A stretch of 64,000 nucleotides of DNA from an uncultured Lachnospiraceae bacterium (GTDB lineage Bacteria; Bacillota; Clostridia; Lachnospirales; Lachnospiraceae): positions 1 to 64,000 of the forward strand of contig CANQUA010000004.1 in assembly GCA_947626915.1 (NCBI GenBank). The letters run 5' to 3'. The notes beneath the pieces are model-generated. The model did not search any database. It was not told the origin of the DNA and saw nothing but the letters and a program-made list of their open reading frames with translations. Shown one piece after another: positions 1-64,000 of the stretch (the first letter of the stretch is position 1; every line of letters starts with the position of its first letter). The translations under genes and the position numbers were made by a program.

Positions 1-1
1 T

Positions 2-77
2 GGTGGGTATAGCGCAGTTGGTTAGCGCGCCAGATTGTGGCTCTGGAGGCCCAGGGTTCGAGTCCCTGTATCCACCC
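2..77 (+). tRNA. tRNA-His (anticodon GTG)
   Basis: Cloverleaf readable: acceptor GGTGGGT/ATCCACC, anticodon loop cagattGTGgctctg, T-arm gggttcgagtccc, extra 5' G typical of tRNA-His. Confidence 0.95.
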
Positions 78-208
78 TCCTTTGAAAATGGGCCGGCGAC
101 GGCTTTTTTTCTTACGAAGAATCTTACTTTGTGTTATGACAGCAGCTGCTGAGAAAACAGATGAACGGTGCGAGATGATCTCGATGAGATACATGAGGAC
201 CTGCATTT

Positions 209-280
209 TGGGCTATCGCCAAGCGGTAAGGCACAGGACTTTGACTCCTGCATTCGTTGGTTCGAATCCAACTAGCCCAG
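209..280 (+). tRNA. tRNA-Gln (anticodon TTG)
   Basis: Acceptor TGGGCTA/TAGCCCA, anticodon loop cttTGactc with TTG, T-arm ttggttcgaatccaa. Confidence 0.95.
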
Positions 281-486
281 CTGATAAAGTATCAATATAG
301 GGTTATTGGTACTTTATTTTTATCCTTTTATCCCGGCTGTACCGTATAGTTGGGACGCCGGATGCGTTTGCCGCGGGCGTCCGGGGTATGCGGGCGGCAA
401 ACGTGTGGGGTTTGGGCGGACGCCGGACGGCGGGAGGCATCCCGGGGACCGGCGGAAAATAAAACAGGACGCGAGGAGGGAAGCGT

Positions 487-996
487 ATGAAGTACACATC
501 GGCGGAAGCGGCCAAATTGCTTCGCAAACTGAATGAAGAAAAGAATTCCCTGATGAAACGGGAAGAACTCAGCAGCGTCTTTATCGCGGCGGTAGGCGAG
601 AATGTGGAAGACGTGCGGCCGGAGTATGATTACCGGAAAACGCAGGACGGACTGGAAGAACTGGACCGAAAGATCCGGGTGCTGAAGCATGCGCTGAACG
701 TTTTCAATCTCACTCAGACGGTGCCGGGATTTGATATGACCATCGATCAGGTCCTCGTCTATATCCCGCAGCTTTCTGCGCAAAAAGCGAAACTGTTCGG
801 GATGGCGTCCCGTCTCCCGCGGGAGCGGATGGCCGCGTACGGGCGCGGTTCGAGCAGCATCATCGAATACAGCTACGCCAATTTCGACATCGCGCAGGCC
901 CAGGCCGATTATGAGAAAGTGTCGGAAGAACTGGCCAGGCTCCAGACCGCGCTGGATGTAGTCAACAATACGGAACAGCTGGAGCTTCCGTTTTAA
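487..996 (+). CDS. Conserved hypothetical protein, helical/coiled-coil (DIP1984-like layout)
   Basis: 169-aa ORF, gaggaggg SD upstream of ATG; alternating charged helical segments. Confidence 0.6.
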   Translation: MKYTSAEAAKLLRKLNEEKNSLMKREELSSVFIAAVGENVEDVRPEYDYRKTQDGLEELDRKIRVLKHALNVFNLTQTVPGFDMTIDQVLVYIPQLSAQKAKLFGMASRLPRERMAAYGRGSSSIIEYSYANFDIAQAQADYEKVSEELARLQTALDVVNNTEQLELPF

Positions 997-1215
997 GCGT
1001 TTTTCATGAACGGGCCGCCTCTTTCCGGGGCGGTTTCCCGGGACGGAACAGGCATTTCCCAAAATCTGAGGCCTATGGCAGAATACGTTCAGGGTTTACG
1101 TTCGGGTTTTCCGTTATTCCTTTTGGTTATACGTTTATGTTCAAAGACTGGGGAAACGCTGATTTGAATCCGGATCGATGCCGTTTTGTCCGAAAACTTG
1201 CCCGCCTTGTGCGGG

Positions 1216-1251
1216 CGGCGGCCGAAGTACGGTTACAGGCCGCCGGTTTTT
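1216..1251 (+). terminator. Rho-independent terminator
   Basis: CGGCGGCC...GGCCGCCG stem followed by GTTTTTG. Confidence 0.75.
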
Positions 1252-1321
1252 GTCTCTAAACAAAGGTTTTTATTGAAAAGCCTGCCGCAATTATTTATAA
1301 TTGATAGAAAGGAAGGTGGCG

Positions 1322-1660
1322 ATGATCTTGTATCCGGTGGTTCAGAATGAAATAGGAGAGTTCACGGCCTTGGTGAAGGAATGCTTTGGCGGGAGTCTGG
1401 AAAAGATCATCCTGTACGGTTCCTATGCCAGAGGGGATTATGATGAAACTTCTGATATCGACATCATGGTGCTTGTATCGCTTCCTGACGAAGAGATCCG
1501 GCGAAATGAAAACCGTATTTATGACGAGGCATTTGAGCTGGAACTCAAGTACGGAAAAGTCCTGTCGCCGGTGATCCGAAATCAGGACTTTTTCGAGTAT
1601 TGGTCAGACACGCTTCCTTTTTACAGAAATGTCAGAACGGAGGGAGTGGAGATCGCATGA
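1322..1660 (+). CDS. MNT-type minimal nucleotidyltransferase (antitoxin-like)
   Basis: GSYARGDYDETSDIDIMV matches the GSxAxGxxxxxSDxD nucleotidyltransferase motif; ggaaggtgg SD. Confidence 0.85.
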   Translation: MILYPVVQNEIGEFTALVKECFGGSLEKIILYGSYARGDYDETSDIDIMVLVSLPDEEIRRNENRIYDEAFELELKYGKVLSPVIRNQDFFEYWSDTLPFYRNVRTEGVEIA

Positions 1661-2049
1661 CAGAGAAACAGAAGGAATTGTGCAATTACCGGCTGGCTCA
1701 GGCAGAAGAGACATTGCGGAGTTCAAAACTGTGTCTGGAAAATCGTTTTTATAAGGATGCGCTCAACCGTTCTTATTACGCGGCGTTTTATGGGGTAAAG
1801 GCGGTTTTAGCTCTGGCAGATATTGACTTCAAAAGACATAAGGATGTGATTGCATATTTTAACCAATATTATGTGGCATCCGGCATGTTTGAGAGTGCGG
1901 TGGGGAAACGTCTTGCGCGTCTCCAGAAAAAGAGGGAAAGCGGTGACTATGATGATTTCTTCATCGTATCTCGGGAAGAAGCGGAGGAGCAACTCCAGTC
2001 GGCGGAAGCAGTATTGAAAGCAATCCGGCAATATCTGGGAAAAGAATAG
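1657..2049 (+). CDS. HEPN domain protein (toxin-like partner)
   Basis: NRSYYAAFYGVKAVLALADIDFKRHKD typical HEPN segment; ATGA overlap with the MNT stop. Confidence 0.85.
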   Translation: MTEKQKELCNYRLAQAEETLRSSKLCLENRFYKDALNRSYYAAFYGVKAVLALADIDFKRHKDVIAYFNQYYVASGMFESAVGKRLARLQKKRESGDYDDFFIVSREEAEEQLQSAEAVLKAIRQYLGKE

Positions 2050-2155
2050 GAGGTCTCTTTGACGTGTGGCCATTTGAGAAATTTAGTGTTGCACGGATGG
2101 AGAAAATAGTGTATAATTCGGTTACATCATTGATCATGGCATCATTACCAGATAT

Positions 2156-2235
<80 letters not shown>

Positions 2236-2659
2236 TACATTGTTTCAATCTGCTATAAAAATTCAGTTGTTCTGATATATGATAAGAGTCATAGTACTAT
2301 GTCTGACTTGTCCGTTCCCTAATCGCTGTCTGTGAAATGATTCGTATAATAGATACGATGGAGGTCTAAAGGTAACCTACTGGAAGTTGAACTGTCGACG
2401 GAGTGCGTTTTCTAGCGGCAAGGCGTTGCTGAAAGAGATGTACTTGTCAATGTTTGAGACAACGAAGAAATGAATAATGTTAATCTGGGAGCAGGGAGCA
2501 GTATATGGGGGCTGGGCATCATGTATGAGAGTTGGTTGCCAGTATAAATCCAAGGGAGCAAAGAACAAGCGATTTTTCTGCCTACGCTTAACATTCACAA
2601 AAATGAAGTACATATAAAGCAAAGAAAGGGAGCCTCAACGGCCCCCAGTCTCCGAGAGT

Positions 2660-3280
2660 TTGCCGGATTCCATGCGGCAGCGCAGGGCGATTCCCTTTGT
2701 GCGGGCGTACGCCGCTGAAAGCGGAGAGAACCTGCCCTGTCTGTCGGCGGAATGCGATGATGATACGAGAATTGGGCAGCTCCCCCTGTTGTTTGACAAA
2801 CCTCTGTATGGGAAACGAAAGGCCATTCTGACGGAGGAAATGAGCCGGTTTCTTGAATGGTTGAATTTTGATGTTTCTTCTCTTATCGCGGCCGTTTCTG
2901 AAAATATACGGAATGCCCTTTCCGGCGGGAATGGCAGAGCGTTGGAAATATTTGCCCTTTACGTCCGGGGGGAAACGCCGGAATCGATAGGGAATCGTTA
3001 TGGAATTACGCGGGAGCGCGTCAGGCAAATAGAGAAAAAGGGCGAAGAAATATTCTGGAATATATATAAAAAACAGAAATACGATCTGATCATGCTCCTC
3101 TATGCGTCGCGCAGCGGAGACAGCGTCCTTCCTTTCAATGAGGTCAGGGAAGCAGTAGGGGATACGCTCGCAACGGTTTTACGGACTTTTGTCCGGTATA
3201 AAGCGAATCACAGCCTTTATGATTACGTAAAGGAACTTGACGCCATTGTGATAAAAACGGGTGAGACAGAGGACGGATAG
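2660..3280 (+). CDS. Protein with sigma-70 region 4-like helix-turn-helix; possibly a truncated remnant
   Basis: NRYGITRERVRQIEKKGEEIF is sigma region 4.2-like; no clear SD at the TTG/ATG start candidates. Confidence 0.5.
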   Translation: MPDSMRQRRAIPFVRAYAAESGENLPCLSAECDDDTRIGQLPLLFDKPLYGKRKAILTEEMSRFLEWLNFDVSSLIAAVSENIRNALSGGNGRALEIFALYVRGETPESIGNRYGITRERVRQIEKKGEEIFWNIYKKQKYDLIMLLYASRSGDSVLPFNEVREAVGDTLATVLRTFVRYKANHSLYDYVKELDAIVIKTGETEDG

Positions 3281-3289
3281 AACGAAAGC

Positions 3290-3317
3290 GGGGCATCTGA
3301 AACCAATCGGATGCCCC
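3290..3317. terminator. Hairpin between convergent genes
   Basis: GGGGCATC tgaaaccaatcg GATGCCCC perfect stem. Confidence 0.6.
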
Positions 3318-3326
3318 GGCGTTGGT

Positions 3327-4397
3327 CTACCCTTCCGTCGAATCTCTGTAGATCAGCTCTGTCTCTGTATACATGATCCGGTAATGCAGCGACGGTTCTT
3401 TGATGCGCGACAGCAGGAGCTGTACGGCCGCGAAGCCCATGATCTGGCTGTGGATATGGATCGTGGTCAGGGTCGGCGTCATGACCCGGGACTCCGGGGA
3501 ATCGTCGAAGCCGCAGAGCCAGACATCCTTCGGAACAGATTTGCCGAGCTTCTTCAGCGCCGTGAGAGTGTCGATCGCGACGAAGTCATTGGCGCAGAGA
3601 AATACGTCCGGAAGCCGTTTGAGTTTGCGGAGCTTTTTTTCCAGGTAACCGAGGTAGGCGTTTCTGTCCGGAGAAACCGTGCCGTCCGAGGCCCGGATGA
3701 GGCAGCAGTCTTCATCGACCGGCAGTCCCAGGGTATACATGGCATTGCGGAACGCCATATAGCGCTCATAGAAGGACTGGCAGTGAAGGTATTCGCCGAT
3801 GAAGCCGATCCTGGACTTGCCGCGGATGGCCATTTCTTTCACGAAACGGCCGATCTCGGTCTGATTGTCCATATACAGCCGGTCTGCTTCCAGCGGGTAG
3901 TCGAAGCAGCCGGCAGGCGTATCGATGAAGAGAACCGGGAGCCCCTGGCGGCAGAGCATATGGCTGTAAGCATGGTCGAAAATTTCCACGCATACAATGC
4001 CGGCGGTCCTGGAAGGATTAAAGGAGACCGGCAGACGGCAGGCGGGCCGGTCCTCGGGGGAGACCCGGTGCAGAGTCAGGCTGTATCCTGCCTGGGTCAG
4101 CTCATGCTGGAGCTTGTCCAGGATCACGGAAGCCACATGGGAGCTTCCGAGGGCGGAACCGGTCAGCAGAGCGATCTCCCGCTTATCGGTGGGCCCGGGG
4201 GAGGCCGGAGAGGTTCTGGCCGGATCGGCAAGCGTCATGTAGGAGAATTGTTTGTAGCCCATTTCCTGGGCTTTCTTAAGTACCTTTTCCCTGGTCGCAT
4301 CGGCCAGAATCCCCGTATTGTTAATTGCTTTGGATACGGTATTGCGCGAGATGCCAAGCGCGTCCGCAATATCCTGTATCGTGACCCGTTCCGCCAT
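3327..4397 (-). CDS. LacI family transcriptional regulator
   Basis: MAERVTIQDIADALGISRNTVSKAINNTG HTH followed by a periplasmic-binding-like domain. Confidence 0.93.
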   Translation of the reverse strand: MAERVTIQDIADALGISRNTVSKAINNTGILADATREKVLKKAQEMGYKQFSYMTLADPARTSPASPGPTDKREIALLTGSALGSSHVASVILDKLQHELTQAGYSLTLHRVSPEDRPACRLPVSFNPSRTAGIVCVEIFDHAYSHMLCRQGLPVLFIDTPAGCFDYPLEADRLYMDNQTEIGRFVKEMAIRGKSRIGFIGEYLHCQSFYERYMAFRNAMYTLGLPVDEDCCLIRASDGTVSPDRNAYLGYLEKKLRKLKRLPDVFLCANDFVAIDTLTALKKLGKSVPKDVWLCGFDDSPESRVMTPTLTTIHIHSQIMGFAAVQLLLSRIKEPSLHYRIMYTETELIYRDSTEG

Positions 4398-4562
4398 GAA
4401 AGTCCTCCTTTGCATTCCGCCAGCGTGCCGTCCGGCTCCTGCCGTTTGTCCGGACACGGAACCGTTTTCTGTCAGCTATTATTATAATGCACAAACGGCG
4501 CTGTGCCAAATACAAAATGTAAAAATTTCATCCTAATTACAGAAGTAATCGGAACTGTATTT

Positions 4563-6953
4563 TTACATATGCACAAATGGCTCCGGCTGCTGCTGGGTTT
4601 CCGCTCCGCTGTCCGGAATCCGCCATACCGTCGATACTTTGAACAGATCGTCGTCCAGCTGGATCTCCAACCGCCCGCCCTGCAGCTCCGTGAAGCTCTT
4701 GGCGATGGCCAGTCCCAGACCGCTGCCCTCTGTGTTGCGGGAGGCGTCCCCGCGGACAAAACGGTCGGTGAGTTCGGAGGGATTGACGTGCAGCTCATCG
4801 GCGGAAATATTTTTTAATGTGACAGTCAGTTCCCCGTCCGCGACGGTACCGGTGACGTAGACCCGCGTACCGGCGAGGGCGTATTTGGCGATGTTTCCGA
4901 ACAGATTCTCGTAAATCCGATAGGTTTTCTGGCTGTCCAAGGGCAGGATCACCTTCTGCTCCGGCAGGTTCATCCGCATGTCCAGGCGGGCGGCGGTCAG
5001 CTGGTCGGACATTTCGATGGCCACCTGCCGGACCAGGTTTAAAATATCCACATCCATGATATTGAGCTGGACGGTGCGGGAGGTGGCCTTGCTGATCTCA
5101 AACAGGTCTTCGATCAGAACTTTCAGCCGCAGCGCCTTGGTCTCCAGGGTATCCAGATATTTGATCCGCTGTTCCGCCGTGGTTTCCTTATCCTTCAGCA
5201 GACCGATGTAGGTAATGATGGCGGTCAGCGGCGTCTTCAGGTCGTGGGAGACGTTGGTGATCAGTTCTGTTTTCATCCGCTGGCTCTTGATCTCCTCATC
5301 CACGGCGCGGCGGAAGCCCTGCTGGATGCGGGTGATCTGCTGCTTGAAGGGCTCGAAAATGCCCAGATCGGCGGTGATGGACACGTCCAGATTGCCGTTG
5401 GCGATCTCGTTGGTGGCGACCAGGATCTGGCGGTACTGTTCCTGGAGGTCGCCGGCGTATTTTTTCAATATGAAATAGAGGATCACTGAGTAAGCCGCGA
5501 TGAACGGCAGGGCTTTGCTCCATAAAAAGCGGGAGATCAGCATCAGCACCGCGTTGGCGGCGATCAGGCGCAGGATTATCATGTGGACCGGCCGGGTCAC
5601 GTCTAAATGGGTCAGGGTCTGGTAAAAGCCGAGGGCTTTCGAGTATGCGAACGGGAAAATGCGGAAGACGGAGCTGTGTTCCCGCAGATAGCCGCGCAGT
5701 CCCAGGCGCCACACCGGCCGCAGCAGGCTGCCCGCGCACCAGGCCAGGAAAAACAGGAAAGACAGGAGAGACAGGTACACGGCCGCGGCTCCTATGGACA
5801 AGAGGCGGCCGGAGGCGCCGGAGAGCATCAGGATCACGTAATGGACGCTGGCGAGCAGGCCCAGAAGCAGCGCCGCGGCGATCTCAGCGGCGTATCCTGG
5901 GACCGCGGGAAATTTCGGCACGAAAGGCAGAAACGCGCACAGGAGCACAGCCAGGCAGGCCAGCACATAGAACCGGTCGACGCCGGCCCGCATGAATCCG
6001 GAGTACTGTTCCCGGTACAGATTGGTGTAGGCGCCGTACTGGAGAGAGAGCCCGCCGCTGAAACGGTGCATTTTTTCCCAGGTGGAGAGGCGCAGGCCGT
6101 AGACGATCCGGCAGTTTCGGATCGGGGTCTCATGGGTATAACGGTTAAAGATCTCCATGGAGAGGTTTTCATAGGTGATGACGGAATCGCTGGGCAGAGC
6201 GAAATCGCCGGTCAGCTGGGAGGCGTACCGGAATACAGTCTCGCTGTCCGCGGATGTGCCGCGGGCGGGTTCCATTGTGAAGAAATCATTTCCTGCGGTA
6301 TAGGCGTCGTATGCTTCGGATGTGCCGGCAATGGTGTAGGAGTCGTTTACCGTGGCCGCGCCGACAGAGGAATATCCGTTTTCATCGAAATCAAATTCCA
6401 GCAGAAGATAGTAGGGGGATCCGTCCGAGGGGAAAGAGGCCGTGCCGGAGTTGGTCAGGACCGCGTCGCCGTCCGGAGGGCCGATCCAGTAGTCGTAGAT
6501 GATGCTGAGAGCGCTGAAAGAGGATTCCAGTCCCGAAAAATAATCGCTGAGATTCAGCAAGGCGTCGTTGAACGAGTTTAGGAGCAGGTCCGCGTCAGCG
6601 TAGGAAGCGCTGCCGTCCGAATATTCTTCCGGATATTCGGAATCGTCTTCCGCATCGTCTGCCCGGTACTGCCCCTGCAGGAGCTGATCGACGGGAGAAC
6701 CGGCGTCGATCGGATAATACAGGTCCGTGTAGCTTAATCCGGAGGCGTTCCGGAAATTGTAATAGTTTCGGTACAGGATCTGGTTGAACTGATAAAGGGT
6801 CTGGATGTTTTCCGCCGATGTGACGGGGTTCGTCATTTGGGCTTCCGCCTGCGACCGGAACCAGCTGAGACGCGACAGGAACAGCAGGCCGAATGCCAGG
6901 CTGACGGCGGCCCCCGTCAGGAGCCAGGGAAGAGCTTTCCGTTTTTCTTTCAT
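4563..6953 (-). CDS. Sensor histidine kinase with extracellular N-terminal sensor and multiple TM segments
   Basis: TNVSHDLKTPLTAIITYIGLL H-box, GSGLGLAIAKSFTELQGG ATPase motif. Confidence 0.93.
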   Translation of the reverse strand: MKEKRKALPWLLTGAAVSLAFGLLFLSRLSWFRSQAEAQMTNPVTSAENIQTLYQFNQILYRNYYNFRNASGLSYTDLYYPIDAGSPVDQLLQGQYRADDAEDDSEYPEEYSDGSASYADADLLLNSFNDALLNLSDYFSGLESSFSALSIIYDYWIGPPDGDAVLTNSGTASFPSDGSPYYLLLEFDFDENGYSSVGAATVNDSYTIAGTSEAYDAYTAGNDFFTMEPARGTSADSETVFRYASQLTGDFALPSDSVITYENLSMEIFNRYTHETPIRNCRIVYGLRLSTWEKMHRFSGGLSLQYGAYTNLYREQYSGFMRAGVDRFYVLACLAVLLCAFLPFVPKFPAVPGYAAEIAAALLLGLLASVHYVILMLSGASGRLLSIGAAAVYLSLLSFLFFLAWCAGSLLRPVWRLGLRGYLREHSSVFRIFPFAYSKALGFYQTLTHLDVTRPVHMIILRLIAANAVLMLISRFLWSKALPFIAAYSVILYFILKKYAGDLQEQYRQILVATNEIANGNLDVSITADLGIFEPFKQQITRIQQGFRRAVDEEIKSQRMKTELITNVSHDLKTPLTAIITYIGLLKDKETTAEQRIKYLDTLETKALRLKVLIEDLFEISKATSRTVQLNIMDVDILNLVRQVAIEMSDQLTAARLDMRMNLPEQKVILPLDSQKTYRIYENLFGNIAKYALAGTRVYVTGTVADGELTVTLKNISADELHVNPSELTDRFVRGDASRNTEGSGLGLAIAKSFTELQGGRLEIQLDDDLFKVSTVWRIPDSGAETQQQPEPFVHM

Positions 6954-6966
6954 GGGTCTATCCTTT

Positions 6967-7677
6967 CTAATGTTTCTCGATCTTGTAGCCGACGCCCCAT
7001 ACAACCTTCAGATATTTGGGATTTTTCGGGTCGATTTCGATCTTTTCCCGGATGTTGCGGACGTGGACCATGATCGTGTCGGTGTTGACGGCTTTTTCGT
7101 TCCAGATGCGTTCGTAGATTTCTTCGGCGGAGAACACGCGGCCGGGGTGGCGGATCAGCAGATGGACGATCTTAAATTCCAGCGGCGTCAGCTTCACCGG
7201 CTCGCCGTCCACCGTCACTTCCACCGTATCCTCGTTCAGCTCCAGTCCGCCGATGGTGTAAATGTGGTCGCTGGCGGCGGGACGGCTGGTGGCGGACAGG
7301 TATTTGGAATAGCGGCGCAGATGGGAATTGACGCGCGCCAGCAGTTCCAGAGGTGTGAAGGGCTTGGTCACGTAATCATCCGCGCCCATGTTCAGGCCCA
7401 TGATCTTGTCGACCTCCTCGGATTTGGCGGAGAGGATGATCACGGGAAATTCCCGGTCCATGGCCCGCAGCTTCATCAGCATGGTCACGCCGTCCATGAC
7501 CGGCATCATCACGTCCACGATGGCTAAGTGGATCTCTTCTCTGGCGATAATGTCCAGCCCTTCCTTTCCGTTTGCGGCGGTAGAGACCTGGTAGCCCTGG
7601 TTTTTCAGATAAATCTCAATGCCCTCGCGGATCTCTTTGTCGTCTTCGGTTACCAATATATGAAAATCCTGGTTCAT
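6967..7677 (-). CDS. OmpR/PhoB-family response regulator
   Basis: Receiver with VDVMMPVMDG and winged-helix C-terminus ending VVWGVGYKIEK. Confidence 0.95.
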   Translation of the reverse strand: MNQDFHILVTEDDKEIREGIEIYLKNQGYQVSTAANGKEGLDIIAREEIHLAIVDVMMPVMDGVTMLMKLRAMDREFPVIILSAKSEEVDKIMGLNMGADDYVTKPFTPLELLARVNSHLRRYSKYLSATSRPAASDHIYTIGGLELNEDTVEVTVDGEPVKLTPLEFKIVHLLIRHPGRVFSAEEIYERIWNEKAVNTDTIMVHVRNIREKIEIDPKNPKYLKVVWGVGYKIEKH

Positions 7678-7803
7678 CTTGTTTTCCTCACTGTAGTCTG
7701 AAAATATTCGCGGGCACCGGAGGCGGCTGCCCGGCGTCCCGGGCCGGCTGTCCGCGCACGGCGTGTCCCGGACAGGATTGGTCCGGAACGAACGTTTCGC
7801 GTC

Positions 7804-9171
7804 TCATAGGGTGAACTCCCATACGCCTGCGCCCGGCCGCGTCCGCTCCCGGCGGTATTGCGCGATACTCTTATTATAAAGTCGGATCGCTTTTCTCACA
7901 ACTGCTTCTTCGCGAAAATCTTCGGCTGTCCGGCGGGCCTGAGCGCGGAGGCGTTCCTGCAGCCGCGGATGTTCGGTGAAGAAAAGCAGCCGCCGGGCCA
8001 GCGCTTCTTCGCTTTCCGTTTCCGCGCAGAGGAGACCGTTGACGCCGTCCGTTACCAGGTCCCGGACGCCGCTGCCCGCCAGAGCGACGACCGGCGTGCC
8101 GCCGGCGAAAGCTTCCGGGATCACGATTCCCTGGGTTTCGGTCCGGGAGGCGAAAAAGAACGCGTCGGCCGCCGCGTAGTAGGGAGTCAGATCCCGGTGG
8201 GGGAGCTGTCCCAGGAAGAAAACCTCCTGCGTCAGTCCGAGCCGGCTGCGGAGCGCTTCATATTCCGTCCGGTCCGGCCCGTCGCCGATCAGGAGCAGCC
8301 GGAACGGGCGGGCGTAAAGCTCCTTGAAACAGGCGGCGCTCCGCAGCAGGAACGGAATGTTTTTCTCGTGGGCCATGCGGGATACCGACAGGAACAGGGG
8401 AATTTTTTCCGCCCGGAACCGTTTCCGGATCTGCCGGACCATTTCGGCGTCCGCCTGAAAGCACGCATCCTCGATGCCGGTGGGCAAAAGCGCGACCCGG
8501 TCCGGGTCGTATCCGCAGGTTTCGGTCAGGTAGTTCCGGATGCCGCCGGTGGGGGCAAAGACCTGGCAGCAGTTCTGGAGGAAGAGATGCAGGTAAAGGG
8601 GGACAATCCCGTCGCGGATGCCGGAAAGGGCCGTGCGTTCCATGCGTAAGCGGAAGCTGCCGGTTTCGCCCGCGTTCCGCTCCAGGCGGCGGACGCTTTT
8701 GAAAGAGCAGAGATACTGTTCGTAGCGGGTATGGTACGTAAATACCAGCGGCACGCCGTATTTGCGGGAGAGGGAAACGGCGGTGTTGCCCAGGACCACG
8801 GGATGGTGGACATGGATGAGATCGTAGCCGCCGCGGGCAAATGCCTCCTCGATGCGCGGGTCCAGCGGATTGGGAACCACCGTTCCGCCGGGGAAACGCC
8901 GGGCGAACGCGGCGCAGCGGAAGACGGGGACGGCCGGGGCGGGCGTGCTCGCAGGGATGCGGCTGTATCCGGCTGCGGGAATGTCCGGCGAGGGCTGCGG
9001 GCAATTTTCGGGATGCGTGGGGACCGTATTTTCGTATTTTTCCGGATATTCCGGCGCGAATACCGTGACCCGGTGTCCGGCCGCCTGCAGTCCCTGGGCC
9101 AGCAGTTCGACGGAGATGGGCACGCCGCCGACAAAGGGTTTATAGTTGTTGGTCATGAGCGCGATGTTCAT
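7804..9171 (-). CDS. Glycosyltransferase family 4 protein
   Basis: MNIALMTNNYKPFVGGVPISVELLAQGL start; LLIGDGPDRTEYEAL and SRTETQGIVIPEAFAGGTPVVA motifs. Confidence 0.92.
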   Translation of the reverse strand: MNIALMTNNYKPFVGGVPISVELLAQGLQAAGHRVTVFAPEYPEKYENTVPTHPENCPQPSPDIPAAGYSRIPASTPAPAVPVFRCAAFARRFPGGTVVPNPLDPRIEEAFARGGYDLIHVHHPVVLGNTAVSLSRKYGVPLVFTYHTRYEQYLCSFKSVRRLERNAGETGSFRLRMERTALSGIRDGIVPLYLHLFLQNCCQVFAPTGGIRNYLTETCGYDPDRVALLPTGIEDACFQADAEMVRQIRKRFRAEKIPLFLSVSRMAHEKNIPFLLRSAACFKELYARPFRLLLIGDGPDRTEYEALRSRLGLTQEVFFLGQLPHRDLTPYYAAADAFFFASRTETQGIVIPEAFAGGTPVVALAGSGVRDLVTDGVNGLLCAETESEEALARRLLFFTEHPRLQERLRAQARRTAEDFREEAVVRKAIRLYNKSIAQYRRERTRPGAGVWEFTL

Positions 9172-9181
9172 AAGCGCCTCC

Positions 9182-9697
9182 TTATCCTCTTCCGAGCAGT
9201 CGGAAGACTTGTTCTCCGCAGGCGTAGCCGGCGCCCACAAACACCAGGTTCCAGACAATGATGCCCAGGGCGGAGCTGATTACGTACTGCGTCAGGTCCA
9301 TTTTCAGGATGCCGGCGGGGATGGAAACAATGGTGCGGGCGGCGGGGAAAAGCTTGGCGATGAAGATGCCGAAAAAGCCCTTTTGCCTGATCCAGTCCAG
9401 TTTCGTTTCCAGCTGACGGCGCTTGTCGGGGTGACGGTCCATGTAGCGCTGCAGGATTCTGCTTCCTCCGAAACGGCCGATCCCGTAGAGGATCATGCTT
9501 CCGATGAGGCCGGCCGCCACGGTGACGGTCATGACGCGTAAGAAGCTGATCTGCCCCCTGGCCGCCATGACGCCGGACAGCGGCATGACGACGCCGGCGG
9601 GGAAACCGGGCAGGTTCATATATTCCAGCAGTACGATGGTAAAGATAGCCGCTTCGCCGTAGCGGAGAAAGTATGCGGTAAAAGTTGTGATGTCCAT
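9182..9697 (-). CDS. DedA family membrane protein
   Basis: FAKLFPAARTIVSIPAGILKM-type motif (FIAKLFPAARTIVSIPAG) and hydrophobic profile. Confidence 0.9.
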   Translation of the reverse strand: MDITTFTAYFLRYGEAAIFTIVLLEYMNLPGFPAGVVMPLSGVMAARGQISFLRVMTVTVAAGLIGSMILYGIGRFGGSRILQRYMDRHPDKRRQLETKLDWIRQKGFFGIFIAKLFPAARTIVSIPAGILKMDLTQYVISSALGIIVWNLVFVGAGYACGEQVFRLLGRG

Positions 9698-9856
9698 AAT
9701 GTCCGCCTCCTTTTCCCTTATCATAAAAGGCGAAACTAAAAATGACCGGCAGGAAAAATGAAAGAATTTCTAAAGAATCGCTGTGTTTTTTCGCAGGTGC
9801 CGGAAAGGGATACGCCGCGCGCGGGGCCGGGTAAATTTCTCTTGGGAAAATTTCTC

Positions 9857-9884
9857 TTGCATTTTTGGCGAGGGATTATATAAT
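9857..9884 (+). promoter_or_regulatory. Candidate sigma-70 promoter reading toward the ABC-F gene
   Basis: TTGCAT - 16 nt - TATAAT. Confidence 0.6.
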
Positions 9885-9927
9885 AGAAGTAAGAAAAAAG
9901 AAAGGCGCTGCGGCGCAGGGTGAGGAA

Positions 9928-10079
9928 ATGACCGGGAGATAGTTGTATTTCGATGAAGCAAATAGCGGCGGACCTATGGAGATAGGTTTATTTGCATGCA
10001 CCGAAATCGATTATCTCACAAACGGCGGATCCTTTTTCTGCGTCCGGTTGGGCGGAAAGACAGGATTTGTTTGTGTGAG
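9928..10079 (+). promoter_or_regulatory. Structured leader with two tiny ORFs (MTGR, MKQIAADLWR) and hairpins, upstream of the ABC-F gene
   Basis: ORFs at 9928-9942 and 9953-9985; hairpin CAAATA..ACCTAT-GGAG-ATAGGT.TATTTG at 9959-9994; longer-range CTCACAAAC/GTTTGTGTGAG pairing at about 10014-10079. Confidence 0.45.
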
Positions 10080-10133
10080 TCTGTTTTCGGTGAGAGAGCA
10101 GGCTTTTTTGTTGTCCGGAGAAGCGGCCGGATA

Positions 10134-10448
10134 CGGTTTGGAAAGGCAGCCGGGGTAATGTTTGGAGAGCCAGCCGGGAACTGCCTGGGGAGCTGCCCGG
10201 GTGCGGCTGTCTGAAAAGGCAGCCGGGTAATGCTTGGAGAGCCAGCTTTGCAGTGCTTAGAGAGGTAGCTGGGGGAGTTGACTGGTGCGGCTGTCTGGAA
10301 AGGCGGCCAGGTATTGTTTGGCGGGCCAGCCAGGAGCTGCCTGGGGGGGAGTCGGCCAGGTACGGCTGTTTCCGGAAAGGCAGCCGGGTACTGTTTGGCT
10401 CCTCAGCCAGGCATTATCCGGAAAAGCGGCCGGGTTTCTCCTGGCGTG
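10134..10448 (+). repeat. Degenerate tandem repeat array of about 23-25 bp units in a three-unit higher-order pattern
   Basis: Recurrent GGAAAGGCAGCCGGGTAATGTTT / GGAGAGCCAGCCGGGAACTGCCTG / GGGAGCTGCCCGGGTGCGGCTGTCT-like units, about four rounds. Confidence 0.75.
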
Positions 10449-10527
10449 GGGCCTGCGGGTATGGAATGTCATGGAAGTTTTGAACGAAGGCGCGCATGTG
10501 CGGCGCGCGGATTGACAGGAGGGGTTT

Positions 10528-12069
10528 ATGGTGCAGATCAAACATCTGACGATTACACACAGAAAGGACCTGCGGGTGATCCTGCGGGATTTTAACTGCG
10601 TATTGAATAACGGCGACAAGGCGGTGATGATCGGCGAGGAGGGCGACGGCAAATCGACGCTGCTGAAATGGATCGGCAGTCCGGAATGGATCGACGGGTA
10701 CTGCGAGGCGGAGGGGGAACGAATCCTGAACGGCGCCCGCCTGGGGTATCTTCCCCAGGAATTGTCCGCCGCGGAAGGCGCAAAGAGCATCTGCGAATTT
10801 TTTGCGGAGCAGGAGAGTTTTGCGGATAAGACGCCGCGGGAGCTTTCGCGGCTGGCGCGGGAATTTCAGCTGCCTGCGGATTTTTATTATGACGGGCGGC
10901 GGATGGACACGCTGTCCGGCGGAGAGAAAGTGAAAGCCCAAATCCTCCGGCTGCTGCTGGACGAACCGGACGTGCTGCTGCTGGACGAGCCCTCCAACGA
11001 TATCGACGTGGAGACGCTGGAATGGCTGGAACGTCTGATCCTGGAGTGGCCGGGGATCGTGCTGTTCATTTCCCATGACGAGACGCTGATCGAGAGGACC
11101 GCCAATATGGTGATCCATCTGGAACAGGTGCGCCGCAAGACCGAGTGCCGCCATACGGTGGCGCACGTCCCTTACCTGACGTATAAGGCGGAGCGGGAGG
11201 CGCGGTTTGCAAAGCAGGCGCAGCAGGCGGAGAGCGACCGGCGGGAAAAGCGGCTGAGGGATGAGAAATACCGCCGGATCTACCAGAGCGTGGACCACGC
11301 CCAGCGGGTGATCTCCCGGCAGGATCCCGGCGGGGCGAGGCTGCTGAAGAAAAAGATGCACGCGGTCAAATCGCTGGAACGCCGGTTCGCGCGTGAAGAT
11401 GAGCAGATGACGCGGATGCCGGAGGAGGAGACGGCGATCTATTTCCGGCTGGGAGAAAAGGACGCGGAGGTTCCGGCCGGGAAAACGGTGCTGGAGTATT
11501 CGCTGAACAGGCTGGATACCCCGGATGGCGCGAGGACGCTGGCGCGGGACATTTTCCTGCGCGTCCGCGGGTCGGAAAAGCTTTGTATTACCGGGAAAAA
11601 CGGCTGCGGCAAGACCACATTGCTGCGGAGGATTGCGGAGCAGCTGCTGAAACGGACGGATATCCGCGCCGAATATATGCCTCAGAATTATGAAGAAATG
11701 CTGGAGCTGGAGATGACGCCGGTGGATTATCTGGACCGGACGGGCGATCAGGAAGAACGTACCCGCATCCGCACATATCTGGGAACGCTGAAATATACGG
11801 CGGATGAGATGGAACACCCGATCGCGGAATTATCCGGCGGGCAGAAGGCCAAGATCCTGCTGCTGAAAATGAGTCTGTCGGGGGCCAACGTATTGATTCT
11901 GGACGAGCCGACCAGAAATCTGTCGCCTTTGTCGGGGCCGGTGCTCCGGCAGATGCTGAGAGATTTTCCGGGCGCGATCCTCAGCGTTTCCCACGACCGG
12001 AAATATATGGCGGAGGTTTGCGGGAGAGTGCTCCGGATGACGGAGACAGGGCTGAAGGCTATTGGCTGA
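10528..12069 (+). CDS. ABC-F family ATP-binding protein
   Basis: Two ABC domains without TM segments, GEEGDGKSTLLK and GKNGCGKTTLLRR Walker A, two LSGG signatures. Confidence 0.93.
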   Translation: MVQIKHLTITHRKDLRVILRDFNCVLNNGDKAVMIGEEGDGKSTLLKWIGSPEWIDGYCEAEGERILNGARLGYLPQELSAAEGAKSICEFFAEQESFADKTPRELSRLAREFQLPADFYYDGRRMDTLSGGEKVKAQILRLLLDEPDVLLLDEPSNDIDVETLEWLERLILEWPGIVLFISHDETLIERTANMVIHLEQVRRKTECRHTVAHVPYLTYKAEREARFAKQAQQAESDRREKRLRDEKYRRIYQSVDHAQRVISRQDPGGARLLKKKMHAVKSLERRFAREDEQMTRMPEEETAIYFRLGEKDAEVPAGKTVLEYSLNRLDTPDGARTLARDIFLRVRGSEKLCITGKNGCGKTTLLRRIAEQLLKRTDIRAEYMPQNYEEMLELEMTPVDYLDRTGDQEERTRIRTYLGTLKYTADEMEHPIAELSGGQKAKILLLKMSLSGANVLILDEPTRNLSPLSGPVLRQMLRDFPGAILSVSHDRKYMAEVCGRVLRMTETGLKAIG

Positions 12070-12075
12070 GCCTTG

Positions 12076-12699
12076 TCAGAAATCAGCCCCGGCCTGCGCC
12101 TGGCCGGTCAGTCCGAGCCGTACCGCTCCCAGGAGCTGCACGTCTTCCTCCTGGTGGGTCGAGAGCAGGAGCAGTTTTCCGGCAGTTTTCTCTTTCATAT
12201 AGGAAATGACGGAAATCCGAGTCTCTTCGTCCAGTCCCGTAAACGGTTCGTCCATCAGAAGCACGTCGAAGGGAGCCAGGAGAGCCCGGCAGATGGCGGT
12301 CCGGCGTTTCATGCCGCCGCTCAGGGTAGAGACGGGGCGCGAGAGGGATTCCGCGGGCAGCAGGCGGCAGAGTTCGGCGCATACCTGCTTTTCGGAGAGA
12401 CGTTTTCCGGTGACCATCATCACGTTTTCTACGGGCGTGAATGCTTCGCAGAGCCGGTCTTCCTGGAAAACGGCGGAGAAGCGCGGGGTAAAAGTGCCTC
12501 CCGGCCTGCCCGCGTCCCAGCGGATCTCGCCGCCGTCCGCCGTCTCCAGACCCATCAGGATGCGGAAAAGCGTGGTTTTGCCGGAGCCGGACGGGGCCAT
12601 GAGGCAGTAGATGCGGCCGCTTTCCAGCTCCATGGAGACCCCGGTCAGCACGTCCAGATTGCCGAACGATTTGCGCAGGTCACGAACGGTCAGTTTCAT
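12076..12699 (-). CDS. ABC transporter ATP-binding protein (nitrate/sulfonate/taurine type)
   Basis: APSGSGKTTLFRILMGLE, STLSGGMKRRTAICRALL, LLMDEPFTGLD. Confidence 0.92.
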   Translation of the reverse strand: MKLTVRDLRKSFGNLDVLTGVSMELESGRIYCLMAPSGSGKTTLFRILMGLETADGGEIRWDAGRPGGTFTPRFSAVFQEDRLCEAFTPVENVMMVTGKRLSEKQVCAELCRLLPAESLSRPVSTLSGGMKRRTAICRALLAPFDVLLMDEPFTGLDEETRISVISYMKEKTAGKLLLLSTHQEEDVQLLGAVRLGLTGQAQAGADF

Positions 12700-13459
12700 G
12701 GACAGTTCCTCCGTTTCTCTGCAGTTTGGAAAGCGCCAGCAGGAAGAGCCGTTCGAACAGGGCGCTGATGACGATGATCACGAAGGTCCAGGCGAACAGA
12801 TCGGACGTGTCCAGGTAGATCTTGGACATGTAAAGCTGTTCGCCGATGGAATGATCCGGCACGCCGATGACCTCCGCGGCGACGCCGGATTTCCAGCTCA
12901 TGCCCAGGGCCACCCGGCAGCCGCTCAGCAGATAGGGCAGCAGGGCAGGCATGTAAATAAAGCGGATCTGTTTCAGGGCGGGGACACGGAAAATCTGCGC
13001 CATTTCCAGCAGCCCGGGATCGGTGCTTTCCAGGCCCGCGAGGGTATTCACGTAGATCATGGGCAGCACGACCAGAAACGCGATAAAGACCGCCAGCATC
13101 CGCGAACCGACCCAGATCAGGGCCAGGATGACGAAGGACGCTACCGGAATGGATTTCAGCAGAGAAATGACAGGGGCCAGCAGTTCCCGGATCAGCGGGA
13201 AACGGTAGGCCAGGCTGCCGGTCAGCAGGCCGCCGGAAAAGCCCAGCAGGAACCCCAGGCTGATCTTGGCGAAGGAATGCGCGATCGAGAGCCAGAATTC
13301 CCCGCTGGGCAGCAGGCGCAGAAGCGCCAGCGCCGCGTCAATGGGGCCGACCAGGATAATGTTGTTGCGGATCAGCCGCGCGGCGGCCTGCCAGACCAGC
13401 AGCCAGAAAAGGATGATGGCGGACCGCCGCAGCGCGGATGAGGAAAGAAACGGGTTCAT
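12680..13459 (-). CDS. ABC transporter permease (SsuC/TauC type)
   Basis: Multiple TM segments with PALLPYLLSGCRVALGMSWKSGVAAEVIG EAA-type loop; overlaps the ATPase gene. Confidence 0.9.
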   Translation of the reverse strand: MNPFLSSSALRRSAIILFWLLVWQAAARLIRNNIILVGPIDAALALLRLLPSGEFWLSIAHSFAKISLGFLLGFSGGLLTGSLAYRFPLIRELLAPVISLLKSIPVASFVILALIWVGSRMLAVFIAFLVVLPMIYVNTLAGLESTDPGLLEMAQIFRVPALKQIRFIYMPALLPYLLSGCRVALGMSWKSGVAAEVIGVPDHSIGEQLYMSKIYLDTSDLFAWTFVIIVISALFERLFLLALSKLQRNGGTVHETDRS

Positions 13460-13488
13460 GGAATATCTCCTGTGCGGGGCGGATGCGT

Positions 13489-14667
13489 TTACCGGGCGAA
13501 ATAGAAGGCGTCGTCGGGAAGCTGTCCGCCTACCGAAGTCGGATCCATTTCATAAAGGACGTTTAAATAACCGCTCAGCATCTCCTTCATCTGGTCGCCC
13601 TCGATGCAGACGATGCTGCAGTAGGGAAGCGCTTTCTGGGCTACCGGGGCTTTCTCGATGATGCCGAACTGGGCGACCAGTTCCGCGGCTCCCGCCACGT
13701 CGTCATTGGCGAAGCCGGCGGACGCGGCATGTTCATCCATGAAAAGCTTCACGGCCGCGGCGGAGGCTTCGTCCGCCAGCAGTTCGCTGCGGACTACGGT
13801 AACGCCGGTGACCAGACTGCCGCCGCCCTCCTGTCCCTCCTGGGCCTTGTCCCATTCCGCGGTCAGATCCAGGACGATCTTCAGGGCCTCATTCTGGGCC
13901 ATGGCGACGGTGACGAAGGGCTGGGGCAGCAGGCCGATGGCGTCGGCCTGTTCCTTTAAGACGGCGGCGACTTCCGTCGGCTCGGATTTATATTCAATGG
14001 TCAGATCGTCCGCGGACATGCCGTTGACGGCCAGCAGATGCTGGAATACGTAATCGGGCGTGGTGCCTTTGCCCGTCATGTAAACGGTTTTGCCCGCCAG
14101 ATCCGGGATGCTCTGGATGGAATCGTCGGCTGCCACCACATACAGAACGCCCAGCGTATTGATATTCAGGACGTTGACGCTCTGGCTGGTGCGCTGGTAG
14201 AGGATCGAGGACATATTGGCCGGAACCAGAACGATGTCCAGATCCTTGCTGACGACCTTGGCCACCAGTTCGGAGGCGTCGGATACCATCGTAAATTCAT
14301 AGCTTCCTTCGGCTTCGCCTTTTTCCGCCTTGTCCATCAGGGATACCAGACCCATGGAGGTCGGGCCCTTGAGGGAGCCGATGCGCAGCGTTACGGGCTC
14401 GGACTGTCCGGGGCCTTCCAGGCTGACTTCCGCGGCGGTCGTCTCCGCGGCCGTGGTGGTTTCCGGCGCAGCAGTCGTTTCCGCGGCCGTGGTGGTTTCC
14501 GGCGCAGCGGTCGTCTCCGCGGCGGTGGTTTCCGGAGCGGCGGTGGTCGTTTCGGCTGCGGTTGTGGTTCCTGCGGCAGTGGTTTCAGAGGTGGATGGGC
14601 CGGAGCAGCCGGATAAGAGGGCCGCCCCCATGGCGAACGCCATCACAATAGAGAGTGTCTTTTTCAT
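13489..14667 (-). CDS. ABC transporter substrate-binding lipoprotein (NMT1/SsuA-like)
   Basis: MKKTLSIVMAFAMGAALLSGCSG lipobox, then a T/A/P/E-rich linker and periplasmic-binding fold. Confidence 0.88.
   Translation of the reverse strand: MKKTLSIVMAFAMGAALLSGCSGPSTSETTAAGTTTAAETTTAAPETTAAETTAAPETTTAAETTAAPETTTAAETTAAEVSLEGPGQSEPVTLRIGSLKGPTSMGLVSLMDKAEKGEAEGSYEFTMVSDASELVAKVVSKDLDIVLVPANMSSILYQRTSQSVNVLNINTLGVLYVVAADDSIQSIPDLAGKTVYMTGKGTTPDYVFQHLLAVNGMSADDLTIEYKSEPTEVAAVLKEQADAIGLLPQPFVTVAMAQNEALKIVLDLTAEWDKAQEGQEGGGSLVTGVTVVRSELLADEASAAAVKLFMDEHAASAGFANDDVAGAAELVAQFGIIEKAPVAQKALPYCSIVCIEGDQMKEMLSGYLNVLYEMDPTSVGGQLPDDAFYFAR
14434..14590 (-). repeat. Low-complexity ETTAA/APETTTA coding repeats in the SBP linker
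   Basis: Repeated TTAAETTAAPETTTAAETTAAPETTTAAETTAA in translation. Confidence 0.85.
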
Positions 14668-14693
14668 AATTCATTTCCTCGCTTTCTTTTCTT

Positions 14694-14784
14694 CTCTGTC
14701 AGGAAATACCTTTCAGATGAGTATACCCTAAAACGGGAGGTCAGCGGTCGTTTTGCCTCTGTCAGGTATAACCTTTCAGGTGAG
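14694..14784 (-). promoter_or_regulatory. Tandem leader motif (two 28-nt copies) upstream of the ABC importer; candidate cis-regulatory RNA
   Basis: Minus strand CTCACCTGAAAGGTTATACCTGACAGAG and CTCATCTGAAAGGTATTTCCTGACAGAG, 24/28 identical, CTC/GAG ends, each following a GC stem. Confidence 0.5.
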
Positions 14785-15152
14785 CATCAGGCGGACCCGG
14801 CGTATCCCGCGTCCGGACCGACGGGATGAGTATAGCACATAAGAAGCGTTTCGTCTAGTGGCAAGTTTTACAGGATTGCGGTGCGCGATCTCTTAATTTT
14901 ATGAAAATGCGGTAGAAATCGGCGTTCGGATATAGTATACTGAGTATGACGGAGGCGGGGCCGGCGGATTGTTTTCTCTGTGACGGAGACGCTGACGGAG
15001 GATCGCAGCGGTTTGGGTACAGGAGCGGCCGGACTGCTGACAGCGTATTTTATAGAAAGAAAATGTACCAATCCGCAGGATCTGAACCGGCATGGCACAC
15101 AGATCCCGGAGAGGGCCTGCAAACGCTACTGCTACATTATTATAAGGGGGAT

Positions 15153-15734
15153 ATGCATAAGATGAGTGCAGCGACCGTAACATGCACCGCCGCGGAGGCG
15201 GTTGAGAAACTGAAAGAAGGGAACGCGCGTTATCTGGATGCGGCGAAAGGGGAGGGCGACGTTTCCCGGCAGCTGCGGGAGAAGACCTGCGCGGAGGGCC
15301 AGGCGCCTTACGCCATTGTGATCACCTGCTCCGATTCCCGGGTGATACCGGAGAGCATTTTCAGCGCGGGGATCGGCGATCTTTTCGTGATCCGCGTGGC
15401 CGGCAATGTGATCGACAATCACCAGCTGGGCAGCGTTGAATACGCCGCCGAGCATTTAGGCTGCCGCCTGATCGTCGTCATGGGCCATAATCACTGCGGG
15501 GCCGTGGACGCCGCGATTCATCACGATCCGGAGGGCTACATCAAATTCATCACGGACGAGATCCGCAGGGCCGTCGGGGAGGAGACGGACGATTATAAGG
15601 CATGCTGTCTGAATGTGCGGCGCAGCATCCGGGTCATTGAGGACAGCCTGGAGATCCGGCAGGAGGAAGAGCGGGGCCTGCGGGTCGTTGGGGCGATGTA
15701 TCATCTCGAAGACGGCAGAGTGGAGTTTTTGTGA
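15153..15734 (+). CDS. Beta-class carbonic anhydrase
   Basis: ITCSDSRVIPE and VMGHNHCGAV zinc-ligand motifs. Confidence 0.95.
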   Translation: MHKMSAATVTCTAAEAVEKLKEGNARYLDAAKGEGDVSRQLREKTCAEGQAPYAIVITCSDSRVIPESIFSAGIGDLFVIRVAGNVIDNHQLGSVEYAAEHLGCRLIVVMGHNHCGAVDAAIHHDPEGYIKFITDEIRRAVGEETDDYKACCLNVRRSIRVIEDSLEIRQEEERGLRVVGAMYHLEDGRVEFL

Positions 15735-15939
15735 GCATTTCTGAGGAATGTCCGCGCCGGGGAGGCGGGTCCGAATACCCGCTTCGGCGACGGCGTACAG
15801 AGGGTGGAAAATCTTTGGCAAAACCGGAAAATTTTTGTTGACATTCGGGGGGGTAAGATATAATAATAGATGAAAGGGAACGATTTTTTTACATGGCGCT
15901 GAATGTGAAACGGCTAATCGGAAAGGAGGCAACAGATTT

Positions 15940-18900
15940 ATGAAGAAGAACGGAAAGAAGCTGTTGTCAATGTTACTGACGGCGGCGCTGGTGGTTTCGG
16001 GGGGCGGAACAACGGTTCCCGCGCTGGCGGCCGGTTCGGGCGGAACGGGACTCTGCGAGCATCATCCCGCACATACGAAGGAGTGCGGCTACCGCGAGGC
16101 GGATCCCGGCGCGCCCTGCATGCATGAGCATACGGAGGATTGTTATGCGGTGATTCCCGAGGCGACGCCCGGCGACGCGAGCCCGAGCAACGCCGATGCG
16201 GGTGGGGAAAAGGTGCTCATATGCCCCCATGCGCGAGGGATACATGACGAGACCTGCGGCTACCGCGAGAAGGATCCCGGCGCACCCTGTACGTTCGTCT
16301 GCGAGGAATGCGGCAGGGTGTCCTACATGGATGAAAACGGGGAGCTCCGCTATGAGCAGGTCGGCAGCCTGCAGACGGTATCTGCCAAAGAAAACCGCTG
16401 GAAGAGCGAAGGCGGTGAGCAGACCTGGTATTATCTGGATCGGAGCGTTACGTTTTCGGGCGATAACGCGCGGATCCTGGTGGAGGGCAACGTAGCGCTG
16501 GTCCTTGGCCGGAACGCGGTGCTGACGGCCGGAAGGGGCATCGACGTGCCCGAGGGCTCCACGCTGACGATTTACGGACAGAGTGAGGACGGCGGCAGGC
16601 TGATTGCCGTGAGCGATTCCATGGGCGCGGCGATCGGCGGCCCCAGCAACGGAACGAAGGGCGCGGGCAAAATCGTTATCAACAGCGGTACGGTGGAAGC
16701 CACGGTCAATGGCGCGTTTGGAGCCGCGGGCATCGGCGGCGGCTATGCGAGCAACAGCAGCGCGCAGGTCGAGATCAACGGCGGCGTCGTGAAGGCAACC
16801 GGAGGTTCCGGAGGGCCGGGCATCGGCAATGTAATTGATTTTGCAGAGAATAGCGTCACGATCACAGGCGGCACGGTGACGGCGGCGGGCGGTACGTATG
16901 AGACCGACGGCATCCGGGATTCCGCGATTGCCCGGATCAAGGTTGGCGGCGCGGGCATCGGCGGCGGAAGCGGTTCCGGCAGTGGCGAAATCACGATCAC
17001 AGGCGGCACGGTGACGGCAGCAGGCGGCGCGGGCGCTCCGGGAATCGGAAGCGGCAGCGAGGCAGGCGGCGCGGGAATTATCACGATCGCCGGAGAAAAT
17101 ACAGCGGTAACCGCGAAGGGTTCTTCGGACGGCGCGGCGGGTATCGGCGGCGGCCGGACCGCATATTCCGGTACGATCGAGATTGCGGACGGAGCCAGGG
17201 TGACGGCGTCCGGCGGCCGGACCGCGATCGACGGCGAAGTGGATCCGGACGGCCTGTATGACGGCGATTACATCGTGCTCGGCGGCAGGCAGGGCGCGGA
17301 TGACAAAGAGGCGGTGGCGCTGAGAGCCGGCGGAGTGGACCGGGATGTGAGGAAAGGTACAGATTATAAGTATCTGGAATTTGCTCCGGTCACGATCAAA
17401 TCGGTCGGCGTCAGCCCGGAGACGGTAAGCGCGAAGATCGGCGATCGGATCCCGTTTGCGGTTAAACTGATAAGCGGGAGCCATGAGGGAGCGGATCTGA
17501 CGCGGGTGCTGGATACAGCCTGGACGGTGACGGGCGCGGCAGGCGCTGAGAAGAATCCCCATACGACGATCGATGCGGACGGAGTCCTGCAGATCGGCGG
17601 CGACGAGACTCTGGAGACCCTGACCGTCAGCGCCGGTTTTGACGAGATGGACGGCGTGAAGGTCGTCAGCCGCGACAGCCGCGTGAACGTTTATCAGGTC
17701 AAGTATACGGTTTCGTTCAACGCGAACGGCGGTACGGCCGGCACGGCGGCGATGCGGACGACGAAAGGCAGGCTGACGGCGGCCCTTCCGACAGCGGAGA
17801 GAACCGGCTATACCTTCGACGGCTGGTACACGCAGGCGGCGGGCGGCAGCCGGGTCGATGATGGTTACGTGTTCAACAGCGATACGACCCTGTATGCGCA
17901 TTGGAAGATCAATTCGTATACGGTGACTTACAACAGCATGGGCGGCAGCCTGGGGATTTTCACGAGAACCGTGAATTACGCCGGCAAGGCCCCGACCCCT
18001 GCGGTGCCGGTCAAAGACCGGTCCGTATTTGAGGGCTGGTACACGGATCTGAGTTATACGAGACGCTGGAATTTTGACGCGGACTGTGTGACGGGGAATA
18101 CGACGCTTTACGCAAAATGGTCCGACGCGGTTCTGGAAGTCCGTATATCCGCGGACGCTTCCCCGGCAGAGGGCGGCAGAGCGCTTTACGGCGGCGTATA
18201 CCGCATGGGCGCGGAGGTCACGCTGAAAGCGGAGGCGGCGGCCGGGTACCGCTTCCTGTACTGGACGGAGAACGGACAGATTGTCAGTTATTCCACTGAA
18301 TACGGGATCAAAGCGGAGGAAGACCGGTCCCTGACGGCGGTGTTTGAAAAGGTTGTCGTGGTTCTTCCGGATGAAGAAGAGACGGCTCCCGGCAGCGGAA
18401 GCGGCAATGAAGGAAGTGCAGGCGGCAGCCAGAGCAGCAGTTCCGGCAGTACAGGTTCCGGCAGTTCCGGCAGCAGTCACAGCGCAGGATCCGGCAGCAG
18501 TGCGGGTTCCGGCGGCAGCAGCCACAGCGGCAGTTCCGGCGGCGGTTCCGGGCGCGGGGGCAGCTCCGGAGGCGGAGGAAGCCGGGGAGGCAGCTCCGGC
18601 AGCGGTCACAGCAGCGGAGGCAGTTCCGGCGGAAGCCGCAGCAGCGGAAGCAGTTCCGGCAGCAGCGGCGCAGGCAGCGCTTCCGGCAGCACGGAAGCGA
18701 ACCAGGATGCGGAAACGGCTCAGACCCTGCCGTTTGTGCCGGACGGAGAGAAGAAGACCATTGTAACGACGGTCACGGTCGATGCTGCGGAAACATCCGC
18801 GGACACGGCAGCGGAGGAGAACGTCGAAGTGCTCAGCGCCGCCTGGGTGCAGGATGAGCAGGGCGACTGGGCTCTGCAGTACAGCGACGGTACGGTGGCG

Positions 18901-19185
18901 TCCAACAGCTGGGTATGCGTGAATGAGAGCGACGGCGCGCACTGGTATCATTTCGGCCTGACGGGACGGATGGATACCGGCTGGCTGAATCTGGGCGGGA
19001 AATGGTATTACCTGCAGGCAGATCATAACGGCGGCGCGGGACGTATGCTGACCGGCTGGCAGCTGGTGAACGGAAAATGGTATTACTTCAGCATCGCCAA
19101 CGACGGAACCGTGGGTACGATGCTTGCCAATACGATGACTCCTGACGGTTTCTGGGTCAACGAGTCCGGCGAATGGGTTCAGTAA
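15940..19185 (+). CDS. Secreted surface protein: Cys/His-rich N-terminus, Gly-rich beta-helix-like repeats, InlB-B-like repeats, Gly/Ser linker, C-terminal cell-wall-binding repeats
   Basis: Signal peptide; CxHHPAHTKECGYREADPGAPC repeated; GAGIGGGSGSGSGEITITGGTVTAAGG repeats; TVSFNANGGTAGT...DGWYTQAAGG; GWQLVNGKWYYF repeats. Confidence 0.92.
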   Translation: MKKNGKKLLSMLLTAALVVSGGGTTVPALAAGSGGTGLCEHHPAHTKECGYREADPGAPCMHEHTEDCYAVIPEATPGDASPSNADAGGEKVLICPHARGIHDETCGYREKDPGAPCTFVCEECGRVSYMDENGELRYEQVGSLQTVSAKENRWKSEGGEQTWYYLDRSVTFSGDNARILVEGNVALVLGRNAVLTAGRGIDVPEGSTLTIYGQSEDGGRLIAVSDSMGAAIGGPSNGTKGAGKIVINSGTVEATVNGAFGAAGIGGGYASNSSAQVEINGGVVKATGGSGGPGIGNVIDFAENSVTITGGTVTAAGGTYETDGIRDSAIARIKVGGAGIGGGSGSGSGEITITGGTVTAAGGAGAPGIGSGSEAGGAGIITIAGENTAVTAKGSSDGAAGIGGGRTAYSGTIEIADGARVTASGGRTAIDGEVDPDGLYDGDYIVLGGRQGADDKEAVALRAGGVDRDVRKGTDYKYLEFAPVTIKSVGVSPETVSAKIGDRIPFAVKLISGSHEGADLTRVLDTAWTVTGAAGAEKNPHTTIDADGVLQIGGDETLETLTVSAGFDEMDGVKVVSRDSRVNVYQVKYTVSFNANGGTAGTAAMRTTKGRLTAALPTAERTGYTFDGWYTQAAGGSRVDDGYVFNSDTTLYAHWKINSYTVTYNSMGGSLGIFTRTVNYAGKAPTPAVPVKDRSVFEGWYTDLSYTRRWNFDADCVTGNTTLYAKWSDAVLEVRISADASPAEGGRALYGGVYRMGAEVTLKAEAAAGYRFLYWTENGQIVSYSTEYGIKAEEDRSLTAVFEKVVVVLPDEEETAPGSGSGNEGSAGGSQSSSSGSTGSGSSGSSHSAGSGSSAGSGGSSHSGSSGGGSGRGGSSGGGGSRGGSSGSGHSSGGSSGGSRSSGSSSGSSGAGSASGSTEANQDAETAQTLPFVPDGEKKTIVTTVTVDAAETSADTAAEENVEVLSAAWVQDEQGDWALQYSDGTVASNSWVCVNESDGAHWYHFGLTGRMDTGWLNLGGKWYYLQADHNGGAGRMLTGWQLVNGKWYYFSIANDGTVGTMLANTMTPDGFWVNESGEWVQ
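18396..18700 (+). repeat. Gly/Ser-rich coding low-complexity tract
   Basis: Repeated ggcagttccggcagcagt-type triplets. Confidence 0.9.
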
Positions 19186-19198
19186 TGAAAGAAAGAGA

Positions 19199-19245
19199 GC
19201 GCCTGTCCCTGATCGGGAAACCGAGACGGGGCAGGCGCTTTTTGC
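19199..19245 (+). terminator. Rho-independent terminator after the surface protein
   Basis: AGCGCCTGtCCC ... GGGgCAGGCGCTTTTTG. Confidence 0.85.
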
Positions 19246-19411
19246 CGTACGCATTTTGAACGGGAAAATCCCGGGTCCGGCCGCCGGGAAAAATAAATCT
19301 GCCATACAGGTCAAAACCCGGTACGATGCGGGCTCCTGTATGGCAGATGCGGCAGGCGGATGGAAACCGCCAAAGGGATCGCGGCGACTGTCGGCGTACG
19401 GCTGCGGCCGG

Positions 19412-20527
19412 TCAGCCGAGCAGCGCGGCAATGGTCAGGAAAAGCGCCAGTCCCGCTGCATTTACCAGGGAGAAAAAGCCCAGATATCCGGCCCCGTCTG
19501 CGCGGTCGGTCTTCATGTAAAGACGGAACGAGATCAGGCTCGCCAGGGAGGCGATCGGGGTTCCCAGGCCGCCGAGGTCGGTACCCAGAAGCAGCGCCCG
19601 CCAGTCTTCGGTGAAACCGGAAAGCAGTACGGCGGCGGGGACATTGCTGATGACCTGGCTGGCCAGCGCGGAGGTCAGAAGCGCCTGGCGGTTCAGGAGA
19701 TTCTGAAGAAAACTGTGAACCACGCCGATTGCCCCGATATTTCCGGCGAAGATAAAGAAACAGACGAAGGTCAGCAGCAGGCCGTAGTCCATGGTCCGGT
19801 AAAGCGCGCGGTCCTCAATGAAAACCGCCGCGCAGACGATGAGGAGCAGCAGCCCGTAATGCAGTACGCGGAACACGGACAGGAGGCATAATAAAAACAG
19901 AGCCAGATAAATGAAAATGGGAGTTTTATCCGCCGCCTGGGCGTCGTCCGGAAGAGAAACGGCCAGCTCGCCTTTGGGACAGGCCAGGACGCAGCCCGCC
20001 AGAAGCGGCAGAGCCAGGATCGTGTAGGGCAGCACAGTCCCGAAAAATTCTCCCGCTGTCAGGTGAAAGGCGGAATACAGAAAAAGATTCTGGGGATTTC
20101 CCACAGCCGTGGCCATGCTTCCCAGATTGGCGGCGACGGTCTGCAGCACGATGACGAAGATCAGAAACCGCTGTTCTCCGGTCAGCTCCAGGATCAGGAC
20201 CGCGAACGGTACGAACGTGATCAGGGCCACGTCGTTCGTCACCAGCATGGAAGAGAAAAAGGGCAGCAGGATCAGCAGCAGGAACAGTTTCCGCCGCTGC
20301 ATCCGGCCGTTCAGCAGACGGGCCGCCAGCCAGTTGAAAAGGCCGTGGCGCTGGAGCCCGGCTACGACCGCCATCAGGGAGAAGAGCAGGGCCAGGACCC
20401 GGAAATCGATGTAACCGATATAAGCGGCGGACGGCGGCACAAAAAACATGGAGAGGAGCGCGCAGACGGCGGAGACCGTCAGAACGGGCTCTTTTTTGAT
20501 CGCATTATGTAAGAAATGATGTTTCAT
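19412..20527 (-). CDS. SLC13/ArsB-like anion transporter family membrane protein
   Basis: Polytopic; ATAVGNPQNLFLYS and GTDLGGLGTPIASLAS motifs typical of the IT superfamily. Confidence 0.85.
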   Translation of the reverse strand: MKHHFLHNAIKKEPVLTVSAVCALLSMFFVPPSAAYIGYIDFRVLALLFSLMAVVAGLQRHGLFNWLAARLLNGRMQRRKLFLLLILLPFFSSMLVTNDVALITFVPFAVLILELTGEQRFLIFVIVLQTVAANLGSMATAVGNPQNLFLYSAFHLTAGEFFGTVLPYTILALPLLAGCVLACPKGELAVSLPDDAQAADKTPIFIYLALFLLCLLSVFRVLHYGLLLLIVCAAVFIEDRALYRTMDYGLLLTFVCFFIFAGNIGAIGVVHSFLQNLLNRQALLTSALASQVISNVPAAVLLSGFTEDWRALLLGTDLGGLGTPIASLASLISFRLYMKTDRADGAGYLGFFSLVNAAGLALFLTIAALLG

Positions 20528-20697
20528 GATAGTTTTCCTTTCTGCGGACGCCGGGACCGTTTAGCGGGCCGGGACTTATGCGTCGGGCATATGTATTGTA
20601 AGGCAAAATCCGTAACAGCGCCAGTCTTTTTTGAGCGGATCGACCAAAAAATTTTTCTTGAATACCTCAAAAATACTCCTAAAATATCGGCATATTC

Positions 20698-20725
20698 TTG
20701 ATTTTTATACCATGTGTGGTATAAT
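20698..20725 (+). promoter_or_regulatory. Promoter with overlapping palindrome upstream of the ter cluster
   Basis: TTGATT - 16 nt - TATAAT; ATACCA-TGTG-TGGTAT palindrome at 20707-20722. Confidence 0.65.
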
Positions 20726-20825
20726 GATGTCGGAACTTGTTGAAATGGTTCCGTTCTGACGGTTCATTATTTACCGAAGGGGTTTATTGCCGGTTTATTT
20801 TGATGACTTAAACAAAGGAGGTTAA

Positions 20826-20876
20826 ATGAGCCATTCTTTTTGGTATGAATGCCGGCGCCCGGCAGTTCGGGAATAA
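20826..20876 (+). CDS. Candidate 16-aa leader peptide MSHSFWYECRRPAVRE
   Basis: AAAGGAGG SD 5 nt upstream of the ATG; lies in the leader of the ter cluster. Confidence 0.35.
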   Translation: MSHSFWYECRRPAVRE

Positions 20877-20967
20877 TCCGCAGATTGAAAATGATACTGT
20901 TCTCAAGGATCCGGGGGTTGGATCTTGATTCCAGTATATAAAATTTACATGAAACGGAGAGTTCATT

Positions 20968-21615
20968 ATGGCAGATTTTGTACGAAGATTACCGGTGTAT
21001 TTGCTGCTTGACTGTTCTGGATCGATGATGGGCGAGCCGATTGAGGCGGTGAAGCAGGGGGTCAAGGCGTTGATCTCCGAGTTGAGGAGCGATCCGCAGG
21101 CGCTGGAGACGGCGTATCTGTCGGTGATCACCTTTGACAGTTCGGCCCGCCAGGTTCTGCCGCTGACCGAGCTGATGCTGTTTAAGGAGCCCGAGATCCA
21201 CGCGAGCGGCGCGACGGCCCTTGGCAAGGCGCTGAACGTCCTGATCGACTGCATCAACAGCGAGGTCCGCAAGTCCACAGAAACGCAGAAAGGCGACTGG
21301 CGGCCGCTGGTATTTATCCTGACGGACGGTTCGCCTACGGATATCGAAGCGTTCCGGGAAGCGGCCCAGAAGCTGAAGACCGTGAAGGCTGCCAATATCA
21401 TTGCCTGTGCGGCCGGTTCCAACGCGAACACTTCCTATTTAAAAGAGATCACGGAGAACGTGCTGATGATGAATACCCTGTCCGCAGGCGACATGGCGCA
21501 GTTCTTCGCCTGGGCGTCCGGCTCGATCAAGATGTCTTCCAAGAGCCTGGACGCGAAGCCGGGCGGAGCGATCGAGCTGCCTCCGCCTCCTCAGGGCTTT
21601 GTGGTCGTCCCGTGA
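20968..21615 (+). CDS. VWA domain protein, TerY-like
   Basis: LLLDCSGSMMGEP MIDAS motif, FILTDGSPTD. Confidence 0.93.
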   Translation: MADFVRRLPVYLLLDCSGSMMGEPIEAVKQGVKALISELRSDPQALETAYLSVITFDSSARQVLPLTELMLFKEPEIHASGATALGKALNVLIDCINSEVRKSTETQKGDWRPLVFILTDGSPTDIEAFREAAQKLKTVKAANIIACAAGSNANTSYLKEITENVLMMNTLSAGDMAQFFAWASGSIKMSSKSLDAKPGGAIELPPPPQGFVVVP

Positions 21616-21644
21616 CCGGCCCGGCCGGATAGGAGGGCCTGACT

Positions 21645-23312
21645 ATGTCGGATGAGAAATATGAGTATGATATCCCGGAGCCGGAAGAGACGCTGACGGA
21701 GGATGGGGATTTGATGCCGGCAGAAGCGGAGGGTTTCCCGGGATCGGCGCTGCAGACGGGCGAACGGGAGGCTATGGCTGCCCCGGTACCGTCTGGGGAA
21801 GAGGAAGACGGGGCGGTCCCGGAGCCGCCGGAAAAAGGAATTGCAGCGGCCCCGGTATCGTTTGCGAAGGAAAAAGGTGCTGCAGATTTGGCGTTATCTG
21901 CGAAAGAAAGAAACGCTGAGGAAGCGGCCCCGTCTGCGGAGGAAAAACCCGCCGCAGACTTGGCGCCCTCTGCGGCAGAAGGAAATACTGCGGCCCCGGC
22001 GCCATCCGCGACAGAAAAAACCGCCGCGGTTTCGCCGGACTCTTCCGCATCATCCGGAGAGAAAAAAGATGCCGCGGTTTTGGAGAAACCGAAGGCGCTG
22101 AGCGACGAGGCGGTGCTCAAGCACACGGCGTCCCTGTGGAAATATCTCCCGGTCCCGGAGACGGAACCGGATCCCATGCCGGAGTACAGAAGCAGTGTGA
22201 AACAGTATCCCGGCAGCCGGGTGATCGCCGCGCGGGTCCGCGGAAAGAAGCACAAGCACGAGGGGACCAACTGCGACGACTGGTTCGAAACCGCCAGTTA
22301 CGGAAGGATCACATTTGCCGCCGTTTCCGACGGCGCGGGATCGAAGAAATTTTCCCGGGTCGGCGCGCGGGAATCCTGCAGGGCGGCGGTTGGATACCTG
22401 GCCGCTTCTTTTGAAAAGCTGTTTTCCGACAGCCCGCAGATGGCGAAAGACCTGAAGCTCCCGCTTTCGGAAGCCGGATGTATGGAGGCCTGCCGGATCC
22501 TGGCGGGGACCGTGCAGCGGTCGGTGATGAAAGCTTATGAGGCGGTGGAAGCCGCGTATTATTCCAGGGCGGCGGACCCGGCTTACGGGAAATTGCTGGG
22601 CCGGAGCCTGGACCTGAAAGATTTTTCCGGGACGCTGCTGATTGCGGTCCTGATCCCTGTCAGCGAAACCGGGAAGGAGCATCTGGTGATCACCTGTCAG
22701 ATCGGCGACGGGATGATCGCGATGCTGAATACAAAGGGAGAGTTCGGCAATTCCCTGAAGCTGATGGGAGTTCCCGACAGCGGAGATTTTTCCGGCGAAA
22801 CGGAATTTCTGACTTCCTCCCAGATGAAAACGCCGGAAGCGCTGCAAAAGCGGACGAAGATATCGAGAAGCGCTGTCGATACGGTTCTGCTCATGAGCGA
22901 CGGCGTGGCCGACGATTATTTCCCCAATGAGACGGAGATGCGCCGGCTGTATTACGACCTGATTGTCAATGGGATCCTGGACCGGACCGGCCGGACCGTT
23001 TCCGCCGCGGCGCTGACGGCGGAGCAGATTAAGCTGCTGAAACGGATCCCGGACCCGCTGGAATTCCCGTGGGTGAACGACCAGCAGGTGCTGGTGCCGG
23101 TTCAGTATACAAGGCGGATCTGTGCGGCTATGGGACTGTCGCTGGAGGACCTTTGGAATGATCCGACGGCGCTGGAGCTGGCCCGCATGGAGCTTTTGGG
23201 AATGCGCAGGCCGGAAGCTTCCGACGCCGGCGAGCAGCTTAAGATCTGGCTGGACAATTATGCGGAGAGAGGTTCCTTTGACGATCGGACCCTGGTAGCG
23301 GTGACATTGTAA
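21645..23312 (+). CDS. PP2C-like Ser/Thr phosphatase with low-complexity N-terminus
   Basis: GTNCDDWFE, FAAVSDGAGS, LLMSDGVADDY; adjacent to VWA and kinase genes. Confidence 0.88.
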   Translation: MSDEKYEYDIPEPEETLTEDGDLMPAEAEGFPGSALQTGEREAMAAPVPSGEEEDGAVPEPPEKGIAAAPVSFAKEKGAADLALSAKERNAEEAAPSAEEKPAADLAPSAAEGNTAAPAPSATEKTAAVSPDSSASSGEKKDAAVLEKPKALSDEAVLKHTASLWKYLPVPETEPDPMPEYRSSVKQYPGSRVIAARVRGKKHKHEGTNCDDWFETASYGRITFAAVSDGAGSKKFSRVGARESCRAAVGYLAASFEKLFSDSPQMAKDLKLPLSEAGCMEACRILAGTVQRSVMKAYEAVEAAYYSRAADPAYGKLLGRSLDLKDFSGTLLIAVLIPVSETGKEHLVITCQIGDGMIAMLNTKGEFGNSLKLMGVPDSGDFSGETEFLTSSQMKTPEALQKRTKISRSAVDTVLLMSDGVADDYFPNETEMRRLYYDLIVNGILDRTGRTVSAAALTAEQIKLLKRIPDPLEFPWVNDQQVLVPVQYTRRICAAMGLSLEDLWNDPTALELARMELLGMRRPEASDAGEQLKIWLDNYAERGSFDDRTLVAVTL

Positions 23313-23325
23313 GGAGGAGGCGGAA

Positions 23326-24813
23326 ATGGATCAGATTGCTGAAGCAACATTGGCGGATGGCCGGAAGCTTCCGTATGTGATCAGGGACAATCCGCCCCGC
23401 GGAGGTATGAAATATACCTATTTTGCGCCGGACCGGTCCTATGTCGTGCAGTTTTTCAATAATCCGGAGACGGCGAGGGATCCCAATCTGAGACGGCGGA
23501 TCGAGGCGATTATCGGCAAATACAATCCGACGCTTTCGGAAGAAGCGGGAGGGGCGAAAGGGAACAATGAGACCATGGCGAAGTATTTCGCGGGAAAATT
23601 CTGCTGGCCGACGGCGATCGTCGAGCAGCCGGAGTTCGGGATCGTGTGTCCCGCCTATCCGCCCAATTACTTCTTCAGCGAAGACGCGTCCGTGATTCCC
23701 GAGCTGAGTCTGGAACTGAAAGGAAAAGATAAAAAGAGCAAATGGTTTACCTCGGCGAAGCTGCGGAGATTTATGAGAGAGACGGAGCTGGGCAATTTCC
23801 GTTCCATGCTCCAGATGTCCATTTCCCTGGCACGCTCGATCCGGCGGATGCACCAGGCGGGGCTGGCCCATTCGGACCTGTCCTCCAATAACGTTCTGGT
23901 GGACCCGGTTACGGGCAGCTGCGTCGTGATTGATATTGATTCCCTGGTGGTGCCCGGTTTGTACCCGCCGGAGGTGATCGGGACCAGCGGCTATATCGCG
24001 CCGGAGGTGCTGGAGACCACGTCGCTGCCGTTCGGAGACCCGGGCAGGCGGCTGCCCAGTTCCTATACGGATCTCCACGCGCTGGCGGTGCTCATTTACG
24101 AGTATCTGCTGCTGCGGCATCCTCTTTCCGGGCCGAAGATTTATTCCCAGGACCCGAATCTGGATGACTACCTGGCGATGGGGCCCAAGGCGCTGTTCAT
24201 CGAACATCCCACGGACCGGAGCAACCGTCCCGGCGATCTCGGCGTGACGATCAGGGATCTGGGTCCGGCTCTGCAGACTCTGTTTTTGCGGGCGTTTGTG
24301 GACGGCCTGCACAATCCTGACGAGCGGCCGACAGCGCTGGAGTGGGAGAAAGCGCTGGTGAAGACCTGGGATTTGCTGCAGCAATGCGAGAATCCGGACT
24401 GCGCCGCCAAATGGTTCATCCTTTACGACCCGCGGAATCCGGTTTGCCCATTCTGCGGGCGTCCGATCGACCGCCGCAACATTGTCCGGCTGCATTTAAA
24501 GAGTCCGCTCCGCGGGCGCTCCGGCCAGTGGTCTCCGGCAGGAGAGGTCAATGTGTACCACAACATGCCGCTGTTTAAATGGCACGTGTTCGCCAACACA
24601 TTTCCGGACGAGAAAGCGGACCGCAGCCTGATGGCTTACGTGTGCAGGCACCAGGGGCAGTGGCTTCTGGTGAATCACAATATCCAGGGCATGATTTCCC
24701 CCAGCGGCAATCTGGTGCCGGCGGGGCAGGCGGTCCTTTTAAAGGACGGCGCGGTGTTCCGGATGTCCGGCGAGGACAGGGGACTGTTGGTAGAGGTATC
24801 CTGCGGCAGATGA
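23326..24813 (+). CDS. Ser/Thr protein kinase-like protein with zinc ribbon
   Basis: HSDLSSNNVLVDP catalytic loop, VIDIDSL, GYIAPEV, C-terminal CENPDCAAKW...CPFCGRP. Confidence 0.9.
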   Translation: MDQIAEATLADGRKLPYVIRDNPPRGGMKYTYFAPDRSYVVQFFNNPETARDPNLRRRIEAIIGKYNPTLSEEAGGAKGNNETMAKYFAGKFCWPTAIVEQPEFGIVCPAYPPNYFFSEDASVIPELSLELKGKDKKSKWFTSAKLRRFMRETELGNFRSMLQMSISLARSIRRMHQAGLAHSDLSSNNVLVDPVTGSCVVIDIDSLVVPGLYPPEVIGTSGYIAPEVLETTSLPFGDPGRRLPSSYTDLHALAVLIYEYLLLRHPLSGPKIYSQDPNLDDYLAMGPKALFIEHPTDRSNRPGDLGVTIRDLGPALQTLFLRAFVDGLHNPDERPTALEWEKALVKTWDLLQQCENPDCAAKWFILYDPRNPVCPFCGRPIDRRNIVRLHLKSPLRGRSGQWSPAGEVNVYHNMPLFKWHVFANTFPDEKADRSLMAYVCRHQGQWLLVNHNIQGMISPSGNLVPAGQAVLLKDGAVFRMSGEDRGLLVEVSCGR

Positions 24814-25036
24814 CAAAAAACAACCAGAGGAGAGGCATATGTGGGGCTCTGTTTCGGAATCTCAACCGCACAATGGATTTCTCTGATGATTTTTATGTAT
24901 TATATCTGGAAGAAGGTTAAAATTATAAGAAATTCTGCAAAGATTCAGCCGGCAGACATTTCGTAATTTTTTCTGATTCCACCGTGGGGATGCGTGCTGT
25001 ATTTGCACCAATTTAATCATAGGAAAGGAAAAAACA

Positions 25037-27625
25037 ATGAAACTAACTGGTTTAACATCGCAGCAGGTTGAAGAGAGCCGGCAGAAGCACGGTTCCAACA
25101 CGCTTACGCAGATTCCGCCGGATCCGTTATGGAAAAAGATCCTGGAGGGATTTAAGGATCCCATGATCATGATCCTTTTGGTGGCAATGGTCGTGCAGAT
25201 CGTTCTGTTCTTCCTGGGACAGGCGGAATGGTTCGAGCCGGTGGGTATTTTGATCGCGATCATGATCGCCAACGGCGTCGCTTCCTTCAGCGAGAACAAG
25301 CAGGAGGGCAAGGCTTCCGCGCTGAAGGCGGAGGAGGAAGCCAAGGAGATGGCCAAGGTGGTCCGCGACGGCAAGCTCCAGGAGATCCACGTGAGCGAAG
25401 TGGTCGTGGGAGACATCGTGTATCTCCAGGCAGGCGACAAGATATCTGCTGACGGCGAGATCGTTGACGGCGCGGTCAAGGTCGATCAGGCCGCCTTAAA
25501 CGGCGAGACCGAGGAGGCGGACAAGATCCCGCTTCCGGCAGGGCAGACCTATAATATCAAGGATCTGCTGAACAAATATTACGCTTACCGCGGCACGGTT
25601 GTCTGCGGCGGCGAGGCTTACATGGAAGTGAAGGTCGTTGGCGATAAGACCCTCTTCGGCGAACTGGCGCTGGAGGTGCAGGAGGATACCCGCGAGACGC
25701 CTCTGCAGGTCAAGCTGGGCAAGCTGGCGCAGCAGATTTCGACCTTTGGCTATGTGGGAGCGATCTGCATCGTGGTCGGCGTTCTGGCGAAAACGCTTCT
25801 GAGCGGCCAGATCCCCGCAAATATCTACGAGTGGATCCGCCTGATCATGGACGCGGTTACGGTTGCCGTTACGATCATCGTCTGCGCGGTGCCGGAAGGA
25901 CTTCCGATGCTGACTTCGATCCTGCTTTCGTTCCAGAGCCTGAAAATGGCGAAGGATAACGTCCTGGTCCGGAAGATCAACGGTCTGGAGACCGCGGGCA
26001 GCCTGAGCATTCTGTTCAGCGATAAGACCGGTACCATCACCGAGGGCCGTCTGTCCGTCGTCGAGATGGCGACCGGCAATGTCACGGTGTTCGATGCGCT
26101 GAAGAAAATGCCGATGGCGCTGGCGATGGAAGTGATCACCGGCATCGGCGTCAATAACAGCGCCATGGTGAGCAACGGCTCGATCATCGGCGGCAACAGC
26201 ACGGACCGCGCGCTGATGGCGTTTTTGAACTCTTCCGACGCGGTCAAATCCGTCAACCGGGACGAGGTCAAGAATTTCAACGCGTTCGATTCCAATAAGA
26301 AGAGCTCCAGCGTGACCATTACCCGCGGCGGCAAGACCATTACGTACGTAAAAGGCGCCCCCGAGAAGATCATCGAGAGATGCACGCATTATATCGATGA
26401 GAAGGGCAATGTCAAAGAGCTTACCGAGAAAAATTATCTGACTGCTTATATCGACACCCAGGCCGGCCGCTCCATGAGACTTCTGGCGGTGGCGAAAGCC
26501 GACGGCGAAGGCGACGACGGCGCGCTGACCCTGATCTGCGTCATCAGCATCCGCGACAATGTCCGCAAGGAGGCCGTGGATGCGATCAAGGAAGTGCAGA
26601 ACGCGGGCATCCAGGTCGTCATGGTAACCGGCGACCGCAAGGAGACCGCGGTGGCGATCGCAAAGGAAGCGGGACTTCTGACCAGCAGCGAAGACGTGGC
26701 CCTGACTTCCGCGGAAATGGCGGAGAAGACAGACGACGAGCTGAAAGCGATTCTGCCGCATCTGCGCGTCGTATCCCGGGCCCTGCCGACGGACAAGAGC
26801 CGTCTGGTCCGGATCGCCCAGGACCTGAACCTGGTAGTCGGCATGACCGGCGACGGCGTCAACGATTCCCCGGCCCTGAAGAAGGCCGACGTGGGCTTCG
26901 CCATGGGCAGCGGCACCGAGGTCGCGAAGGAAGCGGGCGATATCACAATTCTGGACGACAATTTCTCCTCGATTGAGAAAGCCATCCTGTACGGCAGGAC
27001 CATGTTCAAGAGCATCCGCAAGTTCCTGGTCTTCCAGCTGACGGTCAACGTAGCGGCTGTGCTGACCTGCTTCATCGGACCGCTTCTGGGTGAAAACGTG
27101 ATCATGACCGTGATCCAGCTGCTGCTGGTGAACCTGGCCATGGATACGCTGGCGGCCATCGCGTTCGGCAGCGAGCCCGCTCTGGGCGAGTATATGAAGG
27201 ACAAGCCGATCCCCCGTTCCGCCAGCATTATCAGCAAGGAGATGCTGGTTGAGATCGTGATCAGCGCCCTTTATATCACATTCATCTGCCTGAGCATTCT
27301 GTTTGTGCCGCCGATCCGGGGACTTTTCGGAGACGTGGACGTGACGTATCTGAAATCCGCGGTGTTCGCTACGTTTATGATGGCGATTACCTTTAACGGC
27401 TTTAACGCGAGAACCGGCCATGTCAATCCGTTCGAGGGCATCGGACGGAACCGGAATTTCCTGCTGGTCATGCTCTCCATCTTTGTCATGCAGTTCATTT
27501 TCGTTACGTTTGGCGGAAGCGTGCTGAGCGTGGAAGCGCTGAGCCCGCAGGCGTGGCTGACCTGCCTTGTGATGGCGTTTTTGGTCATACCGATCGATAT
27601 GATCCGGAAGCTGGTCATGCGCTGA
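25037..27625 (+). CDS. P-type ATPase, Ca2+-translocating-like
   Basis: SDKTGTITEG phosphorylation motif, VTGDRKETAVAIAKEAG, MTGDGVNDSPALKKADVGFAMG. Confidence 0.93.
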   Translation: MKLTGLTSQQVEESRQKHGSNTLTQIPPDPLWKKILEGFKDPMIMILLVAMVVQIVLFFLGQAEWFEPVGILIAIMIANGVASFSENKQEGKASALKAEEEAKEMAKVVRDGKLQEIHVSEVVVGDIVYLQAGDKISADGEIVDGAVKVDQAALNGETEEADKIPLPAGQTYNIKDLLNKYYAYRGTVVCGGEAYMEVKVVGDKTLFGELALEVQEDTRETPLQVKLGKLAQQISTFGYVGAICIVVGVLAKTLLSGQIPANIYEWIRLIMDAVTVAVTIIVCAVPEGLPMLTSILLSFQSLKMAKDNVLVRKINGLETAGSLSILFSDKTGTITEGRLSVVEMATGNVTVFDALKKMPMALAMEVITGIGVNNSAMVSNGSIIGGNSTDRALMAFLNSSDAVKSVNRDEVKNFNAFDSNKKSSSVTITRGGKTITYVKGAPEKIIERCTHYIDEKGNVKELTEKNYLTAYIDTQAGRSMRLLAVAKADGEGDDGALTLICVISIRDNVRKEAVDAIKEVQNAGIQVVMVTGDRKETAVAIAKEAGLLTSSEDVALTSAEMAEKTDDELKAILPHLRVVSRALPTDKSRLVRIAQDLNLVVGMTGDGVNDSPALKKADVGFAMGSGTEVAKEAGDITILDDNFSSIEKAILYGRTMFKSIRKFLVFQLTVNVAAVLTCFIGPLLGENVIMTVIQLLLVNLAMDTLAAIAFGSEPALGEYMKDKPIPRSASIISKEMLVEIVISALYITFICLSILFVPPIRGLFGDVDVTYLKSAVFATFMMAITFNGFNARTGHVNPFEGIGRNRNFLLVMLSIFVMQFIFVTFGGSVLSVEALSPQAWLTCLVMAFLVIPIDMIRKLVMR

Positions 27626-27688
27626 TGTTTGAACCCTCGCGGCAGGGATATGCCGTAAAAATAAATTAATTTCAGGAGGTATTGAATC

Positions 27689-28267
27689 ATGGCAGTTAGT
27701 TTGACAAAAGGACAGAAAGTCGATCTTACAAAAGGCAATCCCGGATTGAGCAAGCTGGTTGTCGGCCTGGGCTGGGACACCAATAAGTATGACGGCGGTT
27801 ACGATTTTGACCTTGACGCGGCTGCGTTCCTGCTGGGGGCGGACGGTAAGGTCGCCAGCGATGCGGATTTCGTATTCTACGGCAATCTGAAGCACAGCTC
27901 CGGCAGCGTTGAGCATATGGGGGATAACTTAACGGGCGCAGGCGACGGCGACGACGAGCAGATCAAGATCAATCTGGCGATGGTTCCCGCCAGCGTGGCG
28001 AAGATCGACTTTACCGTGACGATCTATGACGCTGAGGTCCGCAAGCAGAATTTCGGCCAGGTCAGCAACGCGTTTATCCGCGTCGTGGACGAGGGAAGCA
28101 ATACCGAGCTGATCCGCTACGACCTGGGCGAGGATTTCTCCGTTGAGACGGCGGTTGTGGTCGGCGAGATCTACCGCAACAACGGCGAGTGGAAATTCAA
28201 CGCCATCGGCAGCGGCTTTCAGGGCGGCCTGTTCGCTCTCTGCAAGAATTACGGTGTGAACGTCTGA
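27689..28267 (+). CDS. TerD family protein
   Basis: [42 protein letters not shown]. Confidence 0.96.
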
Positions 28268-28295
28268 GTTTTCGGCATCGGAGGTTCGCAAAACA

Positions 28296-28889
28296 ATGGC
28301 TGTAGAACTTAGAAAAGGTCAAAAGGTAAATCTGGAAAAGCACGGCTCTTCCATGGGGGAGATTCTGATCAACCTTAACTGGAGCCAGCCTGTGAAAAAA
28401 GGCGGTTTCTTCGCGCCGAAGCCGAAGCCCATCGATCTGGATCTGGGCTGCCTCTTTGAACTGCAGAACGGCGTCAAGGGATGTGTGCAGGCTCTGGGCA
28501 ATTCGTTCGGGAGCCTGAACAGTCTCCCGTATATCGCTTTGGACGGGGATGACCGGACCGGTTCCTCCGCAGGGGGCGAGAACCTCCGCGTAAACGGCGC
28601 GATGATCCGCGAGATCCGGCGGATCCTGATCTTTACGTTCATTTATGAGGGGGCCGCCAACTGGCGCGAGGCCAATGGAATCGTGACCGTCAAATGTCCC
28701 GGCAGCCAGGATGTGATCGTGCGGATGGACGAGTACGGCAGCAGCCAGCGCATGTGCGCGATCGCGCTCCTGGAGAACAGCAATAACGAGACGTTCAGCG
28801 CAGAGAAGATCGTTCGGTTCTTTAACGGTCATTCGGAGATGGACAAGGCGTTTAACTGGGGACTTCGCTGGACGCCCGGAAGAAAGTGA
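28296..28889 (+). CDS. TerD-related (TerA-like) protein
   Basis: MAVELRKGQKVNLEK, ILINLNWSQP, ALDGDDRTG: diverged TerD fold. Confidence 0.85.
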   Translation: MAVELRKGQKVNLEKHGSSMGEILINLNWSQPVKKGGFFAPKPKPIDLDLGCLFELQNGVKGCVQALGNSFGSLNSLPYIALDGDDRTGSSAGGENLRVNGAMIREIRRILIFTFIYEGAANWREANGIVTVKCPGSQDVIVRMDEYGSSQRMCAIALLENSNNETFSAEKIVRFFNGHSEMDKAFNWGLRWTPGRK

Positions 28890-28898
28890 GTTATCTGA

Positions 28899-29585
28899 AT
28901 GAGGTATGAGATTCTTTATCAGGACGCGTTCCCTGTGATAAAGGCCGACCTGCAGCAGGGGGAATCCATCAAAGCCGAGTCGGACGCGATGATCTCGATG
29001 TCCGCGACGCTGGATGTAAACGGCTCCATGGGGGGCAATCTGCTGGGCGGCATTGCGCGGCGCGTTCTGGCAGGAGAAAAATTTTTCTTTCAGACGATCG
29101 TAGCCAGCAGGGGGCCGGGGACTGTGCTTCTCGGACATCCCCTGCCCGGCGGCATTATCGATGTGGAACTGGACGGCACGTATAATCTGCGCGTCCAGAA
29201 GGACGGATTTCTGGCGGGGACGGAGGGAATCCAGGTGGACACGGTGATGCAGAACCTGGTCCAGGGACTGTTTTCACGGGAAGGGTTCTTCGTCGTGAAC
29301 GTACACGGCCGGGGAACCGTGTTCCTCAGCAGCTACGGAGCGATCCACGCGATCAATCTGGGACCCGGCGAGGAGGTCATCATCGACAACGGACATCTGG
29401 TCGCCTGGCCGGATTATATGAACTACCGGATCGAGAAAGCTTCCAACGGCTGGATTTCCAGCATTATGTCGGGAGAGTGCCTGGTGTGCCGTTTCCGAGG
29501 ACCCGGCGTGGTCCTGATCCAGACGCGGAATCCGGATTCGTTCAAAGACTGGATCCGCTCCATGGTTCCGACCAACAATAACTAA
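28899..29585 (+). CDS. AIM24 family protein
   Basis: Beta-rich protein with GEEVIIDNGHLVAW and RFRGPGVVLIQTRN. Confidence 0.88.
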   Translation: MRYEILYQDAFPVIKADLQQGESIKAESDAMISMSATLDVNGSMGGNLLGGIARRVLAGEKFFFQTIVASRGPGTVLLGHPLPGGIIDVELDGTYNLRVQKDGFLAGTEGIQVDTVMQNLVQGLFSREGFFVVNVHGRGTVFLSSYGAIHAINLGPGEEVIIDNGHLVAWPDYMNYRIEKASNGWISSIMSGECLVCRFRGPGVVLIQTRNPDSFKDWIRSMVPTNNN

Positions 29586-29610
29586 TCTGAGGTAAAGGAG
29601 GCAGAATAAA

Positions 29611-30201
29611 ATGCCTGTTAATCTGCAAAAAGGACAGAAAGTAGAACTTCGCAAAGCCAACGGCGGCGTGCTCCGCACGGTCATGGTAGGTCTGGGATGG
29701 GACGAGGTGAAGCAGTCCCGCGGCTTTTTTGCGCCGAAGCCCCAGGACATTGACTGCGACGCCTCCGCGTTTTTGTGCGTCAACGGACGCATCCAGAGCA
29801 ACGACGACATTGTATATTTCAACAATCTGGTACACAAATCCGGCTGCGTGCGCCATATGGGCGATAACCTGACCGGCGCAGGCGAGGGCGACGACGAGCA
29901 GATCCGCGTCGATCTGGCGAATCTGCCGGCCCAGTACGATAAGATCATCATGGTCGTCAATATTTATCAGGCGGCGCAGCGCAAGCAGCATTTCGGCATG
30001 ATCCAGAATGCGTTCATCCGTGTCTGCGACGCGGAGACGAACCAGGAGCTCTGCAAGTACAATCTGTCGGAGAATTACAACGGAATGACGGCCATGGTAT
30101 TCGGCGAACTGTACCGTTACAACGGAGCGTGGAAATTCAACGCGATCGGCCAGGCGACCCAGGACAACAGCATCGGCGATCTGGCGAGAAGATTCATTTA
30201 A
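29611..30201 (+). CDS. TerD family protein
   Basis: MVGLGWDEVKQ, DNLTGAGEGDDEQIRVDL. Confidence 0.95.
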   Translation: MPVNLQKGQKVELRKANGGVLRTVMVGLGWDEVKQSRGFFAPKPQDIDCDASAFLCVNGRIQSNDDIVYFNNLVHKSGCVRHMGDNLTGAGEGDDEQIRVDLANLPAQYDKIIMVVNIYQAAQRKQHFGMIQNAFIRVCDAETNQELCKYNLSENYNGMTAMVFGELYRYNGAWKFNAIGQATQDNSIGDLARRFI

Positions 30202-30230
30202 CGAGATCGGAAAACAGCGGGAGGCAGAAA

Positions 30231-30815
30231 ATGGGAGTAAATCTTTCCAAGGGCCAGAGAGTGAGTCTGGACAAAAACATGACGATGGCTCTCGTCGGTC
30301 TGGGCTGGGATACGAACAAATACGACGGCGGCTATGATTTCGACCTGGACGCGTCGGCGTTTATGCTGGGCGCGAACGGAAAGGTCCGCAAGGATGAGGA
30401 TTTCATTTTTTACGGCAATTTAAAGAGCAGCGACGGTTCCGTGCGCCATACCGGAGATAATCTGACCGGTGCGGGCGACGGGGACGACGAGGTGCTGATC
30501 ATTGATTTCACGAAGGTTCCGGCCGATGTCCAGAAGATTGCGATCACGGTGACGATCTACGACGCGCCGGTCCGCGGCCAGAACTTCGGCCAGGTTTCCA
30601 ACGCCTATGTCCGGGTGGCCCGTATGGCGAACGAGAACGATATGAGCGGTACCGAAGTGCTGAAGTTCGACCTGGCGGAGGAATTCTCCGTCGAGACGGC
30701 GCTGGTCGTATGCGAGATCTACCGGTATGGGAATGACTGGAAGTTCAACGCGGTGGGAGCCGGATATCAGGGAGGCCTGGAAGCGCTCTGCCGCAGCTTC
30801 GGCGTGAATGTCTGA
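30231..30815 (+). CDS. TerD family protein
   Basis: [44 protein letters not shown]. Confidence 0.96.
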   Translation: MGVNLSKGQRVSLDKNMTMALVGLGWDTNKYDGGYDFDLDASAFMLGANGKVRKDEDFIFYGNLKSSDGSVRHTGDNLTGAGDGDDEVLIIDFTKVPADVQKIAITVTIYDAPVRGQNFGQVSNAYVRVARMANENDMSGTEVLKFDLAEEFSVETALVVCEIYRYGNDWKFNAVGAGYQGGLEALCRSFGVNV

Positions 30816-30920
30816 TCAGATGGCCGGGGACGCAGGAGAACCGCCGGGAAGCGGGGGCTGCGTCGCGTTGGTATCCGGAAAACCTGCCGGAGATGGATTC
30901 TCCGGATGCTTGAATCTGAG

Positions 30921-30957
30921 GGCGCGGGAGTTTTCCCAGGCTTCCCGCGCCTTTTCC
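30921..30957 (+). terminator. Rho-independent terminator inside the ter cluster
   Basis: GGCGCGGGA gttttcccaggct TCCCGCGCC TTTTCC. Confidence 0.7.
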
Positions 30958-30979
30958 TACTATAATTTTGGGAGGTCAT

Positions 30980-32524
30980 ATGAATATACAGCGCGGATTC
31001 AGGGATAAACTGGATAAATATATAAATCCAGGCATGGACATAGAAGTGGAAATGAGTGTGAACGGCGGGGCGGTCTATGATTTCTGCTGCTTTGGAGTGG
31101 ACGCGGCGGGAAAGCTGTCCGACGACCGTTACATGGTCTTTTACAATCAGACGCAGTCTCCGGGCCGGGAGATCTGCTACAGGGCTTCCGGAAACGGAGC
31201 GAATTTTACGGTCAATCTGAACAGGCTTCCGGCCTCGGTCAATAAGCTGGTTTTTACGGTGAGCATCGACGGGAACGGAACCATGGGAAATATTGTTTCC
31301 CACATTCTGAATATAAAACAAAATGGGCAGACCGTCGCGACCATGCCTTTGAGCGGGCAGGATTTTCATACCGAGAAAGCGATCATCGCGATTGAAATAT
31401 ACAGGAAAGATGTGTGGCGTTTCGCGGCTGTCGCCAGCGGATTCAACGGCGGACTGGGAGATCTGCTCCGGGCCTACGGAGGCGAGGAGATCACGCCGGC
31501 CGCTGCGCCGGCGCAGGTACAGCCGGGGTATGGTCAGCAGACGCCCGCGCCCGCGCAGCCGGTTTATGGACAGCAGACGCCCGCGCCCGCGCAGCCGGTT
31601 TATGGTCAGCAGACGCCCGCGCAGGCACAGCCGGGTTACGGTCAGCAGCCGGCCCGGGAGGAACCGAACCGCCGGCAGGCCATTAATATGGGTGTGCCGA
31701 GGCCTGCCGCGCCAAGGCAGGTGACTCCGCAGCAGGGCTATGGCCAGCAGACAGGTTACAATCAGCCGTCAGGTTACGGTCAGTCCCCGCAGCCGGCACC
31801 GTCAGGTTACGCGCAGCCGGCAGCTCCGCAGCGGGTTTCCCTGGAGAAAAAGCTGGAAAAAGACGCGCCCCAGCTGGTGTCCCTGGCAAAGCCTTTGAAG
31901 GTGGAACTGGAGAAGCGTAATCTTCTGGATGTTGTGGCGCGGGTCGCTCTGGTACTGGATATGTCCGGTTCCATGAGCGGGCGTTACAGAGACGGAACGG
32001 TCCAGGAGATCGTCAATAAGACCCTCCCGCTGGCAGTGCAGTTTGACGACGACGGGGAACTGGATTTTTGGTATTACGGCAGCCGCCCCAAGCGGATGCC
32101 TTCGGTCAATATGAAAAATTATACTTCAGCGGTGCCCCGCGACTGGGAGAAACTGATGCGGTCCCTGGGTTACGGCAACACGGAACCGCTGGTTATGAAA
32201 GAGGTTGTCGCGGAGTATGGGAAGAGCCGTCTCCCGGCCTATGTCCTGTTCATCACCGACGGCGGGGTGGGAAGCGAGAGCCAGATCCGTCAGATCCTTA
32301 TGGATGCTTCCCGGGCGCCGATTTTCTGGCAGTTCGTCGGCGTGGGCGGTTCCAGTTACGGTATCCTGGAACGTCTCGATACCATGAGCGGCCGTTATGT
32401 GGACAATGCGAATTTCTTTGCGCTGGATGATTTTAAGAAGGTAAGCAATTCGGAATTATACAGCCGGCTGCTGAATGAATTCCCGCAATGGCTGCAGGAG
32501 ATCAGGAGAAAAGGGATGCTCTGA
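30980..32524 (+). CDS. TerF-like protein: TerD domain + P/Q-rich linker + VWA domain
   Basis: N-terminal TerD-like fold; LVLDMSGSMSGRY MIDAS; FITDGGVGSE. Confidence 0.92.
   Translation: MNIQRGFRDKLDKYINPGMDIEVEMSVNGGAVYDFCCFGVDAAGKLSDDRYMVFYNQTQSPGREICYRASGNGANFTVNLNRLPASVNKLVFTVSIDGNGTMGNIVSHILNIKQNGQTVATMPLSGQDFHTEKAIIAIEIYRKDVWRFAAVASGFNGGLGDLLRAYGGEEITPAAAPAQVQPGYGQQTPAPAQPVYGQQTPAPAQPVYGQQTPAQAQPGYGQQPAREEPNRRQAINMGVPRPAAPRQVTPQQGYGQQTGYNQPSGYGQSPQPAPSGYAQPAAPQRVSLEKKLEKDAPQLVSLAKPLKVELEKRNLLDVVARVALVLDMSGSMSGRYRDGTVQEIVNKTLPLAVQFDDDGELDFWYYGSRPKRMPSVNMKNYTSAVPRDWEKLMRSLGYGNTEPLVMKEVVAEYGKSRLPAYVLFITDGGVGSESQIRQILMDASRAPIFWQFVGVGGSSYGILERLDTMSGRYVDNANFFALDDFKKVSNSELYSRLLNEFPQWLQEIRRKGML
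31535..31642 (+). repeat. 36-bp in-frame tandem repeat encoding QQTPAPAQPVYG
   Basis: Three near-identical 36-nt units. Confidence 0.9.
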
Positions 32525-32579
32525 CCCGGCTTCGGCACGCTGCGGTCGGCATTCCTCCGGGATACGCGAGGAGAAAATC

Positions 32580-33800
32580 ATGGGAAAGCTGCAAGAAGAG
32601 TTTAACGCGAAGCCGGCAGGCGATTTTCTGCTGACGCCGGGAGAATACGAAGGGCCGCTTACGATCAGCCGGCCGTGCGTCATTGACGGGGCGAAGTCTA
32701 CGCTTTGGGCCGGCAGCGGGCCGGTGCTGACCATTGCCTCTCCGGGCGTTACGGTCAAAAACCTGCGGGTGGAAGTGACCGGAAGCGGCAGCGGGAAGGC
32801 GGGCGTCGCAATTCAGACCAGCGATCCGCATGCGGGTTTGGATCAGGTGGAGGTGAACGGCTCCGTGACTGGTTTTGCCGGGGAATCGGAGTCGTGGGAT
32901 CTGCCCGGGATCCTGAATCTGGGAGAATTTGCCGCGGGCAAGGTGAACACCTTTGCGATCCGGCTGAACGCGCCGGCAGAGGCCCGGCTGGAGTGCGCGG
33001 TGAACGATCTGCGCGTCTCTCCGGCCTGCCTTACCGCGGGGGAGAACCATCTGGTCTTTACGACCGGCGAGCTGCGGCACAATACGATCCTGTACGGGGA
33101 ACTTCTGGTGCGGACGGCGGTCTCCCGGCGGATCTATGTGACGGGGAAAGCCATGAAGGACGCTCCCGTGCATGACGAGGCGCTTCCGGTTGTCAGCGGT
33201 CCCGTGGTTTCGATGCCGGTGCAGGTGAATCTTCCCGCAGACGTGGTCGCGCCGCAGGTCAGCGACGCCGCGGTGCAGTACCTGAAGCGGGGACAGAGAA
33301 TTTCGCTGAAGGGCGTTTTTTCTTCTTCGATGAAGGTGGTATATGAGCATCAAAGCGCGGGTCCCGGCATAGAGATGGACTGCTACTGTTTTGCGCTGCG
33401 GGATAACGGAAAGGTTTCCCGTGACGAGGACCTGATCTTTTTCGGCAATCCGGAATCGACGGATCATGCCGTCAGGACAGGCACGTCCGGCGACAATCCT
33501 CTGGTGATGATCGATCTGGAGAAGGTGGGTCCGCAGGTGGCCCGGATCGCGGTCTGCTATTCGATCTATGGGGACGATCCGCGGCAGAATTTTTCTATGG
33601 TCAGCGCGCCGGTGATCCGGATCTTTGATGGGGACAAAGAGGTTTACCGGTTTGAACTGCAGGATCTTTCCGCTGAAAAAACGGTGGTTGCGGCGGAGGT
33701 TTACCGGTACAAAGGAGAATGGAAAGCGAGTTTCGTTGGGGCAGGCTATAAGAGCGGGCTGAAACAGCTGTGCGAGGGGTATGGAGTAGAAGTAGAATAA
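32580..33800 (+). CDS. Protein with C-terminal TerD domain and novel N-terminal region
   Basis: VQYLKRGQRISLKGVF... MDCYCFALRDNGKVSRDEDLIFFGNPES... TerD-like. Confidence 0.85.
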   Translation: MGKLQEEFNAKPAGDFLLTPGEYEGPLTISRPCVIDGAKSTLWAGSGPVLTIASPGVTVKNLRVEVTGSGSGKAGVAIQTSDPHAGLDQVEVNGSVTGFAGESESWDLPGILNLGEFAAGKVNTFAIRLNAPAEARLECAVNDLRVSPACLTAGENHLVFTTGELRHNTILYGELLVRTAVSRRIYVTGKAMKDAPVHDEALPVVSGPVVSMPVQVNLPADVVAPQVSDAAVQYLKRGQRISLKGVFSSSMKVVYEHQSAGPGIEMDCYCFALRDNGKVSRDEDLIFFGNPESTDHAVRTGTSGDNPLVMIDLEKVGPQVARIAVCYSIYGDDPRQNFSMVSAPVIRIFDGDKEVYRFELQDLSAEKTVVAAEVYRYKGEWKASFVGAGYKSGLKQLCEGYGVEVE

Positions 33801-33842
33801 AGGGCCGGCGCGGTCAGGCAGTCCGGTCCGGGGAGAGTTATC

Positions 33843-34826
33843 ATGTCAACCAGAGATTATACGAAATTGCCCTACATGGTCGGCGGCCTCTTGTATTCGC
33901 CGGCTACGAGCAGGGGACTGGCGCAGAAAATAGCGGACGGCCGTTTTCGGTGCCTTACTTCCATGGCCTTTTGTCTGGAGGATTCGATCCGCGACGAGGC
34001 GCTGGAAGCGGCGGAGGCGGAGCTTTGCAATACGCTGGAAGAGATCCGGTCCCGTCAGATACCCATTGAAAAAATGCCGCTTATCTTTATCCGGATCCGT
34101 ACCCCCGGGCATATGCGGCACATACATGAGCTGGTGAAGGAGCATTACGATCATGTCACCGGTTATATCCTGCCGAAATTTGACTTGTCAAACGGTTTTG
34201 AATATAAAAGGCTGGCCGAAGAGATCAATCAGGACCGGGAACAGCCTGTTTTTGTGATGCCGATTCTGGAGAGCAAGGCGATTGCGGATATAGAAGGGCG
34301 GACGAAGACCCTGCTGGAGATCAAAAAGCTTCTGGACAGCATGAAAGACTATGTGCTGAACGTCCGGGTCGGCGGCAACGATTTCAGCAATCTGTACGGC
34401 CTGCGGCGGAGCGCGGAGCAGAACATTTACCAGATCGGCGTGATCCGGGACATCCTGGTCGATATCATCAATGTGTTTGCCGCGGACTATGTAGTGTCCG
34501 GGCCCGTATGGGAATATTTCGGGACCGACGAGTCGGCGGCGTGGGCTAAGGGGCTGCGCGCCGAACTGGCCCTGGACCGGCTCAACGGGTTTACGGGGAA
34601 AACGGCGATCCACCCGAGCCAGCTTCCGCTGATCTATGAGAGTATGCAGGTCAGCCGGTCGGATTATGAAGACGCCCTCAGCATCCTGGGCTGGACGTCG
34701 GAGTCGCTGGGCGTGAAAAAGAGCGCAGACGGGTCCCGGATGAACGAGGTGAAGTGCCATACCAAATGGGCTTCGCGGATCGCGACCCTGGGGCAAATCT
34801 ACGGGATCAGGGAGGAACGGGTTTGA
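33843..34826 (+). CDS. HpcH/HpaI aldolase/citrate lyase-like protein (ter-associated)
   Basis: LEDSIRDEALEAAEAEL, IRIRTPGHMRHI, KTAIHPSQLPLI. Confidence 0.85.
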   Translation: MSTRDYTKLPYMVGGLLYSPATSRGLAQKIADGRFRCLTSMAFCLEDSIRDEALEAAEAELCNTLEEIRSRQIPIEKMPLIFIRIRTPGHMRHIHELVKEHYDHVTGYILPKFDLSNGFEYKRLAEEINQDREQPVFVMPILESKAIADIEGRTKTLLEIKKLLDSMKDYVLNVRVGGNDFSNLYGLRRSAEQNIYQIGVIRDILVDIINVFAADYVVSGPVWEYFGTDESAAWAKGLRAELALDRLNGFTGKTAIHPSQLPLIYESMQVSRSDYEDALSILGWTSESLGVKKSADGSRMNEVKCHTKWASRIATLGQIYGIREERV

Positions 34827-35974
34827 GTATTTATACGGCTGAGAATACATTTGTGCTGGCAAAGCGTTTTCATAATCTGAAGCGGCCTTATCTGCTGGTG
34901 AATCCTCTGCAGGCCAAGCATCTGCCGGTGAGCCCTTCGGAGTCGCTGCGGATGATGGAGTGCCTGGGGCGGAAGCTGGCGGAGAAATATCCGCAGGCCA
35001 GGCTGGTCATCGGGTTTGCCGAGACCGCGACGGCGATCGCGGCAGCAGCGGCCGGCTGTCTGGGCGAGGGCTGCGTTTACATTCATACCACCAGGGAGGA
35101 GGAGACAGGTTCCGCTTCCTGGGTATATTTTAATGAGGAACACAGCCACAGCGTGGAACAGAAGCTGAGCGGGGACCATCTGCGGGAGTGGATGTCGGCG
35201 TCTCCGCAGATTATTTTTATCGACGATGAGCTTTCCACGGGCAAGACGCTGATCAATATCGTGGATCAGCTCCGGGAACTTTTTCCGGAAATCGTCGGAA
35301 AGGAGATCGTCGCCGCGTCGATCATTAACCGTCTTTCCGCCGCCAATGAGGAACGGCTGGCCGCAGCCGGGATCCGGAGCGAGTATCTGGTGAAGCTGCC
35401 GGAGCAGGATCTGTCCGCCGCGGTGGCCCGCTATGAGATTTCTGCCGCAGTCCCCGCCGAAGAGGCCGTTTCGCCGGCAGATTACGAAACGTTCGTTCTG
35501 GAACCGTCTCTCATGAATCCCCGGCTTGGCGTCGAGATCGCCCGGTATGGGGCTCATTGCAGGGAGGAAGCGGACAGAGTGATCGGGTTTCTGGGGGGAC
35601 AGCGCCTGGAAGGCAGCCGGGTGCTGGTGCTGGGGACGGAGGAATGTATGTATCCGGCGCTGGTGCTGGGAAAGATGCTGGAGGACAGGAAGCTGGCGGC
35701 TTCCGTGGCCTGCCATGCGACGACCCGCAGCCCGATCGGTATCTGTAAAGACGCAGGTTATCCGATACAGACGGGTTATAGGTTACAAAGTTTTTACGAT
35801 CCGGATCGTGTAACCTTTATTTATAACCTGGGTCAGTATGACGCGGCGGTCATAGTGACGGATACGCCGGGAGACGACCGGGACGCAGCCGGGTTTCTCG
35901 CGGGACTTTTGAAGGCCCGGGGCTGTCCGCTGGTCATTATGGCCGAGGGAGGAAGGGAACTCCGCCATGTTTAG
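34823..35974 (+). CDS. Phosphoribosyltransferase (ter-associated, with TRSP-like C-terminal region)
   Basis: IIFIDDELSTGKTLINIVDQL PRPP-binding motif; TTG start overlaps upstream stop. Confidence 0.82.
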   Translation: MSIYTAENTFVLAKRFHNLKRPYLLVNPLQAKHLPVSPSESLRMMECLGRKLAEKYPQARLVIGFAETATAIAAAAAGCLGEGCVYIHTTREEETGSASWVYFNEEHSHSVEQKLSGDHLREWMSASPQIIFIDDELSTGKTLINIVDQLRELFPEIVGKEIVAASIINRLSAANEERLAAAGIRSEYLVKLPEQDLSAAVARYEISAAVPAEEAVSPADYETFVLEPSLMNPRLGVEIARYGAHCREEADRVIGFLGGQRLEGSRVLVLGTEECMYPALVLGKMLEDRKLAASVACHATTRSPIGICKDAGYPIQTGYRLQSFYDPDRVTFIYNLGQYDAAVIVTDTPGDDRDAAGFLAGLLKARGCPLVIMAEGGRELRHV

Positions 35975-37016
35975 CACCTATAAAGAATCGGATGTAACCA
36001 TCCTTTTGAAAGATATTACCGGCCTGGTGACGCCGCTGGCTACCGGGGAACGGGAGCGGCTGATCCAGAGCGGCGTCCATTATTCGGAAATGCTCCCGCT
36101 CGAATACGTTCCGTCCGACGCCTATCTGAAACTGTTTTTCCAGGCCCTGGATCTGTATTCCGGGAAAACGGCGGAGGCGGCGGCGCGGGTCGCCGAGAAG
36201 ATCCGCCGGGAAAAGCAGGGGGAGATCGTGCTGGTTTCCCTGGCCCGCGCGGGCACGCCCATCGGCATCCTGATCAAACGTTATCTGGAAGCCAGGTATG
36301 ACCGGCGTGTATTTCATTATACCATTTCCATCATCCGCGGCCGGGGCATCGACAAAAACGCGATGAACTATATTCTGGCCAGGCATACTCCGGACAGCAT
36401 CCAGTTCGTGGACGGATGGACGGGCAAGGGCGCGATCCAGCGGCAGCTAACCGCGGCCATGGCCGATTATCCCGGCGTCAGCGACGCTCTGGCGGTGCTT
36501 TCCGACCCGGCGGGACTGGCGCGGACGGCCGGGACGCGGGACGATTTCCTGATCGCCAGTTCCTGCCTGAATTCCACGGTTTCCGGCCTTTTGAGCCGGA
36601 CCTTTCTGCGGAGCGACATCATCGGGCCGGAGGATTTCCACGGCGCGGCCTTTTACCGCGAGATGGCCGCGGAGGATCTGACCTACCGGTTCATCGACAC
36701 GGTGGAGGCCCATTTCCCTGAGACTGCCCCGGAACCGGAGGAGGAACCTGGCCCAATGGACAGCCTGGACGAGGTGGCGGCGGTCTGCCGTGATTTTCAT
36801 ATCGGCGACATCAACCTGGTCAAGCCCGGCATCGGCGAGGCGACGCGGGTGCTTCTGCGCCGTATGCCCTGGAAGGTGCTGGTGCGCAGCCTCGACGACG
36901 CGGAACACCTGGGGCATCTGTACCAGCTGGCCGCGGAGAAGGGCGTGGAGCTGGAAGTGTATCCCCTGCGGAATTACCGGGCCTGCGGGCTGATCCGGTC
37001 GCTGGCGGATAACTGA
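35967..37016 (+). CDS. StiP-like cysteine protease with C-terminal PELOTA-like domain
   Basis: LVSLARAGTPIGILIKRYL, HYTISIIRGRGID, FVDGWTGKGAI; C-terminal INLVKPGIGEATRVLLRRMPWKVLVRSLDDAEHLGHLYQLAAEKGVELE. Confidence 0.87.
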   Translation: MFSTYKESDVTILLKDITGLVTPLATGERERLIQSGVHYSEMLPLEYVPSDAYLKLFFQALDLYSGKTAEAAARVAEKIRREKQGEIVLVSLARAGTPIGILIKRYLEARYDRRVFHYTISIIRGRGIDKNAMNYILARHTPDSIQFVDGWTGKGAIQRQLTAAMADYPGVSDALAVLSDPAGLARTAGTRDDFLIASSCLNSTVSGLLSRTFLRSDIIGPEDFHGAAFYREMAAEDLTYRFIDTVEAHFPETAPEPEEEPGPMDSLDEVAAVCRDFHIGDINLVKPGIGEATRVLLRRMPWKVLVRSLDDAEHLGHLYQLAAEKGVELEVYPLRNYRACGLIRSLADN

Positions 37017-37089
37017 GCCTGACATGGAGAGAGAATGCTGAAAAGTCACACAGCCGCTCCACGCTATTCCGAACAAAACAAACAGAAAG

Positions 37090-37222
37090 AAGGGGCTGCT
37101 GCAAAATAGAATGATGCAAAAAACGCCAAATATTCAGCGGGAGAGAGCACGAATGCTTCATGTTTTCCCCCGCTATTTTTATATGGCCCATTTCCACAAA
37201 CCATATTTTGAAGCAGCCCCTT
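37090..37222. mobile_element. MITE-like element (about 133 bp) with terminal inverted repeats
   Basis: AAGGGGCTGCTGCAAAATA ... TATTTTGAAGCAGCCCCTT: 18/19 TIR match; no ORF inside. Confidence 0.75.
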
Positions 37223-37546
37223 TTATTCGGCATAGACTGGGAATAATTTGATTAACCGTCTTAAAGTACAATGGATTTCTTCCCATTCGAGTGGTATGAT
37301 ATTACATGCCGGGCGGACAACTATCCGGCGGAATCCGGATTTAACGATACTGATTTTTACAAAATCGGGTGTCTTAACTTGCATTTTTTGATGAAACTGT
37401 GTCATACGAAAGCCGAGGTCTTGATGGAGGGCGTTCTATGGATTTGTTCATCAGGGAGAACGGCCTAAAGAATCGTCTCCGTTTTTATGAACGGTTCTGC
37501 CAGTCTGAAAGCAGTCGGCCGTGTCAAATGTCTTAAAATAACAGCA

Positions 37547-37993
37547 TTATTCCCGCAGCGATTGCGGAATAGTACCAAACCATTTACCGATCATCACTTT
37601 CACCGGAATATATGGTTTTAAGTCTTCTGTACCTGGAATTTCCCACGCTTTCGTTTTGCCAACCCAATACCAATCGATGAAGAAGCGGTCGAATAACCCT
37701 TGAATCCACAAAATGATCGACATTTGCCAGAAACCGTCCCAAAATCCAGTCACGCCGTTGATTCCGTATACCATCAGCGGAGGCAAAACGAACAGCGGCA
37801 CGAACATTGCGATACTGCAAAAAACATAGTTCCTGCGGATCTTATCTTTGCTGGTAAGGCCAAGTTCCACCGCCCGCTGCTGCACATCTTTTTCATACAA
37901 TAAAACCAATCCGACAGGACCGTTGGCAATACCGGTCACGCATACAATTAAAAGCACAAAACACATTACAATGCCTTCAAGGATAAGAATCAT
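37547..37993 (-). CDS. Hypothetical membrane protein
   Basis: Hydrophobic ORF; GGAG SD upstream of the chosen ATG. Confidence 0.7.
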   Translation of the reverse strand: MILILEGIVMCFVLLIVCVTGIANGPVGLVLLYEKDVQQRAVELGLTSKDKIRRNYVFCSIAMFVPLFVLPPLMVYGINGVTGFWDGFWQMSIILWIQGLFDRFFIDWYWVGKTKAWEIPGTEDLKPYIPVKVMIGKWFGTIPQSLRE

Positions 37994-38021
37994 AGGAAGC
38001 ATCTCCTTACTAATATTGAAA

Positions 38022-38432
38022 TCAACAAACGGCAGGCTGCCAGGCAAACGGCAGCAGATCCCGTGCTTTCACTTTGATGAGATTTCCGTTTTCATCGTTT
38101 ACGATCACTTTTATATCAGGACAATATTCAAAAAGCATCTGCCGGCAATTCCCGCAGGGCGGGATAACGCAATTTAAGTGTTTTTCGTGAACGGCTACGA
38201 TTGTGTCAAATTCCCGCTCTCCATTGGAAATTGCAATGCCTATGGTAACATATTCCGCGCAGGAACCGTGGATTCCGTCGCAATTAACTCCTTTATAAAT
38301 GCTGCCGTTTTTGCAGAGAATTGCACAGCCGACCGTATGATTGCAGACCCCATCGTCAAAATTCATTTTTAATACGCCGAGAGCAATTTCAATCAATTTT
38401 CTGTCATCATCATTTAATTTGTATCTTCGCAT
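38022..38432 (-). CDS. Cytidine deaminase-like protein
   Basis: HGSCAEYVTIGIAI and PPCGNCRQMLFE zinc-binding motifs. Confidence 0.92.
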   Translation of the reverse strand: MRRYKLNDDDRKLIEIALGVLKMNFDDGVCNHTVGCAILCKNGSIYKGVNCDGIHGSCAEYVTIGIAISNGEREFDTIVAVHEKHLNCVIPPCGNCRQMLFEYCPDIKVIVNDENGNLIKVKARDLLPFAWQPAVC

Positions 38433-38623
38433 TTCGCTGACCTCTGAATCCCGATCGTTTCTTCTTGTAACGGTAATGCCATTATACTACGCGGATTTGT
38501 GGACTGCAATGCCGGGGAGTCTGATTTATTTGCTGAGCAATTTGAAATTTTAAATTCCGGACGGCCGTTCCTGCCGCCGCAGGTCGTTTTTGAAAATAAT
38601 CCGGAAAACGTGGAGAATTCCCA

Positions 38624-38652
38624 ATGACAGACACGGCAAAATTTGCTATAAT
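38624..38652 (+). promoter_or_regulatory. Candidate promoter for ATP-grasp/HAD/Clp-FtsH genes
   Basis: ATGACA - 17 nt - TATAAT, followed by a GCCGCTT...AAGCGGC hairpin. Confidence 0.6.
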
Positions 38653-38811
38653 AGAGCCGCTTGCTTCTGTATGGGAGAAGCGGCCACCCCGCGGGAACAT
38701 TTCCCGCAGCAAGCGATTGAGAAAACGCGATTACGCTGAAACATGCTGCTGCCGCCAGCATATGAGAAAACGGGGCGCGTGAAAAAACGGCGGCAGGAAA
38801 AGGAGAGAAAA

Positions 38812-39810
38812 ATGACTCGAATCTGGTTCAATCACTGGTTTAGTACTGTATACAATGTGATCAGCATGCTCCGGGCGGAGAACCCGGATTTTCAGATCAT
38901 CGGCAGCAATGAGCATCCGGAATCGCCGATCATGACGGTCTGCGACGAATGGTATCAGGAGCCTGTGCTGAACAGCGAGGATTATGTGGAATTCTGCCTG
39001 GATTTCTGCAAAAAACATGAGATCGACGTGTTCCTGCCCCGCCGGGAAATGGTGGCCATCAGCCGGAACAAGGACCGTTTCGTTCGGGCCGGCGTGAAGG
39101 TGATGGTGGACGATTACCGGTACGTATCGGTGTTAAACGATAAAGACAGGGCGTACCAGGCGTTCCGCGCAGAGGGTATAGGTTACGTGCCGGACTACTA
39201 CATGATCTCGAACGCCGAGGAGTTCCGGGCTGCCTACGAAAAATTGCTGGAGAAATATAAGTGGATCTGCTTTAAATTCGTCAAGGACGAAGGCGGAAAG
39301 AGCTACCGCCTGATCGACAACAGCCCCAAGGGCTTCGCGTCCCTGTATAAACGGCAGACTACGCGGATGAGCTTCGACGCGGCTTACGAGGTGCTGTCGG
39401 AAAAAGAAAGCTTCTCGCCGATGATGGTCATGCCCTATCTGCCGGGGGAGGAGACCAGCGTGGACTGTCTGATGACCTCCCGGGGGCTGATCGCGATCCC
39501 GCGGGTCAAGGGCGCGACCCGGATCGAGAAGGTGCGTTACGACAAAGAAATCCTGGATATCTGTTATCATTTTTATGAGAAGTTCCCGATGGAGCAGCCC
39601 TGCAACGTCCAGCTGAAATATCTGGACGGGGTGCCGTATCTTCTGGAGGTCAATACCAGAATGTCCGGCGGAGTCCAGATGTCCTGCGCCGCCACCGGCG
39701 TGAATATCCCGGACATTGCGGTGAATAAGCTGCTGGGGATCGAGAAGCCCTGGTTCAACGATATGCAGGAGAAGAGCGTCACCCATGTGGAAGTGCCGGT
39801 GGTGCTTTAA
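38812..39810 (+). CDS. ATP-grasp domain protein (ter-associated)
   Basis: WICFKFVKDEGGKSYRLID, MPYLPGEETSVDCLM, VPYLLEVNTRMSGG. Confidence 0.88.
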   Translation: MTRIWFNHWFSTVYNVISMLRAENPDFQIIGSNEHPESPIMTVCDEWYQEPVLNSEDYVEFCLDFCKKHEIDVFLPRREMVAISRNKDRFVRAGVKVMVDDYRYVSVLNDKDRAYQAFRAEGIGYVPDYYMISNAEEFRAAYEKLLEKYKWICFKFVKDEGGKSYRLIDNSPKGFASLYKRQTTRMSFDAAYEVLSEKESFSPMMVMPYLPGEETSVDCLMTSRGLIAIPRVKGATRIEKVRYDKEILDICYHFYEKFPMEQPCNVQLKYLDGVPYLLEVNTRMSGGVQMSCAATGVNIPDIAVNKLLGIEKPWFNDMQEKSVTHVEVPVVL

Positions 39811-39824
39811 GCGGGAGGCAGGCG

Positions 39825-40592
39825 TTGGTTCATTTTTTTTCAGATCTGGATAATACGCTGATCTATTCTCACAGGCATGCCCTTCCCGGCGCGCGGCTGG
39901 CGGCGGAATGGCTGGACGGGCGGGAACAGAGCTATATGACGAAGAAAAGCTTCGACTTCCTTGCGGAGAACGTCGGGCACGGCCTGGAACTGATTCCTGT
40001 GACGACCAGGACGGAGGCCCAGTATGAGAGACTGGGGGATACGCTGGGACGTCTGGGCGTTCGTTCCGCGCTGGTGTGCAACGGCGGCGTCCTGCTGGAG
40101 GACGGGCAGGTCCGGGAGGACTGGCTTTGGGATACGTTCGCGCTCGCGGAGAGAGAACTGCGCGAACTGCCCGCGGCGGTGGAGTGGCTGCGGGAGCGTG
40201 TTCCGGACCGGGAGCTTCATACGGCCAGGGAACTGATGGTTTATGTCCGGGCGGAGGATCCTCCCGCGGCGGCTGCGGAGCTTAAGTATGCGGTCGGGGG
40301 GCTGCCCCTGAACGTTTATTTTGACAGCCGGAAGGTCTACTGCCTGCCGGCGTCTGTCAATAAAGGGGCGGCGTTAAAACGATGGATGGAATATAAAAGA
40401 ATTTCCCGTGCCGCGGCGGCCGGGGACAGTGTTCCGGACATTCCGATGCTGGAGGAGGCGGACCTGGCTTTTATGCCGGAAGCGCTGGCCGGGCTGGTCC
40501 GGAATCCCCGGAAAAGAGCGGCGGGCGGGAACGGATGTTTCGCGGATTTTATCTGTGAGGAACTGAAAAAAGAAATAGAAATGTATGGTTAG
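39825..40592 (+). CDS. HAD superfamily hydrolase (ter-associated)
   Basis: FFSDLDNTLIYSHRH, AAAGDSVPDIPMLEEADLAFMPE. Confidence 0.88.
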   Translation: MVHFFSDLDNTLIYSHRHALPGARLAAEWLDGREQSYMTKKSFDFLAENVGHGLELIPVTTRTEAQYERLGDTLGRLGVRSALVCNGGVLLEDGQVREDWLWDTFALAERELRELPAAVEWLRERVPDRELHTARELMVYVRAEDPPAAAAELKYAVGGLPLNVYFDSRKVYCLPASVNKGAALKRWMEYKRISRAAAAGDSVPDIPMLEEADLAFMPEALAGLVRNPRKRAAGGNGCFADFICEELKKEIEMYG

Positions 40593-40782
40593 AAACCGGT
40601 TCCCGGGAAGCGTCTGAGGGACTTCCGCCGGATCCCGAAAAAAGCACGGCGGAAATGGGCGGCGGTTTGTTCCGCGGTTCTCCGCGGCGGGGGACGGCGG
40701 AAAAGCCGGGAGGCGATAGACGGCAGAATCGACCGGAAAAATCCGGACGGGGGGACCGGCTGCCGGAGAGGAGGCAAAGAGA

Positions 40783-43700
40783 ATGGATCTGTCATTGTCG
40801 ATGCAGTTTGTGCGGATGCGGGCGGAGGCGGAGGTCAAGGCCGCCCATTCGGAAACGGTGGGCGCGGAACATATTTTTCTCGGCCTTTTAAAGCTGGCGG
40901 AGCTGCGGGCGGAAGAAATATTTAACGCGCCCGAGTTTATTTTAAAGGCGATCGACGAGGATATCGCGGTCATCCGGGAGTTGTTTGCCGCGTCCCAGAT
41001 CGATACGACCAGGACCAGGGCGCTTCTGCGGTACCTGGTTAGTTCCGGCAGGCCCTCGGGCGGGGATCGGGCCGACGCGTGCTGCGAAATGGCGGCGGAG
41101 CGGGCGGCCGGGCGCGGCGCGAACGTGATCTGGGCCCAGGATGTGCTGGCGGTGCTGATGGAGCATCCCACGGACATGCTCCTTCAGGTGTGTCCGTTCC
41201 AGCGGGACGGCCGGATCGTAAAAGCCGAGGAACCGCCCCGGGAAACAGAGGCTGCGGATGAGATGAGCCGGGATTTCCTGCCGGAGCTGACCAACCGGAT
41301 CCGGCGGATGCGCGCGCAGCTGCTTTCAAATGTTTTCGGCCAGGACCATGTGGTTCACGCGTTTGCCGAGGGGATGTTCGCAGCGGAGGTTCTGGCCGCC
41401 AGCGATGAGAAACGCCGCCGGCCGCGGGCAATTTTCGTTTTTGCGGGACCGCCCGGCGTGGGCAAGACATTCCTGGCGGAACAGGCGGCGGAGGCGCTGG
41501 AGATCCCGTATAAGCGCTTCGATATGTCCGGTTTCGCGGACCATCAGGCTTATACGGCGCTGGTGGGGTTTGAGAAGAGCTATCAGGGCGCGAAGCAGGG
41601 GACGCTGACCGGATTTGTCAGGGAAAATCCTCACAGCATTCTGTTGTTCGACGAGATCGAAAAAGCGCATATCAATACGATCAATCTGTTCCTGCAGATA
41701 TTGGACGCCGGACGGCTCAATGACCGGTATCTGGACGAGGATATCAGCTTCCGGGACACGATCATTATTTTTACGAGCAACGCCTGCAAAACGTTGTATG
41801 ACGGCGAGGCCGGGGAGAATGCGGCCGGCATTCCCCGCAAGACGATCCTGAACGCCCTGGAGACGGAGATGAATCCCCAGACCGGCCAGCCGTTTTTCCC
41901 TGCCACGATCACCAGCCGGATGGCGACGGGCTGGCCGCTGCTGTTTAATCATCTGCAGGCCCACCATCTGGAAAAGATCAGCGGGAGCGAGCTGAACCGG
42001 GTCTGCGGCCTGTTCGAGCGCCAGTACGGCATCCGGGTCCGTTATGACGAATTGGTTCCCACGGCGCTTCTTTTGCAGGAAGGAGGCCAGGCGGACGCCA
42101 GGACGCTGCGGGCCCGGACGGAGTTATTCTTCAAGAATGAGATCTTCAAGGTGTGCAGGCTCTGGGGAGAAAACAATTTCGCCGCAGCGCTGAAACAGAT
42201 CCAAAGCGTCCGTTTTTCCGTGGAGACGAGTAAATTCACGCCGGAGATCCGGCCGCTGTTTGAATGCGGCGAGAAGCCGGAGATCCTGCTTTACGGCAGC
42301 CGGGAATTTGCGGACCGCTGCCGGAAGGAACTGGAAGGGTACGTGATCTATCATGCTCAGAATATCCGGCTGGCCATGGATATCCTGGGAGAAAAGGACA
42401 TTCGTCTGGCCCTGATCGACATTGCCGGGCGGAGTCATGAGACGGAAAATTCCCAGGGGCTGTATTCGACGCTGGTTTCGGGTCAGTACAGCGTTCTGCT
42501 GAATCGGGCGGAGGGGGCTTTCGATTACGCGTCCATGTCGGCAGGGGCCATTCACGACGGGACCCATTTGTTCCGCAGCATCCATGAACGGATGCCGGAG
42601 CTGCCGGTGTACCTGCTGGAGACGGAGGAATTCCCTATTGATTCGGAGCTGGAAATGAGCTTCGTCCGGGCCGGAGTCCGCGGCAAGCTGGTGGAGCCGA
42701 AAGACGATTTTTCGGTATTTGAGGATATGCTGGCTTCCATCTGCCGGGAACTCTATATTCAGAGCGTGGCGGTCCGGATGGGGACGGAAAGAAAGGCCTT
42801 GTATTTTGAAACGGCGCCCAGGCTTTCTGCGGATCAGTCGGAGGTCGAGATCCGGATCCGGGATTTTTCGATCAAGAGGGCCCTGGCGGCGGATGACATG
42901 GACAGCGTGCTGGATGATATCGAGAAGCCGTCCACCCGTTTTTCCGATGTAATCGGCGCGCAGGAGGCGAAGGAAGAGCTGCAGTTCTTCATCGATTATC
43001 TGAAGAACCCCAGGCGCTTTACGGCGCAGGGGGTGCAGCCGCCAAAAGGAGTGCTGCTTTACGGACCTCCCGGCACGGGCAAGACCATGCTGGCCAGGGC
43101 CATGGCCGGGGAGAGCGACGTGACCTTTATTCCCTGCGTGGCGACCGGGTTTGTCACCAAATATCAGGGCAGCGGCCCGGAGGCGATCCGGACCTTGTTC
43201 AAGAGGGCCCGCCGGTACGCGCCCGCGGTCATCTTCATCGACGAGATCGACGCCATCGGCCGAAAACGCGGCCAGGTCAACTCGGGGCACGGGGAGGAAA
43301 TGGCCCTGAATGCGCTCCTGGCGGAGATGGACGGCTTTTCTGTGGATCCCAAACGGCCCGTATTTTTGCTGGCCGCGACGAATTTCGAGATTGAGGAGGG
43401 ACAAGGCGGACTGGGCGTCATTGATCCGGCCCTGGCCCGCCGGTTCGACTGCAAGATCCTGGTCGATCTGCCGACGGCGGAGGAGCGGGAGCTGTTCATT
43501 CGGGCGGCCCTGGCGAAGGTGAAGCTGCATCTCGTCAGCGAGGGAATGATCAAGCGGCTGGCGGCCCGTTCCATGGGCATGAGTCCGGCCAGCCTTTCCG
43601 CGGTCATGGAAACGGCTAACCGGATGGTGCTGAAGGAACGGTCCATTCTGGAGGATTCGACGCTGGACGAGGCGTTTGAACTGACGAAACATGGTTCAAA

Positions 43701-44253
43701 GAAGGAATGGGGCTATGAATATCTGGAGCGGATCGCCAGGCATGAGTCCGGCCATGCGCTGCTCAGCAGTCTTGCCGGCAACCGGCCCGCTTATCTGACC
43801 ATTGTCGCCCGCGGCAGTCACGGCGGTTATATGGAGCATCCGTCCCGGGAGACGGAGCCGTTGTCTACCAGGGAAGAACTGCTGGGCCGCATCCGAACCT
43901 GCCTGGGCGGCCGGGCGGCGGAAATGGTTTACTATGGCGGCAGCGACGGGCTTTCCACCGGGGCCTCGAATGATTTGCAGCAGGCGTCCAATCTCGCGTA
44001 TGCCATGCTTTGCCGTTACGGAATGGACGACCGTTTCGGTCTCTGCGCCCTGGAGGAGCCGCCGGTTCCCGCGGAGCAGATCCGCGGCCGCATCAATGAG
44101 ATATTGTCGGAGCAGATGGCGGAAGCGGTCCGCCTGATCCGGGAAAACCGCCCGAAAGCCGACCGGCTGGTGGAGGCGCTGATGCAGAAAAACAAGCTGT
44201 CGGAACAGGAGATTGCCGGGATCCTTGAGGAGGAACAGACGCGGAAAACCTGA
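40783..44253 (+). CDS. Composite AAA+ protein: Clp N-like + ClpA/B-type AAA + receiver-like segment + FtsH-type AAA + M41 metalloprotease
   Basis: GPPGVGKTFLAEQ + LLFDEIEKAH + LQILDAGRLND; then GPPGTGKTMLARAMAGE + FIDEIDAIGRKRG + DPALARRFDCKI; HESGH at 43741-43755; LGGRAAEMVYYGG...STGASNDLQQAS. Confidence 0.93.
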   Translation: MDLSLSMQFVRMRAEAEVKAAHSETVGAEHIFLGLLKLAELRAEEIFNAPEFILKAIDEDIAVIRELFAASQIDTTRTRALLRYLVSSGRPSGGDRADACCEMAAERAAGRGANVIWAQDVLAVLMEHPTDMLLQVCPFQRDGRIVKAEEPPRETEAADEMSRDFLPELTNRIRRMRAQLLSNVFGQDHVVHAFAEGMFAAEVLAASDEKRRRPRAIFVFAGPPGVGKTFLAEQAAEALEIPYKRFDMSGFADHQAYTALVGFEKSYQGAKQGTLTGFVRENPHSILLFDEIEKAHINTINLFLQILDAGRLNDRYLDEDISFRDTIIIFTSNACKTLYDGEAGENAAGIPRKTILNALETEMNPQTGQPFFPATITSRMATGWPLLFNHLQAHHLEKISGSELNRVCGLFERQYGIRVRYDELVPTALLLQEGGQADARTLRARTELFFKNEIFKVCRLWGENNFAAALKQIQSVRFSVETSKFTPEIRPLFECGEKPEILLYGSREFADRCRKELEGYVIYHAQNIRLAMDILGEKDIRLALIDIAGRSHETENSQGLYSTLVSGQYSVLLNRAEGAFDYASMSAGAIHDGTHLFRSIHERMPELPVYLLETEEFPIDSELEMSFVRAGVRGKLVEPKDDFSVFEDMLASICRELYIQSVAVRMGTERKALYFETAPRLSADQSEVEIRIRDFSIKRALAADDMDSVLDDIEKPSTRFSDVIGAQEAKEELQFFIDYLKNPRRFTAQGVQPPKGVLLYGPPGTGKTMLARAMAGESDVTFIPCVATGFVTKYQGSGPEAIRTLFKRARRYAPAVIFIDEIDAIGRKRGQVNSGHGEEMALNALLAEMDGFSVDPKRPVFLLAATNFEIEEGQGGLGVIDPALARRFDCKILVDLPTAEERELFIRAALAKVKLHLVSEGMIKRLAARSMGMSPASLSAVMETANRMVLKERSILEDSTLDEAFELTKHGSKKEWGYEYLERIARHESGHALLSSLAGNRPAYLTIVARGSHGGYMEHPSRETEPLSTREELLGRIRTCLGGRAAEMVYYGGSDGLSTGASNDLQQASNLAYAMLCRYGMDDRFGLCALEEPPVPAEQIRGRINEILSEQMAEAVRLIRENRPKADRLVEALMQKNKLSEQEIAGILEEEQTRKT

Positions 44254-44434
44254 TAGCGGGATGGGGTGTCCGGATGCCTGGGATAGATGGCGCGGCTCAG
44301 AATGGAAAATGCGGGAAGCCTTATGGTGGAATCCTGAACCTTGATATTTGGAAGGAACAGTGCGGCCCGGGACGGAATGACGCAGAAAACCTTGCGGAGG
44401 AATCCTGCATATACTAACAAAAACAGGATTCATT

Positions 44435-44575
44435 ATGGATTTTGTTGTAAGGTATTTGATCTTTGCGGGCATTACGATCCTGTCGCTGGCGGTCTCAACC
44501 GAGAAATGGATGAAGCAGTATCCCTGGCTGATCGCCGGGTATTTCCTGCTGATCGAGAGTGTGTTCCTGGTGTGA
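44435..44575 (+). CDS. Small hydrophobic protein (46 aa)
   Basis: MDFVVRYLIFAGITILSLAVSTEKWMKQYPWLIAGYFLLIESVFLV; not in the supplied ORF list because of length. Confidence 0.45.
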   Translation: MDFVVRYLIFAGITILSLAVSTEKWMKQYPWLIAGYFLLIESVFLV

Positions 44576-44839
44576 AAGGTCTGCCGGAGGACGTTTTTGA
44601 GGGGCGGTTTGTCCGGGCTGCGCGGTTCGGGCAAACGGCTCCTTTTCGCGTCATTTCCGTTTTGTGCTCCCGGAAATGTCCAATAATTCCTGTGACAGGA
44701 CATAGGCGAAGACATTTTAACTATTTTTGTATTTGGTCTGATGGCGCTCATTGCCCTGAAAATGCAGGTGAGAATGCAGGCGGCAAAATGTGAGAGTCAG
44801 AGTCTGCCGTTTGTTCCACGTTTTATAAGGAGACATGCG

Positions 44840-45757
44840 ATGCAAAATACAGTTTTTGAAGCGATTTGTTCGTTTTTCCATGTGATGCCGGAGGGCGCCA
44901 GGCATTTGGGAGGCGGATTTTACGGGCAGGTATTTCTTGTCGAGCTTCCGGGCAACCGGCCGGTTGTCGCAAAAGTGTACCGGTTTGCGGGGCTTGCCGG
45001 GAAGGAAGCCGGGCAGCTGAAGATGCTGGCGGCTCACAGCCGGCTGCGCGTCCCCCGTGTTTTTGGCGTGGCGGAAGCGGGGCGGTTCCATGGCGCGTAC
45101 GATGTGCTGCTGATGGAATATCTGGAGGGAGTGAATGCCGGCGATCAGGACGTATCGGTCATTCCGGCTGAATTCCGGGCGCGGATCTGCGAACAGATCG
45201 TAGATAATCTGATCGGCCTGCATGAGACGGTCCATCCGGAAGGCTTTGGGCCGCTGGATGCGGAGACCTTTTATCCGAGCTGGGAGGAGTATTACAAGCC
45301 GGTTGCCCGGTCGATTGTAAAAAAGGCGCACGCGCTCCATGAAAAGGGACAGCTCACGGAAGAAGTCCTGGATCTTTTTGAAAGGTCTATCCGCTGTTTT
45401 GATGAGATCTTTGCCGGAAAGGCGACCAGGGCCAGCCTGATCCACGGCGATTACAATACCTGGAATATCCTGCTTGCTCCGGACAGAAGCTGCGCCTGCG
45501 CGATGATTGACCCTTACGGCTGCTGCTGGGCTGACAGCGAGTATGATCTGTACCAGCTGGACAATGCCAACGGCAGGGACTGGGGACTGCTGAAGCGTTA
45601 CGCCGAGAAGTGTCCGCTTTCCCCTGATTTTGCGGTAAAACGGGCGTTTTATGAACTGTATACAGAGATCAATCATTACTATGATTCCGGCGTACCCGTG
45701 ATCCGGGAGCTGGTGCAGCGGCAGGCTGGGGCGCTGGAACGCGCGCTTGCTTTGTGA
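44840..45757 (+). CDS. Aminoglycoside phosphotransferase/fructosamine-kinase-like protein
   Basis: LIHGDYNTWNILLAPD, MIDPYGCCWADSEYDLYQLD; GGAGA SD before the ATG. Confidence 0.88.
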   Translation: MQNTVFEAICSFFHVMPEGARHLGGGFYGQVFLVELPGNRPVVAKVYRFAGLAGKEAGQLKMLAAHSRLRVPRVFGVAEAGRFHGAYDVLLMEYLEGVNAGDQDVSVIPAEFRARICEQIVDNLIGLHETVHPEGFGPLDAETFYPSWEEYYKPVARSIVKKAHALHEKGQLTEEVLDLFERSIRCFDEIFAGKATRASLIHGDYNTWNILLAPDRSCACAMIDPYGCCWADSEYDLYQLDNANGRDWGLLKRYAEKCPLSPDFAVKRAFYELYTEINHYYDSGVPVIRELVQRQAGALERALAL

Positions 45758-45962
45758 TTGCCGCACGGAAATATGAGCGGTTCATTTCCTGATTTTGCTT
45801 GTCAGGATTCTTTTTGTGTGGTAAACTGAATCTGTCGGCGGAATGTCTGTATTCTGCCCATATCCGGTATCTGTTCGGGTTTTCCCCGGAGGATTCCAAT
45901 TTGACGAAGCAGTAGTCGGAGCGGTTCTTTGCTTGACCGCAGCCACACAAAAGGAGGTATTT

Positions 45963-47168
45963 ATGCAGCACAGAAAAAATGACGCTGCCGGCAGGAGCGC
46001 CGGCGGAAGGAAAAACCCGGAGGCCTATGAACCGTGGTATGAGGCGATGGGACCGCGTATCCCGCGGGAGGAGATTCTGGCGCAGATTTGGGAATCGCCG
46101 GAACTGACGGAGCAGTTTGAACGTCTGAGCTTGGAACGTCGGGAACAGTTCCTGGACGCGTGCAGCGGCGCGCGGGGACTGATGATTTGTTATGATCCGT
46201 TTTTTAAGTACGTATTCAGCCCGATGACGCGCCGCGACCGTCTGTCCCGATTTTTATCCAGCCTGCTGGGACGGCAGGCCCGCGTGAAGAACGTACTGCC
46301 GAACGAGGGCGGGCGGATTACGGCGAGAAGCCCGTATATCATCATGGATATCGTGGTGGAACTGGAAGACCATTCCTACGCGAACGCGGAGATTCAGCGG
46401 GAACCGTACCAGTTTCCGGGGGAACGGGCCGCCAGCTATTCCAGCGACCTGGTCCTGCGGCAGTACACGTCGCTTGGAAGAAACAGCGGGGAGAATGCGC
46501 TGGCACGCTATAAGAAAATGCAGAATGTGTATACGATCGTGATCATGCAGAAGAGTTCGGCAGAGTTTCACAGACATCCGGAGGCGTACATTCATCATGG
46601 AAAACAGGTCTTTGACACCGGGCTGGATTTGCCTCTTCTGCAGGAATATATCTTTGTTCCTCTTGACCTTTTCCGCGAAAAGCTTCATAATAAAAATATC
46701 GAAACGGAACTGGAGGCATGGCTGGGATTCCTGGCATTTGATGATCTGGAGCGGATCTGGGAGATCAGCCATTTTGACCCGGTATTCGAGGAAATGTACC
46801 ATGACCTGTCGGAATATCGGAGAGACGCCGGGGAGGTGCTGGGAGTGTTCTCGGAAATATTGTATGAGATGGACGTAGAGGCGGCGCAGTATCAGAGTAA
46901 TGAAGCGAAAAAGCAGCTGAAAGAACAGATCGCGGCGCTGGAGGAAGAAAAAGTGCAGCTGGAGGAAGAAAAAGTGCAGCTGGAGGAGGCAAATGTGCAG
47001 CTGAAGGAGAAGAAAGTGCAGCTGGAAGAGGAAAATGTCCGGCAGGAGGCGAAAATTACCGAGCTGGATGAAGAAAACGCTCAGCTGAAACGGCAGCTTG
47101 CCCGGATGGCACAGTTGGAGGCTGAGCTGGAAAGGCTGCGCGGAAACAGAGAAGGGGAAACTCCTTAA
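45963..47168 (+). CDS. Rpn/PD-(D/E)XK nuclease family transposase-like protein with C-terminal coiled coil
   Basis: DPFFKYVFS, IIMDIVVELEDHSYANAEIQRE, FPGERAASYSSDLVLRQY. Confidence 0.88.
   Translation: MQHRKNDAAGRSAGGRKNPEAYEPWYEAMGPRIPREEILAQIWESPELTEQFERLSLERREQFLDACSGARGLMICYDPFFKYVFSPMTRRDRLSRFLSSLLGRQARVKNVLPNEGGRITARSPYIIMDIVVELEDHSYANAEIQREPYQFPGERAASYSSDLVLRQYTSLGRNSGENALARYKKMQNVYTIVIMQKSSAEFHRHPEAYIHHGKQVFDTGLDLPLLQEYIFVPLDLFREKLHNKNIETELEAWLGFLAFDDLERIWEISHFDPVFEEMYHDLSEYRRDAGEVLGVFSEILYEMDVEAAQYQSNEAKKQLKEQIAALEEEKVQLEEEKVQLEEANVQLKEKKVQLEEENVRQEAKITELDEENAQLKRQLARMAQLEAELERLRGNREGETP
46941..47045 (+). repeat. 21-bp in-frame heptad repeat (EEEKVQL), five units
   Basis: GAGGAAGAAAAAGTGCAGCTG, first two units identical. 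Confidence 0.93.
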
Positions 47169-47236
47169 TATATCAATACGGTGCGCCTGCTGTAACTGCT
47201 TGCAAAAATCTGTCGGACGCGCCGGGAGGTATTTCG

Positions 47237-47617
47237 ATGAAGATAACGAAAATGTCAAGGGTCGTTTTTCCAAAGCAGGCGAACCAGCGGGGCGCTCTGT
47301 TCGGCGGGGAGCTGATGGCGTGGATGGACGAGGTGGCTGGCGTCACGGCAAGACGGTTCGCCGGCTGCGATATCGTGACGGCGGCGGTGGAGAAGATCCA
47401 GTTTTACCGTCCGATCCCTGTGGGCTCTTTTGTGGATGTGACCGGGGAGGTGGTTCATGTGGGCCATACCTCCATGCGGATCCGCGTGGCCGCCACGATG
47501 GAAGATCCGGACGGGGGCGGGGAGGAAACGCTGATGGCTGACGCCGTTTTTATCTATGTGGCGGTCGATGAAGAAGGGCGGCCGCAAACCGTGGGGCGAA
47601 CGCTTGAAAAAGCGTAA
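47237..47617 (+). CDS. Acyl-CoA thioesterase (hotdog fold)
   Basis: GALFGGELMAWMDEVAGVTARRFAG, FYRPIPVGSFVDVTGEVVHVGHTSM. Confidence 0.92.
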   Translation: MKITKMSRVVFPKQANQRGALFGGELMAWMDEVAGVTARRFAGCDIVTAAVEKIQFYRPIPVGSFVDVTGEVVHVGHTSMRIRVAATMEDPDGGGEETLMADAVFIYVAVDEEGRPQTVGRTLEKA

Positions 47618-47636
47618 ACCGGGCGCGCGTATGGAA

Positions 47637-47705
47637 GCAGGCGGGAAACTTTATATTAAAGCAGGCGGGAAACTTCGTATTAAAACAGGCAGAAACCTTG
47701 CATTG
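47637..47705 (+). repeat. 24-bp tandem repeat, about three units, noncoding
   Basis: gcaggcgggaaactttatattaaa / gcaggcgggaaacttcgtattaaa / acaggcagaaaccttgcattg. Confidence 0.8.
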
Positions 47706-48059
47706 TAATTGAAAGAAACCTTGCATTGGACAGGTTACAGGGTTTATCCGGGTTCGGCGATTGATATGGTCAGAAACAGTTTTCATGAAAGGGACCGCCG
47801 CGGAAAGAGCGGAATCCCGGTTAATTCTGCATCGTTCTTAATGAAGGGGAACGGACGACGGGGTCATTGGAAAGCATTGTTTAGAAAGAGGATGCGGAAT
47901 GATCGGGCAAAAGCGGTTTTGGGCGGTGGTTCCGGTCAAAGGAACGCAGCTTAGAATGACCGATGCTGTCATGGGCTTTATTAAGCCGGCTGAACAAAGT
48001 TTATTTCGTGATCAGGGTACGTTTCACGTAGCGAATAGATTATAGGAGGGAAAGAGGGT

Positions 48060-50444
48060 ATGTCGCAGCAGACGGCAGCAAATATCATACAGGGAGAGCA
48101 TTATCGTTTCAGTATCTTAACGGACCGCCTGATCCGCATGGAATACAGCGAGGCGGGCATATTTACGGACCGGGAGACGCAGGTAGTGGTGAACCGCGAT
48201 TTTCCGGCGGCGGCGTTTGAGACGGAGGAAACCGCGGCGTGCCTGCGGATCGAGACGGCGGCGCTGCGTCTGGAATATAATAAGCAGGCATTTTCGCCGG
48301 AAGGACTGCGCATTTCCTTTAAGGGGCCTTATGCGAAATATTCTTCCGGGTGGAAATACGGAGACCGGCCCCGCGATCTGGGCGGCACGGCGCGGACCCT
48401 GGACGGTGCGGACGGAGAGATTCCCCTGGAGCATGGGATCCTTTCCGCCAGGGGCTGGTCGGTTCTGGACGACAGCCGCTCTCTGCTTTTGACGGAAAGC
48501 GGCGGGATCGCGCTGAGAGAGGATCAGGGGGCCGTCGATCTTTATTTCTTCGGTTATGGCAGGGATTACCTGGCATGTCTGGCGGATTTTTACCGTCTGA
48601 CGGGGCCGGTGCCGCTGCTGCCCAGATTTGCGTTTGGCAACTGGTGGAGCCGATATCATCGGTATTCGGAGGAGAGTTATCTGCAGCTGATGGACCGGTT
48701 CCGGCAGGAGGAGATCCCGCTTACGGTGGCGGTCATCGACATGGACTGGCATCTGACCCGGATCGATCCGAAATATGGTTCCGGCTGGACGGGCTATACC
48801 TGGAACCGGGAATTGTTTCCGGAGCCGGAGCGTTTCCTCAGAGCGCTGCATGAGCGCGGCCTGAAAACGACGCTGAACGTGCATCCCGCGGACGGCGTGC
48901 GTGCGTTTGAGGACGCGTATCCTGCGTTTGCGGCCTATATGGGAGTCGATACGGCGCGGGAGGAACCGGTTAAATTTGAGCCCGGCAATGAGCGGTTCAT
49001 GCAGGGCTATTTTGCGTACGTCCATCATCCGCTGGAGGAGCAGGGCGTGGATTTCTGGTGGATCGACTGGCAGCAGGGAACCAATTCCGACGTAAAGGGT
49101 CTGGACCCGCTGTGGATCCTGAATCACAGTCATTTTATGGATTCCCGGAAACGTCATGGGAGAGGGCTGATCTTTTCACGGTACGGCGGGCCGGGGAGCC
49201 ACCGCTATCCGGTCGGCTTCTCCGGAGACACGATCGTCAGCTGGAAAAGTCTGGAGTTCCAGCCCTATTTTACAGCGACGGCATCCAATATCGGCTACGG
49301 CTGGTGGAGCCATGATATCGGCGGCCATATGCGGGGCGTAAGGGATGACGAACTGGCGGTCCGCTGGTTGCAGTTCGGCGCGTTCTCCCCGATTCTGCGG
49401 CTTCACAGCAGCAATGAGATGTTTAACGGGAAAGAACCCTGGCGTTATAATCGGATCGCAGAGGAAGTCATGAAAACCTTTCTGCGGCTGCGCCATCGGA
49501 TGATCCCGTATCTGTATACAATGAACCTGCGGGCGAGCCGGGACGGACAGCCGCTGATCTGGCCGCTGTATTACCGGTACCCGGAGGCTCCGCAGGCTTA
49601 CCGCTATAAAAATGAATATTATTTCGGATCGGAGCTTCTGGTCTGCCCGGTAACCTCTCCCGCGGACCGGCAGTCGAACTGCGCGGTCAGCTGCGGCTGG
49701 CTGCCGGACGGGCTGTGGACCGATTATTTTACGGGAATGGTTTATGACGGGGGCCGGGAAATGGACTTCTGCCGCGGGATCGAATCCCTGCCGGTCTTTT
49801 TGAAAGGCGGCGGGATCCTGGTTCTGGACGGGCGAGCGGCCGGCAATGAGACGGACCTGCCGCAGACCCTGGAGATTGCGGTGAGCGCGGCAGCGGACGG
49901 AAGCTTTACGCTCCGGGAGGACGACGGGGCGGAAGCGGATTACCGGGAGGAGGCCTGGGCCGCCACCGAAATGCGGGTGGAAAGCGGGGAGGATGCGGTA
50001 TTTACCATCGAGCCGCCGGCCGGCAACCTGCGTATTCTTCCGGAAAAGAGAGGTTACATACTGAGGGTATATGGGCTTGCCCATGGGACGGAGCCGCAGA
50101 TCTGTGCGGACGGGGAGCCGCTGGCGGGCTGCATTTGCAAATATGATGAGGAAAAAGGGATTTGGAATCTGACGCTGCCGGAAGTCCGGACCGGGAGCCG
50201 GATCCGCGTATGTCTGCCGGATGCGCATCTTCACGACAACCAGAGAATGGAGCGCATTTTCTCTTATCTGGACCGGACGCAGACAGATTTCGGAACGAAA
50301 TCGGATATCTATCAGATTGCGGAGAAGGCAGAGCAGGGCGTTCCGCTGGCGTACGTTCTGGGCGAACTGCAGCGGCTGAACGTCAGAAAAGAGCTTCTCG
50401 GACCGGTCACGGAGATTCTGCTGGCAAGGGCAGACGGCCGGTGA
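48060..50444 (+). CDS. Glycoside hydrolase family 31 protein
   Basis: VAVIDMDWHLTRIDPKYGSGWTGYTWN, WWIDWQQG, WWSHDIGGHMRG. Confidence 0.93.
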   Translation: MSQQTAANIIQGEHYRFSILTDRLIRMEYSEAGIFTDRETQVVVNRDFPAAAFETEETAACLRIETAALRLEYNKQAFSPEGLRISFKGPYAKYSSGWKYGDRPRDLGGTARTLDGADGEIPLEHGILSARGWSVLDDSRSLLLTESGGIALREDQGAVDLYFFGYGRDYLACLADFYRLTGPVPLLPRFAFGNWWSRYHRYSEESYLQLMDRFRQEEIPLTVAVIDMDWHLTRIDPKYGSGWTGYTWNRELFPEPERFLRALHERGLKTTLNVHPADGVRAFEDAYPAFAAYMGVDTAREEPVKFEPGNERFMQGYFAYVHHPLEEQGVDFWWIDWQQGTNSDVKGLDPLWILNHSHFMDSRKRHGRGLIFSRYGGPGSHRYPVGFSGDTIVSWKSLEFQPYFTATASNIGYGWWSHDIGGHMRGVRDDELAVRWLQFGAFSPILRLHSSNEMFNGKEPWRYNRIAEEVMKTFLRLRHRMIPYLYTMNLRASRDGQPLIWPLYYRYPEAPQAYRYKNEYYFGSELLVCPVTSPADRQSNCAVSCGWLPDGLWTDYFTGMVYDGGREMDFCRGIESLPVFLKGGGILVLDGRAAGNETDLPQTLEIAVSAAADGSFTLREDDGAEADYREEAWAATEMRVESGEDAVFTIEPPAGNLRILPEKRGYILRVYGLAHGTEPQICADGEPLAGCICKYDEEKGIWNLTLPEVRTGSRIRVCLPDAHLHDNQRMERIFSYLDRTQTDFGTKSDIYQIAEKAEQGVPLAYVLGELQRLNVRKELLGPVTEILLARADGR

Positions 50445-50651
50445 CGGGAAAGACTGGCAGACCGGAGGCAGGAGTGCTATTGTCCGCCATAAGGGAAGGA
50501 GCAGACATGTTCTGACAGTCCGGAGTATGAAAATAGCTGCAGCCGCAGTTACGGCAGCTGCTTTCATACTTCTTCAGAAACAGGATGGGGAATCCCTTAC
50601 AGGCTGTAAGGGATATGAACCATAAATACATTGCAGTAGGAGGTTACAAAG

Positions 50652-51173
50652 ATGAACGATGTATTGAAAGCGATCGAGAGACGCAGTTCCACCAGAGGCT
50701 ACAAGGCGGAACGTCCGACGAAGGAAGAGCTGGACAGCCTGATCCTTGCGGGACTGCAGGCCCCGACGGCGGCCAACCGGCAGGAGGTTCACATTTCGGT
50801 TCTGGACGGTTCCGATCCGATCCTGGCGGAGATCGAGGCGGAGCGGACAAAAGGAATGGTTCCGCCCCACAACTTCTATTATGAAGCGCCCGTTGTCATG
50901 GTATTGAGCGGCGACAGCAGCTTCCGCTGGTCGGCGGTGGACGCGGGGATTGCCGTGGAGAATATTTGCCTGGCGGCGGAGGGCCTGGGCCTGGGGAGCC
51001 TGATCATCGGATGTATCCGCGACGCGCTGTCCGGAGAGAAAAAAGAGTATTTCGCGAAAGCGCTCAAGTTCCCGGAAGGTTACGAATATCAGGTTGCGGT
51101 TGCCGTAGGTTACAAGGCGGTTACGAAAGAACCCCATACCTACGACAGGGAAAAGAACGTATCCTGGGTGTAA
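50652..51173 (+). CDS. Nitroreductase family protein
   Basis: AIERRSSTRGYKAERPTKEELDSLILAGLQAPTAANRQ, GLGSLIIGC. Confidence 0.92.
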   Translation: MNDVLKAIERRSSTRGYKAERPTKEELDSLILAGLQAPTAANRQEVHISVLDGSDPILAEIEAERTKGMVPPHNFYYEAPVVMVLSGDSSFRWSAVDAGIAVENICLAAEGLGLGSLIIGCIRDALSGEKKEYFAKALKFPEGYEYQVAVAVGYKAVTKEPHTYDREKNVSWV

Positions 51174-51186
51174 GGAGAACCGCGGC

Positions 51187-51885
51187 ATGATAAATCCCTG
51201 TGCGCCTCTTCTGCCTGCCGAGGTGATCGAGAGGGCGAAGAAACTGAATGTTCCGCTGCTTCTGGACGGCGTAAAGGCCGCGAAGATCGAGATTCCGGGC
51301 GGCGGCTGTATGGATATGCGCATCGGTCCCGTGGAGCGGGGCATGAAGGTTGTGGGGACCGCTCTGACGGTGGAAACGGACAACGGCGATAATTTCCCGA
51401 TCCACGTCGCCAGCTATTGCTTTCAGGCGGACGGTTATGTGATGGTGATCGACGGCAAAGGTTACGAGGGCCGGGCTTATTTCGGCGATCTGATCATGGG
51501 CGCCTGCCAGGCCGCAGGGTTTGCGGGCATGGTTGTCGACGGCTGCACCCGCGACCGGGACGGCAATATCGGACTGGCTTTCCCGGTTTATTCCCGGGGG
51601 TTCATGCCGAGGGGGCCGATCAAGGAGAAGGAAGGCAATATCAACACGCCCATTGTCTGCGGCGGCGTCCGCGTCAATCCCGGCGATCTGGTGGCCGGGG
51701 ATTCCGACGGGGTCTGTGTGATCCCGGCGGAATACATTGAAACGGTGCTTGCGGAAGCCGAGAAAAAGAAAGCCTACGAGGAAAAGCGGGAGGAAATGAT
51801 CGCCGCTTACCGCAAAGCGCGCGCAGAGGGCGGCGAACTGCCCCAGCTGGCGCCTCAGTGGGTGCTGGACATGATGAAAGAATGA
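51187..51885 (+). CDS. RraA family protein
   Basis: GPVERGMKVVGTALTV, GYEGRAYFGDLIMGACQAAGFAGMVVDGCTRD, VNPGDLVAGDSDGVCVIP. Confidence 0.92.
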   Translation: MINPCAPLLPAEVIERAKKLNVPLLLDGVKAAKIEIPGGGCMDMRIGPVERGMKVVGTALTVETDNGDNFPIHVASYCFQADGYVMVIDGKGYEGRAYFGDLIMGACQAAGFAGMVVDGCTRDRDGNIGLAFPVYSRGFMPRGPIKEKEGNINTPIVCGGVRVNPGDLVAGDSDGVCVIPAEYIETVLAEAEKKKAYEEKREEMIAAYRKARAEGGELPQLAPQWVLDMMKE

Positions 51886-52123
51886 GAATGATTCTGCGTA
51901 TCGGAAGGGAGCGCTGCGGGCAGGGGTCTGTCTGGCGGCGCTCTCTTTTGGCGGAAGGCGGCGGGCGGACTGTTACCAAAGAATAGTGAAATGTCAGATT
52001 GTGTATTTACTATTTTTATGGAACCGTGCTAGAATAAACGAAGAGAAACCTCTGACCAAAGCCGCGCGGACGGGAACCGGCGGATGCCGGAACGCAGCCG
52101 GCAGGGAGAAAGGAGCGGGCACT

Positions 52124-53563
52124 GTGAAAACCATAGGGATCGATCTGGGAACGACTACGATCAGCGCGGCCGTTCTGGACTGCGGGCGGAACGCCGTGCT
52201 GGAGTCCCGGACCGTGCCGAACGACAGTTTTATGGAAACGGGGCGGCCCTGGGAACGGATCCAGGATGCGGGGCGGATCGTGGAGAAAGCGGTCTGTCTG
52301 CTGGACGAACTGCTTCGGGACTATCCGGACGCGGCGGCCATCGGGCTGACGGGGCAGATGCACGGCATTTTGTATGCGGATGGCGGCGGAAACAGACTCA
52401 GCCCTTTGTATACCTGGCAGGACCGGCGGTGCGCGCAGAAGGACGCGGACGGCCGGACATTCACGGAATGGCTTCGGACACGGTGCGGGGCCGCGGTTCC
52501 CGCAGGGTATGGTCTGGGCACCCACGCGTGGCTGCATCGGGAGGGCGGCATTCCGGAGGGAGCGGCGTCGCTTTGTACGGCGGCGGATTATCTGGGAATG
52601 GCGCTGACCGGCCGGACGCGCCCGCTTCTCCATACGAGCATGGCGGCCAGCCTTGGATTTTTCCGGGCGGATACGGGCCGGTTCCGGACAGACCTGCTGG
52701 AGGAACTGGGGCTGGATCCCGGGATCCTGCCGGAGGTGACGGACGGACCCGCGGCGCTGGGACATTACCGGGGACGGCCGGTTGCGGCGGCGCTCGGCGA
52801 CAACCAGGCCAGCTTCCTGGGAGCGGCGGGATACGGAGGAGAAGACGTTCTGGTCAATGTGGGCACCGGCGGGCAGATTTCTGTGGCGTCGGACCATTAT
52901 GCAGAGATTGAAGGAATCGAGACGAGGCCCCTGACCGGCGGGCGGTTCTTGCTGGTGGGCGCTTCCCTTTGCGGCGGCCGGGCCTACGCGGTCCTGGAAC
53001 GTTTCTTCCGGAGCTATCTGGCGGCGGCCGGCTGCGGGGAGGAAGAACAGTACGCGGTCATGGGGAAACTGGCTGAGGCGGCGGAGAGGAAGAACCGCGC
53101 AAAACCTGCGGGAGAGACCGGTTTCCCGCGGGAAGGGGCCGGCGCGGAAGGAGCAAACGCTTCCGGCGCAGGGCTGAAGGTCTGCACCGCCTTTTGCGGC
53201 AGCCGTACCGACCCGGACCTGCGGGGCAGCATGACCGGTCTGACCGAGGACAATTTTACGCCGGAAAATCTCATTTACGGGATGCTTTTTGGGATCGCGG
53301 AGGAATTATATCAGATGTACGAACGGGTTCGCCGGGAGACGGGGCTCCGCGCGCGCACGGTGGCCGCGTCAGGCAGCGGCGTGCGGAAAAATCCGGCGCT
53401 CCGGCACATATTGGAAGACCTGTTCGGAGTTCCCCTGCGGCTGACGGAATGTGTGGAGGAGGCGGCCTGCGGGGCGGCTCTGAACGCGGCGGAGCTGGTC
53501 GTGGGCGAAGCGCCGGGAAAGAAAACAGAGACAGCGGGAGGAAACAAGGATGCGGTTTCGTGA
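52124..53563 (+). CDS. FGGY family carbohydrate kinase
   Basis: GIDLGTTTISAAVLD; AIGLTGQMHGILY; ASGSGVRKNPALRHILEDLFG; GTG start with AGGAGCGG SD. Confidence 0.9.
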   Translation: MKTIGIDLGTTTISAAVLDCGRNAVLESRTVPNDSFMETGRPWERIQDAGRIVEKAVCLLDELLRDYPDAAAIGLTGQMHGILYADGGGNRLSPLYTWQDRRCAQKDADGRTFTEWLRTRCGAAVPAGYGLGTHAWLHREGGIPEGAASLCTAADYLGMALTGRTRPLLHTSMAASLGFFRADTGRFRTDLLEELGLDPGILPEVTDGPAALGHYRGRPVAAALGDNQASFLGAAGYGGEDVLVNVGTGGQISVASDHYAEIEGIETRPLTGGRFLLVGASLCGGRAYAVLERFFRSYLAAAGCGEEEQYAVMGKLAEAAERKNRAKPAGETGFPREGAGAEGANASGAGLKVCTAFCGSRTDPDLRGSMTGLTEDNFTPENLIYGMLFGIAEELYQMYERVRRETGLRARTVAASGSGVRKNPALRHILEDLFGVPLRLTECVEEAACGAALNAAELVVGEAPGKKTETAGGNKDAVS

Positions 53564-54224
53564 GCTTGGAAGTGCGGAGGATCTGATTCGACTCGTGCAG
53601 GAGATCGGGTTCCTGCCGTTTTTCATCAATGAGGTTCCCGGCTTTTCCGTGGAGGAATGCTGCCGGAGGGAACTGTGGTTTTCCGATACCCTGGACGGGC
53701 CGTGGGAGTGGAAAGGGCCGATCGCCCGCAGCAAAACCTGCGTCTACGGAAAATTATTTTCGGGCAGGGCAGGGTTTGTCAGCGCGGAATGGCTGCCGGA
53801 TTTCGCCAATTACCGGAGGAACGGATACGATTTTGACGCCAGGTTCGACGATGAGCTGGCTTCCTACAAGGACAAAGGAATCTACGATGTGATCGCGGAA
53901 AACGGTGCGATTCTGAGCAGGACGTTAAAAGAGAAATGCAATTACCGCAAGGGAGGAAATAAAGGCTTCGATACGGTGATCACCCGGCTTCAGATGCAGA
54001 CCTACGTAAGCGTCGCCGATTTTGTCTATATGAAGGACAAGAAGGGAAAGACCTACGGCTGGGGAGTGGCCCAGTACAGCACGCCGGAGGTCATATTCGG
54101 CCGGGAGCTGGTAACCGCCGCCTATCGCCGCGACCCGCTGGAATCGAAAGAGCGGATGCGGGCCCATCTGGCAGGACTTCTGCCGGACGCGGAAGAAAAA
54201 CAGCTTCTGAAATTGCTGGGATAG
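53550..54224 (+). CDS. Conserved protein, possibly AlkZ-related
   Basis: LVQEIGFLPFFINEVPGFSVEECC... DGPWEWKGPI... family recognised only tentatively. Confidence 0.6.
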   Translation: MRFRELGSAEDLIRLVQEIGFLPFFINEVPGFSVEECCRRELWFSDTLDGPWEWKGPIARSKTCVYGKLFSGRAGFVSAEWLPDFANYRRNGYDFDARFDDELASYKDKGIYDVIAENGAILSRTLKEKCNYRKGGNKGFDTVITRLQMQTYVSVADFVYMKDKKGKTYGWGVAQYSTPEVIFGRELVTAAYRRDPLESKERMRAHLAGLLPDAEEKQLLKLLG

Positions 54225-54311
54225 GGACGCCTGGCGGAGAATTTCCCCTTACGATAGGATCGGCGTGCTGCGTAAGCGCAGAAGTGAGCGCAAAAGGCCG
54301 GCAGAAATCAG

Positions 54312-54340
54312 TTGACAAACGCCGCCGTCAATGTTACACT
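54312..54340 (+). promoter_or_regulatory. Promoter of the thi operon
   Basis: TTGACA - 17 nt - TACACT. Confidence 0.75.
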
Positions 54341-54355
54341 TTAGACGAGCCAAAG

Positions 54356-54441
54356 AGCAGGGGAGCTTGTGGGCAGGCTGAGAGGAAGTAATCGAACTTC
54401 GACCCTTAAACCTGACGCGGATAATGCCGCCGTAGGAAGTC
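54356..54441 (+). ncRNA. TPP riboswitch (THI element)
   Basis: GGCTGAGAGGAAG...CTTCGACCCTTAAACCTGACGCGGATAATGCCGCCGTAGGAAG matches the TPP aptamer core. Confidence 0.93.
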
Positions 54442-54462
54442 ATGGAGAGATGGATTTTTACG

Positions 54463-54489
54463 GAGACGCCGCGCAGGCGTCTCTTTTTT
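54463..54489 (+). terminator. Riboswitch-associated intrinsic terminator
   Basis: GAGACGCC gcgca GGCGTCTC TTTTTT. Confidence 0.9.
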
Positions 54490-54584
54490 CCGCGCAAAAG
54501 GCGGCAGAGCGGACCTTTTCATGCGGAGGGAGATGTGGCGGGATTTTGGATGTGATTCCGACGTGAAAGGAGGTAAGGACGGAC

Positions 54585-54760
54585 ATCCCGATGATTCGGG
54601 CGGATGGAGGGGGAGCGCCCTTGATCCTGTAGATGACAGCGATGGGAAGCCGTGTTCCGGCGTGAGAGGAAGCCAGCAAGCTTCGACCGAATTTTCCTGG
54701 GGAGATTGCCCCGTTTTACAGGAGAACGTCGCTGTCTGCTACGCCGTTCTCACTGAATTT
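54585..54760 (+). promoter_or_regulatory. Second structured leader region between the TPP terminator and thiW, class unassigned
   Basis: GATCCTGTAGATGACAGCGATGGGAAGCCG, GTGAGAGGAAGccagcaAGCTTCGACC, CCTGGGGagattGCCCCgttttaCAGG and GAGAACG...CGTTCTC. Confidence 0.4.
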
Positions 54761-54779
54761 GGCAGAGGAGTGTAAGAAA

Positions 54780-55295
54780 ATGAAAAACCAACAAACAAAA
54801 AAGTTAAGCGTTGCGGGTATCCTGTGTGCGGTGGCTGTAGTTGGCAGCCTGTTTTCCGTACCTGTCTTTGGAAGCAAATGTGCGCCGATCCAGCATATGG
54901 TGAATATCCTGTGCGCGGTTACGCTGGGGCCCTGGTACGGCGTCGCTGTGGCGTTTGCGGCCAGCCTGATCCGGAATCTTCTGGGACTTGGCAGTCTTAT
55001 GGCTTTTCCGGGCAGCATGGTGGGCGCGCTTTTTTGCGGCGTCGCCTACTGGCGGACGAAGAACATACCGGCGACGCTGGCGGCGGAGGTTTTCGGAACC
55101 GCGGTACTGGGCGGACTCTGCGCGTATCCCGTGGCGATTTTCCTGATGGGGATGAACGCGGCGGATATCGCGTTTTACGCCTATGTGGTCCCGTTTTTGA
55201 TCTCCACGGCGGGCGGAGCGCTTCTGTCGGCGATCCTTCTGGGAGCGCTTCAGAAAGCGGGACTTTTGAAAACGTTCCAGCTGATGACGGAATAA
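54780..55295 (+). CDS. thiW: ThiW-like ECF transporter S component (thiamine precursor)
   Basis: Hydrophobic S-component profile, downstream of TPP riboswitch and upstream of thiM/thiE/thiD. Confidence 0.88.
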   Translation: MKNQQTKKLSVAGILCAVAVVGSLFSVPVFGSKCAPIQHMVNILCAVTLGPWYGVAVAFAASLIRNLLGLGSLMAFPGSMVGALFCGVAYWRTKNIPATLAAEVFGTAVLGGLCAYPVAIFLMGMNAADIAFYAYVVPFLISTAGGALLSAILLGALQKAGLLKTFQLMTE

Positions 55296-55358
55296 AACGG
55301 ATGAGGGGGAACCGGCGTTTTTTGACCCGGTTCCTCCGGATGACGGAGCGGCGATATT

Positions 55359-56180
55359 ATGTTAGGGGAAATGCTTGAAAATGTGCGGGCGAAACGGCCG
55401 CTGATCCACAGTATCACGAATTACGTGACAGCCAATGACTGCGCCAATGTTCTGCTGGCCTGCGGCGCGTCGCCGGTCATGGCCGACGATGAAAATGAGG
55501 TGGAGGATGTAACCTCTATTTGCAGTGGGTTGTGCATCAACCTGGGTACACTGGACCACAGAAAGGTTACAGCTATGCTGAAAGCCGGAAAGCGCGCCGG
55601 GGAACTGGGACACCCGGTGATTTTGGATCCCGTGGGGGCAGGTTCTTCCCGTTTCCGCACCGAGACAGCCCGGAAGCTTTTGGGGGAAATCGGCTGTTCG
55701 GTGGTCCGGGGCAATGTTTCGGAGATCCGGACGCTGGCTTTGGGCGCGGGCACCACGAAGGGCGTGGACGCGGACCGGGCGGACCGGGTCACTTCGGAAA
55801 ATCTGGAGCGGCTGAGCGAAGTTGTAAAACAATTTGCCGCGGCGGCCAAAACGGTGGCGGTTGCGACCGGGGCCGTCGATCTCGTGTCCGATGGGGACCG
55901 GGTCTGCCGCATTTATAACGGACATTCCATGATGAGCAGCGTGACCGGAACCGGCTGCCAGCTTTCGGTTCTGACGGCGGCGTATGTGGCCGCCAATCCG
56001 GAGCACAGGCTGGAGGCAGCCGCGGCCGCGGTCTGCGCGATGGGTCTCTGCGGGGAAAAAGCTTACGAGCGGATGGAGGCGTCGGACGGAAACGCCAGTT
56101 ACCGCAATTACCTGATCGACGCGGTTTACCGGCTGACGGGAGAGGAACTGGAAAGCGGGGCACGTTATGAAATTCGATAG
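55359..56180 (+). CDS. thiM: Hydroxyethylthiazole kinase
   Basis: HSITNYVTANDCANVLLACGASPVMADDENEVED; SSVTGTGCQLSVLTAAY. Confidence 0.95.
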   Translation: MLGEMLENVRAKRPLIHSITNYVTANDCANVLLACGASPVMADDENEVEDVTSICSGLCINLGTLDHRKVTAMLKAGKRAGELGHPVILDPVGAGSSRFRTETARKLLGEIGCSVVRGNVSEIRTLALGAGTTKGVDADRADRVTSENLERLSEVVKQFAAAAKTVAVATGAVDLVSDGDRVCRIYNGHSMMSSVTGTGCQLSVLTAAYVAANPEHRLEAAAAAVCAMGLCGEKAYERMEASDGNASYRNYLIDAVYRLTGEELESGARYEIR

Positions 56181-56814
56181 GAAAACCTTGCGTCTGTACG
56201 CGGTCACGGACCGCGGGTGGACGGGACGGCAGAGTCTGTATGAGCAGGTAGAATGCGCTTTGAAAGGCGGAGCAACCTGCGTGCAGCTGCGGGAGAAAGA
56301 GTTGGACGAGGCGCATTTTGCCCGGGAGGCCGCAGAACTGCGGGAGCTGTGCCATCGGTACGGCGTGCCGTTTATTGTCAATGATAATGTGGAACTGGCG
56401 CTTTGGTGCGGCGCGGACGGCGTCCATGTGGGACAGAAGGATATGGAGGCGGCGCAGGTGCGCAGGCGGATCGGCCCGGACAGGATCCTGGGCGTCACGG
56501 CCAAGACCGTGGAGCAGGCCCTTCGGGCGGAGGCGGCCGGCGCGGATTATCTGGGCACGGGCGCAATGTTCGGCAGCGCCACGAAAAAAGACGCGGTTCC
56601 GCTTTCCAAAGAAATGCTGCGGCAGATCTGCGGGGCGGTTTCAATCCCGGTCGTGGCGATCGGAGGGATCTGCAGGGAGAATATCATGGAACTGGCCGGG
56701 AGCGGCGCCGCGGGCGTGGCCGTGGTGTCGGGGATCTTTGCGGCGGCGGACATTGAAGCGGAGTGCCGCCTGCTGAGAGAACTGTCGGAGAAGATGAGCG
56801 GCGCAGAAGGGTAA
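56167..56814 (+). CDS. thiE: Thiamine phosphate synthase
   Basis: CVQLREKELDE, VNDNVELALWCGADGVHVGQKDM, GADYLGTGAMFGSATK, VAIGGI. Confidence 0.96.
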   Translation: MKFDRKTLRLYAVTDRGWTGRQSLYEQVECALKGGATCVQLREKELDEAHFAREAAELRELCHRYGVPFIVNDNVELALWCGADGVHVGQKDMEAAQVRRRIGPDRILGVTAKTVEQALRAEAAGADYLGTGAMFGSATKKDAVPLSKEMLRQICGAVSIPVVAIGGICRENIMELAGSGAAGVAVVSGIFAAADIEAECRLLRELSEKMSGAEG

Positions 56815-56969
56815 GGAGAGCGGCCGGCCCGGAGCCGGAGAGTTTTTACGGAGAGGCCGGAAGAACTGACAGAAATGTGCTGATGGAGAATTTTGCGGGA
56901 GAGCGGAAGGTCAGCCCGGAATATTTCGACGCAGGAAACAGCGGGGAGAGCGGCCGGCCCGGAGCCGGA
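56815..56969. repeat. 25-bp perfect direct repeat pair, 130 bp apart, between thiE and thiD
   Basis: GGAGAGCGGCCGGCCCGGAGCCGGA at 56815-56839 and 56945-56969. Confidence 0.9.
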
Positions 56970-56985
56970 TGAAAGGAGAGCAGCG

Positions 56986-57792
56986 ATGAAAACAGCGTTG
57001 ACGATAGCGGGGAGCGATTCCAGCGGGGGAGCCGGGATCCAGGCGGATATCAAGACCATGACGATGAACGGCGTTTTCGCCATGAGCGCGGTCACGGCTC
57101 TGACCGCGCAGAATACCACCGGAGTGTCGGGCATTATGGAAGTAACGCCTGAATTTCTGGGACAGCAGATCGATATGATTTTTACGGATATCCGCCCCGA
57201 TGCGGTGAAGATCGGCATGGTATCCTCCAGCGCCCTGATCCGGGTGATTGCCGGGAAACTCCGCGCTTACGGCGCGTCCAATATCGTTGTGGATCCGGTG
57301 ATGGTCGCCACCAGCGGTTCCAGGCTCATTGCGGAGGAAGCGGTGGAGACGCTGAAACAGGAGCTGCTTCCGCTGGCCCTGGCAGCGACGCCCAATATCC
57401 CGGAGGCGGAAATCCTTTCCGGTATGCCCATCCGGACAGAGGCGGACATGGAAAATGCCGCGCGGAAGATCGGCGGGACTTACGGCTGCGCGGTCCTTTT
57501 GAAGGGCGGCCATCAGGTGAACAATGCCAACGACCTGCTGTATGCGGACGGTGTCTGCCGGTGGTTCTATGGGAGGCGGATCGCCAATTCCAATACCCAT
57601 GGTACCGGCTGTACCCTGTCCAGCGCCATCGCGTCAAATCTGGCGAAAGGTTACAGTTTGCCGGATTCGGTGAAACGGGCCAAAGATTATATATCCGGCG
57701 CACTGGCCGCGATGCTGGATCTGGGACATGGAAGCGGGCCTATGAACCACGCTTTTGGATTGACGGGGGAGTTTGCGGAAGAAGCGGAGTAA
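56986..57792 (+). CDS. thiD: Bifunctional HMP kinase/HMP-P kinase
   Basis: LTIAGSDSSGGAGIQADIKT, MVATSGSRLI, NTHGTGCTLSSAIA. Confidence 0.95.
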   Translation: MKTALTIAGSDSSGGAGIQADIKTMTMNGVFAMSAVTALTAQNTTGVSGIMEVTPEFLGQQIDMIFTDIRPDAVKIGMVSSSALIRVIAGKLRAYGASNIVVDPVMVATSGSRLIAEEAVETLKQELLPLALAATPNIPEAEILSGMPIRTEADMENAARKIGGTYGCAVLLKGGHQVNNANDLLYADGVCRWFYGRRIANSNTHGTGCTLSSAIASNLAKGYSLPDSVKRAKDYISGALAAMLDLGHGSGPMNHAFGLTGEFAEEAE

Positions 57793-57962
57793 ACCTTAAA
57801 CCTTCATTGTAGATAGGTTGCAATAAATGCCGCTGCAGGGTGCGCCGCAGACGCGGGCATCCTCTTTGTTTTTCCGGCTTTCGCGTATGTTTAACAGGGA
57901 CCGGACCGGGAAACAGCCGGCAGCGGCGGATAGTTTGAGAAAAGAAAGGACGCGGGGACTAC

Positions 57963-59201
57963 ATGAAATATACGATCGAAAAAACAGGCGCGGTTCCGGC
58001 CTACCTGCAGCTGTATGCCCAGCTGCGCGAGGATATTCTGCGCGGGAATTATCCCTATGATACGAAGCTGCCGTCCAAACGCCTGATCGCGGGGGAACTG
58101 GGACTCAGCACGGTGACGGTGGAACATGCCTGTGCGCTTTTGTGCGAGGAGGGATATATCGAGGCCAGGGAGCGCAGCGGGTATTATGTGATCTTCCGCA
58201 CGGACGACGGGTTTTCGTCCGCGCCGGAGCGGGACACGCCGGGAGAATACGAAAACGAGGGAAGCCGACGCGGTTTTGCGGAAAGCCTTAAAGCGGGCGG
58301 ACCGGTTCCGCGGTTCTGCCATACTGCGCAGGATCCCGCTGTTCTGCGGCCGGAAGCTCAGGCTCCGGAAGCAGACGCAGCGGGGAAGCCGGCGTTTGCC
58401 GCGCCGGAATTTCCGTTTTCCGTGCTCTCAAAAGCGATGCGGAAAGTGATCAGCGACCGGGGCGAGTCGATTCTGGACCGGTCGCCCAATCTGGGCTGCG
58501 CAGAGCTGCGGGGGGCGATCAGCCGGTATCTGTCGAGGAGCCGGGGAATCGCCGCGGACACGGACCAGATCGTCATAGGCTCCGGTTCCGAATACCTGTA
58601 CGGCCTGATCGTGGAACTGCTGGGCCGGGACCGGATCTACGGAATCGAGTCCCCTTCCTATAAAAAGATCGAGCAGGTGTACCGGGCCTGCGACGTGCGG
58701 CTGGAAAAGCTTCCGTTGGGGAGCGACGGGGTCGAAAGCGGCGCCCTGTGGTCCAGCGGGGCCGATATTCTGCACATTTCCCCCTACCGCAGCTTCCCCA
58801 GCGGCGTGACGGCCACGGCCTCCAAACGCCATGAATATATGCGCTGGGCGGGCAGAAACGGCCGCTATATTGTGGAAGACGATTTTGAGTCCGAGTTTTC
58901 CATTCTGAAAAAGCCGGAGGAAACATTGTTTGCCTGTACCTCTGACGACAACGTGATCTACATGAACACATTTTCCCAGACGATCTCCCCGTCGCTGCGC
59001 GTCGGTTATATGGTGCTGCCGCGCCGTCTGGTCCCCGAATTTGCGGAAAAGCTGGGATTTTATTCCTGCACGGTGCCGACCTATCTCCAATATGTGCTGG
59101 CGGAGCTGATCGGCAGCGGCGACTTCGAGCGGCATATCAACCGGGTGCGCCGGCGCAAGAGAGAGGCGATGAAGAATGCGGATCCGGTTGGCGGCCGGTG
59201 A
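57963..59201 (+). CDS. MocR/PdxR-like GntR-aminotransferase regulator, apparently short at the C-terminus
   Basis: wHTH PSKRLIAGELGLSTVTVEHACALLCEEGYIEARERSGYYV; ENDFESEFSI-like EDDFESEF; ends soon after HINRVRRRKREAMK. Confidence 0.85.
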   Translation: MKYTIEKTGAVPAYLQLYAQLREDILRGNYPYDTKLPSKRLIAGELGLSTVTVEHACALLCEEGYIEARERSGYYVIFRTDDGFSSAPERDTPGEYENEGSRRGFAESLKAGGPVPRFCHTAQDPAVLRPEAQAPEADAAGKPAFAAPEFPFSVLSKAMRKVISDRGESILDRSPNLGCAELRGAISRYLSRSRGIAADTDQIVIGSGSEYLYGLIVELLGRDRIYGIESPSYKKIEQVYRACDVRLEKLPLGSDGVESGALWSSGADILHISPYRSFPSGVTATASKRHEYMRWAGRNGRYIVEDDFESEFSILKKPEETLFACTSDDNVIYMNTFSQTISPSLRVGYMVLPRRLVPEFAEKLGFYSCTVPTYLQYVLAELIGSGDFERHINRVRRRKREAMKNADPVGGR

Positions 59202-59202
59202 T

Positions 59203-59260
59203 AAAAAACTCCATGAGACACAGTTGCCGTTATAGTGCGGCGGCGCTCATGGAGTTTTTT
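59203..59260. terminator. Bidirectional intrinsic terminator
   Basis: AAAAAACTCCATGAG ... CTCATGGAGTTTTTT perfect 15-bp stem. Confidence 0.92.
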
Positions 59261-59276
59261 AATTTATGAAGTTTTG

Positions 59277-60410
59277 TCATACGGATTCCAGAAATTCCTG
59301 GATGTAATAGAGCGCGCCGCCGACGGCGGGCGTATATTCTCCGCATTCTCCCAGGATCAGCTGATCAGCGGTCAGCGGAAACGGCGTCATGTCGTTGGCC
59401 ATCTCCAATAGCGTGGAAATATCCTCCGGGATCAGATAGGGCGCCAGATAACCGCTGAGTATAAAAGTAGTATCCAGGACAATGCTCAGGTTGCGGATAG
59501 CGAATGCCAGCCGCTGCAGATATTGCCGCCAGATCCTTTGGAGCCTGGGCGGCCGGGTGCTGCGCAGGGCGGAGAAAAAGTCGGCGGCTTTCATTTCCGC
59601 TTCGTTTTCCAGGCTTTCTACCGAACAAAAGGTTTCCAGACATCCGCGTTTTCCGCAGTAGCATACAGGGCCGTCCGGCTGCACGCACATATGCTCGATC
59701 AGGCCGCCGCGCATATGATCGCCGGACTGTACGTTTCCGTCGATGATCAGCGCGCCGCCCAGATTGTAGTTTAAGAGCAGTACGGCGGCATTTTTTATAT
59801 CCGGATGGTTCCAGTGTTCCAGGAAAGCGGAGGCCTTGGAATCGTGCTCCAGATGGAGGCGGTACGGAATATGCGCCTGAAAATTCTCCAGACGCATCTG
59901 GGAATTCCCCATGATGGCCCCGTAAACGATAGAGAAACCATCGCGTGAAACGATGCCCTGGGTCGCGATCGAGACGCCCAGGATGGAAGAGGGGGCGATC
60001 CCGTACTGTGTGATAAAAGCGTTAAGCTGTATGCCGATATAACGGTAATAATCGCTCTCGGAGACATAGTCGATCGTTACGGTATATTTATGTATGATAT
60101 GCCCATATAGATCTACAGCCACATAGTAAATGCGGTCTTTTAAAAGCTCGATGCCAATGGAAACGTGCTTGTCCGGTACGATCCGTATGACATAGGCCTT
60201 GCGTCCGCCGGTAGATGCGAAAAACCCGTCATATTTGATCAGGCCGGCTTCATAAAGCTGATTCAGATTGTGGCTGACGGTGGACAGGCCCATTTCCAGA
60301 GACTGTACTAACTGCAGTTTAGAAGTGGATCGCATATGGTAAATAGCTTGGTATACGCGGTTTTGATTGATCTTTCGAATGTTGGCGGCAGTAATACGTT
60401 CCTCTCCCAT
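59277..60410 (-). CDS. ROK family transcriptional regulator
   Basis: N-terminal HTH, ALIIDGNVQSGDHMRGGLIEHMCVQPDGPVCYCGKRGCLETFCS. Confidence 0.93.
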   Translation of the reverse strand: MGEERITAANIRKINQNRVYQAIYHMRSTSKLQLVQSLEMGLSTVSHNLNQLYEAGLIKYDGFFASTGGRKAYVIRIVPDKHVSIGIELLKDRIYYVAVDLYGHIIHKYTVTIDYVSESDYYRYIGIQLNAFITQYGIAPSSILGVSIATQGIVSRDGFSIVYGAIMGNSQMRLENFQAHIPYRLHLEHDSKASAFLEHWNHPDIKNAAVLLLNYNLGGALIIDGNVQSGDHMRGGLIEHMCVQPDGPVCYCGKRGCLETFCSVESLENEAEMKAADFFSALRSTRPPRLQRIWRQYLQRLAFAIRNLSIVLDTTFILSGYLAPYLIPEDISTLLEMANDMTPFPLTADQLILGECGEYTPAVGGALYYIQEFLESV

Positions 60411-60450
60411 GTAATAAACTCCAATCTCAGAAAATCGAAAATCCAATTAT

Positions 60451-60481
60451 TTATTTCCACAATTTGGTTCGGTGGAAATAA
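60451..60481. promoter_or_regulatory. Perfect 10-bp inverted repeat upstream of the ROK gene (candidate operator)
   Basis: TTATTTCCAC - 11 nt - GTGGAAATAA. Confidence 0.7.
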
Positions 60482-60656
60482 TACCCGAATGAATTGCTAT
60501 CATCATATTATATATAAGAAAAAATTGCAAGTCTCATATTTATTTTTTGATAAGTTTTTAACACACGACGTTTTTTGGCTGGGACCTTAATTGTGCAAAA
60601 AAAGTACGGTTGTTTTTTATAACAATAAAACAAATGGAAAAATATACAAAAAGTGC

Positions 60657-60685
60657 TTGCAATTTGAGCATGTATCGTGTATAAT
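60657..60685 (+). promoter_or_regulatory. Promoter of dehydrogenase/ABC operon
   Basis: TTGCAA - 17 nt - TATAAT. Confidence 0.8.
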
Positions 60686-60695
60686 GCAACTTAAA

Positions 60696-60721
60696 GTTAA
60701 TACTTAAGCATAAGTAATAAC
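60696..60721. promoter_or_regulatory. Inverted repeat at about the transcription start (candidate operator)
   Basis: GTTAATACTTA-agca-TAAGTAATAAC, 10/11 match. Confidence 0.6.
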
Positions 60722-60818
60722 TGAAATGAAATGATTTCCCAGATACAGGGAGAGAAATTTCGGAAGCGGTAAAGGGAACGTGTGAAAAGATTAAAGAAGG
60801 AGGGAAAGTTGAGAACAC

Positions 60819-61913
60819 GTGAAAGGGACGTATTTTTTAGGGAACGGTAATTTTGAGATCAGAGAAAAGGCATTAAGTTCTCTTGGCCCTGACGAGGTTT
60901 TGGTACGTGTTGCCGCGTGCGGCGTGTGCGGAACGGACGTACATATCTATCATGGAGACAAGGGCTCGGCAGAGGTGCATCCTCCGGTGATTCTGGGACA
61001 TGAATTGGCCGGTATCGTGGAACGGGTAGGAGAAAATGTAGATCTGGTAGCGGCAGAGGATCATGTGGCGATCGACCCGAATATTTATTGCGGGAAGTGC
61101 CGTCCATGCCGCCAGGGGAAGAAACAGTTGTGTGAGAATCTGAGCGCTATCGGCGTGACGAGAGACGGAGGCTTTGCGGATTATTGCGTAGTGCCGCAGA
61201 CCCAATGCTTTAAGGTGGATCAGGAGATCCCCATCGAACATGCCGCTATGGCGGAGCCGCTGGCCTGCTGTATCCATGGGATTGACAGGGCGGGCATCCG
61301 GCCGGGCAGCGCGGTATGCGTGATAGGCGGGGGCGCGATCGGGCTGATGATGGTTCAGCTGGCCAGGATTGCGGGAGCGTCAAGCGTGGTCCTGAGCGAG
61401 CCAAACGCATTCAGGCGCAAGGTAGCGCTGGAGATCGGCGTAGATGCGGCGATCGATCCGCTGGAGGAAGATCTGGCCGCCCGCTATGAGGAAGTCACCG
61501 GTATACACGGCGCGGATGTCGTGATCGAGTGCGTAGGGAACACGAAAGCGGTAGAGCAGGCGTTTGCGGTTGCGGGAAAGGGAGCCGAGATCGTTCTGTT
61601 CAGCGTACCGAAGCCGGATACGTTTCATCCGCTCTCATTGGACGACGTATATCATAAGGAACTGAGCGTGACGGGATCGATGATCGATCCGGATACGTTT
61701 GAACGGGCGGTGTCTCTGCTGAATGAAAGAAGACTTAAGCTGGCCCCGATCATCACGCACGCGTATCCTACGGACCGGCTGGAAGACGCGATCCGGATGC
61801 AGATGAGCGATGAATCGATCAAAGTGGTCGTGAGTCCGGATCTGACGGAGCCGGTCGCTCTGCAGCCGGGAGAAAGCTGGAAATCGTATATATTCCATGC
61901 AGAAATAAGATAA
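60819..61913 (+). CDS. Zinc-dependent medium-chain alcohol/polyol dehydrogenase
   Basis: CGVCGTDVHIYHG, GHELAGIVERVGENV, CGKCRPCRQGKKQLCEN. Confidence 0.94.
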   Translation: MKGTYFLGNGNFEIREKALSSLGPDEVLVRVAACGVCGTDVHIYHGDKGSAEVHPPVILGHELAGIVERVGENVDLVAAEDHVAIDPNIYCGKCRPCRQGKKQLCENLSAIGVTRDGGFADYCVVPQTQCFKVDQEIPIEHAAMAEPLACCIHGIDRAGIRPGSAVCVIGGGAIGLMMVQLARIAGASSVVLSEPNAFRRKVALEIGVDAAIDPLEEDLAARYEEVTGIHGADVVIECVGNTKAVEQAFAVAGKGAEIVLFSVPKPDTFHPLSLDDVYHKELSVTGSMIDPDTFERAVSLLNERRLKLAPIITHAYPTDRLEDAIRMQMSDESIKVVVSPDLTEPVALQPGESWKSYIFHAEIR

Positions 61914-61946
61914 GAACCAGTGGAAGACTAAGGAAGGAGATGAAAC

Positions 61947-62927
61947 GTGAAAAAGAGACAGACGAATAAAAAGGACTCTTTGCCGGCAGTTCCGTTTCGT
62001 ACCCGGCTTCACAAAGATCTCATGTATATCAGGCGGCACCCGGGGATGTATCTGATGATCATCCCGGCCCTGACGGTTTTGCTGATCTATAAATTTATCC
62101 CGTATTACGGGATCCTGATCGCTTTTAAGGATTACAACATTTTTGCGGGAAAAAACCCCTTGGATGCGATCGCGGCCAGCGACTGGGTGGGATTTTATTG
62201 GTTCGAGAAGCTGTTCAAGGGAAAAGACTTTATGAAAGTACTGATGAATACGCTGATCATCAATTTTGAAAAGATCGTGTGGATCTTCCCGATTCCGATC
62301 CTGTGCGCGATCATGCTGAATGAGATCGGACACCGTGCCTATAAAAGGCTGACGCAGACGGTGATCTACATTCCGCATTTCTTTTCCTGGGTCATCGTAT
62401 ACGGTATCTTTCTGTCGCTGCTTTCTTCCTCCGGCGTGGTAAACGGATTCCTGCAGGCGCTGGGATTTGAGAAGATCGGATTTTTTACCGATACGTCGGT
62501 GTTCCGCGGCGTCCTTGTATTTACGGAGGGATGGAAATCCATCGGTCATACGACCATTGTGTATCTGGCCGCGATCACCGGGCTCGACATGGAACTGTTT
62601 GACGCAGCGCGGGTCGACGGGGCCGGGAGGCTGAAGCAGATATGGCACATTACCATTCCGGGGATCCTGCCGTCGATCGTATTGATGCTGATCCTGAAAG
62701 TAGGACATATTCTGGATCATGGTTTCGAGCAGGTATTGCTGTTTTACAATTCTACCGTGTACGATGTGGCGGATATTATCCAGACTTATGTGTACCGGCA
62801 GGGCATCGGGCGGATGGAATTTTCATATTCCGCCGCGCTGGGACTGTTTAATTCCGTTGTTGCGTTTGTGCTGATCGTCGGCGCGAACGCCATCAGCAGA
62901 AAGACGCTGCACCGCAGCATCTGGTAG
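61947..62927 (+). CDS. Sugar ABC transporter permease (LplB-like)
   Basis: Polytopic; FDAARVDGAGRLKQIWHITIPGILPSI EAA loop. Confidence 0.92.
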   Translation: MKKRQTNKKDSLPAVPFRTRLHKDLMYIRRHPGMYLMIIPALTVLLIYKFIPYYGILIAFKDYNIFAGKNPLDAIAASDWVGFYWFEKLFKGKDFMKVLMNTLIINFEKIVWIFPIPILCAIMLNEIGHRAYKRLTQTVIYIPHFFSWVIVYGIFLSLLSSSGVVNGFLQALGFEKIGFFTDTSVFRGVLVFTEGWKSIGHTTIVYLAAITGLDMELFDAARVDGAGRLKQIWHITIPGILPSIVLMLILKVGHILDHGFEQVLLFYNSTVYDVADIIQTYVYRQGIGRMEFSYSAALGLFNSVVAFVLIVGANAISRKTLHRSIW

Positions 62928-62939
62928 AGGAGGTTGAGA

Positions 62940-63845
62940 ATGGAAAAAAAGAGCCAAACGCGCCGTCCCTCAGGTCCTCCGCGGGGACGCCAGGATAAGA
63001 TGGTGACGGCGGTATCCTATGTCGTGATGACGGTACTTGGCCTGGTCTGCCTGCTCCCTTGCCTGCATGTGGCTTCGAAAGCGGTCAGCAACAATGTGGC
63101 GGTAACGCTGGGAAAAGTATATTTCTGGCCCAACGGGTTCCAGCTGGATTCGCTCCGTTATGTACTGACAGAGACGGGATATGTGAATGCTTTAAAGAAC
63201 AGCATCGTCGTTACGGTGATCGGAGTGGCGGGCAGTATGCTGATCACGATCCTGTTTGCGTATCCATTGTCAGAACCGCAGCTGCGCGGACGCGGCGTCC
63301 TGACGATCCTGTGCATGATCGCGATGGTATTTTCTGGCGGTCTGGTACCTACGTATATGGTATTCAGGACTATGGGCTTCCTGAATACGCGCGTTGCGCT
63401 GATCGTCCCCCACTTACTGAGCATTTTTAATCTGCTGATTGTGAGAAACTCGTTTGAGGGCCTGCCGGACGGCGTGAAAGAATCGGCGCGTATCGACGGA
63501 GCGGGAGATTTTCAGGTGCTTTTTTCGGTAGTCTGCCCGATGTCCAAGCCGGTCCTGGCTACCGTGAGCATGCTGTATGCGGTCAGCTACTGGAATAATT
63601 ATTTTGACGCTTCGATCTACATTACAAAAGATTCGCTGAAAACGATTCAGGTATATCTGAAAAATGTAACGGCCGATATCAATTCGGTGGCCGATGCGCT
63701 GAAAAGTGCGACCGGCGCGGCGATCAGCTCAGACGGGATGATCGCGTGTGCCGTTACTCTTACGGTGATACCGATCATCATGGTGTATCCGTTCGTGCAG
63801 CGCTATATGGTGCAGGGGATCACCATCGGATCAGAAAAAGGATAA
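62940..63845 (+). CDS. Carbohydrate ABC transporter permease (YtcP-like)
   Basis: VKESARIDGAGDFQVLFSVVCPMSKPVLATV EAA loop. Confidence 0.93.
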   Translation: MEKKSQTRRPSGPPRGRQDKMVTAVSYVVMTVLGLVCLLPCLHVASKAVSNNVAVTLGKVYFWPNGFQLDSLRYVLTETGYVNALKNSIVVTVIGVAGSMLITILFAYPLSEPQLRGRGVLTILCMIAMVFSGGLVPTYMVFRTMGFLNTRVALIVPHLLSIFNLLIVRNSFEGLPDGVKESARIDGAGDFQVLFSVVCPMSKPVLATVSMLYAVSYWNNYFDASIYITKDSLKTIQVYLKNVTADINSVADALKSATGAAISSDGMIACAVTLTVIPIIMVYPFVQRYMVQGITIGSEKG

Positions 63846-63879
63846 CAGGGGAAATATGGGTTTTAGAAAGGCGGTACTT

Positions 63880-64000
63880 ATGATAAAGATAAAGAGGAAA
63901 TGTTGGAAAATAGCGAGCGTTCTCTGCGCCGCGGCTATGATCCTGCCGTCTTCTTTTTCCTCGCTTGCGACTACACAGAATGGATATACGGAAAGAGAAG
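63880..64000 (+). CDS. 5' end of a secreted protein, probably the ABC substrate-binding protein (runs off window)
   Basis: MIKIKRKCWKIASVLCAAAMILPSSFSSLAT signal peptide directly after two permease genes. Confidence 0.65.
   Translation, partial: MIKIKRKCWKIASVLCAAAMILPSSFSSLATTQNGYTERE

Follow-up and report, generated by a model that had tools for sequence, protein, structure and literature searches.

Within the window (the whole 64,000-nucleotide stretch of DNA that we analyzed), the minus strand encodes an ABC importer operon in the order binding protein, permease, and ATPase. Its first gene (13489–14667) specifies a substrate-binding lipoprotein of the SsuA/NMT1 type, whose nearest solved structure is 3hn0. 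The permease gene (12680–13459; Pfam BPD_transp_1) and the ATPase gene (12076–12699; Pfam ABC_tran) follow on the same strand. A sigma-70-type promoter lies at 14829–14857 (minus strand), with TAGACG (14857–14852) and TATACT (14834–14829) separated by 17 nt, and relatives are arranged alike. A beta-carbonic anhydrase gene (14946–15734, plus strand) diverges from the importer operon. Elsewhere in the window, an ordinary known element, a TPP riboswitch, occupies 54349–54455 (plus strand; Rfam RF00059, 61.3 bits).

Between the promoter and the operon's start codon lie two minus-strand copies of a hairpin element, at 14757–14784 (distal; CTCACCTGAAAGGTTATACCTGACAGAG) and 14694–14721 (proximal; CTCATCTGAAAGGTATTTCCTGACAGAG). 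Because the promoter is upstream of both, both should be within the transcript. The initial annotation had described a tandem 28-nt repeat here, and its positions, its identity (24/28), and the distance of 63 nt between the copies are all correct. When the window was searched with up to three mismatches, these two copies were the sole matches, compared to 0.00 predicted from shuffled sequence. With zero mismatches, the core occurs at two sites in the entire 3.18 Mb genome, both of them the tandem copies of the repeat.

The proximal hairpin (14691–14722, core 14694–14721; minus strand) is defined by its sequence, a covariance-model match of 46.9 bits, and covariation in 36 sequences. An outer pair (CU 14721–14720 with AG 14692–14691) encloses a 3-bp helix, P1 (CUG 14716–14714 with CAG 14698–14696), then an inner loop (AA 14713–14712 opposite GA 14700–14699) and a second helix, P2 (AGG 14711–14709 with CCU 14703–14701). 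Eight nucleotides past this hairpin is a Shine-Dalgarno-like GCGAGGA (14676–14682, minus strand). The distal hairpin (14755–14785, core 14757–14784; minus strand) is placed by its sequence, a model match of 35.7 bits, and its predicted fold. It contains the same P1 (CUG 14779–14777 with CAG 14761–14759) and a P2 formed by AGGU (14774–14771) and ACCU (14767–14764). Its 3′ flank reads GAGGC in place of GAGAAG, giving a local base of GCU (14785–14783) and GGC (14757–14755). These assignments agree with the AGG/CCT pairing originally drawn for the repeat and amend the rest: the conserved outer pair is CU/AG rather than CTC/GAG, and the central CUG/CAG helix, which a purine internal loop parts from AGG/CCU, had been overlooked. 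Two flanking stems had also been proposed. Their letters are present (ATCCCG 14827–14822 with CGGGAT 14809–14804; AAAACG 14754–14749 with CGTTTT 14735–14730), but they are not conserved, being changed in the closest relative and missing from single-copy relatives.

How widely is the element shared? Searching 99 related genomes with the binding protein, we obtained matches at E ≤ 1e-20 in 57. Every genus importer leader that we read (21/21) contains the element, mostly as one copy, approximately 17–25 nt upstream of the start codon and shortly past the promoter. One hairpin of approximately 37 nt makes up the unit; the tandem arrangement is limited to 2 of the 21 leaders, from the window genome (G000) and from its closest relative (G020). 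A separate pair of genomes, G056 and G411, has an independent tandem with other P1 letters; in their leaders (L031 and L055), a distal copy is followed by a proximal one whose P1, UUC/GAA, falls directly before the Shine-Dalgarno sequence. The confinement of the second copy to G000 and G020 among the genus leaders is what a chance or recent duplication without function would leave behind. However, the single element is kept in all 21 leaders and recurs at the same genes in two phyla. Setting aside the role of the extra copy, this pattern of sequence conservation already refutes a functionless duplication, to which we assign a negligible probability.

More widely, we searched 397 genomes of the family with a covariance model, whose E-values are optimistic. 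Some matches precede the same importer, in many cases with an intrinsic terminator separating the hairpin from the gene. Others precede a gene for a protein of 80–110 amino acids, TM1266, and the importer, or hydG and hydF, sometimes comes next. Model matches away from these target genes (L046, L048, L049, L052, and L215–L223) mostly fall within coding sequence, in sense or antisense orientation, and seem fortuitous. One doubtful 32.8-bit match (L214, 1501–1535, minus strand; P1 CUA/UAG) sits beside a terminator at the 3′ end of a gene in G615, a genome in which we detected no TM1266; it represents either chance or a stray copy. A search of 399 genomes for spread to other families of the window's phylum gave no convincing member beyond the window's own family.

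The members share the consensus 5′-CU-NA-Y-P1-RA-AG…CU-GA-P1′-R-GA-AG-3′, in which P1 is 3 bp of nearly any sequence and a variable P2 and apical loop follow the first AG. Conservation of letters is confined to the two purine internal loops (NA/GA and RA/GA) and the pairs that border them; the intervening helix is kept solely as a helix. It appears as CUG/CAG, CCG/CGG, CCA/UGG, CCC/GGG, UUC/GAA, UGG/CCA, AGG/CCU, and UGC/GCA. The apical loop ranges from 4 nt to long inserts, as in L023 and, with repeated sequence, L024 and L025, and the base of the hairpin is retained throughout. The repeat units in the latter two, both binding-protein leaders, number one or two and approximately three, respectively, with both sides of P1 kept.

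Covariation is strong. In counts that take the sequences as independent and ignore kinship, 18 sequences gave 22 double-change cells, compared to 7.8 ± 2.2 after shuffling (0/500 shuffles), and 32 sequences gave 43, compared to 16.9 (0/500). A set of 36 sequences from both phyla, in whose Bacteroidales members the 3′ strand of the hairpin is constrained by coding (start and MEK codons), gave 39, compared to 11.7 ± 2.5 (0/500), with 91% of cells paired. Slid structures score much below the true one in this last test. P1 is thus conserved as a helix through compensatory changes, which argues for RNA and not a DNA operator. An operator for a transcription factor, placed downstream of the promoter, would account for a repeat near the promoter with partial dyad symmetry. 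Yet P1 varies freely with compensation, the loops run from 4 nt to long inserts so that spacing is not fixed, and the Bacteroidales site reaches into coding sequence. We regard an operator as very improbable. The initial annotation had suggested a tandem aptamer or a tandem protein-binding site in RNA or DNA; a structured RNA is upheld, but the tandem is not essential to it and the DNA version is disfavored.

The genes downstream of the element point to a shared pathway. NCBIfam assigns the 80–110-residue protein to TM1266 ("iron-only hydrogenase system putative regulator") and the products of adjacent genes to HydG and HydF; TM1266 accompanies hydE, hydG, and hydF. An unbiased, exact pattern search through 84,980 species genomes produced 103 hits, 94 of which are at TM1266 (68) or the importer (26). 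Sixty-five cover the TM1266 start codon (Bacteroidales-type records), 3 are upstream of TM1266, and 26 are upstream of the importer; the remainder comprise 4 at the ends of sequence stretches and 5 others, one of which (L177) also resembles a TM1266 start. Approximately 26 of 30 Bacteroidales TM1266 genes have the element over the start codon, some represented only by weak though correctly placed model matches. In Lachnospiraceae, the element was found near TM1266 or hydG at 6 of 24 family loci; it is upstream of several TM1266 genes, and most TM1266 genes have no detectable element. Variants stand just upstream of hydG, directly so in G165 and G162. At the level of sequence, these distributions show that the element is almost entirely restricted to TM1266, hydG, and the importer across two phyla, Bacillota and Bacteroidota.

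In many relatives, the importer is itself linked to [FeFe]-hydrogenase genes. Approximately 2–8 kb separate the two in six relatives within the window's genus (G001, G002, G003, G011, G016, and G022), and the adjoining genes of a Hungatella genome match [FeFe] hydrogenase B1 in NCBIfam. The window genome has a hydrogenase approximately 61 kb from the importer on one and the same contig. The label first given to the operon, a nitrate/sulfonate/taurine-type importer, is right at the family level but overlooked this context of [FeFe]-hydrogenase maturation, with TM1266, hydG, and a linked importer. Two loci have other features of their own. In G314, the element preceding TM1266-hydG-hydF has a large SRP RNA gene (L045, 1556–1813, minus strand) ending approximately 25 nt before it. 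In a complete Lacrimispora genome, TM1266 matches in two overlapping pieces (G853:C1:625313–625539; L244 and L245) and HydG in two, which suggests frameshifts or sequencing errors.

We compared the element with known RNA families. The initial annotation could not match the motif to a known class, and this holds: when the window leader and 15 member loci were run through cmscan against the 4227 models of Rfam 15, no family matched at either gathering or permissive thresholds. No report of a leader RNA for TM1266, HydG, or hydrogenase genes turned up in the open-licence literature, and an earlier listing outside Rfam is possible. Guanidine-II (mini-ykkC) RNAs are small hairpins that may be paired in a leader and have ACGR loops. 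In contrast, the apical loop of our element is unconstrained and its conservation resides in the internal loops; it also has no Rfam match. Protein-bound autoregulatory hairpins, such as ribosomal-protein leaders and PyrR/BglG-type attenuators, offer another likeness: a short hairpin with conserved internal-loop letters, located at a regulator's start codon or in an attenuator. Here too there is no Rfam match, and the candidate protein, TM1266, is without known RNA binding. The NMT1 motif (xanthine-I) riboswitch is a leader RNA upstream of genes that include NMT1-type importers (PMC7373994). Both RNAs precede such importers but otherwise accompany different genes; the distinction is drawn from the genes and the absent Rfam match. 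The THF-II (folE motif) riboswitch is a simple single hairpin in the leader RNA of folate genes (PMC6800512). Our element shares this single-hairpin architecture but serves hydrogenase genes and has no Rfam match. Its layout resembles either a riboswitch or a protein-dependent attenuator. With compensatory changes in the transcribed leaders of functionally related genes, it probably represents a novel cis-regulatory RNA class that serves H-cluster biogenesis.

Leaders from Hungatella and Lacrimispora suggest how such an RNA could work. UUCGU-N precedes the element and GCGAG follows it, and their pairing can create a base beneath the hairpin. This base helix is paired in 60 of 65 cells, with a compensatory UCCGC/GCGGA in G014. 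In an alternative predicted pairing, GGCGAGG joins the 5′ arm of the downstream terminator, so that these leaders are predicted to have a competing base helix, antiterminator, and terminator. Computed folds split between two states, differing among species. In the full transcript, UUCGUAC can also pair with GUACGGAC, directly upstream of the Shine-Dalgarno sequence. In Bacteroidales, the start codon is inside the hairpin, joined in some members by a Shine-Dalgarno-like GGAGG. Mutually exclusive structures were not evident in the window leader.

Given these arrangements, we consider it probable that the element is a cis-regulatory RNA acting as a feedback OFF switch for H-cluster assembly genes and the associated ABC importer. 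Control by an effector and the OFF direction are what we infer, the latter from folding and layout. Two observations weigh against this reading: the majority of Lachnospiraceae TM1266 genes show no element, and HydE and HydG went undetected in the window genome and several relatives. Effector binding would stabilize the hairpin and its base. In Hungatella and Lacrimispora, UUCGU would then capture GGCGAG and the antiterminator would be lost; with hairpin and base locked, the intrinsic terminator would be left free to form, turning expression off. In Bacteroidales, a stable hairpin would instead hide the TM1266 start codon and, in some members, the Shine-Dalgarno-like sequence as well. In the window genome, the proximal hairpin, close to the Shine-Dalgarno sequence, probably impedes initiation as a translational block, and the second copy may sharpen the response.

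What might the effector be? Two candidates share this RNA-switch model and differ in the effector only. Provided that the element is a switch, we slightly favor a small molecule or cofactor intermediate, at somewhat short of even chances, over the TM1266 protein. A metabolite or metal riboswitch, sensing an H-cluster precursor, an iron-cyanide or CO species, or a precursor amino acid, is a serious if tentative candidate. Its strict purine internal loops flank a freely covarying helix, and the apical loop is unconstrained; tandem copies occur in two separate lineages (G000/G020 and G056/G411); and different phyla pair the element with an attenuator or a start-codon platform. For an aptamer, however, the hairpin is very small, and sites bound by proteins may resemble it.

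TM1266 itself is a possible, slightly less probable effector. It would be an RNA-binding autorepressor at its own start codon and act in trans at the importer and hydG leaders. TM1266 carries the element more often than any other gene, and the hairpin takes in its start codon. The gene is present in 20 of 22 genomes with element hits (one frameshifted), and the two exceptions are doubtful or chance hits. Members of the window genus encode TM1266 at another place in the genome, from which it could act in trans. The protein has invariant Arg/Lys and GRxGxP residues and no conserved Cys or His; although labeled a regulator, it has no DNA-binding domain and only a weak match to the NikR C-terminal region. 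Its solved structure, 2nzc, was deposited as a hypothetical protein, and we know of no RNA binding by it. A small-molecule ligand would agree with these features equally well. On the other side, TM1266 is much commoner in Lachnospiraceae (81/150 genomes) than the element, mild evidence against a dedicated RNA repressor. In G014, whose genome is only 93% complete, we detected the element without TM1266; the incomplete genomes G004 and G009 are further exceptions.

The gene content of these bacteria raises a further question about the importer. In the window genome (99.4% complete; G000:C30:28000–38439, L311) and in G012, we found TM1266, HydF, and [FeFe] hydrogenases but detected neither HydG nor HydE. 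G015, screened for HydE only, yielded no HydE and no HydG-like cross-match. TM1266 and HydF are directly adjacent in G012 and G015 (L312 and L316 among the loci). Several near-complete relatives likewise combine [FeFe] hydrogenases, TM1266, and HydF with no detectable HydE or HydG. That the importer compensates for the missing enzymes is speculation. Within the genus, it occurs in approximately 16 of 19 genomes lacking HydE and in 5 of 7 with HydE or fragments of it, which is no clear tracking, and Hungatella and Lacrimispora relatives hold the importer, HydG, and HydF together.

In its most specific form, our interpretation is an RNA sensor class dedicated to the [FeFe]-hydrogenase H-cluster, which would bind an organometallic precursor or cofactor, or TM1266, and co-regulate an importer supplying a component for H-cluster assembly. 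We think this full version unlikely, though worth stating. If it is true, the importer perhaps lets bacteria with no detectable HydE or HydG mature their hydrogenases with HydF. The element also provides a handle on the function of TM1266, the cargo of this SsuA/NMT1-type importer, and the sensing of H-cluster supply by cells. Gut and rumen bacteria are numerous among the carriers, and because hydrogen turnover is central in those habitats, a switch for hydrogenase assembly would be of practical as well as basic interest.
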